DNA of 64,000 nt from Pocillopora verrucosa (lineage: Eukaryota; Cnidaria; Anthozoa; Scleractinia; Pocilloporidae), in assembly GCF_036669915.1 (NCBI RefSeq), contig NC_089314.1, forward strand, positions 28,157,843-28,221,842. The letters run 5' to 3'. A program made the translations under genes and the position numbers. Under the pieces are notes generated by a model that saw only the letters and a program-made list of their open reading frames with translations, was not told the origin of the DNA and ran no database searches. Shown here one piece after another: positions 1 through 64,000 of this stretch. Each line of letters opens with the position of its first letter. Within the stretch, counting starts at the first letter, position 1.

Positions 1-284
1 CTGCTGGCAGTGATTTCACTGTTTTCTGACCATTGCAGTTGGCATGTGCAAGTAAAGCTGCAGGTGTTTTCCCAATCTGACAATTCTTTGGCCAGTTGCT
101 GTGAGTAGCTAGGTCAATCAGCAATTCAGATTGGGCAATTTTGACACATGAATTTCCAAAGCAGAGCCTGAAAACAAAGTTGAAGGCCCAAATCACTTTT
201 AAGTGGTAACAATTGTGAAGTCTGCCCTGATGGATCAGCTAAAATTTTCTCAACTTTTTCCAGTTCAGCAGCCTTGCTAGACAT
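1..284 (-). CDS. 5' end of an unidentified gene, cut by the left edge
   Basis: Two exons can be proposed. Exon 1 (284 down to 211) starts with an ATG and encodes a lysine- and glutamate-rich N-terminus beginning MSSKAAELEKVEKILADP. Exon 2 (167 to 1, continuing off the window) is open for its whole length and has a good acceptor (TTTGTTTTCAG). Its product includes LLIDLATHSNWPKN and GKTPAALLAHANC. The phases match: exon 1 ends with two bases of a codon and exon 2 supplies the third. The implied intron is only 43 nt, very short for such a genome, so exon 1 could instead use another donor. I do not recognise the protein; the GKTPAALLAHA stretch has a loose ankyrin-like look but is not enough to name it. 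It lies downstream of CENPN on the same strand. Confidence 0.4.
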
Positions 285-1486
285 TTATGTATCAATGCTA
301 ACATGTCTAGGACCTTCTAGAACCATCTGACTTCATGTCAGATATAGTAAATAAGTATAGAAAGGGGAAAAAAGCAAGGCTGCAAATAACAGCTGGTCAT
401 CAGACAAATGTTTTTTTTGTTTAACATCAGGTTTTAGGGGGCAAACATTTGGCCTTGGCAGACACCCTGATCAGAAAGAAATATATATTTAATTTGAAGT
501 ATGCACCATAAGCATGGAACACTTTGTTTTGTAGGCAGGTAGCAATTACAAGACAGTGTGGGTTGCAATTCCTAGTATGAACAATGTCATCTTCCATGGA
601 AATTTTTTAGGTTTCACCAGATTTGCTTCTTGTCAGGTAAAAACAGCAACTTATACGTAAAACCTACTCATTAGCTAGACTAATGACCTGGCTAACGACA
701 AAAATTTATTTTTGGAATTGCCTTGTCCATAGAACAGAAAATAATAAACTTTTGTCTGATATTTATCAGAAATTATATGAGTTATTTTCTTGAGGCAAAC
801 AATTTTGCTTGGCAATATGGAATATATGAATGGAAGATGACTTTACATAATAACTGAGTATTAAAATAAGGATTGAAGTATAACTCGTGGGTCTGGATGT
901 CAGAGGTAAGATTGCTGTGTCAGTTACGTTAAGCTGCCAACCTTTGGAAGGGTTAAATTTAAGTTTGATGTTTACTATACCAAAAGACATGTTACAATTA
1001 ACACTTTGCTTATACTCTGAAATTACCTCTAGTAATGTACCTCTTCTAAATAAATAAATAAATAAATGACAACATTCTACTTCACTTGATTTACACCATT
1101 TAATAGATTTCCACATTTAAAATCATTTGTAAGTCAAATTTAAAAAATACAATAGAAATATGTAAACTATTGTACATGTATTAGAAACAGATATTTGCAA
1201 AATTAAAGGAAATTTAAATTAAAATATATACTTCATTTATAGAGCAGTAAAGTACTTGAATTCAGACATTAAGAGAAGAGAAAATAATTTGAAATAAATA
1301 AAAGCGGTCATACTTATAACTGGAGAAACATTTCCAAAGTAAAACAATCTTTGTTTTAAAATTTTGTTGTTGAAAAACTTCATAAAAATGATTAAAACTG
1401 TGTGTGCTTCAGAAAGATGCATCCACATTGAAGCACTAAATTCAATCATTAGGCCCCTAATTGCTGATGTCCTCTAAACTTCCTTT
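285..1486. other. Non-coding stretch between CENPN and the left-edge gene
   Basis: No convincing exon is visible here. It should hold the 3' UTR of CENPN and the promoter of the left-edge gene. It includes a short AAAT microsatellite at about 1046-1067. Open frames in this stretch are AT-rich, lack splice context and resemble nothing known. Confidence 0.5.
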
Positions 1487-4400
1487 TTATGCATTTTCCT
1501 TTTCTTTTAGCACAAATGAGTTCCTAGATAGAGAGTGCAAATTAGTCATATAAGATGGCAGTGGTATGTCGACAAAACTCTGTGATCCAAGATTCTTGAT
1601 CCCTTCTATAACACTGGATCCTTCAAACCTGACATTGCAGGAGATTGGCCTGATGAGCTGATGGAATTGTTTTCTGCTTCGTAGCCTTGTTTGCATCTTG
1701 AAAGTGAATTCAAAGGAAAATCAGTGTTGATTTATGATAATGTAATGTAGGAAGGTCTTATTGTTGGTAGCCATGTGTCGTAGTGTGTATTTATCTATTG
1801 GTGTGTGTGTTTTAACATCATGGGGATCAGAGAGTTTCTGACTGATTGAATAAATGCATAATACCCAATACATATGTGTAATACATACTACGTAATACCA
1901 ACCTTAAACTCTACCTTTTCCAGCTTAGGGGGCAGATTTGTGCCAAATGCATTGTCTGTTAATTGCTGCCGTTTCTGCTCCTCTTTCCAGTTCTCACTGG
2001 TGATTTCCTGACTTTGTAAAATATCCAATTTGCTATCTGAATTGCACACAAATAATAGGGCAATAAGCTATTTTCATTCAAATCCAAATATGATCCAAAC
2101 AAAACTTGAAAATACAGTTAAACCTGCGTAAGAGGATACCTGGACTTTCCTAAAAGTCTTTACCTTCCAGAAATACTTGCTGACTTAATGCTTTGGAAAA
2201 AGATTCATTCTACATTTAATAAGCTTCATACTAACTTTCAAGCTTGAGGTTTAATGAAAAAGCAATGATTTTAAATCTGAACTCAACATCGGTGACATGT
2301 AGAAGATACCAACAGGACTTACACCTCTGCTTAGGTGAAATTAATGTCCAGTTGATACAGGTTTTGTAAAAAATGAAATAACTAAAGACAGAAAAGCTGT
2401 GTAATGGGGGAAGGCTGTTACATATTCCCACCAATAGCATAGCTCCATTTTCTGCATATAAACACACATACACAACCCACAATTCCTCCATTTGTGCTGA
2501 CGGAGGGCTAACACTCAAAACGTCAGCTTGAAAAACTTTTTATGATGGCCAATTTACATTATCAACTCCTTGCTAATAGTATATTACCCCACTATTACAT
2601 AAGCTCATTTGAAGGGTTAACAGGTGTTGAAACATATCTAATCAGCAGGTTTGTTAGAAAGGTTTCGGAAGGTTGTTTTTCAACAAGGTAAAGGAGATGG
2701 AAGGTTTTTTTTTATGGTTTACAAAAGTGATCAAAGGAATTTTACCACCTAAAAAAATTTAGCCAAGTGGAGATTTCTGTTAGCTGCAAGCCACTTTTGA
2801 CAATCTCTAGATCATATCACCATACTAACTGTGTGTATAACTTAATATTTGTCTTGAAACCAATTGCATCAAAAAGATTACACCTCACAAGAAAACTAGA
2901 AACCATCAGGGCCCTGGAGACTTGGCACATGTGCTGCTCTCTCCTTGTTCTACTTAATTCACAATCACATCAAAAAAAGGCAAAATTAAATACTTCAGAT
3001 TTGTTGTCCCCTCACCTTTTTCTCTCTTTCTCTTTCTACTGAGAGGGTTTCCATCCACCTGATTCAATCTGTACTTACTAAAGGCTCCCTTCAAGAGACC
3101 AGAAAGCTGTCTTATGAATCACTCTCCACTGGTGAAATATATAATTTGCATAACAAACATGGCTCAGAGGCAGATTTAGGGGGACAGTCTGGAGGGTCTT
3201 TATCTCCCTCCCCCCTCCCTATTACATCTCTGGGTGTTCTTGTTACATGTCCAACAAAAAAAAATTCTACCTTGAGAAAATTGCATTTTGCTACTCAACT
3301 GGTTGATTGTTATTGTAATTTGTGGGGAAGGGGGGGGGGAGGGAGGGGTGAGTGTAGGTTAGTTAGGTAGTAATTTTGAACTCCCACCCCCTCCAAAATT
3401 ACATTAATTAAAAATTCCGAGAACCACCACCAACAGTAATTTATTTCTTTTTGTGCATTATATAGCTTAGAAACAAAAATGGAAACAAAATCAAAACTGA
3501 TTCAAAATAAATATAGGGTGATTGAAAACCACAACTGACAAGGTACAGACTTCTGCCATTCATGTTGTGGAAACTTAGGGGGCTGAACAAGGGTCAGTGG
3601 TAACCAGGTTGAGTGCAAGGCCTAACCTGACATCACTGGATTGAAGCCAAACACCCAAACCACTCTTTTACAAATTACCTTCACATCTTGTTATGTATTC
3701 ATTCAGTCTTAGACTCGTTTAAAATTACCTGGCTGCTTTTATTTAGCACAAGTTCCTTGAGGGAGGGCATGTCCCTTCCTGATAACTTTACTTCTTTCAG
3801 AGTCTGACAGTGTAGTAGAGTTGACAGGGTCTGTAGGAAAATTGGTTATAAAATATATTCCACCCATGATTCAAGGTTTGCGAGTGACATATTATTAGCA
3901 AACTGCCTCTAAGATTCTAGCTGTCAGTCACCAACCTGAAAGGTTATGAAATTTGGTGGACCATTCACCAACTAGAAGTCAACTACTGGGTGACTATCAA
4001 CTGACAACCAGATTGACTACTGAATACCTACCAGTCCATATACTTTGAAACCTTAGAAACAGTCTGTTTCAAACATGCAATCATACTATGTATTTCTAAC
4101 AGGCATTTGGTGTTAAGTTTGCTCCAAATACCTCAGTCAAAATCCTGCAGAGATTTAAGCAATTCCTTGGTCATTCACTGCTAACAATGACATTAAAGAT
4201 GAAAAGTACTATTACACTTTACCTGGAAGATGTACTGTTTGTGAGCTGCTTTGATGGTGGACATGAAGACATATTCAGAGTTAGGATAGTAGATGATGAA
4301 AACATTGTTGCTGAGTAAACTGGCGGATGATCCATTACAGATGTGAATTCTTGTCCATAAACCATTTTTCCAAAGATGAACATAAATTTCCTTTGAAAAT

Positions 4401-5930
4401 GGTAAAAATGTTTTTCACTTGCTCATACAATCTACATCAGGGGATATATATAAGATTGTAAGAGGCTTACATTCAAGTTACCTTTAAGGCTGGTCAGAAT
4501 AAAAGAATCATTTCCATGAAATTCAACCGTATTTATCATGAGAATTGTTGACAAAATCTCTCTCTAACTCACCACTTTGAAGTAAAGTCCTAGACAGGAT
4601 TTCAATTGTGACTTAAATTTCCAGGGGTCTGATGCATTTAGCTCCTTCTTGGGGTCTAAAATTGAAAGTACATTAACATAGGAAACAAACTTAAAAAATG
4701 TGTGTCTGTGTCACGACTGGATTTCCTAGCTTAATTCAACAAAAGGTAGCAATCACATGTCTTAAATTTATTTGTTTACACACCTAATTCCTGGCTAATC
4801 ATTAAACATTCACTCTAGTTGTCAACATCAAAATTCACAGGGTTGCTAGTAATTTTTGAAGAATTCATGTAGTCACACTGATCTTTCACTAAGGAATCAG
4901 AGAAATAAAATGAGCCAACAGATTAGCCAGTCAAAAATATGAATAACAGGTGAGTGTTTTTCCTTCAAGTCCTTGCCATTGTATTGTTGATGGCTCACTG
5001 TAGATGTATTTGACCTATCCACAAATTTCTGTAACAAGCTTGTTAAATAAGTGATTGTCTCTGAGTATAATAATTATTGTTTTACAAGAGTATTAAAGGT
5101 TAATATAAAGAATGACACTTACCAAAGCCTACAAGCTTGTATACAGTCCATTTCTTACAGCTTGGATGAGACTGGTGATCTGAAATACCCAAATACAATA
5201 AACTCTCTCAAAGTGAAACCTCCAGAAAACAGACAGCTTCCTGAAATGCTAAGTTAGAGTCCCTATTTTTATCGTTTTTTTTTTTAAGTTTTCCTTTGTT
5301 TTCTTGTATAGTAAGGCATTGATAAGTGTGCAACAACGAAATCAAAATCAAACCAAGGTTAGATGGAACAGAGGCATATTAATTATAAGCTTAATTATCA
5401 CTCAATTTCATCGAGCCTTCGCTCAATTAGTTACTATATCTATATTTAATGATTTTTAATGCTAGTATGTTGATAAATAATTTGTTATCGTACAAACATG
5501 ATGCTGAAAAATTGGCAACAATTGGAAAATTAAGGCATTAGAAAGTTTGTTTAGATAACACAGCTGGTCTGGCAGTTTAAATTTATAATTATTCTTGTTC
5601 TGAAGTTGATTTAGACTAAGAACACCAAAGTTAATTTTTACAAATGGAAGCTAATAAGATCAAATCAATACCAAAAATATACTTCAGTCCAACAAGTTAA
5701 AAGAGAGAAACGAACTTACACATTAGATCCATAAGGCTGACCTGTTCAGCCGTCACATTCTTGTCAAAACACCTCTTTAGAATGCGATTGACGAAAGTTT
5801 TCTTTGTTCCTTCTGTATCTAGCACATCTTCATCCAAAAATCTTTGTTCAATGAGTCCCTTTAGTAGTTCTTCTTTGCTAAATTTGTTGAATAATTTGCA
5901 CAAATCTTTCTTGAGCAAGTCATCCGCCAT
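1487..5930 (-). CDS. CENPN: Centromere protein N (CENP-N), complete
   Basis: CENP-N recognises CENP-A nucleosomes and, with CENP-L, is part of the constitutive centromere-associated network at the inner kinetochore. Eight coding exons can be placed: 5720-5930, 5123-5179, 4573-4655, 4223-4390, 3729-3830, 3079-3106, 1903-2036 and 1487-1696. They sum to 993 bp (330 aa; human is about 339 aa) and every junction keeps frame. Recognisable blocks, in order: an N-terminal pyrin-like helical domain (from MADDLLKKDLCKLF), the LWKNGLWTRI strand, the YYPNSEYVFMSTIKAAHKQY block, then KEVKLSGRDMPSLKELVL. The C-terminal Chl4/CENP-N block runs from ISCNVRFEGSSVIEGIKNLG and ends near FVLKEK. The ATG at 5930 is chosen over one 12 bp upstream because its context (AAGATGG) is strong and the length fits. 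Exon 6 is only 28 nt. The gene is head to head with UBA2. Identification is by sequence pattern and is firm; the exact ends of exon 6 are least sure. Confidence 0.9.
2478..2600 (-). repeat. Dispersed 'GGTGGCCAATTTAC' repeat, degenerate copy
   Basis: This copy in a CENPN intron holds a degenerate 'acggagggctaacactcaaaacgtcagc' block followed by 'gatggccaatttacattatc'. The same blocks, in the opposite direction, appear near 7985, 49165, 50580, 51175 and 52870. It is a short interspersed element with no coding capacity. Confidence 0.6.
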
Positions 5931-6264
5931 CTTTGTTTGCAATTACAAATCGAGCGCCAAAACTTGAAGTAGCCAATCAAAGATGCTTCTGCAAATAACA
6001 ACTGCTCATTGCAAGTGTCGGGGTGGACTCGGGCTGATTTTGTTATAAACAAAAATATGAAAAAGAAATGATGAAAAAAACATTTTGAAGTATTAGTAAA
6101 AAAATATGATTTTTAAAAGTCTCAGACTCCTTTCATTTTTAGTCTTATTGTGTATTGATAAAGTTATTTTTCCTGGCGAAGCTGACACCCTATTCCTCCC
6201 TACTTCGTTAATAATTGCTCTCCTTTGACCAAGACCGCTGACCATTAAAAGGTTAAACTTCAAG
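5931..6264. promoter_or_regulatory. Putative bidirectional promoter, CENPN / UBA2
   Basis: The start codons of two divergent genes are 334 bp apart with no other exon between them. No clear TATA box faces either gene at a useful distance. Such head-to-head spacing is typical of shared promoters of housekeeping genes; shared control is an inference from spacing only. Confidence 0.55.
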
Positions 6265-9200
6265 ATGGCGACGGCGGGAATATCGGAGATTTACCGCAAT
6301 GTTTTAGGAAGCGATTTGTCCCAGTGCGTGAGAAATTCGAAAGTTTTGATGGTTGGAGCAGGTGGTATCGGCTGTGAACTTCTAAAAAATTTGGTTTTAA
6401 CTGGTTTTAAGGATATCGAAGTGGTGAGTGCGTCAACTATTGATGTTGTGAAAAATGACAATGCACATGTGTGAATGCATTGACAGCTTTAATTAAAATG
6501 AAACGCTTGAAAACATGCATTTCGGCATGCTTAGCTGTATGCTCTTATACAGCTGTCTGATGGTATACCGGCAAGAATTGCAACTAGATCGGTTTGCTAT
6601 TGCTGGAAACGTCTTTCCCACTGATTTTCAAAATTTTTGACATTACATTTACTTTTGTACTCTAACGTAAATGTTGGTTTCCCTGTGTTGTAATTATTAT
6701 TTTTTCGCTCTTGTAGGAATTTACTTTTTTCAAACATTATAGTAAAAACATTTGCTGAGGCATCGTCTTGTGTTTTCTTCGAATTGGCCCTTACCTGTTC
6801 AATGAGCCTGAATCTGAATTGCATATACAATATACCGTGATGATGAATAGACCGATTTGGTTAACATTTGAAAGCAAGAACATGAAGTTGATGATACATA
6901 TAATCTGTGGTCTGCTTGTTGAGCTACTACAACTTACTGATAAAACACTGAACTTAAAAAGTAATCATATAACTTCTTTCCATTTCTGAGTTAATAATTG
7001 ATTTTGCATTCTGATCATCTGGGTGAGAGAAGTCCTGACAAGGACTGCTCTTGGTGACATTGACTGGCACTTTGACAGCCTGAGTGAAAGTTGAAACCTC
7101 AGTCACTGCCAAGTGGTAACAGTTCTGTTCAGGGAAACTCCTAGTCAGACAAACAGAGGAGATGATCAATGTTGTGAAATCTATAATATGAACTGTTTGG
7201 CCTCAGGCACAGTTTTATTGAAAAAAAAAAAAAAAAATCCTATGTGAGACCCAATTGTAGTTGATAGTGCAATGCAAGCAGGCATACATCTTGACTAGAC
7301 ATAAAATGAAAGTTAAAAGGAAGAAAATGAAATAGTGTAGTTGTATAATTATATACACTTGACTGCGTGAGGTCAGGTTGGGCAGAAAAATATATATAGT
7401 TCCAATTAGTACATGATATGCAATGCATGTGTATTAGAAGATTACAGATAAATCACATGCTTTTTATGCTGTACTCAGGTTATCAGAAGCTAATGGTAAT
7501 TCCAGTCTTCATTATTTTATTTAGATTGATCTGGATACCATTGATGTTAGTAACTTGAATCGCCAGTTCTTGTTTCAAAAGAGACATGTTGGAAAATCCA
7601 AGGCACAGGTACTGTAGATACACCTCAAGCTGTTACTGATTTAGTTTCACAGTGTTATAGTTTCTAACCCCTTTCTAGTTCTGATTTAATGACCTGTTGG
7701 TTCACCAACTGATTTGCAGTACATATACTTCAGTCAACTTAGCTAGACTAAGCACAAAGATTGTAGGGGAAAAATCAACAAAATTATTTTATTTGATACT
7801 GTATCACATAACAAGAAAACAAGTGGAATTTACACAATGAAATAAAATGTGAATGAATATTCTTTTGAAAAATGTACCAATTACAAAAAAGAAATACTCA
7901 GTAGGACAAACACAGAAAGCTGAACAGTGGGATTGAATGATCATCAGTGATCAGCCACACTTAACATATTTCAGTGAATAAAGAGCAAAAGTTTCCAAAG
8001 AAATTGTGGTACTATGTTGGTGGTGGGTATTACAAGATGATTTGATTTTGTAAACTGAATTGATGACTGAAATTGGCCGCCGTAAAGAGTTTCTATAGCT
8101 GACTTTTCAAATGTTAACCCTTTGCCAGAGCATTGGCCAAGTCTCATGATCAACTTAGGTATTAAAACCAAAATATCTCAAAATAGATTTATTTTAATGA
8201 GTGCCCTGTATGTAGATGAAGTCAAGAAGACAGGATTTTTTTCAGCCTGACTAAGATGGATAGCAGGAGTTTTAATAAGCATGACACAAAAGTGCCCTTC
8301 AAATTAACACATATTTTGTCATATTGGTATTGGAAATTAAAGAATGTACAGTAATGAAAGAAAACAAAATGTTACACCTCACAGGTATCCCGTGAGAGTG
8401 CTCTTCAATTCAATCCTGATGCAAATATCAAAGCTCATCATGATAACATTATGAGGTGAGTCACCAATAGTTGCCCTTTACCTTCATGCATTTTTAGTAT
8501 TGGTAGGAATAAGATAAAATGTATTGATTGAAATGAATATACATATACAAAGGGGGTAGCTAACCTAAAACCCAGTAGGCCTGGTCCTATAATTTTTTTT
8601 TCCACCTACTTTACTTCTCAAATATGACCCTTGCAAAAATGTGGCAACAAAAATTGAACTTCCTTGAGGAACAGGCCTACAGCAAGTCATATAGTTGGCC
8701 CTGTATACTGTACTTTTTGTTCAGTGTTTTATTTTCACAAAATTGATTTTATTTTGAGGTCTATGCTTTTTTCCAGTTATCAATAACTATGTACTGTATG
8801 ATAAATAACTCAACATCTAAAACTCCAAAGGAGCCTCTGTTTGGCTTAAAATTTTACACCTTGAGGAATGGTGGTTATTACCAATATTTATATCCCTTTA
8901 CTTTTCTCAAATTCTTTTCTGAAATAGTTATAAACATGTCTGATTCTTCCTACTTTTTCCCAAAACTTAGCCCTGACTATGGTGTAGACTACTTCAAACA
9001 ATTTGATGTGGTGATGAATGCTTTAGACAACAGAGGTAGGGTGATTCAACCTTTTCATTCAAAGATCTGAAAGACAATACTCTTACATGTAAAATTGTTC
9101 AATGCAATTTTTTTTTGGTTACTGCTGAGAATTTTGAGTTAAATCATGGCAATATTCTTAATTGAGGATTCAGTTATCAATAAGTTTTTCATTGGTTCAT

Positions 9201-12200
9201 GTGTAGATTGTAAAATGCTTTTAGTGACATGATAATGATATTTTTGTTTCTGTTGTGCATGTAGCGGCCAGGAACCATGTGAACAGAATGTGTCTGGCAG
9301 CGGATGTTCCTTTAGTGGAAAGTGGCACAGCAGGTTATCTAGGACAGGCTACTGTTATTAAAAAGGTATTAAGCTATTAACAACTGATTGCATGATTTTT
9401 CTCGAACAATTTGAAATGAAAAACCACACATAAACTTTTTAAAATTCTTCAAACTTAAGATCATGTGATTACCAATACAAAACCAGGTTGAGCTCATTAA
9501 GCTTTACAGTGCATCTTAAGTGGACCAAGTCTTGTCAATTTTACATTTTTTGTTACTCTGCCTGACCTTCCCTGACATAAATTGTGTCCAAGTGCAGCTA
9601 ACTTAACTTGTGTTTGTTTGCCATTCCTCAGGGGGTTACTGAATGTTATGAATGCCAACCAAAACCTACACAGAAGACATTTCCAGGTTGCACAATCAGA
9701 AATACTCCTTCAGAACCAATCCACTGTATTGTCTGGGCAAAACATCTTTTTAAGTAAGTCTTGACTTAATTATTATTCATTAAATGTCAAAACAATGCAA
9801 ACAGAATGGTTTTAGTTTTACACTTACTGACTGCAAAATGTTGTGCAACTAGAATAAATTAGCTTTCACATGACCAGTGATGAGGTGATTATTGTAGTTT
9901 TTTTTCTTTTGGAGCTAGTTTGGATGTTACACCATATTTACAATCCCCTCAACTACTCTCATGCATTACCATCTCTTGATAAAACCCTACACAGTTAACT
10001 TTTATAGAAAGTAAAGTTTAGAAGAAGAGGTTGGTACATACAGAAAGTGTGCCACACATATTGGTTTACAAGGTGTTGTTTTTAATCTGCCTGTAGCCAG
10101 CTGTTTGGTGAGGCTGATGCAGATGAAGAGGTATCTCCTGACACTGAGGATCCAGAGGCTGTGGGTACGGCAGGAGAAAGGGCAGTCCAAAATCAGGAGA
10201 AGGAGGGTGGGACTGGAGGCATTGAGAGAGCATCAACAAGAACATGGGCTGAAGACATTGGATATGATCCTGTTAAGTTGTTTAACAAAGTAGGTTAAGT
10301 GAAATTGCGATCATTTTATGGAATCTCCCAATGGCCTGTGAGGTCAGTGTCAAACAGATTTGCTGATGGGCTTATCAATTGGAAGCTTCAACATCCCCCC
10401 TCAACACAACATTTTGGCAACTTCATTTGGTTTTCCCAACCCTAAGAAACAGATCAGTAAGCTCTAAATGATATGTTCCTGTATTGCTTTCTCTTCAGCT
10501 GTTTAATGAGGATATCAAATACCTTTTATCAATGGATAAGTTGTGGAAAAAGAGAAAACCTCCTGTGCCTGTTGACTTTGAAAGTATCCAAAAAGGTTAG
10601 AAGTAATGATTCTGTTTCCCTATATGTTGTGGGGAATTGTAGACCCAGAGCTCCACAACTCTAGTACTTAAGTTGAGGCAACTTTTCCTTGTGAATATTG
10701 AATCACATTTTTCATGAGAGGCAGTTTAGCTGTTTGAGTGAACTGTGCTATAATAGGTTCAAGCTGAAATACCTCGGACTCCAGATGCCTCAAGCTAGGT
10801 CTAGTCCCAAAACCTTTACCTATGAACTTTCTGTGAGCATCTTAAACCATTTACATGACAATATGAATGGAGAAGGATCCAGATAATATGATAGGGGGTG
10901 TTCAAAATGGACCAACCATGCCTGCCTCCCCCTGCCCCATCACTCTCAGTTACACCAAAAACTCAGCCAATGAAGTAGTAGTTTGTTATCGCGTTGTTAT
11001 TGTTCACACCAAGTATTTTGGTGTCAGGCTGGTAACAAAGGAAAAACCTTGAGGTACCATATTAAAAGAGGTGGGGGGGGGGTGTGTGTGCAGACTTGTG
11101 GGACCCTTTACCTGGATCTGCCACTGCTTTTCACTTGTCCTTGCAAGATTTAGGTAATGGAACTGCACTCATCGTATGGTTTAAAAATAATTAACCAACA
11201 AACAAAATAGAATGATAACAGCAACAACAAACATTTACAATTTTGTAAATTGAGTTTTTTTAAGATCCTTAAGAAAAAAGACACTGAATGCTTTAAAACC
11301 AAGTGCGATTGTTCTGCAGGATGCGAAAATGATGAAAAGGACGCGGATAATGGTTTACAAGATCAAAGAGTATGGAGTCCTGATGAGTGTGCAGACATCT
11401 TCAGTCAAAGGTTGGTGTCATGGAAAAGCATTTTTTGTTTGAATGCCAATAAACTGATACCAAGTACATATTGGCGATTTACACCAGAGGTAAATTTCCC
11501 ATAAGGAAAATTAGATTTGAAAGGAAATGCAGTCAACAGTGGTTTACTCGAATCTTCTTCACCATAGTCTGTAGTTCTCATTTCCCACAAATGTAGAACT
11601 CTAAACGCTTATTATAATTTAGTTTCCCTTTAATATACCTTTTCTTAGATTTTAGTTGGTCCATTGTGGACATATACCTTAAATGATATGAATTACTGAT
11701 GAGAGTGGTCAGTTTAACCCTTTAATCTCTAAGAGTGATGAGGTTCTAATTTCTCTTTACAATCTATCTCTTGAATCAAATGTTTAAGTCACGAGAATAA
11801 AGGAAATGATCAGCAACTAACGAAGCTCTTGATGATTTTACAAATTCTCCTTGTTAGAACCTTGGAAATGTAGAGAGAACAGTATGGAGAATGTGCATAA
11901 TGATGTTAGGGTGTAAAGGGTTAACAAATGCATCCCATGCTGCCGTGCGTCGTTTCAGTAGCGATCACAGATGACTTCAAAATGCGATAAGAACTGTTGT
12001 TCTTGCCACATTTTGACGTGTTCTGTGATCTTTGATCACTGTATAGACCCACGTCGACATGGCATTTATTGGTTTTAATGTTAAAAAGAGCAAAGTGTAG
12101 TGAATGGAACGTCATCTATGGGTCTGTCCTCTGTACCATAACAACGTAAAATAAAATTGCGTACATTCATCTTAGCGTATAATTTAAGACAGTTTCCTTC

Positions 12201-15200
12201 CGCTATGCTTAATTTTGTCCTTTCATTATGAGAAAACAATTTCTTAACGACTTTAACTCCGTCAAAGCATTAAGATTTAGGCGATTCAGTCATTGCTCGC
12301 ATATATACAGCATGTCTTTAACTATTTATATAATAATTGTCTTTATCATTCCAGTGTTGATACATTAAAGCAGCAGTTACTGACCAGAGGAGAAGATCTT
12401 GTGTGGGATAAGGTCGGTGTTTCATCGGATTGACTTCACACAAACTAGTGACAGCAGTAATGTAGATAACGGAAAGGAACCCGGGAAAAGATGAGAAGCT
12501 AGGAACTTATTTACCTTGCTGGAAACAACGCACGTTTGTTAATTTGTCTTTTTCATCCACATTTTCATACCTGGTAAATTTTACCCACATCCCCTGAGAT
12601 GTTTGACAACGGCCTACCAACAGAATGCTTACAGTTTCAATAAACTTGAGTTACGTAATAAATTTACAGTCAAAACAGTGTTCGCTGGTTTACTGACCAG
12701 CGGTCCACTTATGGCTCACTACTAATTGCAAAGAATCGGCCAACAGACAGCTTATAGTTTTCCAAGAAATATCTACCGGTTCTTTTGGAGTTTTTTCTTG
12801 CTTTTTGTCCTTTCTTGAAGTCCATAAAGTTGCAATATTTTTCATAGTTGAAACAAGTTTTAAGGCTTGAATTTTTACATTGCTGTCCACAATTTTATAT
12901 TACACAGGATGATCCGGCCTCCATGGACTTTGTCACAAGTGCAGCAAATATCAGAGCTCACATCTTTAGTATTCCCATTAAAAGCCGCTTTGACGTGAAA
13001 GGTTTGTGAATTATAGAAAGTACTGCAGAGTATGCCGGCTAAACAGCTCGACACTTTATTCAACGTGTTGCTGAACACAGAACTCTGTAGACTTAGTAGC
13101 ACGTTCGAGGGAAAGGATCGTATACACTTCGTTGGGTTTGTTGCATTTATCCCATCTTTACATAATTCAAACTTTTGTAATTGGTTTTATATTCGCCCAG
13201 CGTTTTGTTTTTATTTTGTTTTAGCTATGGCAGGCAACATTATACCAGCCATTGCCACAACAAATGCCATAGTATCTGGTCTCATTGTTATGCAAGCTCT
13301 TAACATCCTCAATGGAAAGCTGGACAAATGCAAAACGGTACGTTTCCACCACGATAACAATTACTACAACAAAAATAGCAAAAGGCTTTCATGGTTTTGA
13401 GGCGTTTGAGACATTTCAGCGTTATAGACTGGATTGAATTCCACTTCTTCTCAGAGAGCTTTGGGAGTCAGTGTCGAAGGTTGTCTTAGATTGTAGAGCG
13501 CTTTTCGATTAAGCGTGGAATACCAAAACCAAAGTCATCGCAACGGCTAATCAGAACAAAAGAAAATATCCTCCGAAGCCAACGAGAACTCAAAGTGAAA
13601 AAATGGCTAACGGTCAAAAAGGTGGGAAAATACAGTCATGCTTGGTTATAGTTTTGCATCTGATTGGTCGAGAGAATGGCGCAAGTTTTCTGGACCAATC
13701 ACAGAGCAAAGTAAACAAGAACCAAAGCAATCTCGGATACTTTTGACACTCAATGGAGATTGCTCAAGCGCGTAGCAAAACAAAACCGCCGCGATTTAAG
13801 GCGCAAACGCTTAGGGGTGGCCGGTGGGGAACCAAAAACTAAAATAATTACTTCACTTGATCTCTGGTAACTTTCTTATTGTCGTTTTACTTGCAGATTT
13901 ATCTTAACCGTCAGCCGAATCCAAGAAAAAAGTTATTAGTTCCTTGCAATCTCGTTCCACCGAATCCCAAGTGCTACGTTTGTGCCGCTAAACCCGAGGT
14001 ACGGTAGAGGTAAAGTGTTCCTCAAAGAAATTTTATTGACAGGATGCGCTGAAATGGTTCAAAGAGTGTTTTACTCTCAGTCCATAGGTCTGGTTAACCC
14101 ATTGACTCCCAAGATCTTATTAGTAATTCTCCTTACTGTCTGCTATACAATTCTTCTGATGTTTCTTCTGAGAATTTATATTGGATAAACTAATAATCCC
14201 CTAATTGATAGTTTTCTCGGTTCATATCACTTGTCCTCGTGGTTTTGTATGGATATGGTAAAGAGAAATTCTGTCTTGGTCACTCTTAAGAGTTAAAGGG
14301 TTGAGAAGGGAAATTATTTCAGTTCCTCCTCTTATCGTTTCTTTTATTTAAATTTTCTCAATGCACACATGATCATGTTCGATAACTACTGCTTTCTCTT
14401 TTTGTTAGGTTACTGTCTTCTTAAACACAGAAACTCTTACAATCAAGACGTTAGAGGAAAAAGTAAGTAAAAACATTCTTCAAAAAGCCCTCAAACCTTT
14501 CTCTGCTGCTCTTCTTCTTTGGATGTCTGTGTTGCTTTTCTCTTAGTTTACTGTTGGGAAAAAAGGAAACAAAATGCAGTCATCTTATTTAGCCAATCAG
14601 AAAGAGTGACTGTGAGGAACTGAAAGAATGAGAAATATTTCAGTGTAAACTGAGAATGCAAAGGGCTTAAAATGCCGGGAAACCCATAGAGGAATCAACG
14701 TTTTGTATATGTTCTGTTCCTCATTGGTCGAGATTCAGCACGAGAGCTCTGATTGGTCGAGTAGCGATGCAAGAGGGCTTGTATTTCATTGCAATACTAA
14801 AAGCTTTTTAACTTATCAGTTTGAAAAATTGCCTATGGCATTAGAACAGATTTGCCTTTAGCGATTACTTTACACTTTGAGCTGTTAGTTATGAAAAATA
14901 GTTTAAGCTCCGTTCAAAATCGATTTTTTGCGTTTTTCCTCAGATACTAAAGGAGAGGTTTGGTATGGTGGCACCTGATGTCGAGATCGACGATGGAAAA
15001 GGTAACTTTTCTATATGTTTTTATTCACTTTTTTTCCTTGATCAAGTGTGACCAGTATTTCAGCTCGGCTAATTTTGCCCTCTTTAGTTTCCGTCCTAAA
15101 GGATCAGTGTACCTCCCATTTTCTTACAAACGAGCTAGGGTATGATGCAATTTCTGAATTTTGATTTTTTTACAGGCTATGGTCTCCTAGCTCGTATACC

Positions 15201-17778
15201 ACGGAAATGAGAGAGTTGTAGTAAACAGGACGTGTGACGCCATTTTTTGTCTCATATTCAACGCGCACTAACTATCACCAAAACATTTTTGAATAACTAC
15301 ATTATACACGCTGGATTTGACTGATGTTTTTTTTTTTTTTTCTTTATGGGGGAATATATGGAAATCGATCACATGCTATGGCTTGCATTTATGAGAGGGA
15401 GAAATTAGAATATGTGCATGTGATATGTATGTTTTTCGTCTAGATAACATGTATATTTGCAGCCGTTGTTAGCAGTCATAACGCAGAGTAATCGATGTAT
15501 TGACTAATTTTACTTTTTTCAGGCAGCATATTAATATCCAGTGAGGAGGGTGAAACTGACCGTGAGTTAGACATTTAGGATTGCATGATTTGTAATTGTC
15601 TTACATAATTATGCATGCAACTTAGCAACACAACTTGAAATAAGGAAAGAAGTATACTAGTCTTGTTTCTTCTTAAAGAGAAATCATATTTTTGCAACTT
15701 ATGCTGTTTATTCAGTGTCTAGTAAGCAACTCGGCCGTTCGTGTAGATGTTTAGACAGAGTAAATGTGAGCACTAAATGCGGAAAAGCTGGGACGATGCC
15801 GAGGAAATCTGAGAGGATACAAGCACTCCCGCCACACAATGTGCTTGTCGGGAAAATCAGACCAGCCACAGAAGCTTAATTTTTTTTAATGTTAACTTTA
15901 AATAAAAGCCTTGACAAGTCTGTCTCCTGTTTTCTAGAAAATTTACCGAAGACGTTAAGGGAATTCCATGTGGGTAACAGTGCGAGGTTGAAGGCGGATG
16001 ATTTCCTTCAAAGTTACCAGCTTATTCTTAACGTTGTACATAGGTAGGTTGTAAAAATTTGAATATTTATCATGTAGGCTGTCTTGAGCAAAAATAGGAA
16101 TCTCAATCGATCTTGACGGTGATGGCGAAGACGTTTGTTGAAAAATTAATAGCTTTATTTTATCGAAAGAATTTTGCAATTAGCTCGATGTCTTTTCTGT
16201 CTTTAGAATTGTTCTCGGATCTCCCCATCAGTGTAAAGTGTGAGGACGTCGTCGAGTTGTCAATAAAAACTTATCAAACTAAATAATTTGGGTGTTTCGA
16301 GTTGATGTTTTGGAGAACAGAAGCAGAGAACAGCTAGGAAATGTACAAAGATTTAAATGGACGTGCAGTGCTATAGTTCTACTCCTTAAATCTTTTTTTT
16401 CTTTCCTGCTCTCACCGCCGGAGTTTGCATAACGTCGCTAATATATGCTGTGGAGAACTTCGATACGGCCTTTCCTTACATAGAGAATATGCCAACTCAA
16501 GGAACCCGTCCGCTTGCGTGCTGAGCTGCGAGCCACAAGCATTTTGCGCAGTTTTGTGGCTCTGCTTGTGGCTCTGCACCTATCCCATCGGTTGAATTTT
16601 TCTTTTTCTGATTTCTCGCCGCATCCCTGAGCTCACTTTCCAAACATGTATCAAATAACCGCTGTTAATTATAAATTTCAGAGATAATTTAGAAGACGAT
16701 GTAGAATTTGAAGTAGAAGGTGATTTACCAGCACCCAAACCAGACAGTCCTGAACCGGGTCCTTCGACAGCATCAGAAGACAGACAGAATCAACCAGCAG
16801 ATGGTAAGTTAATATGATAAAACCCTGTAATAAGAAATGACTTCAGTATCAATCATAAGTGCTTCAGATACCATTATCTGAGTATTATAGCTCGTGTCGT
16901 AAAATCTTCCACCTCAGTTTGTATTACACTTAAAACTACGCTTAAACGTTGATGAAAATGACCGAAGACACCTTAATGCCAATTGTTTGTTTAGTCTACC
17001 AGTATTCATGAAAGAAACACGAAATATCTTCGCGATTTTAGTAACTTGGGCCTTTCCTCACTAGCGACAAAGTTGTTTATTTACACAAATTTTCTGTCAT
17101 CACCAACATTTTACAAGTGCAGATGGTTTGTCGCTGCTTGACAAATTTTTGCCGGCGCGGACAAATCTTCAGACGCACCGCCGACAAAATTCGTCCTGGG
17201 TAAAATTTGGCAAAATTGACGAAATGAACAAAACCGGGATAAACTTGCCAATCATTTGTTGTACAACAAGCGCGTAATTATTCTGAAATCAGTTTACTAG
17301 AAAGGCCAAAATTGTCTTTTGCTGCAAAACTCGGGGATTCTAAAATTTTAAAACGACTTACGATAAATCCTGGAAATTGGAGGTGGAATCCTCTGGCAAC
17401 TATGCTAGCAGGTCTCATGAGCAGATCAGGCGCTGACGAATTTGACGGCTTTGAAATTTTTATTGCGGATCCGGGCCTTTGATTTTTCTAGGACAATTCT
17501 AGTTTTTTTTGCTAGTGAGGAAAGGCTCTTATGCTAATTTCCAACTCTTAAACTATGATTGTCGATCCACTGCAGGTCTTAAAGTATTTACTCGTATCTG
17601 TTCATTAGGTGACAAAGAGGAAGTGATGGTTTTAGATGAACCAGCTCCCTCGCGGAAGAGGAAAGCCGATGAGTCAGAATTGGAGACTAGAGAGCAGCAA
17701 GACTCAAAGAGTTCAAAGCGAACAAGACTTTCTCACGCACCGGCGGATGAAAATGATGACGACATCATTGTTCTTTGA
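6265..17778 (+). CDS. UBA2: SUMO-activating enzyme subunit 2 (UBA2/SAE2), complete
   Basis: UBA2 is the catalytic half of the SUMO E1. With SAE1 it adenylates the SUMO C-terminus, forms a thioester and passes SUMO to UBC9, mainly in the nucleus. Nineteen exons close in frame: 6265-6423, 7525-7608, 8385-8455, 8971-9035, 9265-9365, 9632-9753, 10097-10289, 10499-10595, 11320-11410, 12355-12412, 12908-13001, 13225-13337, 13897-13998, 14409-14462, 14944-15001, 15523-15561, 15938-16043, 16682-16803 and 17609-17778. The protein is 632 aa (human 640). Visible features: the nucleotide-binding GAGGIG near residue 32, NLNRQFLF, a zinc CxxC at C165/C168 (ECYEC), the catalytic cysteine at about C180 within [17 protein letters not shown], the second zinc pair CYVC at C442/C445, a ubiquitin-fold domain, and a basic tail (PSRKRK) for nuclear import. 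It ends in DDDIIVL, which resembles a SUMO-interacting motif (inference). The ATG lies in a good context (AAGATGGCG). Confidence 0.96.
7013..7180. repeat. Degenerate palindromic MITE in UBA2 intron 1
   Basis: The order of blocks (gatcatctgggtgag, gtcctgacaaggac, ctttgacagcctgagtgaaag, and reverse-arm remnants near the end) matches the well-preserved palindrome at 30740-30930 with many substitutions. It is an older copy of the same non-autonomous element. Confidence 0.6.
7975..8140 (+). repeat. Dispersed 'GGTGGCCAATTTAC' repeat in a UBA2 intron
   Basis: The run 'gtttccaaagaaattgtggt', then 'aaattggccgccgtaaagag', then 'gctgacttttcaaatgttaa' follows the same order as in the 48.3-53.7 kb array, for example near 49090-49215. 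It is a diverged copy of that element. Confidence 0.6.
11716..11926. repeat. AACCCTTTAA-ended MITE-like repeat
   Basis: The element starts 'aaccctttaatctctaag' and ends 'gggtgtaaagggttaac', so its ends are inverted repeats of AACCCTTTA. The inside carries 'cacgagaataaaggaaatga' and 'acaaattctccttgttag', shared with copies inside TRPC4AP introns. Confidence 0.6.
13496..13767. repeat. MITE-like repeat in a UBA2 intron
   Basis: The left end 'gagcgcttttcgattaagcg' and the right end 'acactcaatggagattgctc' are imperfect inverted repeats. The middle has paired 'attggtcgagag' and 'ggaccaatcacag' segments. Part of a similar sequence appears near 33955-34112. No coding potential. Confidence 0.5.
14097..14304. 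repeat. AACCCTTTAA-ended MITE-like repeat
   Basis: It begins 'aacccattgactcccaagat' and ends 'aagagttaaagggttga'. The inside ('attctccttactgtctgc', 'gagaaattctgtcttggtca') is nearly the same as the copy at 44526-44727. Confidence 0.65.
17048..17528. mobile_element. MITE with 18-bp terminal inverted repeats in the last UBA2 intron
   Basis: The left end 'gggcctttcctcactagc' (17048-17065) and the right end 'gctagtgaggaaaggctc' (17511-17528) are inverted copies differing at one position. They bound 481 bp with no open frame. The elements flank as TT/TT, too short to call a target-site duplication with confidence. A non-autonomous DNA transposon is the simplest reading. Confidence 0.65.
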
Positions 17779-17779
17779 G

Positions 17780-17847
17780 CCGTAAGGACAACTTCTTTCG
17801 ATATCTTCCGATATTTTCCTTCTTCCGAAAAAGTTGTCCTTACGGAA
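17780..17847 (+). other. Stem-loop just after the UBA2 stop codon
   Basis: 'ccgtaaggacaactt' starts two bases after the TGA and its exact inverse 'aagttgtccttacgg' ends near 17846. This gives a perfect 15-bp stem with a loop of roughly 35 nt that contains its own short repeat (atatcttccgatatt). It could be a 3' UTR RNA structure or a tiny inverted-repeat insertion. Confidence 0.6.
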
Positions 17848-18122
17848 TCAACGGAGTTTACCTCAAGATATTTTTAATCATCTGTTGCGCCGCGCATGAC
17901 CATCTTCAACTTGAAAGTTGAAGTATAAAAGTATAGGAGAAGTTTAAAGTTTGTCGTTTAAGGCAAACGGCAAAGGTTAAACGTAAGATTTTCATTTCTG
18001 TTACTTTGTACAATGCATATTCAAAAAAGTTAAACAATATCTCTCAGCTAGGAACAAAAGTTTTGTTCCGTTTAAGATTCGCATTGATAGAGTTAAATTT
18101 TCAAATAGACTTGCTTGTCAGA

Positions 18123-18128
18123 AATAAA
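18123..18128 (+). terminator. Candidate poly(A) signal for UBA2
   Basis: AATAAA about 345 bp after the UBA2 stop codon, followed by a T-rich and GT-containing stretch. It is the first canonical signal that fits a normal 3' UTR length. Confidence 0.45.
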
Positions 18129-18649
18129 TTTTAATAGTTTTATTGTTGCTGTTGCTTTCGCTTTACATTTGTTCGAAAGGAGCATTAAAATAGCGATAGA
18201 GGCCTGGAAACTCATTGAACTAGGTTCAAGTTTGCTATCGAAGGCGGGAAGATAGTTGTATTCTTATCATACCAAACAACGGCAAAGTTCTTAAGCACTC
18301 AGTTAAAAAGGGAAGATAAAGGGTTGACGGAAGCAAGTTTGCCCCGTCGCTAATTCATGTCTATCTTGGCATTTTCTGAAACAGTTCCTTTATTCGCTTT
18401 CTATTCACTGCGGATTTTTACAGCATTTCCATATCCTCTTAATTAGCTCATGTCCATGTCATTACAAGTTTTCTAAGGCAGAGAGATTAATCCATTACTT
18501 CTGGTTCTGTAATGCTTTCTTATAAGTCTCTTTTCCTTTTATTTTATTACCAAGCTCAAAATTTACCATCTTTCCTCACTCTATTTACGCTCACGACACT
18601 TTCGATGTTGCTGATCCTTGGAATAAACAGGACGCGTGTCACAGACAGA

Positions 18650-18830
18650 TGAGCCTATGGCTCAGTGATAGAGCCGCATTCTAATAATAATATAATACTC
18701 TGTGGCTCAGTGATAGAGCCGCATTGGAAGATGGGATCCCTAAGCTGAGGTTAGATTCTGTCATAAGGACCCAGAATATTTTCTTAATCCAGTCTCACGC
18801 TCGCAACAAGAACATAGTTCCTTTGGGCTG
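18650..18830 (+). mobile_element. tRNA-derived SINE with duplicated A-box segment
   Basis: The main copy starts near 18701 with 'gtggctcagtgatagagc' (A-box-like), then 'gaggttagattctg' (a diverged B box). It ends in a non-tRNA body, 'cccagaatattttcttaatc' and 'gtctcacgctcgcaaca'. A second copy of only the A-box segment lies at about 18656-18683, which suggests a partial duplication or nested insertion. The cloverleaf is not intact, so it is not a functional tRNA. Confidence 0.6.
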
Positions 18831-20049
18831 TAAATAAAAGGATGTTTAATAGTGCTGGCACGTTTCTCTTAAACGATTGAAACGCGTTTAACGTACAGTG
18901 ATCAAATCGGAATCTCTTTTTCCACGAGATTCACGATTATCTTTCATTTATGACCAAGGAAAACACCTAAATACTTCCATCAACCCGAAAAATCTCAAAT
19001 AAAGTGACCCGAAAAAAATCTCAAGCAGAGTATTATTTTTTTTACAACAAAACGAAAAGAATACGGCTAAGGAACAGGCGGTAACTGCTTTCCTTTCACA
19101 ACGGCTTTCAATTTATGTGCTTGAATTTCCCGCCTTCTGTTTCAATTCTCATCTGTTCACAGGTAATCGGAAGGGAATCGAAAGAAATAATATGACATAT
19201 GAAACGATTAAACGATTACGGTATTCTTTGAAATGTTCAAATGTTCCCTGAAACACCGACTCGGAATACAAAGAAGCCCTCCGCGGTAGTTACTTTGAAA
19301 TTTGCCGGCCTAGGCTTTTTTTTTTTTGCTGATTTTTGTTGTTCAGGCGGGAAGTTTTGAAACTTCGTCAAATAAACTTCAAAGATCTTCGGCTCGGAAA
19401 ATTTTAAGCGTTGTTCCTTCTACAAGATTTTTTGAAGAACTCGAGAATAAGAAACTGAAATCAACTAAATTGAAATTTCCCGTTTAATATTTTGCTGATT
19501 GAACGATTTATTATTTTGACTTCGTCCGAGGAAAAGAAATCGAAGTCGGAATTGTCTGCTTTCAGAAAATGTTACTAATTGCAGAAATAATTTAATTAAA
19601 GCTAAATCGTATCTCTTTAAGAGCGTAAACTGAGTAACTGAACTTATCAACAATGGGCAGACTCATGATCATGATGAACCTTTCGTGTGTAATGCCGCGA
19701 ATGACACGGACTTTCTAAGCACAAAAACAAACTTAAATTCATTCTGTCTCCCAGAGAGCGTGCCGCACCGACAAAGGAAAAAGTATTTTCTGCTTTGTGT
19801 TAAGTGTATACTTTTAATGAAAGCGCAAGCCTTTTTGAAGTGGATTCGATTATCGGTCAATCGAAGTTTAGTACAGCCTATTCAGGCGGTGCGCGCCATT
19901 TCGCCGAGCGGTACCCCTGACCGCCAATTAGCAGGTTCAATATAAAGAAGTACAGGATTGGCCACCACTAGCGGCATGAATAGAAGGAATATTTTCATTG
20001 GTCAAATACCTAGGAAGGCTTTGATCATTGAGTAAGCGCGCAGCCTTGA
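18831..20049. other. Intergenic DNA between UBA2 and TRPC4AP
   Basis: No supported exon. A few short open frames occur on both strands but they lack splice sites and family resemblance. The right end grades into the TRPC4AP promoter. Confidence 0.5.
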
Positions 20050-20058
20050 TATATAAAG
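20050..20058 (+). promoter_or_regulatory. TATA box of TRPC4AP
   Basis: TATATAAAG lies 138 bp before the TRPC4AP start codon on the same strand. This fits a transcription start near 20080 and a 5' UTR of about 115 nt. Confidence 0.55.
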
Positions 20059-20196
20059 AGGGAAATGGCTACATCGTTGCTTTCATACTGATCGTATACA
20101 TCTTGATCGTAGCAAGTCTTCGACATTTTACAACCTTATAATATTTTAGTATCGGTTTGGAGTAGCTTGATTCCCTTAACGTGGTATTAGTTTGCG

Positions 20197-23100
20197 ATGG
20201 CGAAGAGAAATAGAAACTTGGTTTCGAGCATCATGGCATCCCAAGTCTCTGGAAAATGCATTAGAACAAACATGGTAGGTTCGATTCTTCTGTCAGATTC
20301 GAATTTGAGAGGTGATTCGGGGCTGATATTCTCGTTTCGTTCTTCCAGCTTCCTAAAGATTTCATAGAAGATGTGGATCGCCGTTTGAATTTTAAGGAGA
20401 TACCTGTTATTTTGGCGAAATTAGAACGACATAGCAGTCTCCAGAGGTTTAATTTCTCGAAGTGTATGAGATACATAGAGGTAGGGGTTCGATTTTACAC
20501 CGTAATTCATTGAGCTAAGGGATTATTTCTACTGCTCGTTACACTAGCTAAATTACGTTGTAAATATATATTCTGTTTCTCGATATCAGTCAATCTATTC
20601 GAGCTTGTTAAGAAACGACACCACAAATGCAATTGTTTGTGTAGTGACTTTGACGTGGTTACTCTATTAAGGTCTTCGATTTGACTGTGAAGTGTTTTTC
20701 TCTCTCAAAATCCACGATATTTCTGTCTTAGGAACTTTCACACTTCTTCACGGAGACGATGAGTGTATCAGAGATGTTTTACAGCGAAAACGAACTTCCA
20801 GTTTATACGAAGGAGAGAGCTCGAATTGGTCAAGTTTTAAATTTATTCGGTGGAGTGGAGGTAAGCCATGTTGTGAATCTGTTTTGTTTATTTCAACTTT
20901 GAAGTCAGTCGATTTTGTCTACTACTCGTTCAGAAGGATTTTCATAGTAGAAGTATTTGGTAGGCTATGCAAAAAATGTACTCCACTATCACTGTTTTAG
21001 AAGTCGATTAACACGCTGTGTTTCCGAAAGATTTCAACACCATTTTAAAATATTTGAAGCACTCGAAGGTGCTAAAAATGCGAACAGGATTTCACTCATT
21101 ATTCGACGAGAGTTCATCGTGGAAGTCGCCTTCTATCTGTATTTGGGAATCACCCTTGTGAAATATGTTCTCGAATTAGACACATTACTAAGAACCCTTA
21201 ACCGGGTCAAACTACTAGGATTTTTCCGTTTCAGTGCCCGTAGCTGGTATTGTTAAGCTCTTTCAGGAAGAATTTTCAGTCTTGAACAGCTGTTGTGGGC
21301 ATATTTGTCTCTTGTTCCTTGTTGTTTTTGTTCGAAATAGCGTTCAATTTTTGCTTCCTGTTTCAAGGTGGTGTCAATGGGTCAGACTAAATGTCTTACG
21401 CCTACTTCCGGTTTAGTTTCTTTATTGTGAGATCAACCGTGCTCACTAAAACCTTATACAGCTGTTCAGCCGCTTGTTACTTAGTCTTTACTTTGTTTTT
21501 GACAGATTGTGGTGCAAATCCTTTTTTATCCTGTTACTTATGGCTTCAAGCTTTGCAAGTTGAAACCATCAAGTAAGCTAACTAAATGTATATAGTAGAT
21601 ATTTCGATTATCCAAGTAATATTGATGCTTTTAAGAATTGCTTCCAAACTTATGTTGGACCCATGTCTGAGTTGCTTTTAGACTTTTGTCTTTACTTTTT
21701 GTCGTCATTGTTGTTTTTCACATATCGTGACCCTATCATGTGATTTGAATAAACAAGAATAAAGGAATAATTCATGCAAGATCTGACTTGAAGAGTTGTG
21801 CAAATGTTTATAGAAATGTTTTGTTCTTGATCACGTAGGACTGCAGCAAACAGAATTGTACCTAGGATGTCTTGATTTCATCCATAACATTTGTCTAGTG
21901 GTAAGTGCAATTCTTCAAAGTCCTTCAAAGTGTTTTTGTGTTTATCTGGTTTGAATACCATGATCAACACCATATTTTACTAAACCTATAAACACATAAG
22001 CAACGATACTGAAATCAAGTTTGTTCTTGACAAATCACCAGATTTTTACAAAGCGTCATAAAGATTTTCATGGCAGCCTGGGGACACATGTAATATAACC
22101 ATCAAGTTGTATTAGATTTTAATGCATTGTTTTCCTTGCCTTTTTCCTTGAACAGGTTGATGGAGTTGCTGTTAATTTAGCAAAGAGAAATGAATTGATT
22201 AGTCATTTGTTCACTCTCCTGGAACAAAAGAAAACCTTTTCGTGAGTCTTATTTCATTTACTTAATAATATTATTATCAATGTTATTTTTCATTATTAAT
22301 ATTAATGAAGGGTAATTCAGTTCATAGACTCAAACTTTTTCTAGTCTTTTTTCCTTCTGGTTTTTTTTTTTTTTTTTTTTTTTCAGGTTTTCTTTTATTA
22401 TTTATTTTTTGGGTTATAATTTTTTTCTTTTATATTGCAGCCGTGCCTTGGTAGTATTAGAAGATCTTTTTGGTTCCAGAAAAGAAATTATCGATTTAGA
22501 CAGGATTGGTATGTTAACTCTAAAAAATTTTCCTCAGTAAATAGACACCATCTTAGCTGGTCATTGGTATAATTGTAGTTGTTGCTAGAACTCCTATAAA
22601 TTTATATTGTTTTATTTTTCCTTTTTTTTCAGTAAATATGAGAAAACTGATAAACATCTTAGATCAGAAACAACTGGGGAACTTTTGTCGTGTTTTGTCA
22701 TTTACCTTGTCAGATTTAGAATCTGTAGAGGAGAGAAGTACATGTGAGTATTGTTATTGAATTCATTCCTCAAGGCTGGTTTGAAACATTTCCTGTATAG
22801 CCATTTCCAATCAGTCAAGCATCTTATGTCTATTGTAATTAAACACAATTGATAACCAACATTGTATACTTCTGATAGTGCTTGCCCAGGATGAAGTTGA
22901 CAGAAAGGGAATGTCACAGAAGGATGTTGCAGATAACAATCAAGGTATTTTTTTTCTATTTTCTAGCTGTAAATGTTTAACTGTTGATCAAACATATGAA
23001 GTAATTAGATTATAAGTTCATAAGTAAGAGCAAGACAGGCTGATGTTTTAAAGTTATTTTGATTGAAAATGTACTGTGCAAGGCTTTTCACTTTATAAAT

Positions 23101-26100
23101 TATCAATCACAGAAAAGACAGTACATAGGGTAGCCAATTAAATGATTGTATTAGTGATGGAAAGCTATTAGGCTATCAGACAATCACTTGGAAATAAAAA
23201 GAGTTATTAAAACTATCATAACTATGTCACTGCTGGTTGAAATATAAATTTGACTTTATTTTAGGTTTTGGGGAGTAACTTAAGTTTTATATTTATGTTT
23301 CTGCTGCAGCAACACTCATAGGTTTAAAGGAATTTCTTCCAAGGATAGTGAGATTAGCATGTCAGCCAATGGGTAAGATTTCATGTTTTTCTTGATTTTT
23401 GATTAATTTTTATCAACAATTAGAAAACAAATATATTTTGAATATATTTTTCAAATATATTTTTCAAATACCTCACTGAGATAATCCTGATTAGTTGATC
23501 ACATGAGATTAATTTTCATTTTTTGTAGTAGAGAGATCTTCCCATTTCCTGGATATGGTGGATTTCCAAACATTCTTACAAGATGTCTTTATGTCAGAAG
23601 GGCTTGATTTAGGTAAGGAATCTCAATATTTAGCATATATTCTCTGTTTAAAAACTGAGATTCTCTTTTCAATGCAAGTTTCATCCAAGTTTTCTTGCTG
23701 TGGATCAAGCCCTGTATGCAACCATTACCATAATTTCACTGACATGGTTGATTTCCTTCTCCGTGCAGAATCAGATGAGCACGAATCATTAGGGCATAGA
23801 ACACTACGATCTTCCTTTAGCCATATACAAGGTCACATACATGAGGTTTGTATAATGTCAATCTTTACAGTAACACATGTGGTGTTCAGTTGCACAGAAA
23901 AGACATGTAGCCTTTTTATAATTGCTTAAGATGTGCTATTGATGACAAATTCCAGTTAAATTCTAATGTCTAACATGATTGACTGGAAAGCTTATGAAGA
24001 GCTGGTTAAGTTGTTTTCATTTTTCTTTAAATTGTGGTATTGTTTTTCTTACATTTTTAGGTGATGCACAAAGTGGAGGTCTTCTATGTTCTCTGTTTGT
24101 TTTTGACTGGAAAGCACAAGTTGATTGTAAGTTGAAATTTTCGTTATAACAAAAGTTTTAAGGTAGACGGACAGTTGACAGAGTTTCGTTCAAAGAACTG
24201 AGCACAGAGATACTTGCATGATCTTAAAATAGAAGTTGACAGTTTACATACAGTCTGGTACAGAGAGTAATCCTTCATTGCAGGGATATTAATTTCTCTT
24301 TCATTATTTTATCTTATAATTATTTATTTATTTTCAATCTTGCTACAGGTTCAGAAGAAGTTGTCAGAAATGAGACTGATTCCTGGAATGAGCCAGTTAT
24401 TTGACAAAATGTCATGGCTGAACGAAACAGAAAGAATGTAAGCATATGTACTATGCTTTTAACCCTTTAACTAAGTGATGAGAATATAGAAAAATATCAG
24501 TCAGGGAAATATAAGCTGATCCAATACCAAATTCTCCAAACTAATAACATAAGAACTGTAAGGCAGACAGTAAGGAGAATTACTAATGAGATCTTGGGAG
24601 TTAAAGGGTCGACTTTTTTACTTTTTTGAGTGTACTTGAAGACACAACTGACATTGCGCAAAAACTTTATCAGAATTCAAATCATGTTTGATGTAACTCT
24701 GTATCAATTGGTGAATGTGTTGGTCTTATTTTTATTTTGTTGTAAAAAATCTTAATTCATATTTCACTAAGGAACATGTAAGTACCAGGTACCATTAAAA
24801 GAGGCCAAAAAAGCTCATTTAAATGATGCAATGTTCCTCATTCTCTAGGAATCAAGATTTAATGGACTTAGAGATTGCAGATCATGAGTGTACACCGGTA
24901 AGACCACAATTTGCTATTAATTTTTAGATGTTATTGACAAAATGATATAAATGTTAAAACACATTTTTATTGATTTCTTTTGTCCATGAGGCTAACATTC
25001 TCATCGGTTCAACATATTTCAGCAAACCGCATTGAAGATTCAGTTCCTACGACTAGTTCACAGTTTCTGTGACAGACATGAGTAAGTTTATTTTGTTTTC
25101 TTATAAAAGACAGTTTTATGAGTAGTATTTGTTTATCTTTAATTCAAAATTAACCTTTTTTGTCTTTTTGTAGAAATAAGCATCTTCTTTTAACGCCAAG
25201 GGAAGTTGATGAACTTCAAGAGTTATATGGTGAGTTGGGCTTCCAAGATGACAGTTAATTCTCTTTACTACAGCCAAGTGTTTCTTTAATTAAATGATTT
25301 TAGCTTTGAGGTTTTGGTGTTGGGTCAAACCATACCCACAGTTGATATTTCTTGTTTTCTCATCACCTTTCTGCACAACTATTTACTGATATTGTAAGGA
25401 ATAATAAATTATTGGTCATCTGTTAGAATGAATGGTTTGGAGAAATTTAACCATAAAGAACTGTAGTTTGACTGTGCATGACATTTTTTTTCTTTTCTCT
25501 CTCGTTTTCTCAGTTCAAAATGACCTTGAACTCCCTGAGAGTTTGACAAACACTAACAGGTTTGTGATTTTTAAATTTTTTGTCTAAAGATTACATTTAT
25601 ACATTTAGGAAGATATTTTGATTTCTTGGTTGTGTGTCCTTTTTGAAGAAGAAGCTAATTGATTATACAGTTTTTCTTTCTCTTTGGTCATCAGCTATTA
25701 ACAACTATTAATATTTTTAATCTTACAGAAAATTGTGTTGTACTGGAGAAAAAGGACTTCTTTCAAAAATTCTAGAAACACTGATCAGATGTCCCCCTAC
25801 TGCTCCACTTAGGTAAGTTAGCCTTTGATCCCTTAGGGTCATAAGCTTCAAATTCCTCCTTACAATGTCACATCTGAATCACACGAGAATAAAGGAAAGG
25901 ATAACTTAAGAAGTTGTTGATCATTATACAAATTCTCCTTGTGGCACCTTAGGAAAAATAATGAGAACAGTATGAAAAATATGGCTACTGATCATAGTAA
26001 ACTTGTAGGTCTATGGTTTGGTTCCTCTTTAATTTAAATTTTACCATCTTTCCTCTTCTATGTACTGTTTATTTTCCTGTTCAGGTTCACACTGCCAGGG

Positions 26101-28821
26101 AAATCAAGTTGCCTGTTGGGTTCATCTAACTTCTATGTCAAATTTTCCCTTAGATTTTGGCTGTCAAGAGCAATTGAGGGATTTCTTCGTGGCAGAGCAT
26201 CAGTTGGCGATCAGCTGTTTCTCATCAAAAGAGGCCTTCTTGAGGTAAGTTTTTTCCCTGATTAATCTCATTGACAACATAATTATGAAAGTACCCAAGA
26301 GCTGGTTAACCCTTTAACCCCTAAAAGTGTCTAGCATCTAATTTCTCCTTAGAACCACCCCTCAATGAAACATTAAGGTCATGAGAATAAAGGAAATGAT
26401 CACCAATGTTTGTTATAATTTTAAGGAAATAATTCAATATTCTTCCCTTTCCAGCACCTTGTTGATCACATCACAAGTGAGGAACTGAAACCAAAAGAGA
26501 TTCTTCAAAGTAGCTTTGATCTTCTGGGAGAGTTAATGAAGTTTAATCAATTTGCCTTCATAAGATTTGATCAGGCAATCAGTTCAAAACAGGTGAGTAA
26601 ACTTGTGATTAATTTTGATAAATTAAAACGGTTTTTCTGCTAATTTTTTTTGTTGTTTATCTATAATTTTTTTGGTGTGTGAGGTGGTTTTATTTGTGAA
26701 CATTTTTAAATTGAAGGTAAATAGGTTGATGTTATTTTGTCACTTTTATAGTTTTTAGTCCATCATTAATTTTTATTTTATTGATTTGCAGTTTGAGAAG
26801 TTTGTGGGTATCTTGACATCAAATGTTGTGGATTCCAACATGTTGATTCGCTGTTTGGTGCTTTCTCAGGAACATTTTTTGTCAAGTCCTTTGGCAGGTA
26901 AAGCTCAGAATTTTTTATACCCTGGTCAAAACTGTTTCATTCTTATAATTAATCACTGAGTTGTTGGTGACTCATGTTTTCATGTCTAATGTTGAATTCT
27001 TCTCTTTACAAAAGATTTTACAGCTGGAGCTTTCAAGCTTGGTTCACTTATTAGCAACTGGGAACAGATGATCTTCCTTCTTTACAAGCTGATCAACTCC
27101 ATTACTGTGGGAACGCTGACACAAGTAAGTGTTTTTGAGATAAGTTCAAGTGACAGATATTGTTGTTTTCACAAAGCAATTATACTTGAAGCAATGTCCT
27201 GACTCCAAAATGGCTGAGTTATAATGAAACAAAATTGATATGATGAAATTTTGTTTCACTAAAAACTAAAGACTAAACTGCTTGTACAGTTCAATCTTAC
27301 CTTGATCATTTTTATGTTGTGAAGCTTTGCTGTTCTTAGAACTGAGGCACCTTGAGTTATGGATAGAGCAAGATTGATAACAGACTTATCAATCATCATT
27401 TGTTTTCCTTCTCTCTCAGGAAAATGTCAGCTGCCTCAACACAACCCTTGTTTTCTTGATGTTTGCACACAGACATGGGAAACTTCCAGCATATCTTATG
27501 GTAAGTCAGGTGGAACAAATTTTCTGTTGGGTGATTGATGCTTTTGTGCAGAATATGTAATTAAAAAATTCTTCTTTTTTAAAGCTTTTGCACCCTAACA
27601 TCAGTATGCATTTTCTCCATACTATCTTTCTATACATTTTTTATTTACCTCATGAGGAGAATTTTTTTGGCAGTCAAGAGGTCCTTTAATTGGTGATCTC
27701 TTCTTATATTCTCATGACCTTAATGTTTGACTATTATAAGGAGAAACTGGAGCTAGAGTTCTCAATTTGTTGGAGCCAGAGTTCTCCCAATTTATTCACT
27801 TGAAAAATGTTTAAGTTCAATCAGTTCATTCAATATGTTGCTGTGGTCATTCAGCCCCTCAGACAGGATTGAAATTGCCTTTGATTGAAAATAACTTTTC
27901 TCTTCATGTCAATATTTTATTGTAAAAAGTTAAATGTTGCCTTTTTTTGCAGGCCTTTGTTAGAGAAGAGAACATTCAGAAGAATCCAGGATTTATTCTG
28001 ACAAACTTAAGGTTAGTTTTGTGTCATTCACTGAAGTAATCAGTGACTGTTATAAATCATATATGGTTATAAATCAGCTTAAGGAGAAGACACATGTTTT
28101 GTTTTCTACCTGAGTATTGATATGAAAAGATAACTTTTTCCTAACAGAGTAATTTGTGTTTCAAAGATAATACGACATTTTAAATGCAAAGAAAAGTGAT
28201 TTTAATGGTAAATTCTGAACCCTTGCTCAGGAGAAACTTCTTTAAGAACAGTTTTTACTGAAAGGCTGCTAAAAATGAGAAAAGCAAAATTATTTTTAAT
28301 GAACAAGAGGGTAATGTTGTTTGTTGGGATTTTTGTAGACTCCTTTTGGAATTCTGGAAGACACACTACTTGAAAAGAGGAAAGGACTGTTCAGCTCTAG
28401 AACAGGTGAGATTTTTGCATTTATTTTGGCGATGTTACTACCTTGTGTTATGTTTAGGTGATATTTTTATTGAATGGCTTGCATAGTGAATTATTGTATG
28501 TAAATGCTAATTTTTTTTATTTGCTCTTAAATTCTGCGTGTGAATTTTACTTGTTAAGTATAGATGAAACTTTTTTAATAATTTTAGAAATGTTCAGCTG
28601 AAATTTTATGTTAAGAAAAGAGAGATCTTTTTCCACTGTTTTTAGAATTCTGTGTTAGCATGTAGTAGCATGCATGACTTAATTTAAAATTCTTTTCTTT
28701 TTAGAGTTCCTGTATCAGCTTTGATCATTGGAAACAAGTTGTTGATGTTCTCTTGTCAGACTCAAGTTACAGCACATCAGTCCTTCATTACCTACCATCA
28801 TCTTGCATGAGGGGTTCATAA
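20197..28821 (+). CDS. TRPC4AP: TRPC4-associated protein / TRUSS, complete
   Basis: In vertebrates this helical protein is a substrate receptor of the CUL4-DDB1 ubiquitin ligase and was also described as a TNF-receptor-1 scaffold. Twenty-seven exons close in frame to 746 aa (human about 797): 20197-20274, 20349-20480, 20732-20860, 21506-21572, 21839-21900, 22156-22241, 22441-22508, 22633-22743, 22879-22944, 23310-23372, 23529-23612, 23769-23845, 24061-24126, 24349-24437, 24849-24897, 25023-25081, 25174-25229, 25514-25559, 25729-25812, 26154-26244, 26455-26592, 26792-26897, 27015-27124, 27420-27500, 27953-28011, 28339-28405 and 28705-28821. Diagnostic blocks are LNLFGGVE, DQKQLGNFCRVLSFTLSD, HEVMHKVEVFYVLCLF, MRLIPGMSQLFDKM, LKIQFLRLVHSF, LFLIKRGLLEH and LLGELMKFN. 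The last exon keeps SSCISFDHWKQVV but ends soon after, lacking the acidic tail of the vertebrate protein. No signal peptide or membrane segment is expected. Confidence 0.94.
24461..24612. repeat. AACCCTTTAA-ended MITE-like repeat in TRPC4AP
   Basis: It starts 'aaccctttaactaagtgatg' and ends 'ttgggagttaaagggtcga'. The internal 'aattctccaaactaataac' and 'taaggagaattactaatgag' relate it to the copies at 14097 and 44526 in reverse. Confidence 0.6.
25828..25998. repeat. MITE-like repeat in TRPC4AP, ends eroded
   Basis: It shares 'cacgagaataaaggaaagga' and 'acaaattctccttgtggc' with the copy at 11716. The terminal AACCCTTTAA is only partly preserved ('gatcccttagggtcat'). Confidence 0.5.
26309..26428. 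repeat. AACCCTTTAA MITE-like repeat in TRPC4AP, 5' part only
   Basis: It begins 'aaccctttaacccctaaaag' and continues 'tcatgagaataaaggaaatg', as in the 11716 copy. The far end runs into an exon acceptor and is not recognisable. Confidence 0.55.
27595..27770 (-). repeat. MITE-like repeat in TRPC4AP, reverse orientation
   Basis: The blocks 'cattttctccatactatc', 'atattctcatgaccttaatg' and 'ataaggagaaa' are the reverse complement of blocks in the copies at 11716 and 26309. Confidence 0.5.
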
Positions 28822-28866
28822 CAGACAGCTGTCAATCAGAATATAACACATTTGCAAAATACACCA

Positions 28867-28872
28867 AATAAA
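28867..28872 (+). terminator. Candidate poly(A) signal for TRPC4AP
   Basis: AATAAA lies 46 bp after the stop codon. A second AATAAA at about 29713 would give a long 3' UTR of roughly 900 nt, so alternative polyadenylation is possible. Confidence 0.45.
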
Positions 28873-30325
28873 GCCTATCAGCTATAAATGGGCTTTCAAG
28901 CAGGTCTTGATAGTTTAAAGCAGAATAGATTTTCTCTATATGGCAGGAATTGTAATTTTATTCCCCATGTTTTTAATCACTGAATGGATTGTGATGATGA
29001 AGGTCTTTCAAAAAGAAATTTATATTGTGATATACAAAGCATTAAAAATATTAGGTCAGTACCAACAAAAAAAAAAACAGAAAAACAGGAAGGTTTTGAA
29101 TGTTCTTGTCAGTAAATTATTGTGTAACATGGAAGATTTGTGTGCATTGCACAATCATGCTCAAGAAAGAAAGGTGTGTTAATACACTTTATAGGTTTTG
29201 GGAATGCATATTGGTTTTTTGTGAAAGAAATGTGTCATTTGAATGGACAAGTTGCTTGTGGAAAAGAGATTTTTGAGTGGTGTTTTGTAAAATCACTCAC
29301 TGTCAGGCCAGTTGTAAAACAGACTTTAGTGTTGTAATGGTCAATGAATATACAATGGTTTTGTTTCTATCTTAGTATGGCATATGACTCGTTTATTGAA
29401 ATTACAGGCTGTAGATAAGTGCTTTTAAGAACATTTTACGTTTCTAGAACAACTGAAAAATATGTTGGGCTAGAAATTTGCTGTGAAAAAATATCAAAAT
29501 GTAGGGTTACCCTTTATTACCAATCCCTGAGGGGTTTGAATTTTTTATCATTGGTTTATGATGGTTATGAAGGTAGCTAGAGGTAGCATTTATAATAGTG
29601 TATTTATTGTCACATTATTGCAATGTATGATAAACAATCTTAGTCTTGTAAAATATTAAATTATTTTTATGAATTATTTTTTGTAAGACTTGTACATTCG
29701 GCTAGAAATTTTAATAAATGTCTAATCACTGGTGCAAAAATGGTTCTTTGTGTTTGAGTTTTGTACAAATTCAGAAGTATTTGTTAAGTTTACAGATTTT
29801 ATAACGTAGAACTTATAAGAAAAATTATCGGTTTCACTATTTGTCAGGGTGTTTTTTCGATTCAATCCCTTTCCAAACGGCGTGCACAGGTGATACCTGA
29901 AAACGCGTTTTTTCTCGGAAAATGTATCGAATGTTTCCTCTCCACTCTGAGAAACGGACAAGGAGTTTTCGACCAGCTGATATAGTATGAAAACGCAACA
30001 ATTAACAGTGTATCACCAGCAAAGAACGAATGCACAAAAGGCTAACGCTTGCAACGTCAACCAATTTACGTTATTATGACTCGGTTGATAATACTAAGTT
30101 ACCCAGTTCTGCTCTCCCACCGACGAAGCACCACAATTTCTTTAGAAACTTACCCCCTTTATTCATAAATTTAAGGACTTCAGATTTCGTTATGAATTAT
30201 ATAGGAGAGTAGTTTTAAGCCTCGTTCGTATGAATCATTCAGAACGGTAGCCTTAATCTGTTAAAATTGTGTTTCCAAATTATCTTAAGCGTAATATAAA
30301 CAACGTCTTGATGTTATAAATAGTG
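28873..30325. other. 3' UTR / intergenic DNA after TRPC4AP
   Basis: AT-rich DNA with no supported exon. The part up to about 29720 could be a long alternative 3' UTR of TRPC4AP. Confidence 0.45.
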
Positions 30326-30478
30326 GTAATAGGACCGATTGGAGTCCAATTCGGTCTGTAATCATACAGGTAATTAACAAATCGGACGTGCGCGAAGCGG
30401 GAGTCTGATTTGTGAATCACGAGTATGATCACTGACGGAATTGGACAAGAAATTCTGTAACCAACTAATAATTACCAT
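30326..30478. repeat. Nested-palindrome repeat
   Basis: Two nested inverted pairs are visible. The outer pair is 'aattcggtctgtaatcatac' with 'gtatgatcactgacggaatt'. The inner pair is 'acaaatcggac' with 'gtctgatttgt', around a 'gcgcgaagcggg' centre. The whole element can fold on itself and has no open frame; it looks like a non-autonomous DNA element. Confidence 0.6.
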
Positions 30479-30739
30479 CTCAATTTCCGAAAAAACAAAT
30501 AAACCCAGAACAAGTATCTCCAGTGGACACAACGTCTTATAGAAAATTCCTCCATTTGGAAATTTCTCAGTTTTTCTTTGGATAAGTGGTTGTTGCTATG
30601 GTCATTGTAATCATTTCTGTGATGGTGGATTAACTGAATGGACTTACTATGATTAGCTGCTTCAAATGTCCAATTACAGGTGTTCGATTGCAGCCAACTG
30701 TTTGATTACACTGTCGGATTACAAATGTACAGAATGACA

Positions 30740-30930
30740 TAGTGTAGTTTGATCGTCCGGGTGAGTGTAGTCCTGAGAAGGACTTTTGTCGGTAGTGGTG
30801 ACTGACGTTTCGACAACCTGAGCGGAAGTCATTATCAGAGTCAAGTGAAAGGTTGTCGAAACGTCAGTCACCATTACCGACAATAGTCCTTCTCAGGACT
30901 ACACTCACCCGGACGATCAAACTACACTAT
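30740..30930. mobile_element. Near-perfect palindromic MITE
   Basis: Left arm 30740-30820 and right arm 30850-30930 are inverted copies of about 81 bp with only a few mismatches, separated by about 29 bp. The ends read 'atagtgtagtttgatcgtcc' and its inverse. Blocks such as 'gacgtttcgacaacc' recur in the degenerate copy at 7013-7180. The good preservation suggests a recent insertion. Confidence 0.75.
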
Positions 30931-31194
30931 TACATGCTACCCCCGGGTTCAAACCATTTACTGTATTATGTACAGAATGATTAGTAAAAAAAAAAAAGCT
31001 GCGAATCCACAAATAATATTTGAGGAATTTGTGATTGTTATGATTAAAGCTGAAGCAAAGAAATCACAAAGGCCCATTAAGACTTAAAAAATATCATAAT
31101 AAAAGAAACATAGAGAACTATGATTTGGTTCAACAAGACAAGTTCCAAGTCTGGGAAAATATGTCGAGTTAACTAACAAGTCATCAACTGACGA

Positions 31195-31400
31195 ACTATT
31201 ATCAGTAAAGTGAGTGAAGACCAAAGGGCGAAAAACAGAAACAGACAAAACATTCTCCGTTTTCTTTCTCTTTTTATTTTATCAGCAAATAGGCAATTGT
31301 TACAAAGCAAACCCTCTGTTTCAAAGCACCTTAATTGTTACCAGTGCAAGCGGTTGAGCAGGAATGAATGTTCTGTTTCGAAATCTAATCTAATCTGATA
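31195..31400 (-). repeat. 3' flank of CTHRC1-like gene A, duplicated behind gene C
   Basis: The stretch containing 'aacagaaacagacaaaacat', 'tttttattttatcagc' and 'gaatgttctgtttcg' is repeated with changes at about 40045-40245, behind gene C. It shows that the gene duplication carried the 3' UTR. TTTATT at about 31273 would be an AATAAA signal for gene A. Confidence 0.6.
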
Positions 31401-31459
31401 ATATAATTAGGGAAATCATGTTTCGCTGAAGACTTTTATGCAGGATAGATTTTTTAGAT

Positions 31460-33540
31460 CTAAGACTGAGGTGTGGGCACTTCCGCTATAAAGATCCGGG
31501 ACACTGAAATATATCCTGTGTAGGCATTGGCGTTGCGGTATCCACGACAATTTCCTACCCAGAAACCCACGCGCACCTTGCCTTTTTTGATTTTGGAACA
31601 ATGTCCCTCAATGTGACGCACACTGTGAATATTTTGGCTCGTTCCACCTCCCATCACAATTCCATCAATCGGTTGGGGTGTCTTACATTCAACACCGTTG
31701 AAGGTAAAGTACCAACGTTTGCAACACCCATTACAGCCAGCGATTCTGAGAGAACCGGTCCAAAAGACTCGAAGAGCTGTGTCCGATAAATTTTTGCTAA
31801 ATACGCAGTCCTGTCAAAAAAAAATTTAAAACGAGTCAGTCTTTCAGAACTTGTCATGTCAATTAGTGATAAAGTTTTTCTGGCCTTTCCACTAACTTTT
31901 CCCAATAAAGTGAGAAACTAGTTTAAAAATAATGAAGAGAGAGAGAGAGACTTGAGCTACTCGCCTTGATCATTCCATTGTCCTTGTCGTCATTCAAGTT
32001 GTTCCAAGCACATTCTTTCCAGTTCTTGTGCGAAATCGCACTAGGCATCCCAGGGATTCCATTTGCCCCACCCTCTCCACGCTGCCCCTTTTGACCGGGA
32101 GGACCTTGGATTCCAGGTTCCCCTTTAGCACCTTGATTACCTTTGGATCCTGAGGATCCCTGGGGTCCAGTCTTTCCTAGATTTCCTTTGTCACCTTTGG
32201 ATCCTTTTCGTCCATCACGACCTGGTGCTCCAGGAGGCCCAGGCTTTCCACGCGCACCAGGTATTCCGCCATAATAAAAGGATTGAGGTTGCTGGATGAA
32301 AAAGTAATCTATAATATGATCTTATGGGTAACAAGGGGAATAAACTAGAACAGAAACCACAGGAAGAGGGGTAAAAGAAATTAGTGGAATAAAAGGGATA
32401 GGGAAAGCTATAGAAATATATATTGAAGCAATCACAGATCAAGAAGAGTAACAGCGAATAAATAAAGCACAGAATCTGAGATAGGGAGTAATAGCAAATA
32501 CAGACGGAACAAATGGAAAAATCAAAATCAACAACAGGAAAAAAATTAATAAGAAAAATTGCAAAATTGAAATGAACTGCAAGAATAAAAGGAATAAAAG
32601 AAATTACCAAATCAAGATGAGCTACATGACAAAGGAGAAAAAGAGAAGTTGGAAAACTTGAGGGAACTACAGGAATAATTGAGAAAAATAACAGAAATAC
32701 AAAAAAAAACGAAATTGATAAAAAGAGCAGAATAACAGACATAAAAAAAAGTTAAAGCAGGGAATAAGAAAAATAAGAGTGATTCAAAATTTTAAATAAA
32801 AAAAATGAAAAGTAAAATGACAGAAGTAGAAAAACTAAACTAAAAAAAGAAGAGGAACGGAGATAAAAGCATTATAATGAAAAAAGAAAAAATATAATGA
32901 CAGAAATCATAAAATTAAAAAGTGGACGAAAGGAAAAAAGCAGATATAATAAAAGAGATTACAACATTAAGGTGAATCATGGGATTGGAATAACAATGAT
33001 TGCGGGCAAAAGAAGGGTAAGAAATAATAAATATAAAAAAGAAGACATTAAATTAAAAGTAACAATCAACTGGAGGAATGAGGAGAATAACAGAAATTAC
33101 AAAATGTAACTGAAATGATGACAATTAAAGAATTAAGATAACTTTATGAAAAGAGAATACTAATAGAATTTGTGGAAATGAAAAAAATAAGTTAAAGATA
33201 ACTCAGATTAAACATATAAGTTTAGGCCTATATGTTTTAAACGCTCCCGAACTAACTTGAACTGCGCTACTTCTATTCCTCGATATATTCAGTAACGTCA
33301 TTGTAATCTTTAATAAATTAGACAAAAGTTCATATTAAAAATATGTCCTGTGATAGAAACTCTTCGCTGTGGTTTAAAGCTAGATTGAAATAGTAGGGTC
33401 GTTTTTTGGTCGATATTTTCATAACTTACCATTTTGTAGATCGGTTGATTGGTTTTGTCTGCTGCAACGAAGGAAACCAGGAATAACAATGTAAACAGAA
33501 AAAACAAAGGAGTGACGTACACGTGTCGCTCTTTAGCCAT
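31460..33540 (-). CDS. CTHRC1-like secreted collagen-repeat protein, copy A (intact)
   Basis: The family is known from vertebrate CTHRC1, a secreted glycoprotein linked to matrix remodelling and Wnt/PCP signalling; the role in this organism is unknown. Three exons: 33430-33540, 31965-32291 and 31460-31810, giving 262 aa (vertebrate about 243). Exon 1 encodes a signal peptide (core [15 protein letters not shown]). Exon 2 encodes about 22 Gly-X-Y triplets from [10 protein letters not shown], then the conserved [13 protein letters not shown]. Exon 3 is the globular C-terminal domain: [42 protein letters not shown] and [11 protein letters not shown]. All cysteines expected from the family are present. 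Intron 2 starts with GC (AAG|GCGAGT) where copies B and C have GT. The gene is the last of three tandem copies in transcription order and the only one with an open frame throughout. Confidence 0.9.
32340..33120. repeat. A-rich purine low-complexity tract
   Basis: Intron 1 of copy A is filled with degenerate 'gaaataacagaaat'/'aaaattgaaa' motifs on the plus strand, almost free of C and T. It reads like an old, decayed satellite. Confidence 0.6.
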
Positions 33541-36500
33541 TTCTGTTTAGTCAGTTGACGTCTCCTTAAAATAAAGCAAGCCAACGTGTAAGTGAGTTAA
33601 AGTTACTTGACGGATTAAAACGATATCTTCTTCGAAAACGGTCCGATCCGATATTGCTTCTAATATTCGAGAAAATTATTTCGATTCGTGTTTTTTTACT
33701 GAATCATTTAATGAAATGACTCAGCTATCTTTTTAAATGAAACTAAGGTAGATGCTTGAGACTCGCGACTTTACAAACAACTGTGAAAGAATGGTATTAA
33801 TAATGGTATTTTTGAAGATGCATTGAGAAATTTTCAAGTGAGTGTTGATAGTAATCAAGAAGTACCATGGTTTTGTATATTAATAGGCCTTTTGATTTGT
33901 CGGGAAGACTCGCGTGATACTCAGATCTCCAACCACCAGATGCATAACGATATCCAATCACGACATTGTCGCTCGCATTTTCTTGCGCTTTGGGCCGATT
34001 GCTGTTTAGATTCTAACTGGATCCACAGGCGTGTTCCATTTGTCCTGATTGGCCCTTGTGGTTACTTTAGCTCTGGTTTTGTGAAACTCAATCGAACTGT
34101 GCTCTGATTGTGTCGAAGTAGCTAACAAGTTTTAGTTTTCCATTCTTTCCAACATCATGAATAAAATTACTTGTATAGTGCCTTTTTTTTAAAACTACTT
34201 CGAAAAAATATTAATCTTGCCCAGTCACCTTAATACCTCTTTTTTTGTTTTTGAGTTCTCTTTCACCCTCATTTATCCAACTTCACAAAATAGCTCTCCA
34301 AGCTATGAATTTTTCGTAAAAACCCCAAAAAATGAATGCAGAAGAGTGCCAGCATTTAAAAAGCCGAAAACGCTCTCGATGAAAAAATTTGTTGATAGCG
34401 CACAGGGAGCTTTGATCTTAAAAAACGTTACACCTTGAAAACCCAATGGGAAAAAAAAAAGGAACTAAGGAAGACAAAATCTTACTTTGTACCTTTAGCT
34501 TGAACTTTTTCTCTTTTCTTCGATAACCGTAGCTCTCTAAGGAGTCACTATTATGGAATATGGAAAAACTTTACTTCATTTATGTTGATTCTGGTTCGTG
34601 TTCGGACCGGTTCATCATTGTTTACTCTTAGAGCATGCTTGTTTAATAAGCGTATTATATTAGAGACAATGTCTATGTCGATTGCTTTGTCTGTAACCAA
34701 CTCATTTAAAGTATTATCTGCATGACTAAACAAATAAAATTTATAATGACGTTCGAAGCTGAAAAAGAGGTTTCGTCCGCATTGACAGGAAGAACTTGAA
34801 ATTGGTATGGTGGTTAACACGAAGCAGTAGGGTATAATCCGCACACTGATTTTGGATCCAGCAACAAAAGAAAACTGTCTTGATTTAACAGCGAGACTGT
34901 CTTGATTTGGTTGACCTAAAGTAATATGAACTGCTTGCCATCCTATTTACTCAGCTGGTTATACAGCTAATGACATTCCAGAGGCTACAGGGCTCATCCT
35001 GCTCGAGAGAAATGATATCTATAGCTAAGCATCCGACGAAATGAGAGGACTAGAAATTTTTTAATTAAGCTACATCAACCTTTCGGAATTCCTGCAAAAG
35101 ACAAAACGTTTCGGGTCAGTTATATACAATTGTTCAAAATCACCGTGAATATCGATTATTTTACCTCTGAGTCGTTCATGTCTAGCAATTCTGGATACTT
35201 TTGTGGATGCTTTCATTGAAAGTTCAAAGAATTGTTTTCATTGAGAATAAAACACAAAGTGCGTGGCTCTTTTTAGAAGTGAATTAGGAGATGAATGATT
35301 TGGTCAAAGGGTTCTTGAATCCCACGGTTGTTTACGTATTGAAGAATAATAAACATGCAATAATTTCTGTTTTAATGGCCTGCTTTGATGTCAGCTTAAT
35401 GGAGCTTCAGTACTGACACTTCACTGACTTTAAGGACAACCGTACATTGCAAACCGAATCAAGCAGGATGACGTCTATTGATAACTAGAAGAAAGTCAGT
35501 CAATATTGACGAAGCTTTGTGATATGGAATTTGTATACTTGTTAAAAAAGCTTAAAAGCACTGATCAGTTTTATTTCGTTGGTTGTTTGTTTTTTTAAGC
35601 ACGCCTCATGCTCAGATCAAGCCGCGCCATTGGATTATTTTGAAATCAAAGAAACCAAAACTACAGAAAATGAATTAAAGTGGCAAAATAAATCCCTTAT
35701 TCTAAAGTTAAACATATAATTCGAGTGGTAATTTTGCCTATTTCTCGTATTTTTTTCCCTTTTGCTTACTTTATGTTAAAACATCGCGTTAGGAGTACGT
35801 ACTGCATTGAAATAGAATTTAAGGCAAATTATCAAAGGCTTAAAGATGATTTAAAATTAAATGTACGACTAAACAGGAACGAAATTACACTTCAACATTC
35901 TTCCATCATATTCCGCTGAGACTTACGAATATTATCTCTTTTAATTCTCAAGAATGTTTGCTGAAGTTCCACAGAACAGGCTCGTTTTTGTGAAACACCC
36001 ATTACCTGAATTACTTGCGACATATGTATCAAATTCTTCTACATTTCATCGGTGCAAAATATTTATTTTACAATGTTTTTAAAATAATGTTTTTCTAGAG
36101 TAGACAAACACCGGATAGAAGACAATGAACCAAGAATGCATCAAGATTAAATTAAGGCGGGATACAATCAACTCAGGCAAAAACTCTTAAACTTGAAAAA
36201 TTTGGCTAAATTTTACGAAATGCATGATTCTTACTTAATAAGCTAACATTAGTCAATGGTACCTTATCCATATCCATTGGGCTTTAGATGTAGCTTTGTC
36301 GCTTTTTCGTTTTGTTAATTGATCAACGGTTGTCAGCAATTGAGCACCTGTTCATTAAGCGTTTTGGAGGATATTTACCATAGTTATTTAGGGGGAAAAT
36401 ATATTTGGGGTGTATTTACTATAGAAACTTGAAGAATGAAGCATTTAAGCATTGGTGGTTTCTTTTTAGTGAAGCATTTTCTGCCTAAAAAATTTCTATG

Positions 36501-36754
36501 CCTCGAGGTTAAAAGTGAATGCAACCTCATATTAGTATGTGCATTCTGACCGAGCCCATGTCAGTTAGTCGTGGCCCTAACTAGTAAACTGAAACACTTA
36601 CGACTGAATTATCAGTGGAAAAAAATTAAAAACATTGCAAGAGGGAATTCAAAGTCTTAAACAGGTAAGCATTCCCAACCGTAAAAAAATCATCGTGGCG
36701 GAAAGCTAGAAGAGGGACCTCGGGAAATTGGAAAGTCCTCTCATCCTCATCATA
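33541..36754. other. Intergenic DNA between copies A and B
   Basis: No supported gene. A partial 'attggcccttgtggttactt' / 'gaaactcaatcgaactgtgc' segment at 33955-34112 resembles part of the MITE-like repeat at 13496. An AT-rich open frame at 34551-34844 (minus) shows no recognisable domain. Confidence 0.45.
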
Positions 36755-36925
36755 TCAACACAGAGTACCTGTAAAATGTCATTCGACGACGTCGTCGTTA
36801 TTGGGCGTCAAGGTATTTTGCTTACCAAACTTCCCTCGACCTTTTTCCCCATACTCCCATGAGTCAGTTTCTTTCATTTTGTTGTTGAAGTCGGTTTCTG
36901 CTGGTACATACGAGGCGACACCTCT
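36755..36925 (-). CDS. Orphan exon pair of an unidentified gene
   Basis: Exon-like segment 36826-36925 has an acceptor (TTCTGTCAG) and a consensus donor (G|GTAAGC). Only one frame is open, encoding SYVPAETDFNNKMKETDSWE and then YGEKGRGKFG. A possible last exon at 36755-36768 (acceptor TTTTACAG) keeps phase and adds four residues and a stop. I do not recognise the sequence and see no matching upstream exon. It could be the 3' end of a small gene between copies A and B, or a relic. Confidence 0.3.
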
Positions 36926-37154
36926 CTGACAGAATGCAACAGTGATTCAAATCATGGGGTTTTCAAATGCTTTATTCACTGATATCAGACGTGGAACAAT
37001 TGCAAAACGGACTCAGACACAATAATATCTCCTCGTTATTGAAAGCCGATCAATATAAGATCGACTCCTGCTGCTAAATACACCTAAATAACTCGTAATA
37101 TCAGTAATTTTCGGTTCTACGTGTTTATACTGGACTATGCTTAGAATCATCAAC

Positions 37155-38700
37155 CTAAGGCTGAGGCGCAGGAACTTCCTCGATAAAGATCCGGGACACT
37201 GAATTCCAACCCGTGTTAGCGTCAGCGTTTCTCAAACCGCGACAATTGCCGACCCAGAATCCCATGCGCACCTTTCCTTTGTGGACGTTGTTACAGTGAC
37301 CCTCAATATGACGGACACGGTGAGGATTCTGAGCTGCCCCTCCTAGGTACACAATACCGTCAATTGGCTGGGGACCCGAACATTCAGCACCGTTGAAAGT
37401 GAAATACCAGCGCTTAGGGCAGTTGCTACAACTAGCTACTATCAGTACTCCAGTCCAGTAGACATGCAGGTGTCAGAAAAATTCTTGGTGAACATGCATT
37501 CCTGTAGGTAAGAAAATAAAATTGAAGTAATTAATTTGTCAAAAGAGACTGAAGAGTGGTTGAAAGCAGATAAGAATTCTCTGCCGCTGACGCAGTTTGC
37601 ATCTTTTAAGACCATGATCGATACTGATACCAAATAATGTGGCACGAATAATTAAATAAAAGGACTTTCGTTTCTTTGAAAACTAATCTAACTTTGACTA
37701 GTTTTTACCTTGATAAGCCCTTGGTCCTTGCTGTCGTCCAAGTTGTTCCAGGCGCATTCTTTCCAGTTTTTAAAAGGCATAGTACTTGCCCGAATTATCC
37801 CACTTTCTCCACGTTGCCCTTTTGGCCAGTAGGACCCTGGATTCCAGGCTCTCCTTTATTACCTGGAGGTCCATGGCGTCCAGTTCTGCCTTGGCTTCCC
37901 CGATCCCCTTTGGCTCCGTCACGTCCATCTCGGCCGTCACGACCTGGGGACCCAGGCTTGCCGTGTATACCTGGTATTCCGGCGTTACAGCTCGAAGGAC
38001 TTTGCTTTGAACATGAAAAAACATTGATATGTTAAGAAAGCCAGGAAACAGAGACAGTCTCCACGAGAACTAATACAAACAGTTTATAGCAGTAATGCAA
38101 GACTTAGTCTCGAGATTCCAACCTCAGACCTTCGGATCTCGCGGATTTTACAAACTGGGCTACAGAGGAATCGTCCACAGATCAGATCATATATCAGGTT
38201 CATCTTTCAATGACTAACCACCTGTTATTTTTAAATTTATCACAGGATATAAGTGAGGCTTCACGCACCACAATTTCTTGTAATAATCGAGTTTATCGAA
38301 AATCTGATTTCTATGACTAGTAGCAATTCCTTTTGGTATCATTTTTACTAGTAAGTGCTTTTGTTTCTGGCTTATCAAATCAGTGAGGGACGATCAGTTC
38401 CAAGCTGAAACATTCTCGAGCAAAGAAGGAAACTGCGTGAACTTTTTCATTTTTTTCAGCACCGGCTGCACTCTTGATATGACGGTCTGTTGATGTCAGA
38501 TGCACAGGATAACATTAAGGCCAAATTACATTTCTTAACTCTCCATCTCAAACCCTCGATCACGACAAATTTTTTTCTAAAAGACATTCAGTTATCTAAG
38601 ACTTTACCATGGGTTGATTGTCGGTTTGTTTCCCGCTGGTGATTTCTGTGATAACGTGGAGTGTAACCAGAAGTAACAGCAACAAAGTTGCTTTGAACAT
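37155..38700 (-). pseudogene. CTHRC1-like copy B, two frameshifts
   Basis: Three exons match copy A in phase: 38608-38700 (signal peptide, core LLLLLLVTLHVITEIT), 37709-38004 (Gly-X-Y repeat from GIPGIHGKPG, then [13 protein letters not shown]) and 37155-37501 (C-terminal domain ending SVSRIFIEEVPAPQP). Splice sites are normal. Exon 2 is one base short near the end of the collagen repeat (around 37805-37815), and exon 3 is one base short near 37467-37471, just after FSDT. Read literally, the product stops soon after the collagen repeat. The rest of both exons remains well conserved, so the breaks are recent or are assembly/read errors in GC-rich sequence. Confidence 0.7.
38105..38180 (-). mobile_element. 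tRNA-like SINE head in intron 1 of copy B
   Basis: On the minus strand it reads 'tgtagcccagtttgt' (A-box-like), then 'gatccgaaggtctgaggttg' and 'gaatctcgag' (B-box-like). The same 'gaggtt' B-box region occurs in the SINE at 18701. No intact cloverleaf. Confidence 0.5.
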
Positions 38701-39122
38701 GGCGACCAGGTGGTTATGTAGGCTAAATTTGAACTCAGCCCTGGTGATACAGGTTCTCTCCAGTTATATGCCTGTGGAAGAACAATGGTATCATTATGTT
38801 GCCCAGTGAACGATCTCTTTGATTTTTTAGCATCTTGATCGATTTTCTTTGAGAGTCTTATTTGCCCCTATTTCAATTACTTTTTAAAATCTTTTGACAT
38901 AATAAGAGCAGTTTCTTCGTCTCCGAAACGACACAAAAATAATTATTCTTTATGTGATATCATTAACTGCATGAGCCTATTGTAATGACGATGTATCACT
39001 AAGAGCTTTTCCTCAAACGTTCTCTCTTGGATAGGCAGGAGCCCTAAAGCGAAGAATGGAAAAGAAGAAAGGTGTTTTAATTGAACATAAAAAGGAGAGT
39101 TACGTAAAAGAGAAAACAACCT
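38701..39122. other. Upstream region of copy B
   Basis: Presumed promoter and 5' UTR of copy B plus intergenic DNA. No TATA box or exon could be assigned. Confidence 0.4.
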
Positions 39123-39290
39123 ACCTTACTATTCGTGAATTTTATGTATTGCAAGGGTATCCTCTTCAGCGGGCGTACCACAATGACGTGATGAAGTCGT
39201 CTATACTTACTATTCGTGAATTTTATGTATTGCAAGGGTATCCTCTTCAGCGGGCGCACCACAATGAGGTGATGATGAAGTCGTCTATAC
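39123..39290. repeat. Direct tandem duplication, 82-bp unit, two copies
   Basis: 'ttactattcgtgaattttat' through 'gtcgtctatac' is repeated with an offset of 82 bp. The copies differ by two substitutions and a 3-bp insertion. The duplicated frame is open on both strands but has no splice context, so I do not call it coding. Confidence 0.75.
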
Positions 39291-40044
39291 TGAGCGTGAT
39301 TTGTTCATCGCCCATCACTCTTTCCTTTTTGTATGATTTTTGCTGAAGCGTGGTTCGTCGGTTTCAATCTATTTATTCAAAATGCATGTGACAAGCATAT
39401 TTCTGATGCAAGGGCTACATGAAAAATGTTTATCTTCAGCACAAGATATGAACATAAACAGATGTCGCTGCTAAATTTCGTTTTTTGTGGGGAAAGAGTT
39501 GCTTATGATTGATTTCTAACCAAGAGTTTGGCCATAACTCAAACTTGCAGTTGAAAGATGTAAATAGAAGCATTCACCACCACACGCTTTTGGAAGCGGC
39601 TAAGGCCATTATTCGTCCAATGTATAAGTTTAAAAACACACCAATCGCCGGCGGTGGACACTCCTGGCTACATCTTCACGCATTAAGGATGTTATGATAC
39701 CATCAAAATATAAAAGGACCAATGCAATGACGTCAGTCTCGTACCACATTGATGTGGAGGGTAGATTTAACCTAAAGCTTAGTCATACTTATCCATCTTG
39801 ATAACTGTATTCAGGAAACGCCGTTCAAGTGAATTATTCCGGCGGATTGAATGTGGACGGTTAGTCTTACCTGTTAAATTGCGTTCCCAAATATCTTAGG
39901 CATGATGTTAACAAGGTCTTGATGTAACAGACGCAGAAAGGCTCATCGAGACTAACAAAAAGATCTAGAGGAACCAAAGAGAACTATGAGCCAGCATAAC
40001 ATGACAGGTTCAAATTTCAAATTAACAAAGAAGACACCAACCAA
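39291..40044. other. Intergenic DNA between copies B and C
   Basis: No supported exon or clear repeat beyond AT-rich sequence. Confidence 0.4.
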
Positions 40045-40245
40045 CGAGTCATTATCAGCAAAGTAAGTGGACGCAAAGGAAGCAAAACAAAAACAGACAC
40101 AACATTCTCCATTTTCTTCCTTATTTTTATTTTATCAGCGAATAATAATTGTTTCAAAGCAAACCCATATTTCAAAGAGCCTTTACTTTTACCAGTCCAA
40201 GCGTTTATATAGGAACGAATGTTCTGTTTCGCAATCCAAGCTTGT
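40045..40245 (-). repeat. 3' flank of copy C, homologous to 31195-31400
   Basis: 'aacaaaaacagacacaacat', 'tttttattttatcagcgaat' and 'gaatgttctgtttcgcaat' correspond in order to the 3' flank of copy A. In copy C this flank directly follows the last coding sequence, so the normal stop region has been lost. Confidence 0.6.
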
Positions 40246-40286
40246 GCTTTCGGGATTTCTTCGACATAGATCCGCGACACTGATTG

Positions 40287-42104
40287 TCAACCAGTGTGGG
40301 CATCGTAATCATTTCGGCTGTTTGACTGACAATTACCGACCCAGAACCCCACGCGCACCTTGCCTTTGTGGATGTTGTTACAGTGACCCTCAATATGGCG
40401 GACGCGGTGAGGATCTTGAGACCCAGCACCACCCAGGTACACAATGCCGTCAATAGGCAGGGGACCTGAACATTCAGCACCGTTGAAGGTGAAATACCAG
40501 CGTTTGCAGCAGGTGGTGCATCTATAGACTCGAAGGGTTCCAGTCCAAGAAACGAGAAGAGATGTGTCGGAGAAGTTCTTGGTAAACACACACTCCTGTG
40601 TAAAAGAGTGACCAGAAATTAAGAAAAGAATCACAATGAACCCAAGATAAATAAATAACTTAACATGGAATTTGTGCAATTTCATGAGGAACTTCTAAGC
40701 TTGGCTGTTTTGTTGGGATAAATTAATATTATTTGCAAAAAAATTAACAGAGGTATAGTATTCTTTAAAACATACTCTAACCTATTCTTTCGTCTTACTG
40801 TCATAACTATTTACCTTGATGAAGCCGTGGTCTTTGTTGTCATTCAAGTTGCTCCACGCACACTCTTTCCAGTTCTTAAAAGACATCATACCGGGAGTCA
40901 CGAGGATTCCGTTTACCCCACTTTCTCCCGGCTGCCCCTTTGGTGGGTTCTCCTTTAACACCCGGAGTTCCCTTGGGGCCAGGAGGACCCTGTGGTCCAG
41001 TCTTCCCTGGGCTGCCCCGGTCGCCTTTAACTCCTTCGCGTCCATCACGGCCGTCACGACCAGGTGCCCCGGGGAGCCCGGGCTTTCCGTGCATACCAGG
41101 TATCCCCGCATAAAAGTATGGAGGATGTTGCTGGTTTGAAAATGAAACATTAATGAAAAGTTAGGATTAGGAGACGTACCTTGGCGCAGTCAGACATGTA
41201 TTAAGCGGTCACCAACGGGGAATGGCGAAGTGACCACTGAATACAGGTTGACCGCTAAATAAAGGTTCCACAGAATACGAGTATTGTTAAAACGAAAAAA
41301 CACCATTTTATGTCATAATTGACCACTCAATGTAAAAAAAAAAAAACGCTCAAAAAGACTACTTACATTGATTTCGGGAGACAAATATGAACGCTTTCGA
41401 GATTATGAAAATCATTCGCTTAATACAGGGTGATCGCTTAATACGGTGTCGAGAACAAGTTTGAAGGTTTAAGCTCCCCTTTTTTTCTATCGCTCTTAGG
41501 CGTTTCAAAAGATCGTGAAATCTTTTCCGAGAAATATAAAAACCCGCGTTTTTATATTTTTTTCTTTTCACGGTATTTTGTAGAATATATACTTGTGCTA
41601 CAATCTAAATAGACATCTAGAGAAAACAAATATTTTCATCTTTTAAGCCCTTGATGTCTATTTCCTGTTACTAGAGTAAATATTGTAACTTTATGATTTT
41701 ACCTAACGAACATTTTTGGATGTTTCTGAGCAACGAAGACTGTTTTCAGCCTTTTTAGCCTGAAAAGGCTGTCGCGAGCTTGTTACACTAACATCTTCTT
41801 TTTCCATTTTCGACTCAACGAATTCACAAAGGTTTCATGGACATTTTACAGACATGGATCTAAAGTTTCACATTTTCTTTTATCCTTAAAAAATTAGTTA
41901 TTGGTTTTCCCTCTTTCGTAAAGGAAAAAATCCTGACTTAATCCGAGAACTTTATCAGAGAAATGAAATAAAATAAACTTGCCACTTTGGAGCTTGATGC
42001 TTGCGTGGATTTGTCGCCCGCAGCGAGACAGAAAACCAAAGAGGAAACCGCAAACAAAGAAATCCAGGAAGTTGCTGTTTTCACCACCATTTTTTGTCCA
42101 TAAC
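40287..42104 (-). pseudogene. CTHRC1-like copy C, collagen frame break and early stop
   Basis: Exons: 41983-42090 (ATG at 42090; signal peptide core WISLFAVSSLVFCLAAG), 40815-41130 (Gly-X-Y from [10 protein letters not shown], then [13 protein letters not shown]) and 40287-40595 (C-terminal domain with [15 protein letters not shown] and VRHIEGHC). Exon 2 is 11 bp shorter than in copy A. The frame changes just after GVKGEP, where several triplets present in copy A are missing. In exon 3 the conserved TGW is TG followed by an in-frame TGA at 40287-40289. The SVSRIYVEEIP tail is still readable after it but runs on into the 3' flank. Intron 1 starts with GC (GTG|GCAAGT). Either a decaying copy or, less likely, a gene misread at two points. 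Confidence 0.7.
41196..41455. repeat. Short repeat of 'gaccgctaaataaaggt' type
   Basis: 'gaccactgaatacaggttga', 'ccgctaaataaaggttcc', 'gcttaatacagggtgatcgc' and 'ttaatacggtgtcg' are variants of one roughly 17-bp phrase. They form a decayed minisatellite or interspersed repeat in intron 1 of copy C. Confidence 0.5.
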
Positions 42105-42977
42105 CTTTTTGAAAATAAACAAACAATCAATTGCTCGGTAGATTTAGAAAATGTTTACTAGCTAAATTAATAGACCGGTAGTCCACAAATAAAATTAGAG
42201 GTAAAAACAGAAAACGATAGCTCATGCCGGCTGTTAAAGAACTGAAGCAATGAAGTGCTATTCGCATGATACAAAGTCGAAGGTACCCATAAACGTCAAG
42301 AGAGCTTCCTTCAGAGAGAAGATAATTCAAATATAAGCAAAGATATTAATATTTTTTGCATGTTTCACCTGTATTTTTTAAATTATTTTGTAACTTCCTT
42401 TGGCGCGTAGAGGTTTCAACTGTATTGTTACATCTACAATGTCATTTCAAGCCGAAGAAGTTTCACATTTGGATCAGCATTTTACTTAAGCGTGCCACAG
42501 CTTGTTCATGAAATCCCTCCCAGTAATAAATGATTTTGTGATCTTGAGAAATTCAAGAAAAAAATGGAGTTCTTACTTATCCTGTCATGTAAAACGCTTT
42601 TCTTAACTTTTAAGCTTCCATCGAGAAATTCAAGGGCGATAACTATGAAGAGGGTCTTTAAGGACGATCAAAGCGGCCTTACTTTCTTAACCATTCAAAA
42701 ATTTTGATAATCCAAGAGCCACTATTCTAAAGAAGCAGTTTAAGTCGGTGAAGTTTATCATATATAAGCCATAGATTACTAAACTAAATTTAAGAGGCCA
42801 GGGAGAAAACTTCTTCCGATCATTCTTTTGAGGAGATGATGTTCGTGCAAAATGTATCAAAATGATATCTGAAGAAAAGGTAGTTTCAAACGTCTATAGT
42901 CACCTTTGAACACAGCTTTGTTGCTTGCAGTTTTATTCCGAGTGCTAGCGCTAGGTCATACAATAAAATGGATTTAC

Positions 42978-43492
42978 CTTTTTGTCTGTCATCAGAATCT
43001 TCCAGGATATTAGCTAAATGGAAAGAAACAAGAGAAACTTTAGATTTCTTTTACAACAGGCAAATAAGAAAATCAAAATCGGTGGGAGCTGTCCCTTACA
43101 TCTTAACATAAGAGTTTTTGGTCTTGTCGCTATTCACTGACTCAAATGGAATGAGCCTGGATAAAACGAGACAGTAAATGAAAGATCAAAAAATTACTTT
43201 CAGATGAAGACAATCATTCTTAAAAGGAAAATTATTGGCCAGACCAGTTTGTTTGTCTCTTATCTGTCCAATAAAATTAATTGTACAGTTGGACCCAAGC
43301 AAAGCGTTTAAGTGTCGTTAAGTCTGATGACTTAATTGAAATTTTGAATGCATGGAACAGATTGCCGGAAAATCTTTGTGTTCCGTCGGTTTTTAAGTGC
43401 GCATTTTTTCAATGAAGTGTTCTTCCAAACCTAGATTAATAGAACTGGGATGTTATACTCTTACCTGAACCAGCAAAAATCAGTCGAATCAT
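42978..43492 (-). CDS. Two possible short upstream exons of copy C
   Basis: Segment 43465-43492 starts with ATG, encodes MIRLIFAGS and ends in a consensus donor (TCAG|GTAAGA). Segment 42978-43013 has a TAG acceptor, encodes NILEDSDDRQK and ends AAAG|GTAAAT. Phases match each other and would join an acceptor at 42104, in frame with the copy C ATG. The joined product would have its signal peptide internal, which is unusual, so these may be chance or belong to another transcript. Confidence 0.25.
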
Positions 43493-44525
43493 AATACAGC
43501 TCGGATGTAACGCGCGTCGTCATTAGTTGAAAGAGCATGCTCTATCAGAGTATAAAACATAGAGCTGAACTAAAGCTGTCTGCCAAATTATACTATTCCG
43601 ACCATTTCCTGAACTTCTGTCTTGCGTTATTTCGTTCATTGAGAGTGAAATTTCCGAACAAGCGAGCCGGAAAATAGCATCAGAAGAACGAAACAAAAGT
43701 TTGTAAAAATGCTGAGAGCGGTAATTTACGTTATTATGACGTGAGCAGAAACGAAAATCTCCAAAGAGAAAACGAAATGGAGAGTCTGAGTTTTGAAGGT
43801 TTTCAGGCTTTACTACCGCGGCAAATATGATTCAAATTCAGTCCGCATCAAGCTCTTCTCTAATTTCAAAGTCTATCGGCATTCTGTTTTATTAAAATTT
43901 CATTCGTCGAGTGCTTCAGACCAATTATGAGAAAACCTCACCTCTAACGCTCGCTCATTGGTAATATTTACTAAGTTATGAAGGCTGGAGGACAACTGTT
44001 TAGTTTTGAGGTACACGAAAGAAGTGTAGGGAGAAACACGAGATGTAGTCGAGTCCTTTCTTATATATGCGGTATTGACCAGGCGTGAGGTCAAGATGGC
44101 TTGATATTAGCCTCGCTCATTTTTTATTTTATTTTATTTTTTTTGTGTGGAACTCGCCCCGTCTCGGTCCATGAGAACTCAATAAGTGGAATTATAAAGG
44201 ACATTGTCAACTTTTCGTCTTACTCACCGAAGCCTAAGTTTTGAGCGCGTTGCTCGGAAAATCAAACAAGGAAATTCTGGTCTTCATCCATATAATGATA
44301 ATATTTCATACTACCCGGCCGGCAAATAACATATCTGAAATTGTACAAAAGCAAGAGATGTAATATACGACTCATCATGTAACGGAGAATGCTCGCTGTT
44401 AGCGGGCCGACACACATAAAATACTGTTTGCACTGACGATTGCTTAAGCAACAGAACGCACTTAATATCGCTTTACCGACGTAATATCCCACGCGGGATG
44501 TTGGGAGAACACTAAATAAGTTTGT
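43493..44525. other. Intergenic DNA
   Basis: No supported gene. AT-rich with a T-rich run near 44120-44145. Confidence 0.4.
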
Positions 44526-44727
44526 TTGCTCCCAAGATCTCATCAGAAATTCTCCCTACTGTTTGCCATAAAATTCTTATGATGTAAGCTCGGAGAATTT
44601 GTTACTGGATCTACCAATGATCCCCTAAATTATTTTTCTATATTCTTATCACTTGTGTACTTGATATTGTAAGGATATTGTGAGGAGAAATTCTGTCTTG
44701 GTCACTCATGGGAGTTAAAGGGTTAAA
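44526..44727. repeat. AACCCTTTAA-type MITE-like repeat
   Basis: It starts 'cccaagatctcatcagaaat' and ends 'gggagttaaagggttaaa'. It closely matches the copy at 14097-14304 through 'gagaaattctgtcttggtca'. Confidence 0.65.
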
Positions 44728-46349
44728 CTAATCGAGTGTTCTCCCAACATCCCACACTTGAGAAAACCGTTTAAACCTGACGTACCCAACATTGACCTGA
44801 CAAAGCTTTCTTTTTCCGTGGAATCCTCCTTCCTTTTGAGAACCTGGAAACATATAGGACATTTAAGAGAAGATTCGAGCTGAAAACGGTCCAAACTTTG
44901 CCAAGAATGTCGAAGAATGTGAAACCATAATCAAATGTATTAAAGTTCACAAGACAACCAGGTGCACAATCAGGCATGATTTGATGCTACTCTGGTATAC
45001 TGATTGAGTGGATGGTTTTATTCAATAAATATTTAAACCGGAGTAGCATTAAACCATGCCATAATCAAATACCTTAATTTTGCTGGAAAAAAAATAATCT
45101 GCACTTAATATGTCTTTTTTTTGTTATTTCTTTGTAATAAATTATCCAGGTGGAATATATAAACCCTACCACTTTTACTGGGTACTAAAAATAAAAAAAA
45201 AAGTAAATGTTGAACACTTTTCTCCGTCAGAAAACTATGTTTTAAAAATAAATTGTGGAATTTCCATGACCATTAAGTCATGGCAGTCACCTGGCTAGCT
45301 TTAGCAAAGAAAAGAAGAGGTCTGTAAATTAGTATTTCTATCCAGGGCTGGATCCATTTTGAAATCACTAGTGATTCTTGTAATCTAGTTGGCTCTCTGC
45401 AATAGAATCTTCTCACCAATCGCACTGTTGTTGCCTCAAATCGCATCTTTATCCCAGGAGAGGACAAAGGTGCGATAAATTTAAACAACGAATCAGATAT
45501 TGCAAGGGTTGTTTTGAGTGATCAGTCAAATTGCAAGGGTATGAAGGGTGAAAGGAAGGGCGAAGGGGGGTGGGTGGGTAACATGGTTTTCAAGGGGAAC
45601 GGAGGAGGGATCAGTCTCTGCTAACAGAGTATTAAAGGGGACTATAGAAAATTGACTGCCTGAGAGCGTGGTTGTTCAGTGCGTAGCGTTATCCACCCTT
45701 CGAACAACCGGGGCCTGTAGAATACTACAGAGCCTTTGGGGGGATCCGGTAAATTTTCTTGTGACTCAACCAAAAGTTTTCCACCAAAATTTTTATTTAA
45801 ACGAGATTCTAGGCGCGGAAAAGACTTGCCAGTACAATACTTTCTGCAGAAAATTGCGAAAACATCAGTTTGAACTCTGCTGATATGGATTTCGAATATT
45901 TTTCCTTTAATCGTCCCTTAGAACAGACAGAATGCCTAACGATAAACTTGCGACTTAATTTTATAGCTTTTTAAGCAGTTTTGTCTTTTGCAGTTTTTTT
46001 AGTCCACAAGTCTCGTGTCACTAAAATAGAATTCCTTGCGACTGCGTATTTCTTAGTACAAACTCTTAACGCTTAGAGCAATTAATTTCTCGTGTAAATC
46101 CTTGAGTTATTTCGGCTTTCATTTGGTTTTCCTTTTTCTTGAAAGTTGGTACATAATTGCCACAGAAACATCCTGCTGATGTAAATCAGTCAGTGACACA
46201 ACTCACGTCTTGTTAATAAATGGTGGGAATTCACCAATTCTGCTTGAGAGGCTGGTCTCTCTCAAAGGACCGAAGGGAGATGGTTGTGCCTTTATCTTTT
46301 GACACAAATCAGAATTATGCGAGTAACCAATGGTTATGGAAGGATGTGA
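44728..46349. other. Intergenic DNA with repeat fragments
   Basis: No supported gene. A block at 45662-45720 ('gttcagtgcgtagcgttatc', 'cgaacaaccggggcc') looks like a fragment of an interspersed repeat. Confidence 0.4.
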
Positions 46350-46715
46350 CTGAAAGGAGATATGAAGAATGGAGAATGGGAAGTGAAGAACGAGAAATGG
46401 AAAATGGGAAATGGAGAATGGGAAATGGAGGATGGGCAACGGGAAATGGAGAATAGGCAATGGAAAATGGAGAACGGGAAATGGGAAATGGAGAGTGGGC
46501 GATGGGAAATTGGAACTGGTAAATGGGGAACGGAGATGGGAGAATTGAAAATGGGAAACGGACAATGAGAAATGAATAATAGGCGATGGCAAATGGGAAA
46601 TGGAGAATTGAGAATGGATAATGGAGATTGGAGAATGGGAAATAGAGAATTAGAGATGGAAAATCAGGAATTTGAGAAAGGAAAATTGAAAATGGAGAAT
46701 TAGGGATAGAAAATC
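46350..46715. repeat. Purine-rich minisatellite
   Basis: Variants of 'aatgggaaatggaga' are repeated about two dozen times on the plus strand, in units of 7 and 14 bp. The strand asymmetry is extreme: almost no C or single T outside ATG. The open frames on both strands are by-products of the repeat. Confidence 0.85.
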
Positions 46716-47653
46716 AGGTGTTCCCAGGGAACATTGATGACTGCTTTAGGATTGGAATTTCACTCATGAAAAAATTTCTGAAGCTGTATGCTAAGCTTTA
46801 TTCATCAAATATTATTGTGGCTTCGCCTCTTGGACTGAGGATGATAATCATTGGAAATGCAGGGTATTTCTATAAAACTATAAAACTATAAAACATTACT
46901 TATGTAAATTCATACATAGCAACTAGCCTGTATTAGAAACAAACATCCTTAGTCCCTGTGCTGTTTACTAAATCTCTCGAAAACAATCAAGCTTTGTTAC
47001 TTTTTCCACAAAGAGAGAAATCAAGCAAATTTGATTTCCATCAGATAAAAATGTGTTTATTTTCAAGGATTTTTGGGATAGTTGTATTTTTGTGCTTGAT
47101 TTTCAATTTTGGTCTATTTGAGTCTATTATAACATTCCCAGTCTGTGCTAAGAGACTGAGACAAACAAGTCTCATTTATCAGTCGATCATTCATTTTAGT
47201 CCGCATCTTATTCCTACGTAACCTTCCTAGTTCAGGTACCGAGGGAGATAACACACCAGCCATATATATTTAAGACTTGAACAGTTTTTATCTTGACTGG
47301 CAGCCCTATTAAATAAACAGTGATGCAGAACAAAGACAAATCTAATCAATTCCCAACTCGACTATCACTAAAAAATTTATGAAACGAATCATATGTTGCA
47401 CTTAAGTTATATACTTGACTTAGTTGGCGGCCAAGAAGCTTTGTCAAACGTCTTCGGAACAGAGAGGACTGGGTTCTAGGCACTAACAACGGCATTCCAA
47501 AGCTGAACCATTCCCCCACGCACCAACCATTTAAATAAGTAGCCTTTTCAATTGGGACGTTAGGCCCAAAGTCGGGCAGATTTTTGTATCCCCAGCATTG
47601 GCAAGCTAAGGCAAAAACCCTCGACGCAAAGGATACGCAACCTGTCCGATCTT
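46716..47653. other. Intergenic DNA downstream of the small secreted gene
   Basis: No supported exon; contains a 'ctataaaactataaaact' short tandem repeat near 46872. It may include the 3' UTR of the gene at 47654-48170. Confidence 0.4.
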
Positions 47654-48170
47654 CTAAGCAAATTTTTTTGTATTCCCCTCTTTTTTTTTGTTTTGTTTTT
47701 TTTTCCTCTCCGGGTCACTGGAGAGACCCTTTTTTATTCGTATTGTGTCTATCCAGTCATGCCTTGGAGGTCGTTCGTCTGAGGCAAGTAACTTGACTTC
47801 TGACTTCGAGTTACAGATTTCTGGAGATCTACTCTGCACTGAGATAATAATTAAGAAAATCAATTCGTTAGCGGCAAGATGATCGGGGATCTGGGTTTTA
47901 CAGTAGTGGTGCTAGCATTGGGATATCTATTTTGTGATGATATGATTTCGTTCGCATTCTTTCCGATTCCCTCCTTTTCCTCTCTAACCCCGGCCCAGTA
48001 CTCCTCCGGGCTTTAATTTTCCCAGGTTCCCGTCCCCTGTCCACTACACTATCAAATGTTCAAGATTCTGATTTACAGATTTGCATATTGGGAAATCTTA
48101 CCTAGAATCACGATGGACAGCAAGAGTAAAGGAACAAGAATCAATCCAGTTTGAGCCATTCTTCAGGTTC
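47654..48170 (-). CDS. Candidate small secreted protein, about 80 aa
   Basis: Exon 48102-48170 has a strong acceptor (TTGTTGTTTACAG), an 11-nt leader and an ATG at 48159 opening a hydrophobic signal sequence (MAQTGLILVPLLLLSIVIL). It ends CTAG|GTAAGA. Exon 47654-47838 (acceptor TTATTATCTCAG) continues in the correct phase and ends at a stop. The mature part would start near the SRS after the signal. It contains one cysteine, an acidic/basic middle (ASDERPPRHDWIDTI) and a lysine-rich tail encoded by a poly-purine run, which could be 3' UTR-like noise. I know no family for it. Single-cysteine content argues against a disulfide-rich peptide. The upstream tandem array holds copies of what looks like its promoter and non-coding first exon. 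Confidence 0.45.
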
Positions 48171-49576
48171 CTGTAAACAACAACAAAAATGTTCGAAATT
48201 ATGGGTCTTTTTGAGCTTAAAACTCTTGAAGTTCATGTTTACAACGAAAGAAATGGAGTGACTTCCTTCTCAGATACCATGATTGCCTCCTGTGTGCCCA
48301 AGAGTCATGATTCATGTCTTTTCGCCCAACCATGACCATCTGATGCAACAGTTTTAACACAGAAGTGTAGTCGGAACTACTCACCAGATTAAAAGGAGAA
48401 ATAGAAACGATGAAACAATAGTTTTATTCGCAATGTGAGTACCGTTCTTCAAATATCATTTTCAATTCCGAAATGGTTCATTAATAATCATCTTAAATTA
48501 GGTCAGCTTTGCTCGGTCTTTTCAAACTTCGAATTTCGAAAACATGACTCTTCAATACTGTTCACTATTGAACTGTGTTTGCACTTCTTTTAAGTGAAAC
48601 AACAAAAAGACTTTCTTGCGGGCTTTTTTCATCAAACATTGTAATGGAATAGAGAAGCGATTCTTCAAAGAGCGTAAACAATAAGTTTCACCCTTGACTT
48701 CCATTAATTTGCTCCCCTGTTGAGAAAGATCTAGACTTTATGCGAGCTTTTCAAAAGTCAGCCTTGCGGCTTAGCTCTGACAATGCTTCCAGACTCCAAC
48801 CAATACATTGACGTATGGCCATGACAATTGTTTCTTTCTTAAACCGTTCTAGATGGAAAATAGATACTTAAAAGCATGCCATGTTAATAGAAATCCGGGT
48901 TTCCTATGGCTATCTCCAAGAATGATAATGGGTAGAAGTATTTTGAGTTCGTGCCTTGGGGGAGGGACAAAGACTTAATTAATCAGAGTAAAGTGCCCTG
49001 TTTTTCAAAGCCTTTTATAGACGCAACGAATAGTTGAGTAAGACAGTAACTTTTGATCTGTTTTCATTAAAAAATAAAGGGCGGAAGTTTCTAAATAAAC
49101 TGTGATATTGCGTCGGTGAGGGAGTATAACAATATAACTTAATTTTATCTACTAAATTGATAATGTAAATTGGCCACCGTAAAGAGTATCCTAGCTGACC
49201 TCTCGAGCGTTAGCGCTTTGTAACATATTACCTTTAAAACCTGACAGAAAATCAGTGCAGGATGTCTGATTACATTAGGCTCCGAGGCTCGAAAGCTAGT
49301 CGAAACAGTTAACAAACTGATCCATGATAAGGCATTCTGGACTATTGTTAAGCGAATTTCGTATCCATCGACGTATCTTTGTGTTAAAAAAGTCTTAAAC
49401 CTAGGATTTAAATGTTGCTTTTAGGTATTTAGCTTCTAATTAACATACCATGACCAAGACTATGAAATCAAAACAGCAAAAAATCCAATAAAAATGGAAC
49501 GCTGAAAGCTTTCGGGGATAAAAAAAAAGGCTAAATGTCTACAAATTTCAATTGTATCGTCTTTATTTGAAAGTCA

Positions 49577-49932
49577 AAAGGGAAAACAGATCATGTTGTA
49601 GGAGTCTTCTTAGGCGTACAACGAGCTAAGTGTTGTTTGAGATTATTTCTCAGGCAAGGCGGGTGCGGCAAATACAGAAGCAAGCTGCCAGAGATTTGTC
49701 AAAGATTTGCGCTTATCGATACCTATAATGGAAAGTATTCAGTGTAAATCATCAAAAGGCAAAACAGATCATGTTATGGGAGCCTTCTTAAGCGTATAAC
49801 GAAGTAAGTGCTCATTAAGATTATTTCCCAGGCGAAGCGGGTGTAGCAAATACAAAAGCGAGTTGCCACAGATTTGTCAAGGATTTTTACTTATCGATAC
49901 CTATCATGGAAGAGATTCAGTGTAAATCATCA
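49577..49932. repeat. Internal 178-bp tandem duplication in array unit 1
   Basis: 'aaaacagatcatgtt' through 'cttatcgatacctat' and 'agtgtaaatcatcaaa' occurs twice with a 178-bp offset. Unit 2 of the array has the block once (near 51635-51800), so the duplication is later than the array. Confidence 0.75.
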
Positions 49933-49943
49933 AATCAACTTAC

Positions 49944-50075
49944 TTGTCAAATCTTCAAAATCTTAGTTTAGTTTCTCGATCAGTCCTTTCGAACTCTCAG
50001 ATTCTCCTGAATAGCTCAGGTGTAGCTGACAACTCTTTGGGGAGTGCCGGTATGTTTGTGAATGAGACTTTTATG
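49944..50075 (-). promoter_or_regulatory. Promoter and non-coding first exon, copy 1
   Basis: On the minus strand there is a CATAAAA box at 50069-50075. About 100 nt of sequence follows ('gtcagctacacctgagc', 'gagaatctgagagttcg'), ending at 49944 in GACAA|GTAAGTTG, a strong splice donor. The next acceptor on this strand in good context is the one at 48170, before the small secreted ORF. Confidence 0.5.
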
Positions 50076-50534
50076 CAGTGAAGCCTGCATCATAAAGAAT
50101 GTCTCATACTATTTAAAAACCTAGAAAAAAGCCTGAGGCAAGATGCATTATAGGATTTCGCCCGACCATGACCATCCGATTCAATAGTTTTGACACAGAA
50201 GCGTAGTTGGAAATATGCATTAGATTTAAAGGAGGATTGGAAAAAAAGAAACAATTATTCTATTTGCAATGAGAGAACCGTTCTTCAAATAGCACTTTCA
50301 ATTTCGAAATGGTTTATTGATATTCCCCTTAAATTAGGTTAGCTTTGCTTGGTCTTTTCAAACTTCGAATTTCGAAAACATGACTCTTCAGAAACTGTTC
50401 ACCACTGAATTGTGCTTAGGGTTAGTGGTGAGTTAGTGGTTAAGCAAACAAATAAAAACATTTTCTTGTAGGCTTTTTCATCAAAAGAGTAAAGGGGGTA
50501 AGTTTCTAATGAAACTGTGGTGCTTTTTGGATGA

Positions 50535-50648
50535 GAGAGAATAACGGGGTAATTTGTGTCATCAACTGAGTTGAAAACGTAAATTGACCAGTTTTTACGG
50601 TGGCCAACTTACGTTTACAACTCAGTTGATAACACTGAATTACCCTTT
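50535..50648. repeat. Palindromic insertion in array unit 2
   Basis: 'tcatcaactgagttg' and 'aaacgtaaattgacca' are followed by the inverse 'tggccaacttacgttt' and 'caactcagttgata'. This gives a near-perfect hairpin with a very short centre. Units 1 and 3 have only one arm at this place. Confidence 0.65.
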
Positions 50649-51814
50649 TTTTTTTTATAAAAAATTGCGTTGGTATAGGGAAACGATTCTTCAAAGAGCG
50701 TGAACAGTAAGTTTTACCCTTGACTTCCATTGATTTACTGCCTTGCTGAGTAAGTTCTAGACTTTATGCGAGCTTATCAAAAGTCAATCTTGAGGTTTCG
50801 CTTTGCCAGTGCTAGAAAACTCCAATCAACACAGGGATGTATGGTCATGAAAATTTTTTCTTTCTGAAACCGTTCCAGATGGAAATAGATACATAAAAGC
50901 ATGTCATGTTAATAGAAATTCGGGTTTCCTGCGGCTATGTCCAAGAATGATTATGGGTAGAAATATTTTGTATTCGTGTCTGGAGGAGGGACAAAGACTT
51001 AATTAATCGACGTAAAGTGGTCTGTTTTTCAAAGCCTTTTATAGACGCAACGAAGAGTGAAGTAAAACAGTAACCATCAATCTGTTTTGATCCAAAAATA
51101 AAGGACGGAAGTTTCTAAAGAAACTGTGGTACTGCGTCGGTGAGGGAGTATAATAATATAACTTACACCGTAAAGAGTATCCAAGGTGACCTTTCGAGCT
51201 TTAGAGATTCGTCAGTCGAATGCTTTACTGAATAAAGGTTTGCTATGACGATCTCAGATAAACAGCTTGACCGGCTCAATGGCATATTACCTTTAAAAAC
51301 TGACAGTAAATTAGTGCAGGATGCCTGTTCTCCGAGGTTTGAAAGCTAGTTGAAACAGTTATAAGCATTGATCCATGATAAGGCAGTCTGAGCTATTGTT
51401 GAGCGAGATTTTTTATACATCGACGCATCTTTGTGTTTAAAATGTCTTAAACCTAGGATTTAAATGTTCCTTTTGGGTATTTAGCATATAATTGAATACT
51501 ATGATCAAGACTATACGGTCAAAACAGAAGAAAATCCAATAAATATGGAACCCTATGAGCTTTGAGAGACGAAAAAAAAATTTTGAATGTCTACAAATTC
51601 CAATTGTATCGTCTTCCTTCGAAAGTCAAAATGCATGACAGATCATGTTGTAGGAGCCTTCTTAGACATATAACGAAGTAAGCGCTCATTCAGATTATTT
51701 CCCAGGCAAGGCGGGTGTGGTAAATATAAAAGCCAGCTGCCAGAGATTTATCAAAGATTTGCACTTATCGATACCTATAATGGGAAAGATTTGCAAATCA
51801 TCAAGTCAACTTAC

Positions 51815-51947
51815 TTGTCAAATCTTCTCAATCTTAGCTTAGTTCCCCGATCAATCCTTTCGAACTCTCAGATTCTCCTGAAATTGCTCAGGTGTAGCTG
51901 GCAACTCTTCGGGGAGAGCAGGTATGTGTGTGAATGAGACTTTTATA
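51815..51947 (-). promoter_or_regulatory. Promoter and non-coding first exon, copy 2
   Basis: It has the same layout as copy 1, but with a consensus TATAAAA at 51941-51947. It ends at 51815 in the same GACAA|GTAAGTTG donor. The TATA box, start region and donor are kept in both copies, which suggests either could work as an alternative promoter. Confidence 0.5.
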
Positions 51948-53710
51948 CAGTGAAGCCTGTATTATAAAGAATGTCTGATACTATTTAAAAACCTAGAAAA
52001 ACGCTTAAGGCAAGATGCGTTAAAGCTTTTCGCCCGACCATCCGATTCAATAGTTTTGACACAGAAGCGTAGTTGGGAATATGCACCAAACTGAAAGGAG
52101 AATTAGAAACGATGAAACAATAGTTTTGTTCACAATGTGAGTACCGTTCTTCTATAGCAATTTCAATTGGGAAATGGTTCATTGATAATCATCTTAAGTT
52201 AGGTCAGCCTTGCTCGGTCTTTTCAAACTTCGAATTTCGAAAACATGACTCTTCAGAAAACCGTTTACTATTGAGTTGTGTTTGTACTTTTTTTAAGCAA
52301 AACAACAAAAAGATTTTCTTGTGGGCTTTTTCATCAAAAATTGCATTGGTATAGAGAGGTGATTCTTCAAAGAGCGTAAACAGTAGTTTCAGCTTTGACT
52401 TCCATTAATTTGCTCCCCTGTCGAAAAAAGTTCTAGACTTTATGCGAGTTTATCAGAAGTCAATCTTGCAGTTTAGCTCTTACAATGTTACAAACTCCAA
52501 CCAACATAGGAACGTATGGCCATGACAATTTTTTATTTCTTAAACCGTTTCAATTGGAAAATAGATACATGAAAGCATGCAATTTTAATAGAAATCCGGG
52601 ATTACTGTGGGTATGTGCAATAATGATTATGGGTAGAGGTATTTTGAGTTCGTGCCTTAGGGGAAGAAAACAAACATTTAATTAATCGAACTGAAGTGGT
52701 CTGATTTTCAAAGCCTTTTATAGACGCAACGAAAAGTTGAATAAAGCACTGACAATTGATCTGTTTTGATCCAAAAAAAATGCAGAAGTTTCAAAAGAAA
52801 CTGTGGTACTGCATCAGTGAGGGAGTATAATAATTAAACTTGGTTTTATCAACTAAGTTGATGATATAAATTGGCCACCGTAAAGAGTATCCAAGTTGAC
52901 CTTTCGAGCATTAGCGCTTCGTCTGTCGAATCTTTTGCCGCATAAAGGTTTGCTATGACCATGTCGGATAGACAGCTCAATCGGCTTCGTGACATATTAC
53001 CTTAAAAAACTGACAGTAAATCAGTACAAGATGTCTGTTTACATGAGCTTACGAGGTTTGAAAGCAAGTAAAGACAATTACATAAACTGATCCACGATAA
53101 GGTAGTCTGCGCTAAAGTTAAGCGAGATTTCGTATTCATCCTCGTATTTTTGTGTTTAAAAAGTCTTAAACCTAGGATTTAAATGTTGCTTTTAGGAATT
53201 TATCATCTAATAGACATACAATGACCAAGACTTTGAAGTCAAAGAAAACATTTTCTTGTGGGCTTTTTTTTCATCAAAATTGTATTGGTATAGAGAAATG
53301 ATTCTTCAAAGAGCGTAAACAACACGTTTCACCCTTGACTTTCATTAATTTGCCCCTTTGTTAAGTAAGTTCTAGACTTTATGCGAGTTTATCGAAAATC
53401 AATCTTGCGGTTTAGCTCTGACAGTGATACCAAACTTTAGCCAACACAGGGATGTATGGCCATGACAATTGTTTCTTTTTTAAACCGTTCCAGATGGAAA
53501 ATAGAGACATGAAAGCATGTCATGTTAGTAGAAATCTGCGATTACTAGGGTTATGTGCAAGAATGATAATGGGTAGAAGTATTTTGAGTTCGTGCCTTGG
53601 GGGAGGGACAAAGACTTCATTAATCTAAGTAAAGTGGCTCGTTTTAAAAGCCTTTATAGACGCAACGAATAGTAAGACAATGACCACTGATCTGTTTTGA
53701 TCCAAAAATA

Positions 53711-54151
53711 TGTATTTCAAGTATGTCACTTATTTTCTTGCAATTTAGACGTCTTCTTCTAAATAGAGGCACGTCAACAGGAAATATGGTATTTTTAATA
53801 ATAAATAAGCAAAACTGTGATTTCGTCTTAGTCTTCGTCATTGCCCATTATTTAGGATAATAATTAGAGGCTGATTATTATTTGATATAAGAACTGTAAA
53901 CATTAAAGAAAGAAACAAACATTTTTCTGTTATTCAACAACCAACCAGTCAGTGCTAGTGCGTTCGGCCAGTGACACGATTCTGTGCCCTTTCCCATCGT
54001 ATGGTATGTCAATAAAATTATGCTTAAAACATCTACTTTATTCTAAAATGATTATAACTTTAAACCAAACGACTGCATCTACCCATGTACAGTCCAACGA
54101 CTCTTTTTCAAGAGACGACTGAAAAATAATGAAACAAAAAGAGCGAGATAA
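53711..54151. other. Stretch between the array and the decayed transposon gene
   Basis: AT-rich DNA; no exon or repeat assigned. Confidence 0.4.
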
Positions 54152-55381
54152 CTACAGACTGAGCAGTTCACTGGTTCTTGAGCAGAGAACGCTCCGCAGC
54201 TCCAAGAAGAGAAGTCCACTCAATTTTTTTTCTGTATTTTTCCACACATTTAAGGGGATTCCTATTGATCTAACTGTCGCCAGAAGTCTATCGAGGTGTT
54301 CCTGTTTTTCTCTTATTAGCAGGTTTGTCTTGTTTTCAGTCTAACACAAAATAAGAACATTTACAAAAGTAAGCTGAATACTGCCATTTTGAGGTTATTT
54401 GAAGATAGTAATTAGTATTGTTTTTACAAAGAAAATCACAAACCTTATCCCAGTCGAGTACTTCTAAAATCAGTCCCCGCTCAAGTCTATCGGTTATTCG
54501 TAGCATTAGGTGAAGCTCATTGATGACTATGTTTTCTGGAGGGATATCGAACAGTGGCAGAGATTAGCATCCAGGTTCTCTTGTCCAATTGGGCCCAAAC
54601 TTTCTCTTCGTGCTTTGGGAATTGTAAGCGTCATAGAAGACAGACATGTTGCACCTACAAGCATAGTTGCACAGTGTTCATTTTTTAATATAGTTATATT
54701 CATGAAACATAGTAACATGTTGATTAACTATTGCAAAAATGTTTTAAAAGTTAATAGTGGTTCTTGCCTGTCTTTAATTTTTTGTGGATTAAACATTAGA
54801 TGAAAGAATTGTTTGATGTTGCCCCTTTCATGCCCATTGCAACTAACAGGAATTATTGTAAAAAGAGAAGAAAAACATTTTAACAGTCACTTTTTAAGCC
54901 ATGATATTTTCTATCTTAAATCAAAAACCATAAAGCACATGGATTTCACTAACCTTGTAGTCACCTCCCAGATGGAAATGTAGGTGAACTTTATTTCCAT
55001 CAATCTCCATGTATCCCTGCTCCACAAGCTTACTTATGGCATATCGGACATTTTTAAACCCCGTGTTAAGGGTCTCATAGTCTTCATATCCTTTAATTAG
55101 TGCAAAGGTATGGTTTCCTGTGAATAATGACACAAGGAACAAAACTAAACGAATGCAACATAATGAAATACAAGTTTGTGCAGTTACCATTGAGTCAAAA
55201 TAATGATATTAATAAATACTACACCTAAAAGCAAGAAGTTACCTGAACTTAACAGCACACACTGACCTTCACCAAGAAGTGAAAATGAACACACAAATAG
55301 GAAGCTTTTATGGGACATTCTCACCCCGTCTCCAGATACTTTAACTTTTACCACAGGCTCTTTGTCAACTGAATTCTTGAG
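54152..55381 (-). pseudogene. Decayed gene of a presumed transposon family
   Basis: Conserved-looking blocks occur in order on the minus strand. Exon from 55381: LLGEGQCVLLSS. Exon about 54952-55122: NHTFALIKGYEDYETLN, then HFHLGGDYK. A block near 54790-54850: AMGMKGATSN. Exon 54444-54654: FYDAYNSQSTKRKFGP, then ENIVINELHLMLRITDRL and LEVLDWDK. Exon 54152-54340: DRLLATVRSIGIPLNVW. This order matches an uncharacterised protein family I have seen repeated in cnidarian and sponge genomes and take to be transposon-derived. There are in-frame stops after GATSNNSFI and at 54564-54566, and the start is missing. It is therefore a fragment without a working product. Confidence 0.55.
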
Positions 55382-55487
55382 CTAAAAACAACAAAGTTAT
55401 TTGTTACGTTTGCTATTGTAAATGACTAACCAAGCACTTCACCAAGTCTCAAGGTCTCCCTCTCTAGTCCCTAAGTAGCATTGTAAA

Positions 55488-55830
55488 TACACTTACATGC
55501 ACTGTAAAATTAAAAGAGCTGATTTGGCCCCAAAAATGGGGCCAAAACGAGTGAGTCCAGTTTGGCACTAGCCTAGGGTCAATTCGGCCCCATTGAAATG
55601 GGGCTGTTTTTGGCACCAATTTTGGGGCTGAATCGACCCCATTGTAGGGGCCAAATTGGACCACGTGAAGGGTGAATTTGAAAACTACAGGGGCCACTTT
55701 GAAATTTATAGGGGCCAAAACAGCCCCCAAAATTTCAGCCCTCTCACAAATGGCCCCTTTAAAAAGAGCCGATTCAGCTCCAATGTGAGTCCAATTCAGA
55801 AGTAGAGGGCTCTTTCCTCTGCACACTGAT
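55488..55830. repeat. GGGGCC-rich inverted-repeat element
   Basis: 'ggccccaaaaatggggcc' is an inverted repeat in itself, and GGGGCC/GGCCCC phrases recur about ten times. The ends are loosely inverted: 'aaaagagctgatttgg' on the left and 'agagggctctttcc' on the right, with 'aaaaagagccgattcagct' inside. It is GC-rich against an AT-rich background and non-coding. Confidence 0.6.
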
Positions 55831-56260
55831 ATCCCCCCTCACAATCAAATAATGAAAATACACCTCATATTTTATCTTTCAAACACTAATTTATTCAGTT
55901 CTAGGTATTGTTACTGTTAAAACCTTTTACAGACCATGATTTTAAAGTTATGAAGAATCTTAGACAAACATTTGAAAGAATAGGACAATACATTTTTAAC
56001 ATTAATGCAACCAGTTTCTAAAATATATCTCTTCACTAAATCAATATACTTCTCAAAATTGCAAACATTGCTAGAAATTTCACATGAGACACTTGTAACT
56101 AAAGCTTCCCTTTTCAATGACTCAGCAAATGTGATAATGTGAGGCAGCTTATAATCAAGACTGACTGAATTTTTTGAAGTACAGAAAATTATCAAAATAA
56201 CACAACCGCAACAAATTGTCCTGCTCCTGCACAAGAGTATAAATCTTGTTTGATTCTACC
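55831..56260. other. AT-rich spacer after the SAM-domain gene
   Basis: It holds an open frame of 105 codons on the minus strand (55917-56234) that is AT-rich, has no recognisable domain and no splice support. It is most likely 3' UTR of the gene upstream. Confidence 0.4.
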
Positions 56261-59200
56261 TCAGGCATTTGCCAAGTCATTGAAAAAGGAGGAAACAGTA
56301 ACAAGAGTCTGCCCACGCCCAATTTCAAGCAATGCTTGCTCTAAAAAAGTCAAAATTGCCTTTGACTGATTGTAGGAGACATTAAAAACATAAAATGAGC
56401 CAAGTAACCCAATGACAGCATCAATAATTTTTTCTTGTGGGAGCTGACAAATAATACTCCCCTCTGTGACTATATACAGGAGATCAATGTCATAAATATC
56501 TCCAACAATAACAATTTGTGGCTGGATGTAATCTATAACTGCTGAATCAACATCAGCTTCTCTCTGCAATAAAAACAAATTTTACAACCATATTAAAAAC
56601 AAGCCAAAGTGCAAAGGAGCATCAAAATTACTGGCTAGTCTGCTGGGTTCAGTTGGTCACTTTACCCTCATTTAATTTTACTCAAATGATATATATGTGG
56701 GATGTTTTTCTAAAACTATAAGCCAAAACATTAAAAAAGGAAGTGGAAATTTAGCTCAATGCTTTTAATTTGTCTTCCCTTCAAGCCTTGAAAAATACTA
56801 CACGACTCCCAAAGTATCTGCGCATATCACAAATGTACATGTGGGGTGTTCAACCCCCAGGAAAAAGACATCAACTATTCCATGTGCAGTATTTATCTTA
56901 TGGTTTGACTACAGCAAAATTTTTTTTAAAAAAAATTGCTAAATCACAATAATGGAAAAAAAGAAGGAAAATAAATACAACCCCAAAGTACTTGAAGCTT
57001 AGTATCTGGACTTCATAGCAAATGGGCTCAGTAATTTTAGCTGTTCTGTAGTATTTTTGTACCTAAGTAGCAGTTTTTATAAACTCCTACCTCCAAAATG
57101 GTCACAACTTCTTCTTGAAGTCCCCTTTTCTTTCCACTCCGCTGGCGCAGAACTTTGTTGATGACCAGCAGGGATGTCCTACTTTTAATTTCTGTAATTT
57201 AAATACAGAACAATTTGTTTTTTGTGAAAGTGGGAGACATTAACCCCTATATAACAGCATACTTTCCAATCTAGCAGTCTTGATAAACTCTCCTTAAAGC
57301 CAGGGCTTATACAAGTTGTAAAATCAAAGGTGACTTCTAATCAGGTGTCTGTGACAGCAGCAGAATGTTTTACACAAGTTAAGGTATAATACTTCTTTGT
57401 AAATGATTGAAAACCTCATTTTTACCTTCTCTGTTGCATCCCTCTTCACTAAGGGCAGCTTCCATTCCATCCATTACCTCATTGACCACCTTATCTTTGC
57501 TAGCAGCAGCATATTTTAGGATATGCTGCTGCCACATAAGGTATTTTTCCCGCAATTTGGTTGGGATGTTATCATCATTGAATATTCTACACAGCTCAGC
57601 TTTTAACTGCATTGAAAGGTAAGGCAGAAAACATAACATGTAAGTCGTCTTACTTGTCCGATGAATCTACTCTAGAGGTATTCATAACCACATGTGTACT
57701 GAGAATCCAGAGAGAGAAATGCTGTTCTTAAGGACTGTTCATGCCCTTAATAGGAACACAAATATATTGGTAAGGAACTTGCCTTTCATACACACAAAAT
57801 CCCTCTTCCCCCATTAAGAAAAAAATTAGTACAATTGGGAAGCATATCATTTAAAAGTATTGGACTGCAATCTCTGACAGGTACCCTAGTATCAGCCAAA
57901 AGTTGGCCAAAAAACAAACAAACAAACCTGTAACTGGTTTAGATTTCTGACAGATACAAGCAATTTACAGCTAATACTTACATGGATGAAGTATTTCAGA
58001 GATGGGTACTCCATCAACACAGCCTTCACCAATTTAGGGGCAGTTATGATTTCATGGCGGCGGAGGGGGAATGTTTTATCCATGAAATCCTTATGAGCTT
58101 TGTGCTTTCGGTGGTTTCTCCTGACTTCATTGCGATTTTCCTCAGCAAAGGCTTTTAAAGTTGCCAGAGTCTCACCTGCAGGTAAGTCTGGCTGCTGTGC
58201 CCAAATACTGAAATCTTTTTTTTGCCTTTTGGCCTTAGAGGGACCAGCTTCAGCAGGATTGGCTGGATGTTTAGGTTTTTGGATTTTTTTCATCCTGTTG
58301 AAAATCTTGACCTCCAAATAGCCCTGGAAAAGGGTCAGGACATTGCATAAATTAATGCCTAATTTTTTTGCACATTTGTTAGTAAACTTTACTCAACTAA
58401 TGATATTACTTTCAATGTGTGGAGTTCACATCATCTAAAGTTTTTCAGTTGGCACTTTATTCTGCCCCTTTCCCACTCTGTGCCTCCTGGCTGAACACTA
58501 CACATCTAATTCTATGGTAGATATGTGTTATAATTATTGGTAACAGCCAATCACACTTAAGAACTTAAAAGATCAGAGTGATTACTCTGCACCTTCTAAG
58601 TTTAAGCCAAGAAATTCAGCACAAAAATTTCTATTTTTACCATAAGTAGAAGAAGCAAACTGATAGATTTTTAAAATTTACTAACCCATTCAGTGTCTGA
58701 GTCAACTAGTTTCTTGCCAGCCATACATGGATACTCTTCAACAATTTTTTTAGCTATCCATTGCCTCTCAGAGCACTTTGGGTGGCTGGTGAAGTGGTTG
58801 ATGCTTGTACAAACATCCCGGACCAATTCACTTTTCTGGTTTGCACTGAGGTATCCCTCCTGGATACCTAACTCTACTGAGGCAGAGAACTGTAAAAAAA
58901 GTAAACAAATGAACAAATTTATTTGTCGTTGGAGAACAGTAATTTTTGTGACTAAAAAGTTTCCATAAATGTAAACAAACTGTGCATAAAAGAGAAAAAA
59001 CATAATCATACCTCGATGATATCAATAATTTACTTTCACCAAACTATGTACTTATCGAGAAAGGAAATCATACTCCTAGGCACTTCAGTTTTCATGAATT
59101 AACAAGGATTGCTTAAAAAAACTAAATAAAAAAAAAACGGAAAAGTTTCTTACTCTCGATGGAAGCTGGAACTTTGATAGCCATCCAAGAGGAAGCTATA

Positions 59201-60307
59201 GGTAGAAATATTTTTTGAATAAATTAGACTGTCTGATAACATGTTATCAATTAAGTAATTTTTAATTTACCGAATTCACACATTAGGTTTACTTTGTTTT
59301 ATGCATAGTGGACGTAAATACATATCTAGTATATTTCAATAAAAATTAGCAGATCTCACCGTTTTTGACGGCTGTTTTCCCCGACATTTCTCTTCTTTAA
59401 CGGACCAACTGGCACCTTGTGTTTTTTCCTTTGGGGTAAAATAGGAAGAAAGGAATTGATAATGTACTCTTCACTATCCAGCCATCTTCACCATCTTACC
59501 CCATAAGAACTTACTTTAGCAATGCCCAGTTCTATCGCCTCGTCCATGATACAAAAATCCTTGGGAGATTTTCCCTTTTCATTGGGTGTCGATGTTAGTT
59601 CTAAATTTTCATCATCGCTGGTGTTTTGTGAATCGTCAGTCGACGTGTAAAACGAATTGCTCGTAGAACTTGATTCTGCACACTGAAGGAGAAAGAGCAA
59701 AAAATTCAGCTTAATTGGAGACAAACTAAGATATGGACATAAAAATAACAATTAATTTTTTTAAGGACAAGTTTAAGAATTCGGAGTGAGGAATCCTAAA
59801 ATCAGAGAGTCTTGAAAGAAGTCAAGTTCATCTTGTGCAAATGCAGTATCCGTTTTGAATTGTAACCGTCTCTATCTCTCGGCGCCAAAATGAGAACACA
59901 TGACTTTAGTTGTGAAACCGCTGAGAGTCAGGGGAATCACGCATGCGTCAAATTCTTTGGCGGGAAAATTAATTATCTTACCGACGAAGAACTCGCACCA
60001 TCTCTAGGTTCAGCGTTCATCAAGATCAATTTCTTGAATTTTAGTCGCTCTTTTACTAAGGGAAAGTAGTGCCTCAGTTCTTCTACATATTGGACAATGC
60101 CGAGGAGATCTTCACCGTCCAAACCGTCCTTTTCTGCAAGATAAGATACGAACAAAGATCAGTGAAGGAGTCAAGTTTGTGTACATAAAATTGCAATAAA
60201 ATGTGTTGTTAAGCAAATTTCTTTCGCTTACCTATCCTCTCTAAAGTCTCTGGAGAAAATCCATGCGACTGGAGCCAAGAAACAACCTCCTCACCACTGT
60301 AGTTCAT
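56261..60307 (-). CDS. SAM-domain protein, SAMD3-like, complete
   Basis: Ten exons close in frame to 545 aa: 60232-60307, 59982-60133, 59515-59682, 59360-59428, 59154-59195, 58686-58889, 57982-58323, 57426-57606, 57091-57191 and 56261-56563. The N-terminus is a SAM domain, residues 1 to about 65 (VVSWLQSHGFSPETLERI ... GLDGEDLLGIV). A serine/threonine- and acid-rich linker follows. The middle (GYLSANQKSELVRDVC, QWIAKKIVEEYPCM) resembles the region of SAMD3 that follows its SAM domain. A basic segment, MKKIQKPKHPANPAEAG, may direct it to the nucleus. The C-terminal block (IVIVGDIYDIDLLYIVTEG, VFNVSYNQSKAILTFLEQ) recurs in uncharacterised animal proteins of this type. Biochemical function is unknown. 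It is divergent from, and 259 bp away from, the zinc-finger gene. Such proteins form lineage-specific expansions, which fits either a mobile or a fast-duplicating origin. Confidence 0.85.
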
Positions 60308-60566
60308 TATTGAGTCCGACGCACGAGGTCTAGCTAGGTTCGTTCGACTAATGAGATACGAAGAAGGAGCTGCAGAGAAGCACCAGCAAAAGAAGGACGA
60401 ATTTTGGAGGGAAATCGCTTTTATAACAAAATTTTAATCATTAAAAAGTTCACAGTTTTAAGTTGAGTAAACCAATCGTTAGCTGCGGTTTCGTTCGAGT
60501 TAAAGATCTACCAGTTTACCCCTCAACATTCCCGAATCCCTACGTCCTTGTGGCGTTTAAGTTGTG
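60308..60566. promoter_or_regulatory. Putative bidirectional promoter of the SAM / zinc-finger pair
   Basis: Only 259 bp separate the two divergent start codons and no TATA box is clear on either side. Shared transcriptional control is inferred from spacing. Confidence 0.55.
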
Positions 60567-63500
60567 ATGGGTATTCCGTGTAACATGTGCAATGCTGTCC
60601 TTGACAATTTTGGACTAGTTATCAGCCATTTCAGGCGGGTACATAGAGAAGATCCTAATTTCTTTGTTACATGTGGCATTAATGGATGTGGAAGAACTTA
60701 CAAGAAATTTTATGGGTACAGAAGTCACGTACACAGAGTGCACAGAGGATTTCTACGAGTTGCACGTGACGTTAAACAACCTCAGGATTTAGTGCAAGAT
60801 ATTGAGCCTGAAGAGCAAGCTGGTGATTTGCTTATTGATGAAGCACTTTTTGAAGAAGACAAAGACGATATCCAAAATGAACAGTTAAGAAACACGAGTG
60901 CAGCATATCTTTTGCGAATCAAGGAAACACACAATCTCTCACAAAAAGCTTTGGATGACATTGTACAGAGTACCAGTTCTCTTGTCTCTACTGCTGTTAA
61001 GTCAGTATGTATAAATATTGCCAATAAGCTTTTGAATATGGAGGAAGAGGAAAATCATGTGATACAAAACATAACATGGCAAACTTTATTTGAGGAAAAT
61101 TCTGAGAAGGCAAGCCCATTTCAAAACCTTGAAACAGAAAATAGACAAAAACGAGCATTTAAAGAAATCTTTGGTCTTGTTGTAAGTATAAGAAATTAAG
61201 TATATTGTACAATTTAGGATTTCCTTGTTAATAGTAAGGGAGTAAATCACTATTTTAATGAAAAGAAAAGCACCTTAACATACAGCTGTTAAAGACACCA
61301 AATTCTGCTTACAATGTTCAAACATGCCTAAACAATTTATAGTTGTAATACCAGAGACAGAAATGTGCAGTCTTTTCTCTTGTTTTATACCAGCTAGGGC
61401 TATGCTTGAACCAGCTAGCTAGGCTAACTTAGATGTCTCTGTACCAGTATGATATTTTGTTGGAATGTAATAAATCAACATGCATTATGTAATGTCCCCT
61501 GAACAGGAACCTGTGAAACGTGTGCTTGGAAACTTCCATGGTCATCGACAGAAAGGTCCAAAAAGAAGAAGGGTTCAACTAAATGATGAAGTCATTGAGA
61601 TCCCTCTTCTTGAAAGTTTAGAGCAGTGGTTGAACAACCCCTCAATTTTGAAACAGGTAAACAGAAATTATGGTGAAGTCAATCTACACTTTACCATACT
61701 TGTTTTATCATAGGGGAACTTAGTTTTATGTGGACCAGTTCTTTAACTTGTGGGAATTTGCCTAGCTGGTAATTTTCCATTACTTTGCCCAGTGGTATTC
61801 TTAAATTTTGATAAAGGTGGAATGTTAAATGTGGTGATTTATTTGTAAATTCTTACGAATTGTTTCTGAACAGGTGGAAAACTCACATCAACGACATGAT
61901 GAGATGATTGCTGATTATTGTGATGGTCAGGTTTACCGCCAGCACCCTCTTTTCTCTAGGGACCCACATGCTTTACAGATTATATTGTATTATGATGATG
62001 TTGAAGTTGTGAATCCACTGGGCAGCAAAACCTCAAAACATAAAGTTGGTAATGAGATATTTTTATTTCACTATACTGTCACAAGTCATGAGACATTCAT
62101 ACATGTACCTCAGAGAGTAAGGAAAGGCATTTAGGTGTAGTTGTTTCACAATTAAGATTCAACCAGTTCAGATACTTATTTGATGTCATAATCAATTAAC
62201 CTTTGTAAGCATACTAAATGTTGCATACTATTTTAGGCGTTTTTTACTATACTCTTGGGAATATTGACCCTAAGCACCGATCCCAGCTAAAGGCAATGCA
62301 GCTTCTGGCAATTGCAAAGAGAACTGTGATCAAGAAGTATGGATGCAATGAAATTCTTCAAACATTCATGACAGAGCTCAATCAGTTAGAGCAGGTGAGA
62401 GTTAAATAATGACCACAGTGTGCAGTACATTCAATATCTGTTGTAGAGTAAACTGAAAGTATAGAAATGCAACAGACTTTAAAAATGTTGTACCAGTCTT
62501 ATTTGTATTGTATATATTGGACAGATCAGGGCTTGACTATCAACATTCTTTTTTTTTATTTGATCTATATTTATTTCCTAAGGATGGAGGATACCAGTTT
62601 ATCATAAATGGGGAAAGAAAGTCTTTGAGAGGAACCATCAGCTTTGTTTCTGGTGATAATTTGGCATCCCAGGAGATTGGAGGCTTTAAAATTGGAAGCT
62701 GTTCTGCACTGAAGTGCAGAGTTTGCATGGGAGATGCAAATGATGTGGCTTCAAAGGTAATATAATAAAATAAAAGATGAACTATTTTTCCACTGACAAT
62801 ATAATAAGTTTTGTCAATCTACATGCAGCTGTCTAAATCTCTTCCCATTCACTTTGCACTCTGCTGCCTACTCATAAGTTTTTTTCTAGGCTTTTGCTCA
62901 TTGTGATAACTTTTGGCTTAACTTTCCCAGCAGCCATGTGAGAACCATTCTATGTGGAACCAAAGATACTCCCCTCTATTAATGATTAAACCACCTGATC
63001 CTGTGACTTACCATGAAAAAACTGTGTTGTAAATCGTGTCTTATAGAGTTTGTAATTGAAGAGTGGTGTTGAAATCCAATAACTTTCTCATTATTCCCCA
63101 CAGTTTGTGGAAGACGATTTCCAATTACGCACCAAAGCAATGTATGATCAGCAGTGCACAGCCATTGAAAATTCAGCCATTGACATTTCTTCACAGTTTG
63201 GAATAAATCTGAGATCAGCCCTGAACCAGTCACGATACTTCCATGTCATAGAAGGTCTTCCGGGTGATGCAATGCATGATGTCCTTGAGGGGCTTCTTCA
63301 ATATGAAGTCAAAGAACTCCTCAAATATGCTATATATGAGCAGCAGTTTTTCACTTTGGAAAATTTAAATTGTTGGATTAAAAATTTTGATTATGGTTAT
63401 CCAGATGTTTCCAACAAACCATGTGTTATATCAAGTGCCACCCTAAATTCCAACACTAATTCTCTCAAACAAAAAGGTAAAATTGCATTATTAGTAGCTT

Positions 63501-64000
63501 CATTCGTACAACATGCTTTATCCAGAGATACAGTCTTAGCTTTGAAATCATTGCTTGTAACTCTGACACAAGATACATTCGTCATCATTGCATTGTCACC
63601 CTAGTGTACACTGTTAGTATTAATTTTGTACACAAAAGGCTGTCTTTTTGTCCATTTTTATTGTTATGGTAATATTTGAACTGCAAGTTACAGTAATTCA
63701 AAATTTTCCAAACATTTGCCATGTGTTTAACATCATGATCCTACCATTCTGGTATATTTTTTAAAAGTAGTGGAATATTTTGGTAAATGATCAATGGCAC
63801 CGATACATATATATATTTTATTTATTTCACTCATGAAATTGATAAAACTGTGTTTTGGTAGCTCTGTTGATCATAATGTGATTTTAGCTTCACAGATGTG
63901 GTGCCTTGGCCGTTTCCTTCCATTGATGATGGGCAGCCATATCCCTCGTGATGATGAGAAGTGGGGTCTCTTCTTAAATCTTTTGGAAATAGTGGACATT
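60567..64000 (+). CDS. Two-zinc-finger protein of a presumed transposon-related family, 3' end cut by window
   Basis: Seven exons, all in frame: 60567-61181, 61507-61656, 61874-62048, 62237-62394, 62583-62756, 63104-63476 and 63888-64000 (continuing). At least 585 aa. The N-terminus has two C2H2 fingers: CNMC-x12-H-x4-H at residues about 5-26, and C-x4-C-x12-H-x4-H after it (CGINGCGRTYKKFYGYRSH). Then follow an acidic linker, a basic HRQKGPKRRR stretch, and a large domain. Its blocks are DYCDGQVYRQHPLF, LYYDDVEVVNPLGSK, FYYTLGNIDPKHRS, LKCRVCMGD, RYFHVIEGLPGDAMHDVLEG and SQMWCLGRFLPLMMGS. This order is shared with uncharacterised multi-copy proteins of fish, molluscs and cnidarians. The aspartates in YYDD and GDAMHD could be catalytic if it is RNase H-like, but that is a guess. 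No stop or frameshift is present. The upstream GTG at 60564 is in frame but the ATG is preferred. Confidence 0.8.

What the first reader, a model, noticed from the sequence alone, without database searches (positions are those of the whole stretch)
56261..64000. Divergent SAM-domain / zinc-finger pair may be a two-gene mobile element or its domesticated descendant
Two intact multi-exon genes of poorly known, multi-copy families sit head to head with 259 bp between start codons. One has a SAM (self-association) domain, the other two C2H2 fingers plus a large conserved domain with transposase-like feel. Several DNA transposon superfamilies carry a transposase and a separate DNA-binding or assembly protein. 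Next to the pair lies a decayed gene of another presumed transposon family and a GC-rich inverted-repeat element. Seen: intact frames and layout. Inferred: functional pairing and mobility.
Basis: partly seen in the sequence, partly recalled or inferred. Interest (0 to 1): 0.75.

Follow-up and report, generated by a model that had tools for sequence, protein, structure and literature searches.

The report
Two-gene CACTA-like transposon with SAM partner
The two genes that face away from each other here are the cargo of one recently mobile "jumping gene" of the CACTA kind, in which the cutting enzyme travels with a protein carrying a self-association (SAM) domain, an unusual partnership worth testing in the lab.

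Summary
The pair is one complete DNA transposon, window 55500 to 66365 (10,866 bp; it runs 2.4 kb past the window). Twenty of 20 copies checked have identical 2-bp flanks (TA, TG or CA in 19). A 97% identical paralogous site 11.6 kb away lacks the element and has one TG, so insertion is shown directly. A second full copy on another contig is 99.7-100% identical. The zinc-finger gene encodes an 847-aa DDE transposase. Its family profile matches Pfam-recognised Transposase_21 proteins of the same genome (63 bits; controls at most 0.3) with D296, D479, E649 and a CxxC aligned. The 545-aa SAM protein is its usual partner: 11 of 11 places with its core exon lie divergently beside a transposase, including a second family (core 46% identical) whose SAM protein also contains a protein kinase; 7 of 18 transposase places lack that exon. 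Most likely the SAM protein plays the part that TNPA plays in plant CACTA elements (inferred, untested). It is a new variant of a known kind; a link to vertebrate SAMD3 is recalled, not tested.

The parts
55500..64000 (.). Complete transposon, left part; the element continues to extended coordinate 66365 (L009:2865; genome C3:28224207), 10,866 bp in all
   Evidence: Ends and flanks; second full copy on C11; empty site
55498..55499 (.). Target-site duplication TG, left copy (right copy at extended 66366-66367)
   Evidence: single TG in the empty paralogous site in L010
55500..55519 (+). Left terminal inverted repeat CACTGTAAAATTAAAAGAGC (right end, read inwards, CACTGTAAAATGAAAAGAGC)
   Evidence: left-end DNA gives 41 matches in the genome, 32 of them starting at base 1; right-end DNA 42 matches, 36 starting at base 1; some matches are pieces of one place
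55500..55849 (.). Left subterminal region with repeats like GGGGCCAAATTGG; the same repeats lie in the last 330 bp of the right end
   Evidence: GGGGCCAA or its complement: 4 in left 350 bp, 4 in right 330 bp, 0 in the remaining 10.2 kb of the element, 0 in the first 55.5 kb of the window
56261..60307 (-). SAM-domain partner gene, 10 exons, 545 aa
   Evidence: Spliced frame; SAM_3 E=2.8e-4 just under cut-off; related partner gene has SAM_1 7.2e-9
60308..60566 (.). 259-bp region between the two start codons, presumably a shared two-way promoter
   Evidence: function inferred
60567..64000 (+). Transposase gene, exons 1-6 and part of 7 (10 exons in all, to extended 65497; 847 aa)
   Evidence: Spliced frame; catalytic alignment to Transposase_21 proteins
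61994..61996 (+). Codon of D296, proposed first catalytic aspartate (YYDD motif)
   Evidence: Invariant in the three-row alignment A1, aligned with a D in L098 by hhalign
62715..62726 (+). CxxC motif (C411, C414)
63266..63277 (+). DAMH: proposed second catalytic aspartate D479 with DxxH motif
   Evidence: relative L029 has G at this D. The third residue, E649, lies past the window at extended 64353

Best explanation
It is an autonomous, recently mobile cut-and-paste DNA transposon of the animal CACTA/EnSpm (Transposase_21) kind. Shown: sharp CACTG inverted-repeat ends, 2-bp target duplications, an empty site, a near-identical full copy elsewhere, intact frames, DDE residues and CxxC shared with Transposase_21 proteins, divergent pairing with a SAM-domain gene wherever the SAM core exon was found, and subterminal repeats at both ends. 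Inferred: the zinc-finger transposase (TNPD-like) cuts at the CACTG ends and inserts at YR dinucleotides; the SAM protein (TNPA-like role) binds the subterminal GGGGCCAAATTGG repeats, polymerises through its SAM domain to bring both ends together, and recruits the transposase; the 259-bp spacer drives both genes. Shorter copies (3.3-4.7 kb in 16 of the 18 examined) are non-autonomous derivatives moved in trans.
For: Ends and TSDs 20 of 20. Empty site, single TG, in a paralogous stretch 97-98% identical. Second full copy: five pieces that together span the element, 99.73-100% identical. Profile of three family members against three Pfam-recognised Transposase_21 ORFs of the same genome: 63.0, 50.3 and 33.9 bits; best of 94 shuffled, reversed or unrelated controls 0.3 bits; the window protein alone 28.2 bits; hhalign 99.4%. 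A relative, L029, hits Transposase_21 and, further on, DUF4218. 11 of 11 SAM-core places divergent from a transposase at 5.1-11.0 kb. SAM over cut-off in the sister family. Subterminal repeats. Plant CACTA elements have a transposase and a second ORF that in specific families supports excision and transposition (PMC4158355, passages); animal relatives make 2-bp TSDs (PMC1636069, passages).
Against: Pfam gives no Transposase_21 hit for the window protein itself, even at E up to 10 for its core; L029's hits are under the curated cut-offs. TSD is 2 bp where plant CACTA makes 3. No call tests DNA binding or need for the SAM protein. 7 of 18 transposase places gave no SAM-core hit; two of these, C3b and C9a, show no SAM partner at all by tblastn, and at C12:7.48 and 7.52 Mb left-end sequence lies beside transposase exons, so these copies are rearranged. 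The short copy read whole keeps SAM exons without a transposase. The window SAM domain is just under Pfam's cut-off. No RNA evidence. Structure not modelled.
Confidence: 0.8

Rival explanations
1. The SAM protein is a passenger or a defence-evasion factor (for example against silencing or DNA damage responses), not part of the transposition machinery; the transposase works alone.
For: No call shows DNA binding; C3b and C9a transposases have no detectable SAM partner; the sister family's SAM protein carries a kinase domain with VAVK, HND and DFS motifs, which fits a signalling or host-directed role.
Against: 11 of 11 pairing in two families whose transposase cores are 46% identical; the usual two-ORF anatomy of CACTA elements.
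Confidence: 0.25
2. The element belongs to another branch of the CACTA-Mirage-Chapaev group (e.g. Mirage-like) rather than to CACTA/EnSpm proper.
For: 2-bp TSD; no direct Transposase_21 hit; sister family ends in CACCG. That Mirage has 2-bp TSDs is recalled.
Against: CACTG ends; family profile matches Transposase_21 proteins at 63 bits; animal CACTA relatives also make 2-bp TSDs.
Confidence: 0.15
3. A domesticated host gene pair that descends from a transposon.
For: Both frames are intact and the gene structures are complex.
Against: Empty site, TSD, two near-identical full copies at unrelated flanks, five near-identical sister copies.
Confidence: 0.02

Closest known systems
Plant CACTA / En-Spm (TNPD + TNPA)
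   Same: CACT ends, two proteins, DDE transposase of the Transposase_21/DUF4218 kind, subterminal repeats (the last recalled for plants)
   Different: 2-bp instead of 3-bp TSD; head-to-head genes instead of one transcription unit; partner has a SAM domain; C2H2-like fingers on the transposase. Likeness of the partner to TNPA in sequence was not tested directly; Pfam named nothing of that kind
SmTRC1 and animal TRC elements (DeMarco et al. 2006, PMC1636069)
   Same: Animal Transposase_21-related element with 2-bp TSD, spliced transcripts, a proposed TNPA-like protein
   Different: Ends begin CCC there, CACTG here; accessory proteins there come from alternative splicing and had no detectable relatives; no SAM partner in the passages read
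   Same: Probably the same superfamily; such entries may include close relatives
   Different: Whether any entry describes a SAM-domain second gene could not be checked
SAMD3 / 'SAMD3-like' proteins of vertebrates (recalled)
   Same: N-terminal SAM plus a YPT...YPFL..G.GY..W-type core, by memory only
   Different: Not tested; no vertebrate protein was available to any call

Membership tests
CACTA/EnSpm superfamily | Terminal inverted repeats beginning CACTA or CACTG (CACTA; CACTG form recalled) | tested here: met
   CACTGTAAAATnAAAAGAGC at both ends; one-base variants of CACTG at one end in two short copies
CACTA/EnSpm superfamily | 3-bp target-site duplication (plant form) | tested here: not met
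   2 bp in 20 of 20; 2 bp is what PMC1636069 reports for animal relatives
CACTA/EnSpm superfamily | Transposase_21 DDE transposase | tested here: inconclusive
   No direct Pfam hit; relative L029 under cut-off; profile to Transposase_21 proteins 63 bits, DDE and CxxC aligned. Homology supported, Pfam membership not met
CACTA/EnSpm superfamily | CxxC and DxxH motifs between catalytic residues (recalled definition of the CMC group) | tested here: met
   C411/C414, D479/H482
CACTA/EnSpm superfamily | Subterminal repeats at both ends (recalled) | tested here: met
CACTA/EnSpm superfamily | Second protein that supports transposition | not testable with these tools
   A second gene is present; need not shown
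TRC elements (SmTRC1) | Ends beginning CCC | tested here: not met
   CACTG, sister family CACCG
SAM-domain proteins | Pfam SAM model over cut-off | tested here: inconclusive
   Window protein 21.2 bits against 22.6 for SAM_3; sister partner 36.3 bits against 23 for SAM_1, two exons joined by hand
Vertebrate SAMD3 | Sequence homology over the core outside SAM | not tested
   No vertebrate sequences available; recalled only

The most novel reading that the evidence does not exclude
The SAM protein is an ancient second component of a whole animal lineage of CACTA-like transposons, working by SAM-driven polymerisation on subterminal repeats, and the vertebrate SAMD3 gene and fish SAMD3-like families are its remains or domesticated descendants; one branch has gone on to capture a protein kinase.
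Probability: 0.3. Interest if true: 0.8.

Novelty: new variant of a known kind. Interest (0 to 1): 0.6.

Why it matters
It gives a complete, recently active two-protein CACTA-like element in an animal-type genome, with exact ends, so that the role of the second protein, unclear outside a few plant elements, can be tested with a defined pair. A polymer-forming SAM domain would be a simple answer to how both ends of such an element are brought together. The sister family with a kinase inside the partner gene would be an unusual case of a signalling enzyme carried by a DNA transposon. If the recalled resemblance to SAMD3 holds, a human gene of little-known function gains a likely origin.

Tried and rejected
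Single-gene Pfam identification of the transposase failed; it was placed through a relative and through Transposase_21 proteins of the same genome. A scan of viral contigs for one transposase exon found no relative. The SAM protein has no match among solved structures better than E=0.72. The left end of one sister copy (C1:20.96 Mb) could not be found and seems lost; the copy at C1:2.10 Mb has both ends. A 3-bp TSD was considered and rejected. Independent transposition was rejected for two of the three C12 copies, which share the flank 'gtcaatgttcagcta' at the right end: a segmental duplication. The left ends of the C12 copies were not found by an exact search for CACTGTAAAAT in the stretches fetched.

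Literature: I saw nothing that links CACTA/EnSpm with a SAM domain or SAMD3 with transposons. Searches returned no paper; one search listed 7; of two searches I saw the first 20 of 121 and the first 20 of 78; searches were on CACTA elements in animals (listings). Repbase and closed journals could not be searched.

The genome-wide search with the SAM last exon did not complete, so SAM-gene places that lack the core exon are not counted. The short derivative copies are such places: the one read whole, L081, keeps decayed SAM exons and no transposase, and DNA of the first SAM exons lies in many others; they go against '11 of 11' if counted as SAM places. Transposase places without a SAM-core hit, 7 of the 18 used: C6:6.05 (SAM exons seen as DNA), C4:14.33 (SAM remnant on the opposite strand), C12:7.48, C12:7.52, C6:16.62, C3:14.13 (C3b), C9:11.44 (C9a).
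Full report
WHAT IS THERE. Both genes are sound as gene models: the SAM gene runs on the minus strand in 10 exons from 60307 to 56261 (545 aa) and the zinc-finger gene on the plus strand in 10 exons from 60567 to 65497, in coordinates extended with L009 (847 aa). I chose the exon borders by eye; all introns so defined begin GT and end AG, and 259 bp separate the start codons. No RNA was available.

ONE ELEMENT WITH SHARP ENDS. At 55500 stands CACTGTAAAATTAAAAGAGC, and at 66346-66365 the inverted GCTCTTTTCATTTTACAGTG, each next to TG. The left 331 bp give 41 matches in the genome, 32 of them starting exactly at base 1; the right 301 bp give 42, 36 starting at base 1; some matches are pieces of one place, and the tool scores only its best candidates. 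I chose 18 shorter copies whose two ends could be paired from those lists, plus the two full copies. All 20 are flanked by identical dinucleotides: TA 9, TG 6, CA 4, AA 1. By an assumed base composition this would be expected in about 7% of random cases each. No third base is shared consistently. The 18 shorter copies span 3.3-4.7 kb except two of 12.3 and 13.2 kb (from the coordinates).

DIRECT PROOF OF INSERTION. With the element and one TG removed, the joined 400-bp flanks match C3:28235661-28236053 at 97% from end to end; the 120 bp around the junction are identical and hold a single TG. That place lies 11.6 kb from the element, in a paralogous stretch of the same neighbourhood, 97% identical over 4.5 kb on the left and 98% over 0.5 kb on the right. 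The element sits at the end of a coding-like exon of the older gene, just before a GTAAGT (my reading of the sequence; the pieces of that gene that I scanned have no Pfam hit).

RECENT ACTIVITY. A second full copy lies at C11:1980100-1990968. Five pieces that together span the whole element are 100, 99.88, 100, 99.73 and 99.79% identical to the window copy, and it has its own TA duplication. In the exons compared base by base there (TPASE exon 2 in part and exons 3-10; SAM exons 4-9 and part of 10) I counted 2 and 1 mismatches and no indels; the other exons lie in the stretch that one search gives as 100% (rounded). Three copies on C12 are about 97-99% identical in the long pieces compared; two share one right flank, so they multiplied by segmental duplication. 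The 4.1-kb copy read whole (L081) keeps both ends and decayed SAM exons and lacks the transposase, a typical non-autonomous derivative.

THE TRANSPOSASE. Pfam names nothing convincing in the window protein, nor in its core at E up to 10. A relative in the same genome (L029, 29% identical over 630 aligned positions) hits DUF4218 (1.2e-4) and Transposase_21 (5.2e-4), both under the curated cut-offs. The genome has 28 Transposase_21 matches; I fetched three with long open frames. A profile of three family members scores 63.0, 50.3 and 33.9 bits against them; of 94 shuffled, reversed or unrelated sequences the best scored 0.3; the window core alone scored 28.2 bits against the best of the three. 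hhalign gives 99.4%, and it aligns D296 with a D, DAMH with DPMH, FE (E649) with FE, and CxxC with CxxC. L029 itself has G where D479 should be, while its near copy L030 has D there: L029 is probably decayed.

THE PARTNER. The SAM core exon of the window type occurs at five places, that of the sister type at six, and each of the 11 lies on the opposite strand of, and diverges from, a transposase 5.1-11.0 kb away; a random point has a 0.15% chance to lie within 15 kb of one of the 18 transposase places. Five of the six sister copies have transposase exons of equal or nearly equal scores; two of these compared as DNA are 99.7% identical over 13.8 kb; the sixth (C11:21.48 Mb) is 98.7-98.9% identical to them over 11 kb but its exons match less well. 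One sister copy is 14,470 bp with CACCGC[T/A]AAAAAA ends and a CA duplication; duplications of the other sister copies were not checked. Its partner gene has a SAM domain (SAM_1 7.2e-9, two exons joined by hand), then a protein kinase (Pkinase 2.4e-22 with two exons joined by hand), then the core shared with the window protein (22% identical in alignment A2) and a shared last exon (27%). Against constancy: seven of the 18 transposase places gave no SAM-core hit, though two of these show SAM remnants; C3b and C9a show none.

SUBTERMINAL REPEATS. GGGGCCAA or its complement occurs four times in the left 350 bp, four times in the right 330 bp, and nowhere in the rest of the element or in the first 55.5 kb of the window. 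With three mismatches allowed to GGGGCCAAATTGG there are 8 and 9 sites at the ends against 3 and 6 in those two controls. Such repeats are the binding sites of TNPA in plant elements (recalled).

HOW IT PROBABLY WORKS. Shown: the ends, the duplications, the insertion, the two frames, the pairing. Inferred: cut-and-paste by the zinc-finger DDE protein; the SAM protein binds the subterminal repeats and, by SAM polymerisation, pairs the two ends, like TNPA in function though perhaps not in sequence. [quoted passage not shown]

WHAT IS KNOWN. Animal relatives of CACTA elements have been in print since SmTRC1 (PMC1636069, passages): 2-bp duplications in 7 of 14 copies there, ends CCC, accessory proteins without detectable relatives. 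In the open library I saw no paper that ties a SAM domain or SAMD3 to such elements: searches returned none, one search listed 7, and I saw 20 of 121 and 20 of 78. Repbase could not be read, so close relatives may be deposited there. The likeness of the SAM-protein core to vertebrate SAMD3 is my recollection and rests on no call.

VERDICT. It is a new variant of a known kind.

Noticed in passing
L041+L042 (C1:20959000-20978999), minus strand about 5654-4744 of the joined stretch: The sister element's SAM partner gene contains a protein kinase domain (Pkinase 2.4e-22 when its two exons are joined by hand) with VAVK, HND and DFS motifs, between SAM and the shared core.
   Followed up: partly
C5:17.36-19.89 Mb: 13 of 28 Transposase_21 matches of the genome cluster in 2.5 Mb of one contig (15 of 28 on C5).
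   Followed up: no
window 48334-55499 and extended 66366-73424, L010: The element lies in an array of paralogous repeats of an unnamed coding-like gene (about 80-99% identical stretches); three pieces scanned had no Pfam hit.
   Followed up: partly
C11:18735551-18743779: Two short copies lie head to head with their left ends about 110 bp apart, each with its own TA duplication.
   Followed up: partly
C3:17.63, C1:33.88-33.92, C6:5.76, C4:10.99, C5:7.21, C11:2.41 and 18.12 Mb: A second, older-looking group of copies, 72-75% identical to window 59800-60633 (SAM exons 1-3, spacer, start of transposase exon 1), distinct from the 4.1-kb derivatives.
   Followed up: no
C11:9254728-9267914 and C13:5790321-5802624: Two copies with paired ends and TA duplications span 12-13 kb although others of their group are about 4 kb; perhaps nested insertions.
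   Followed up: no
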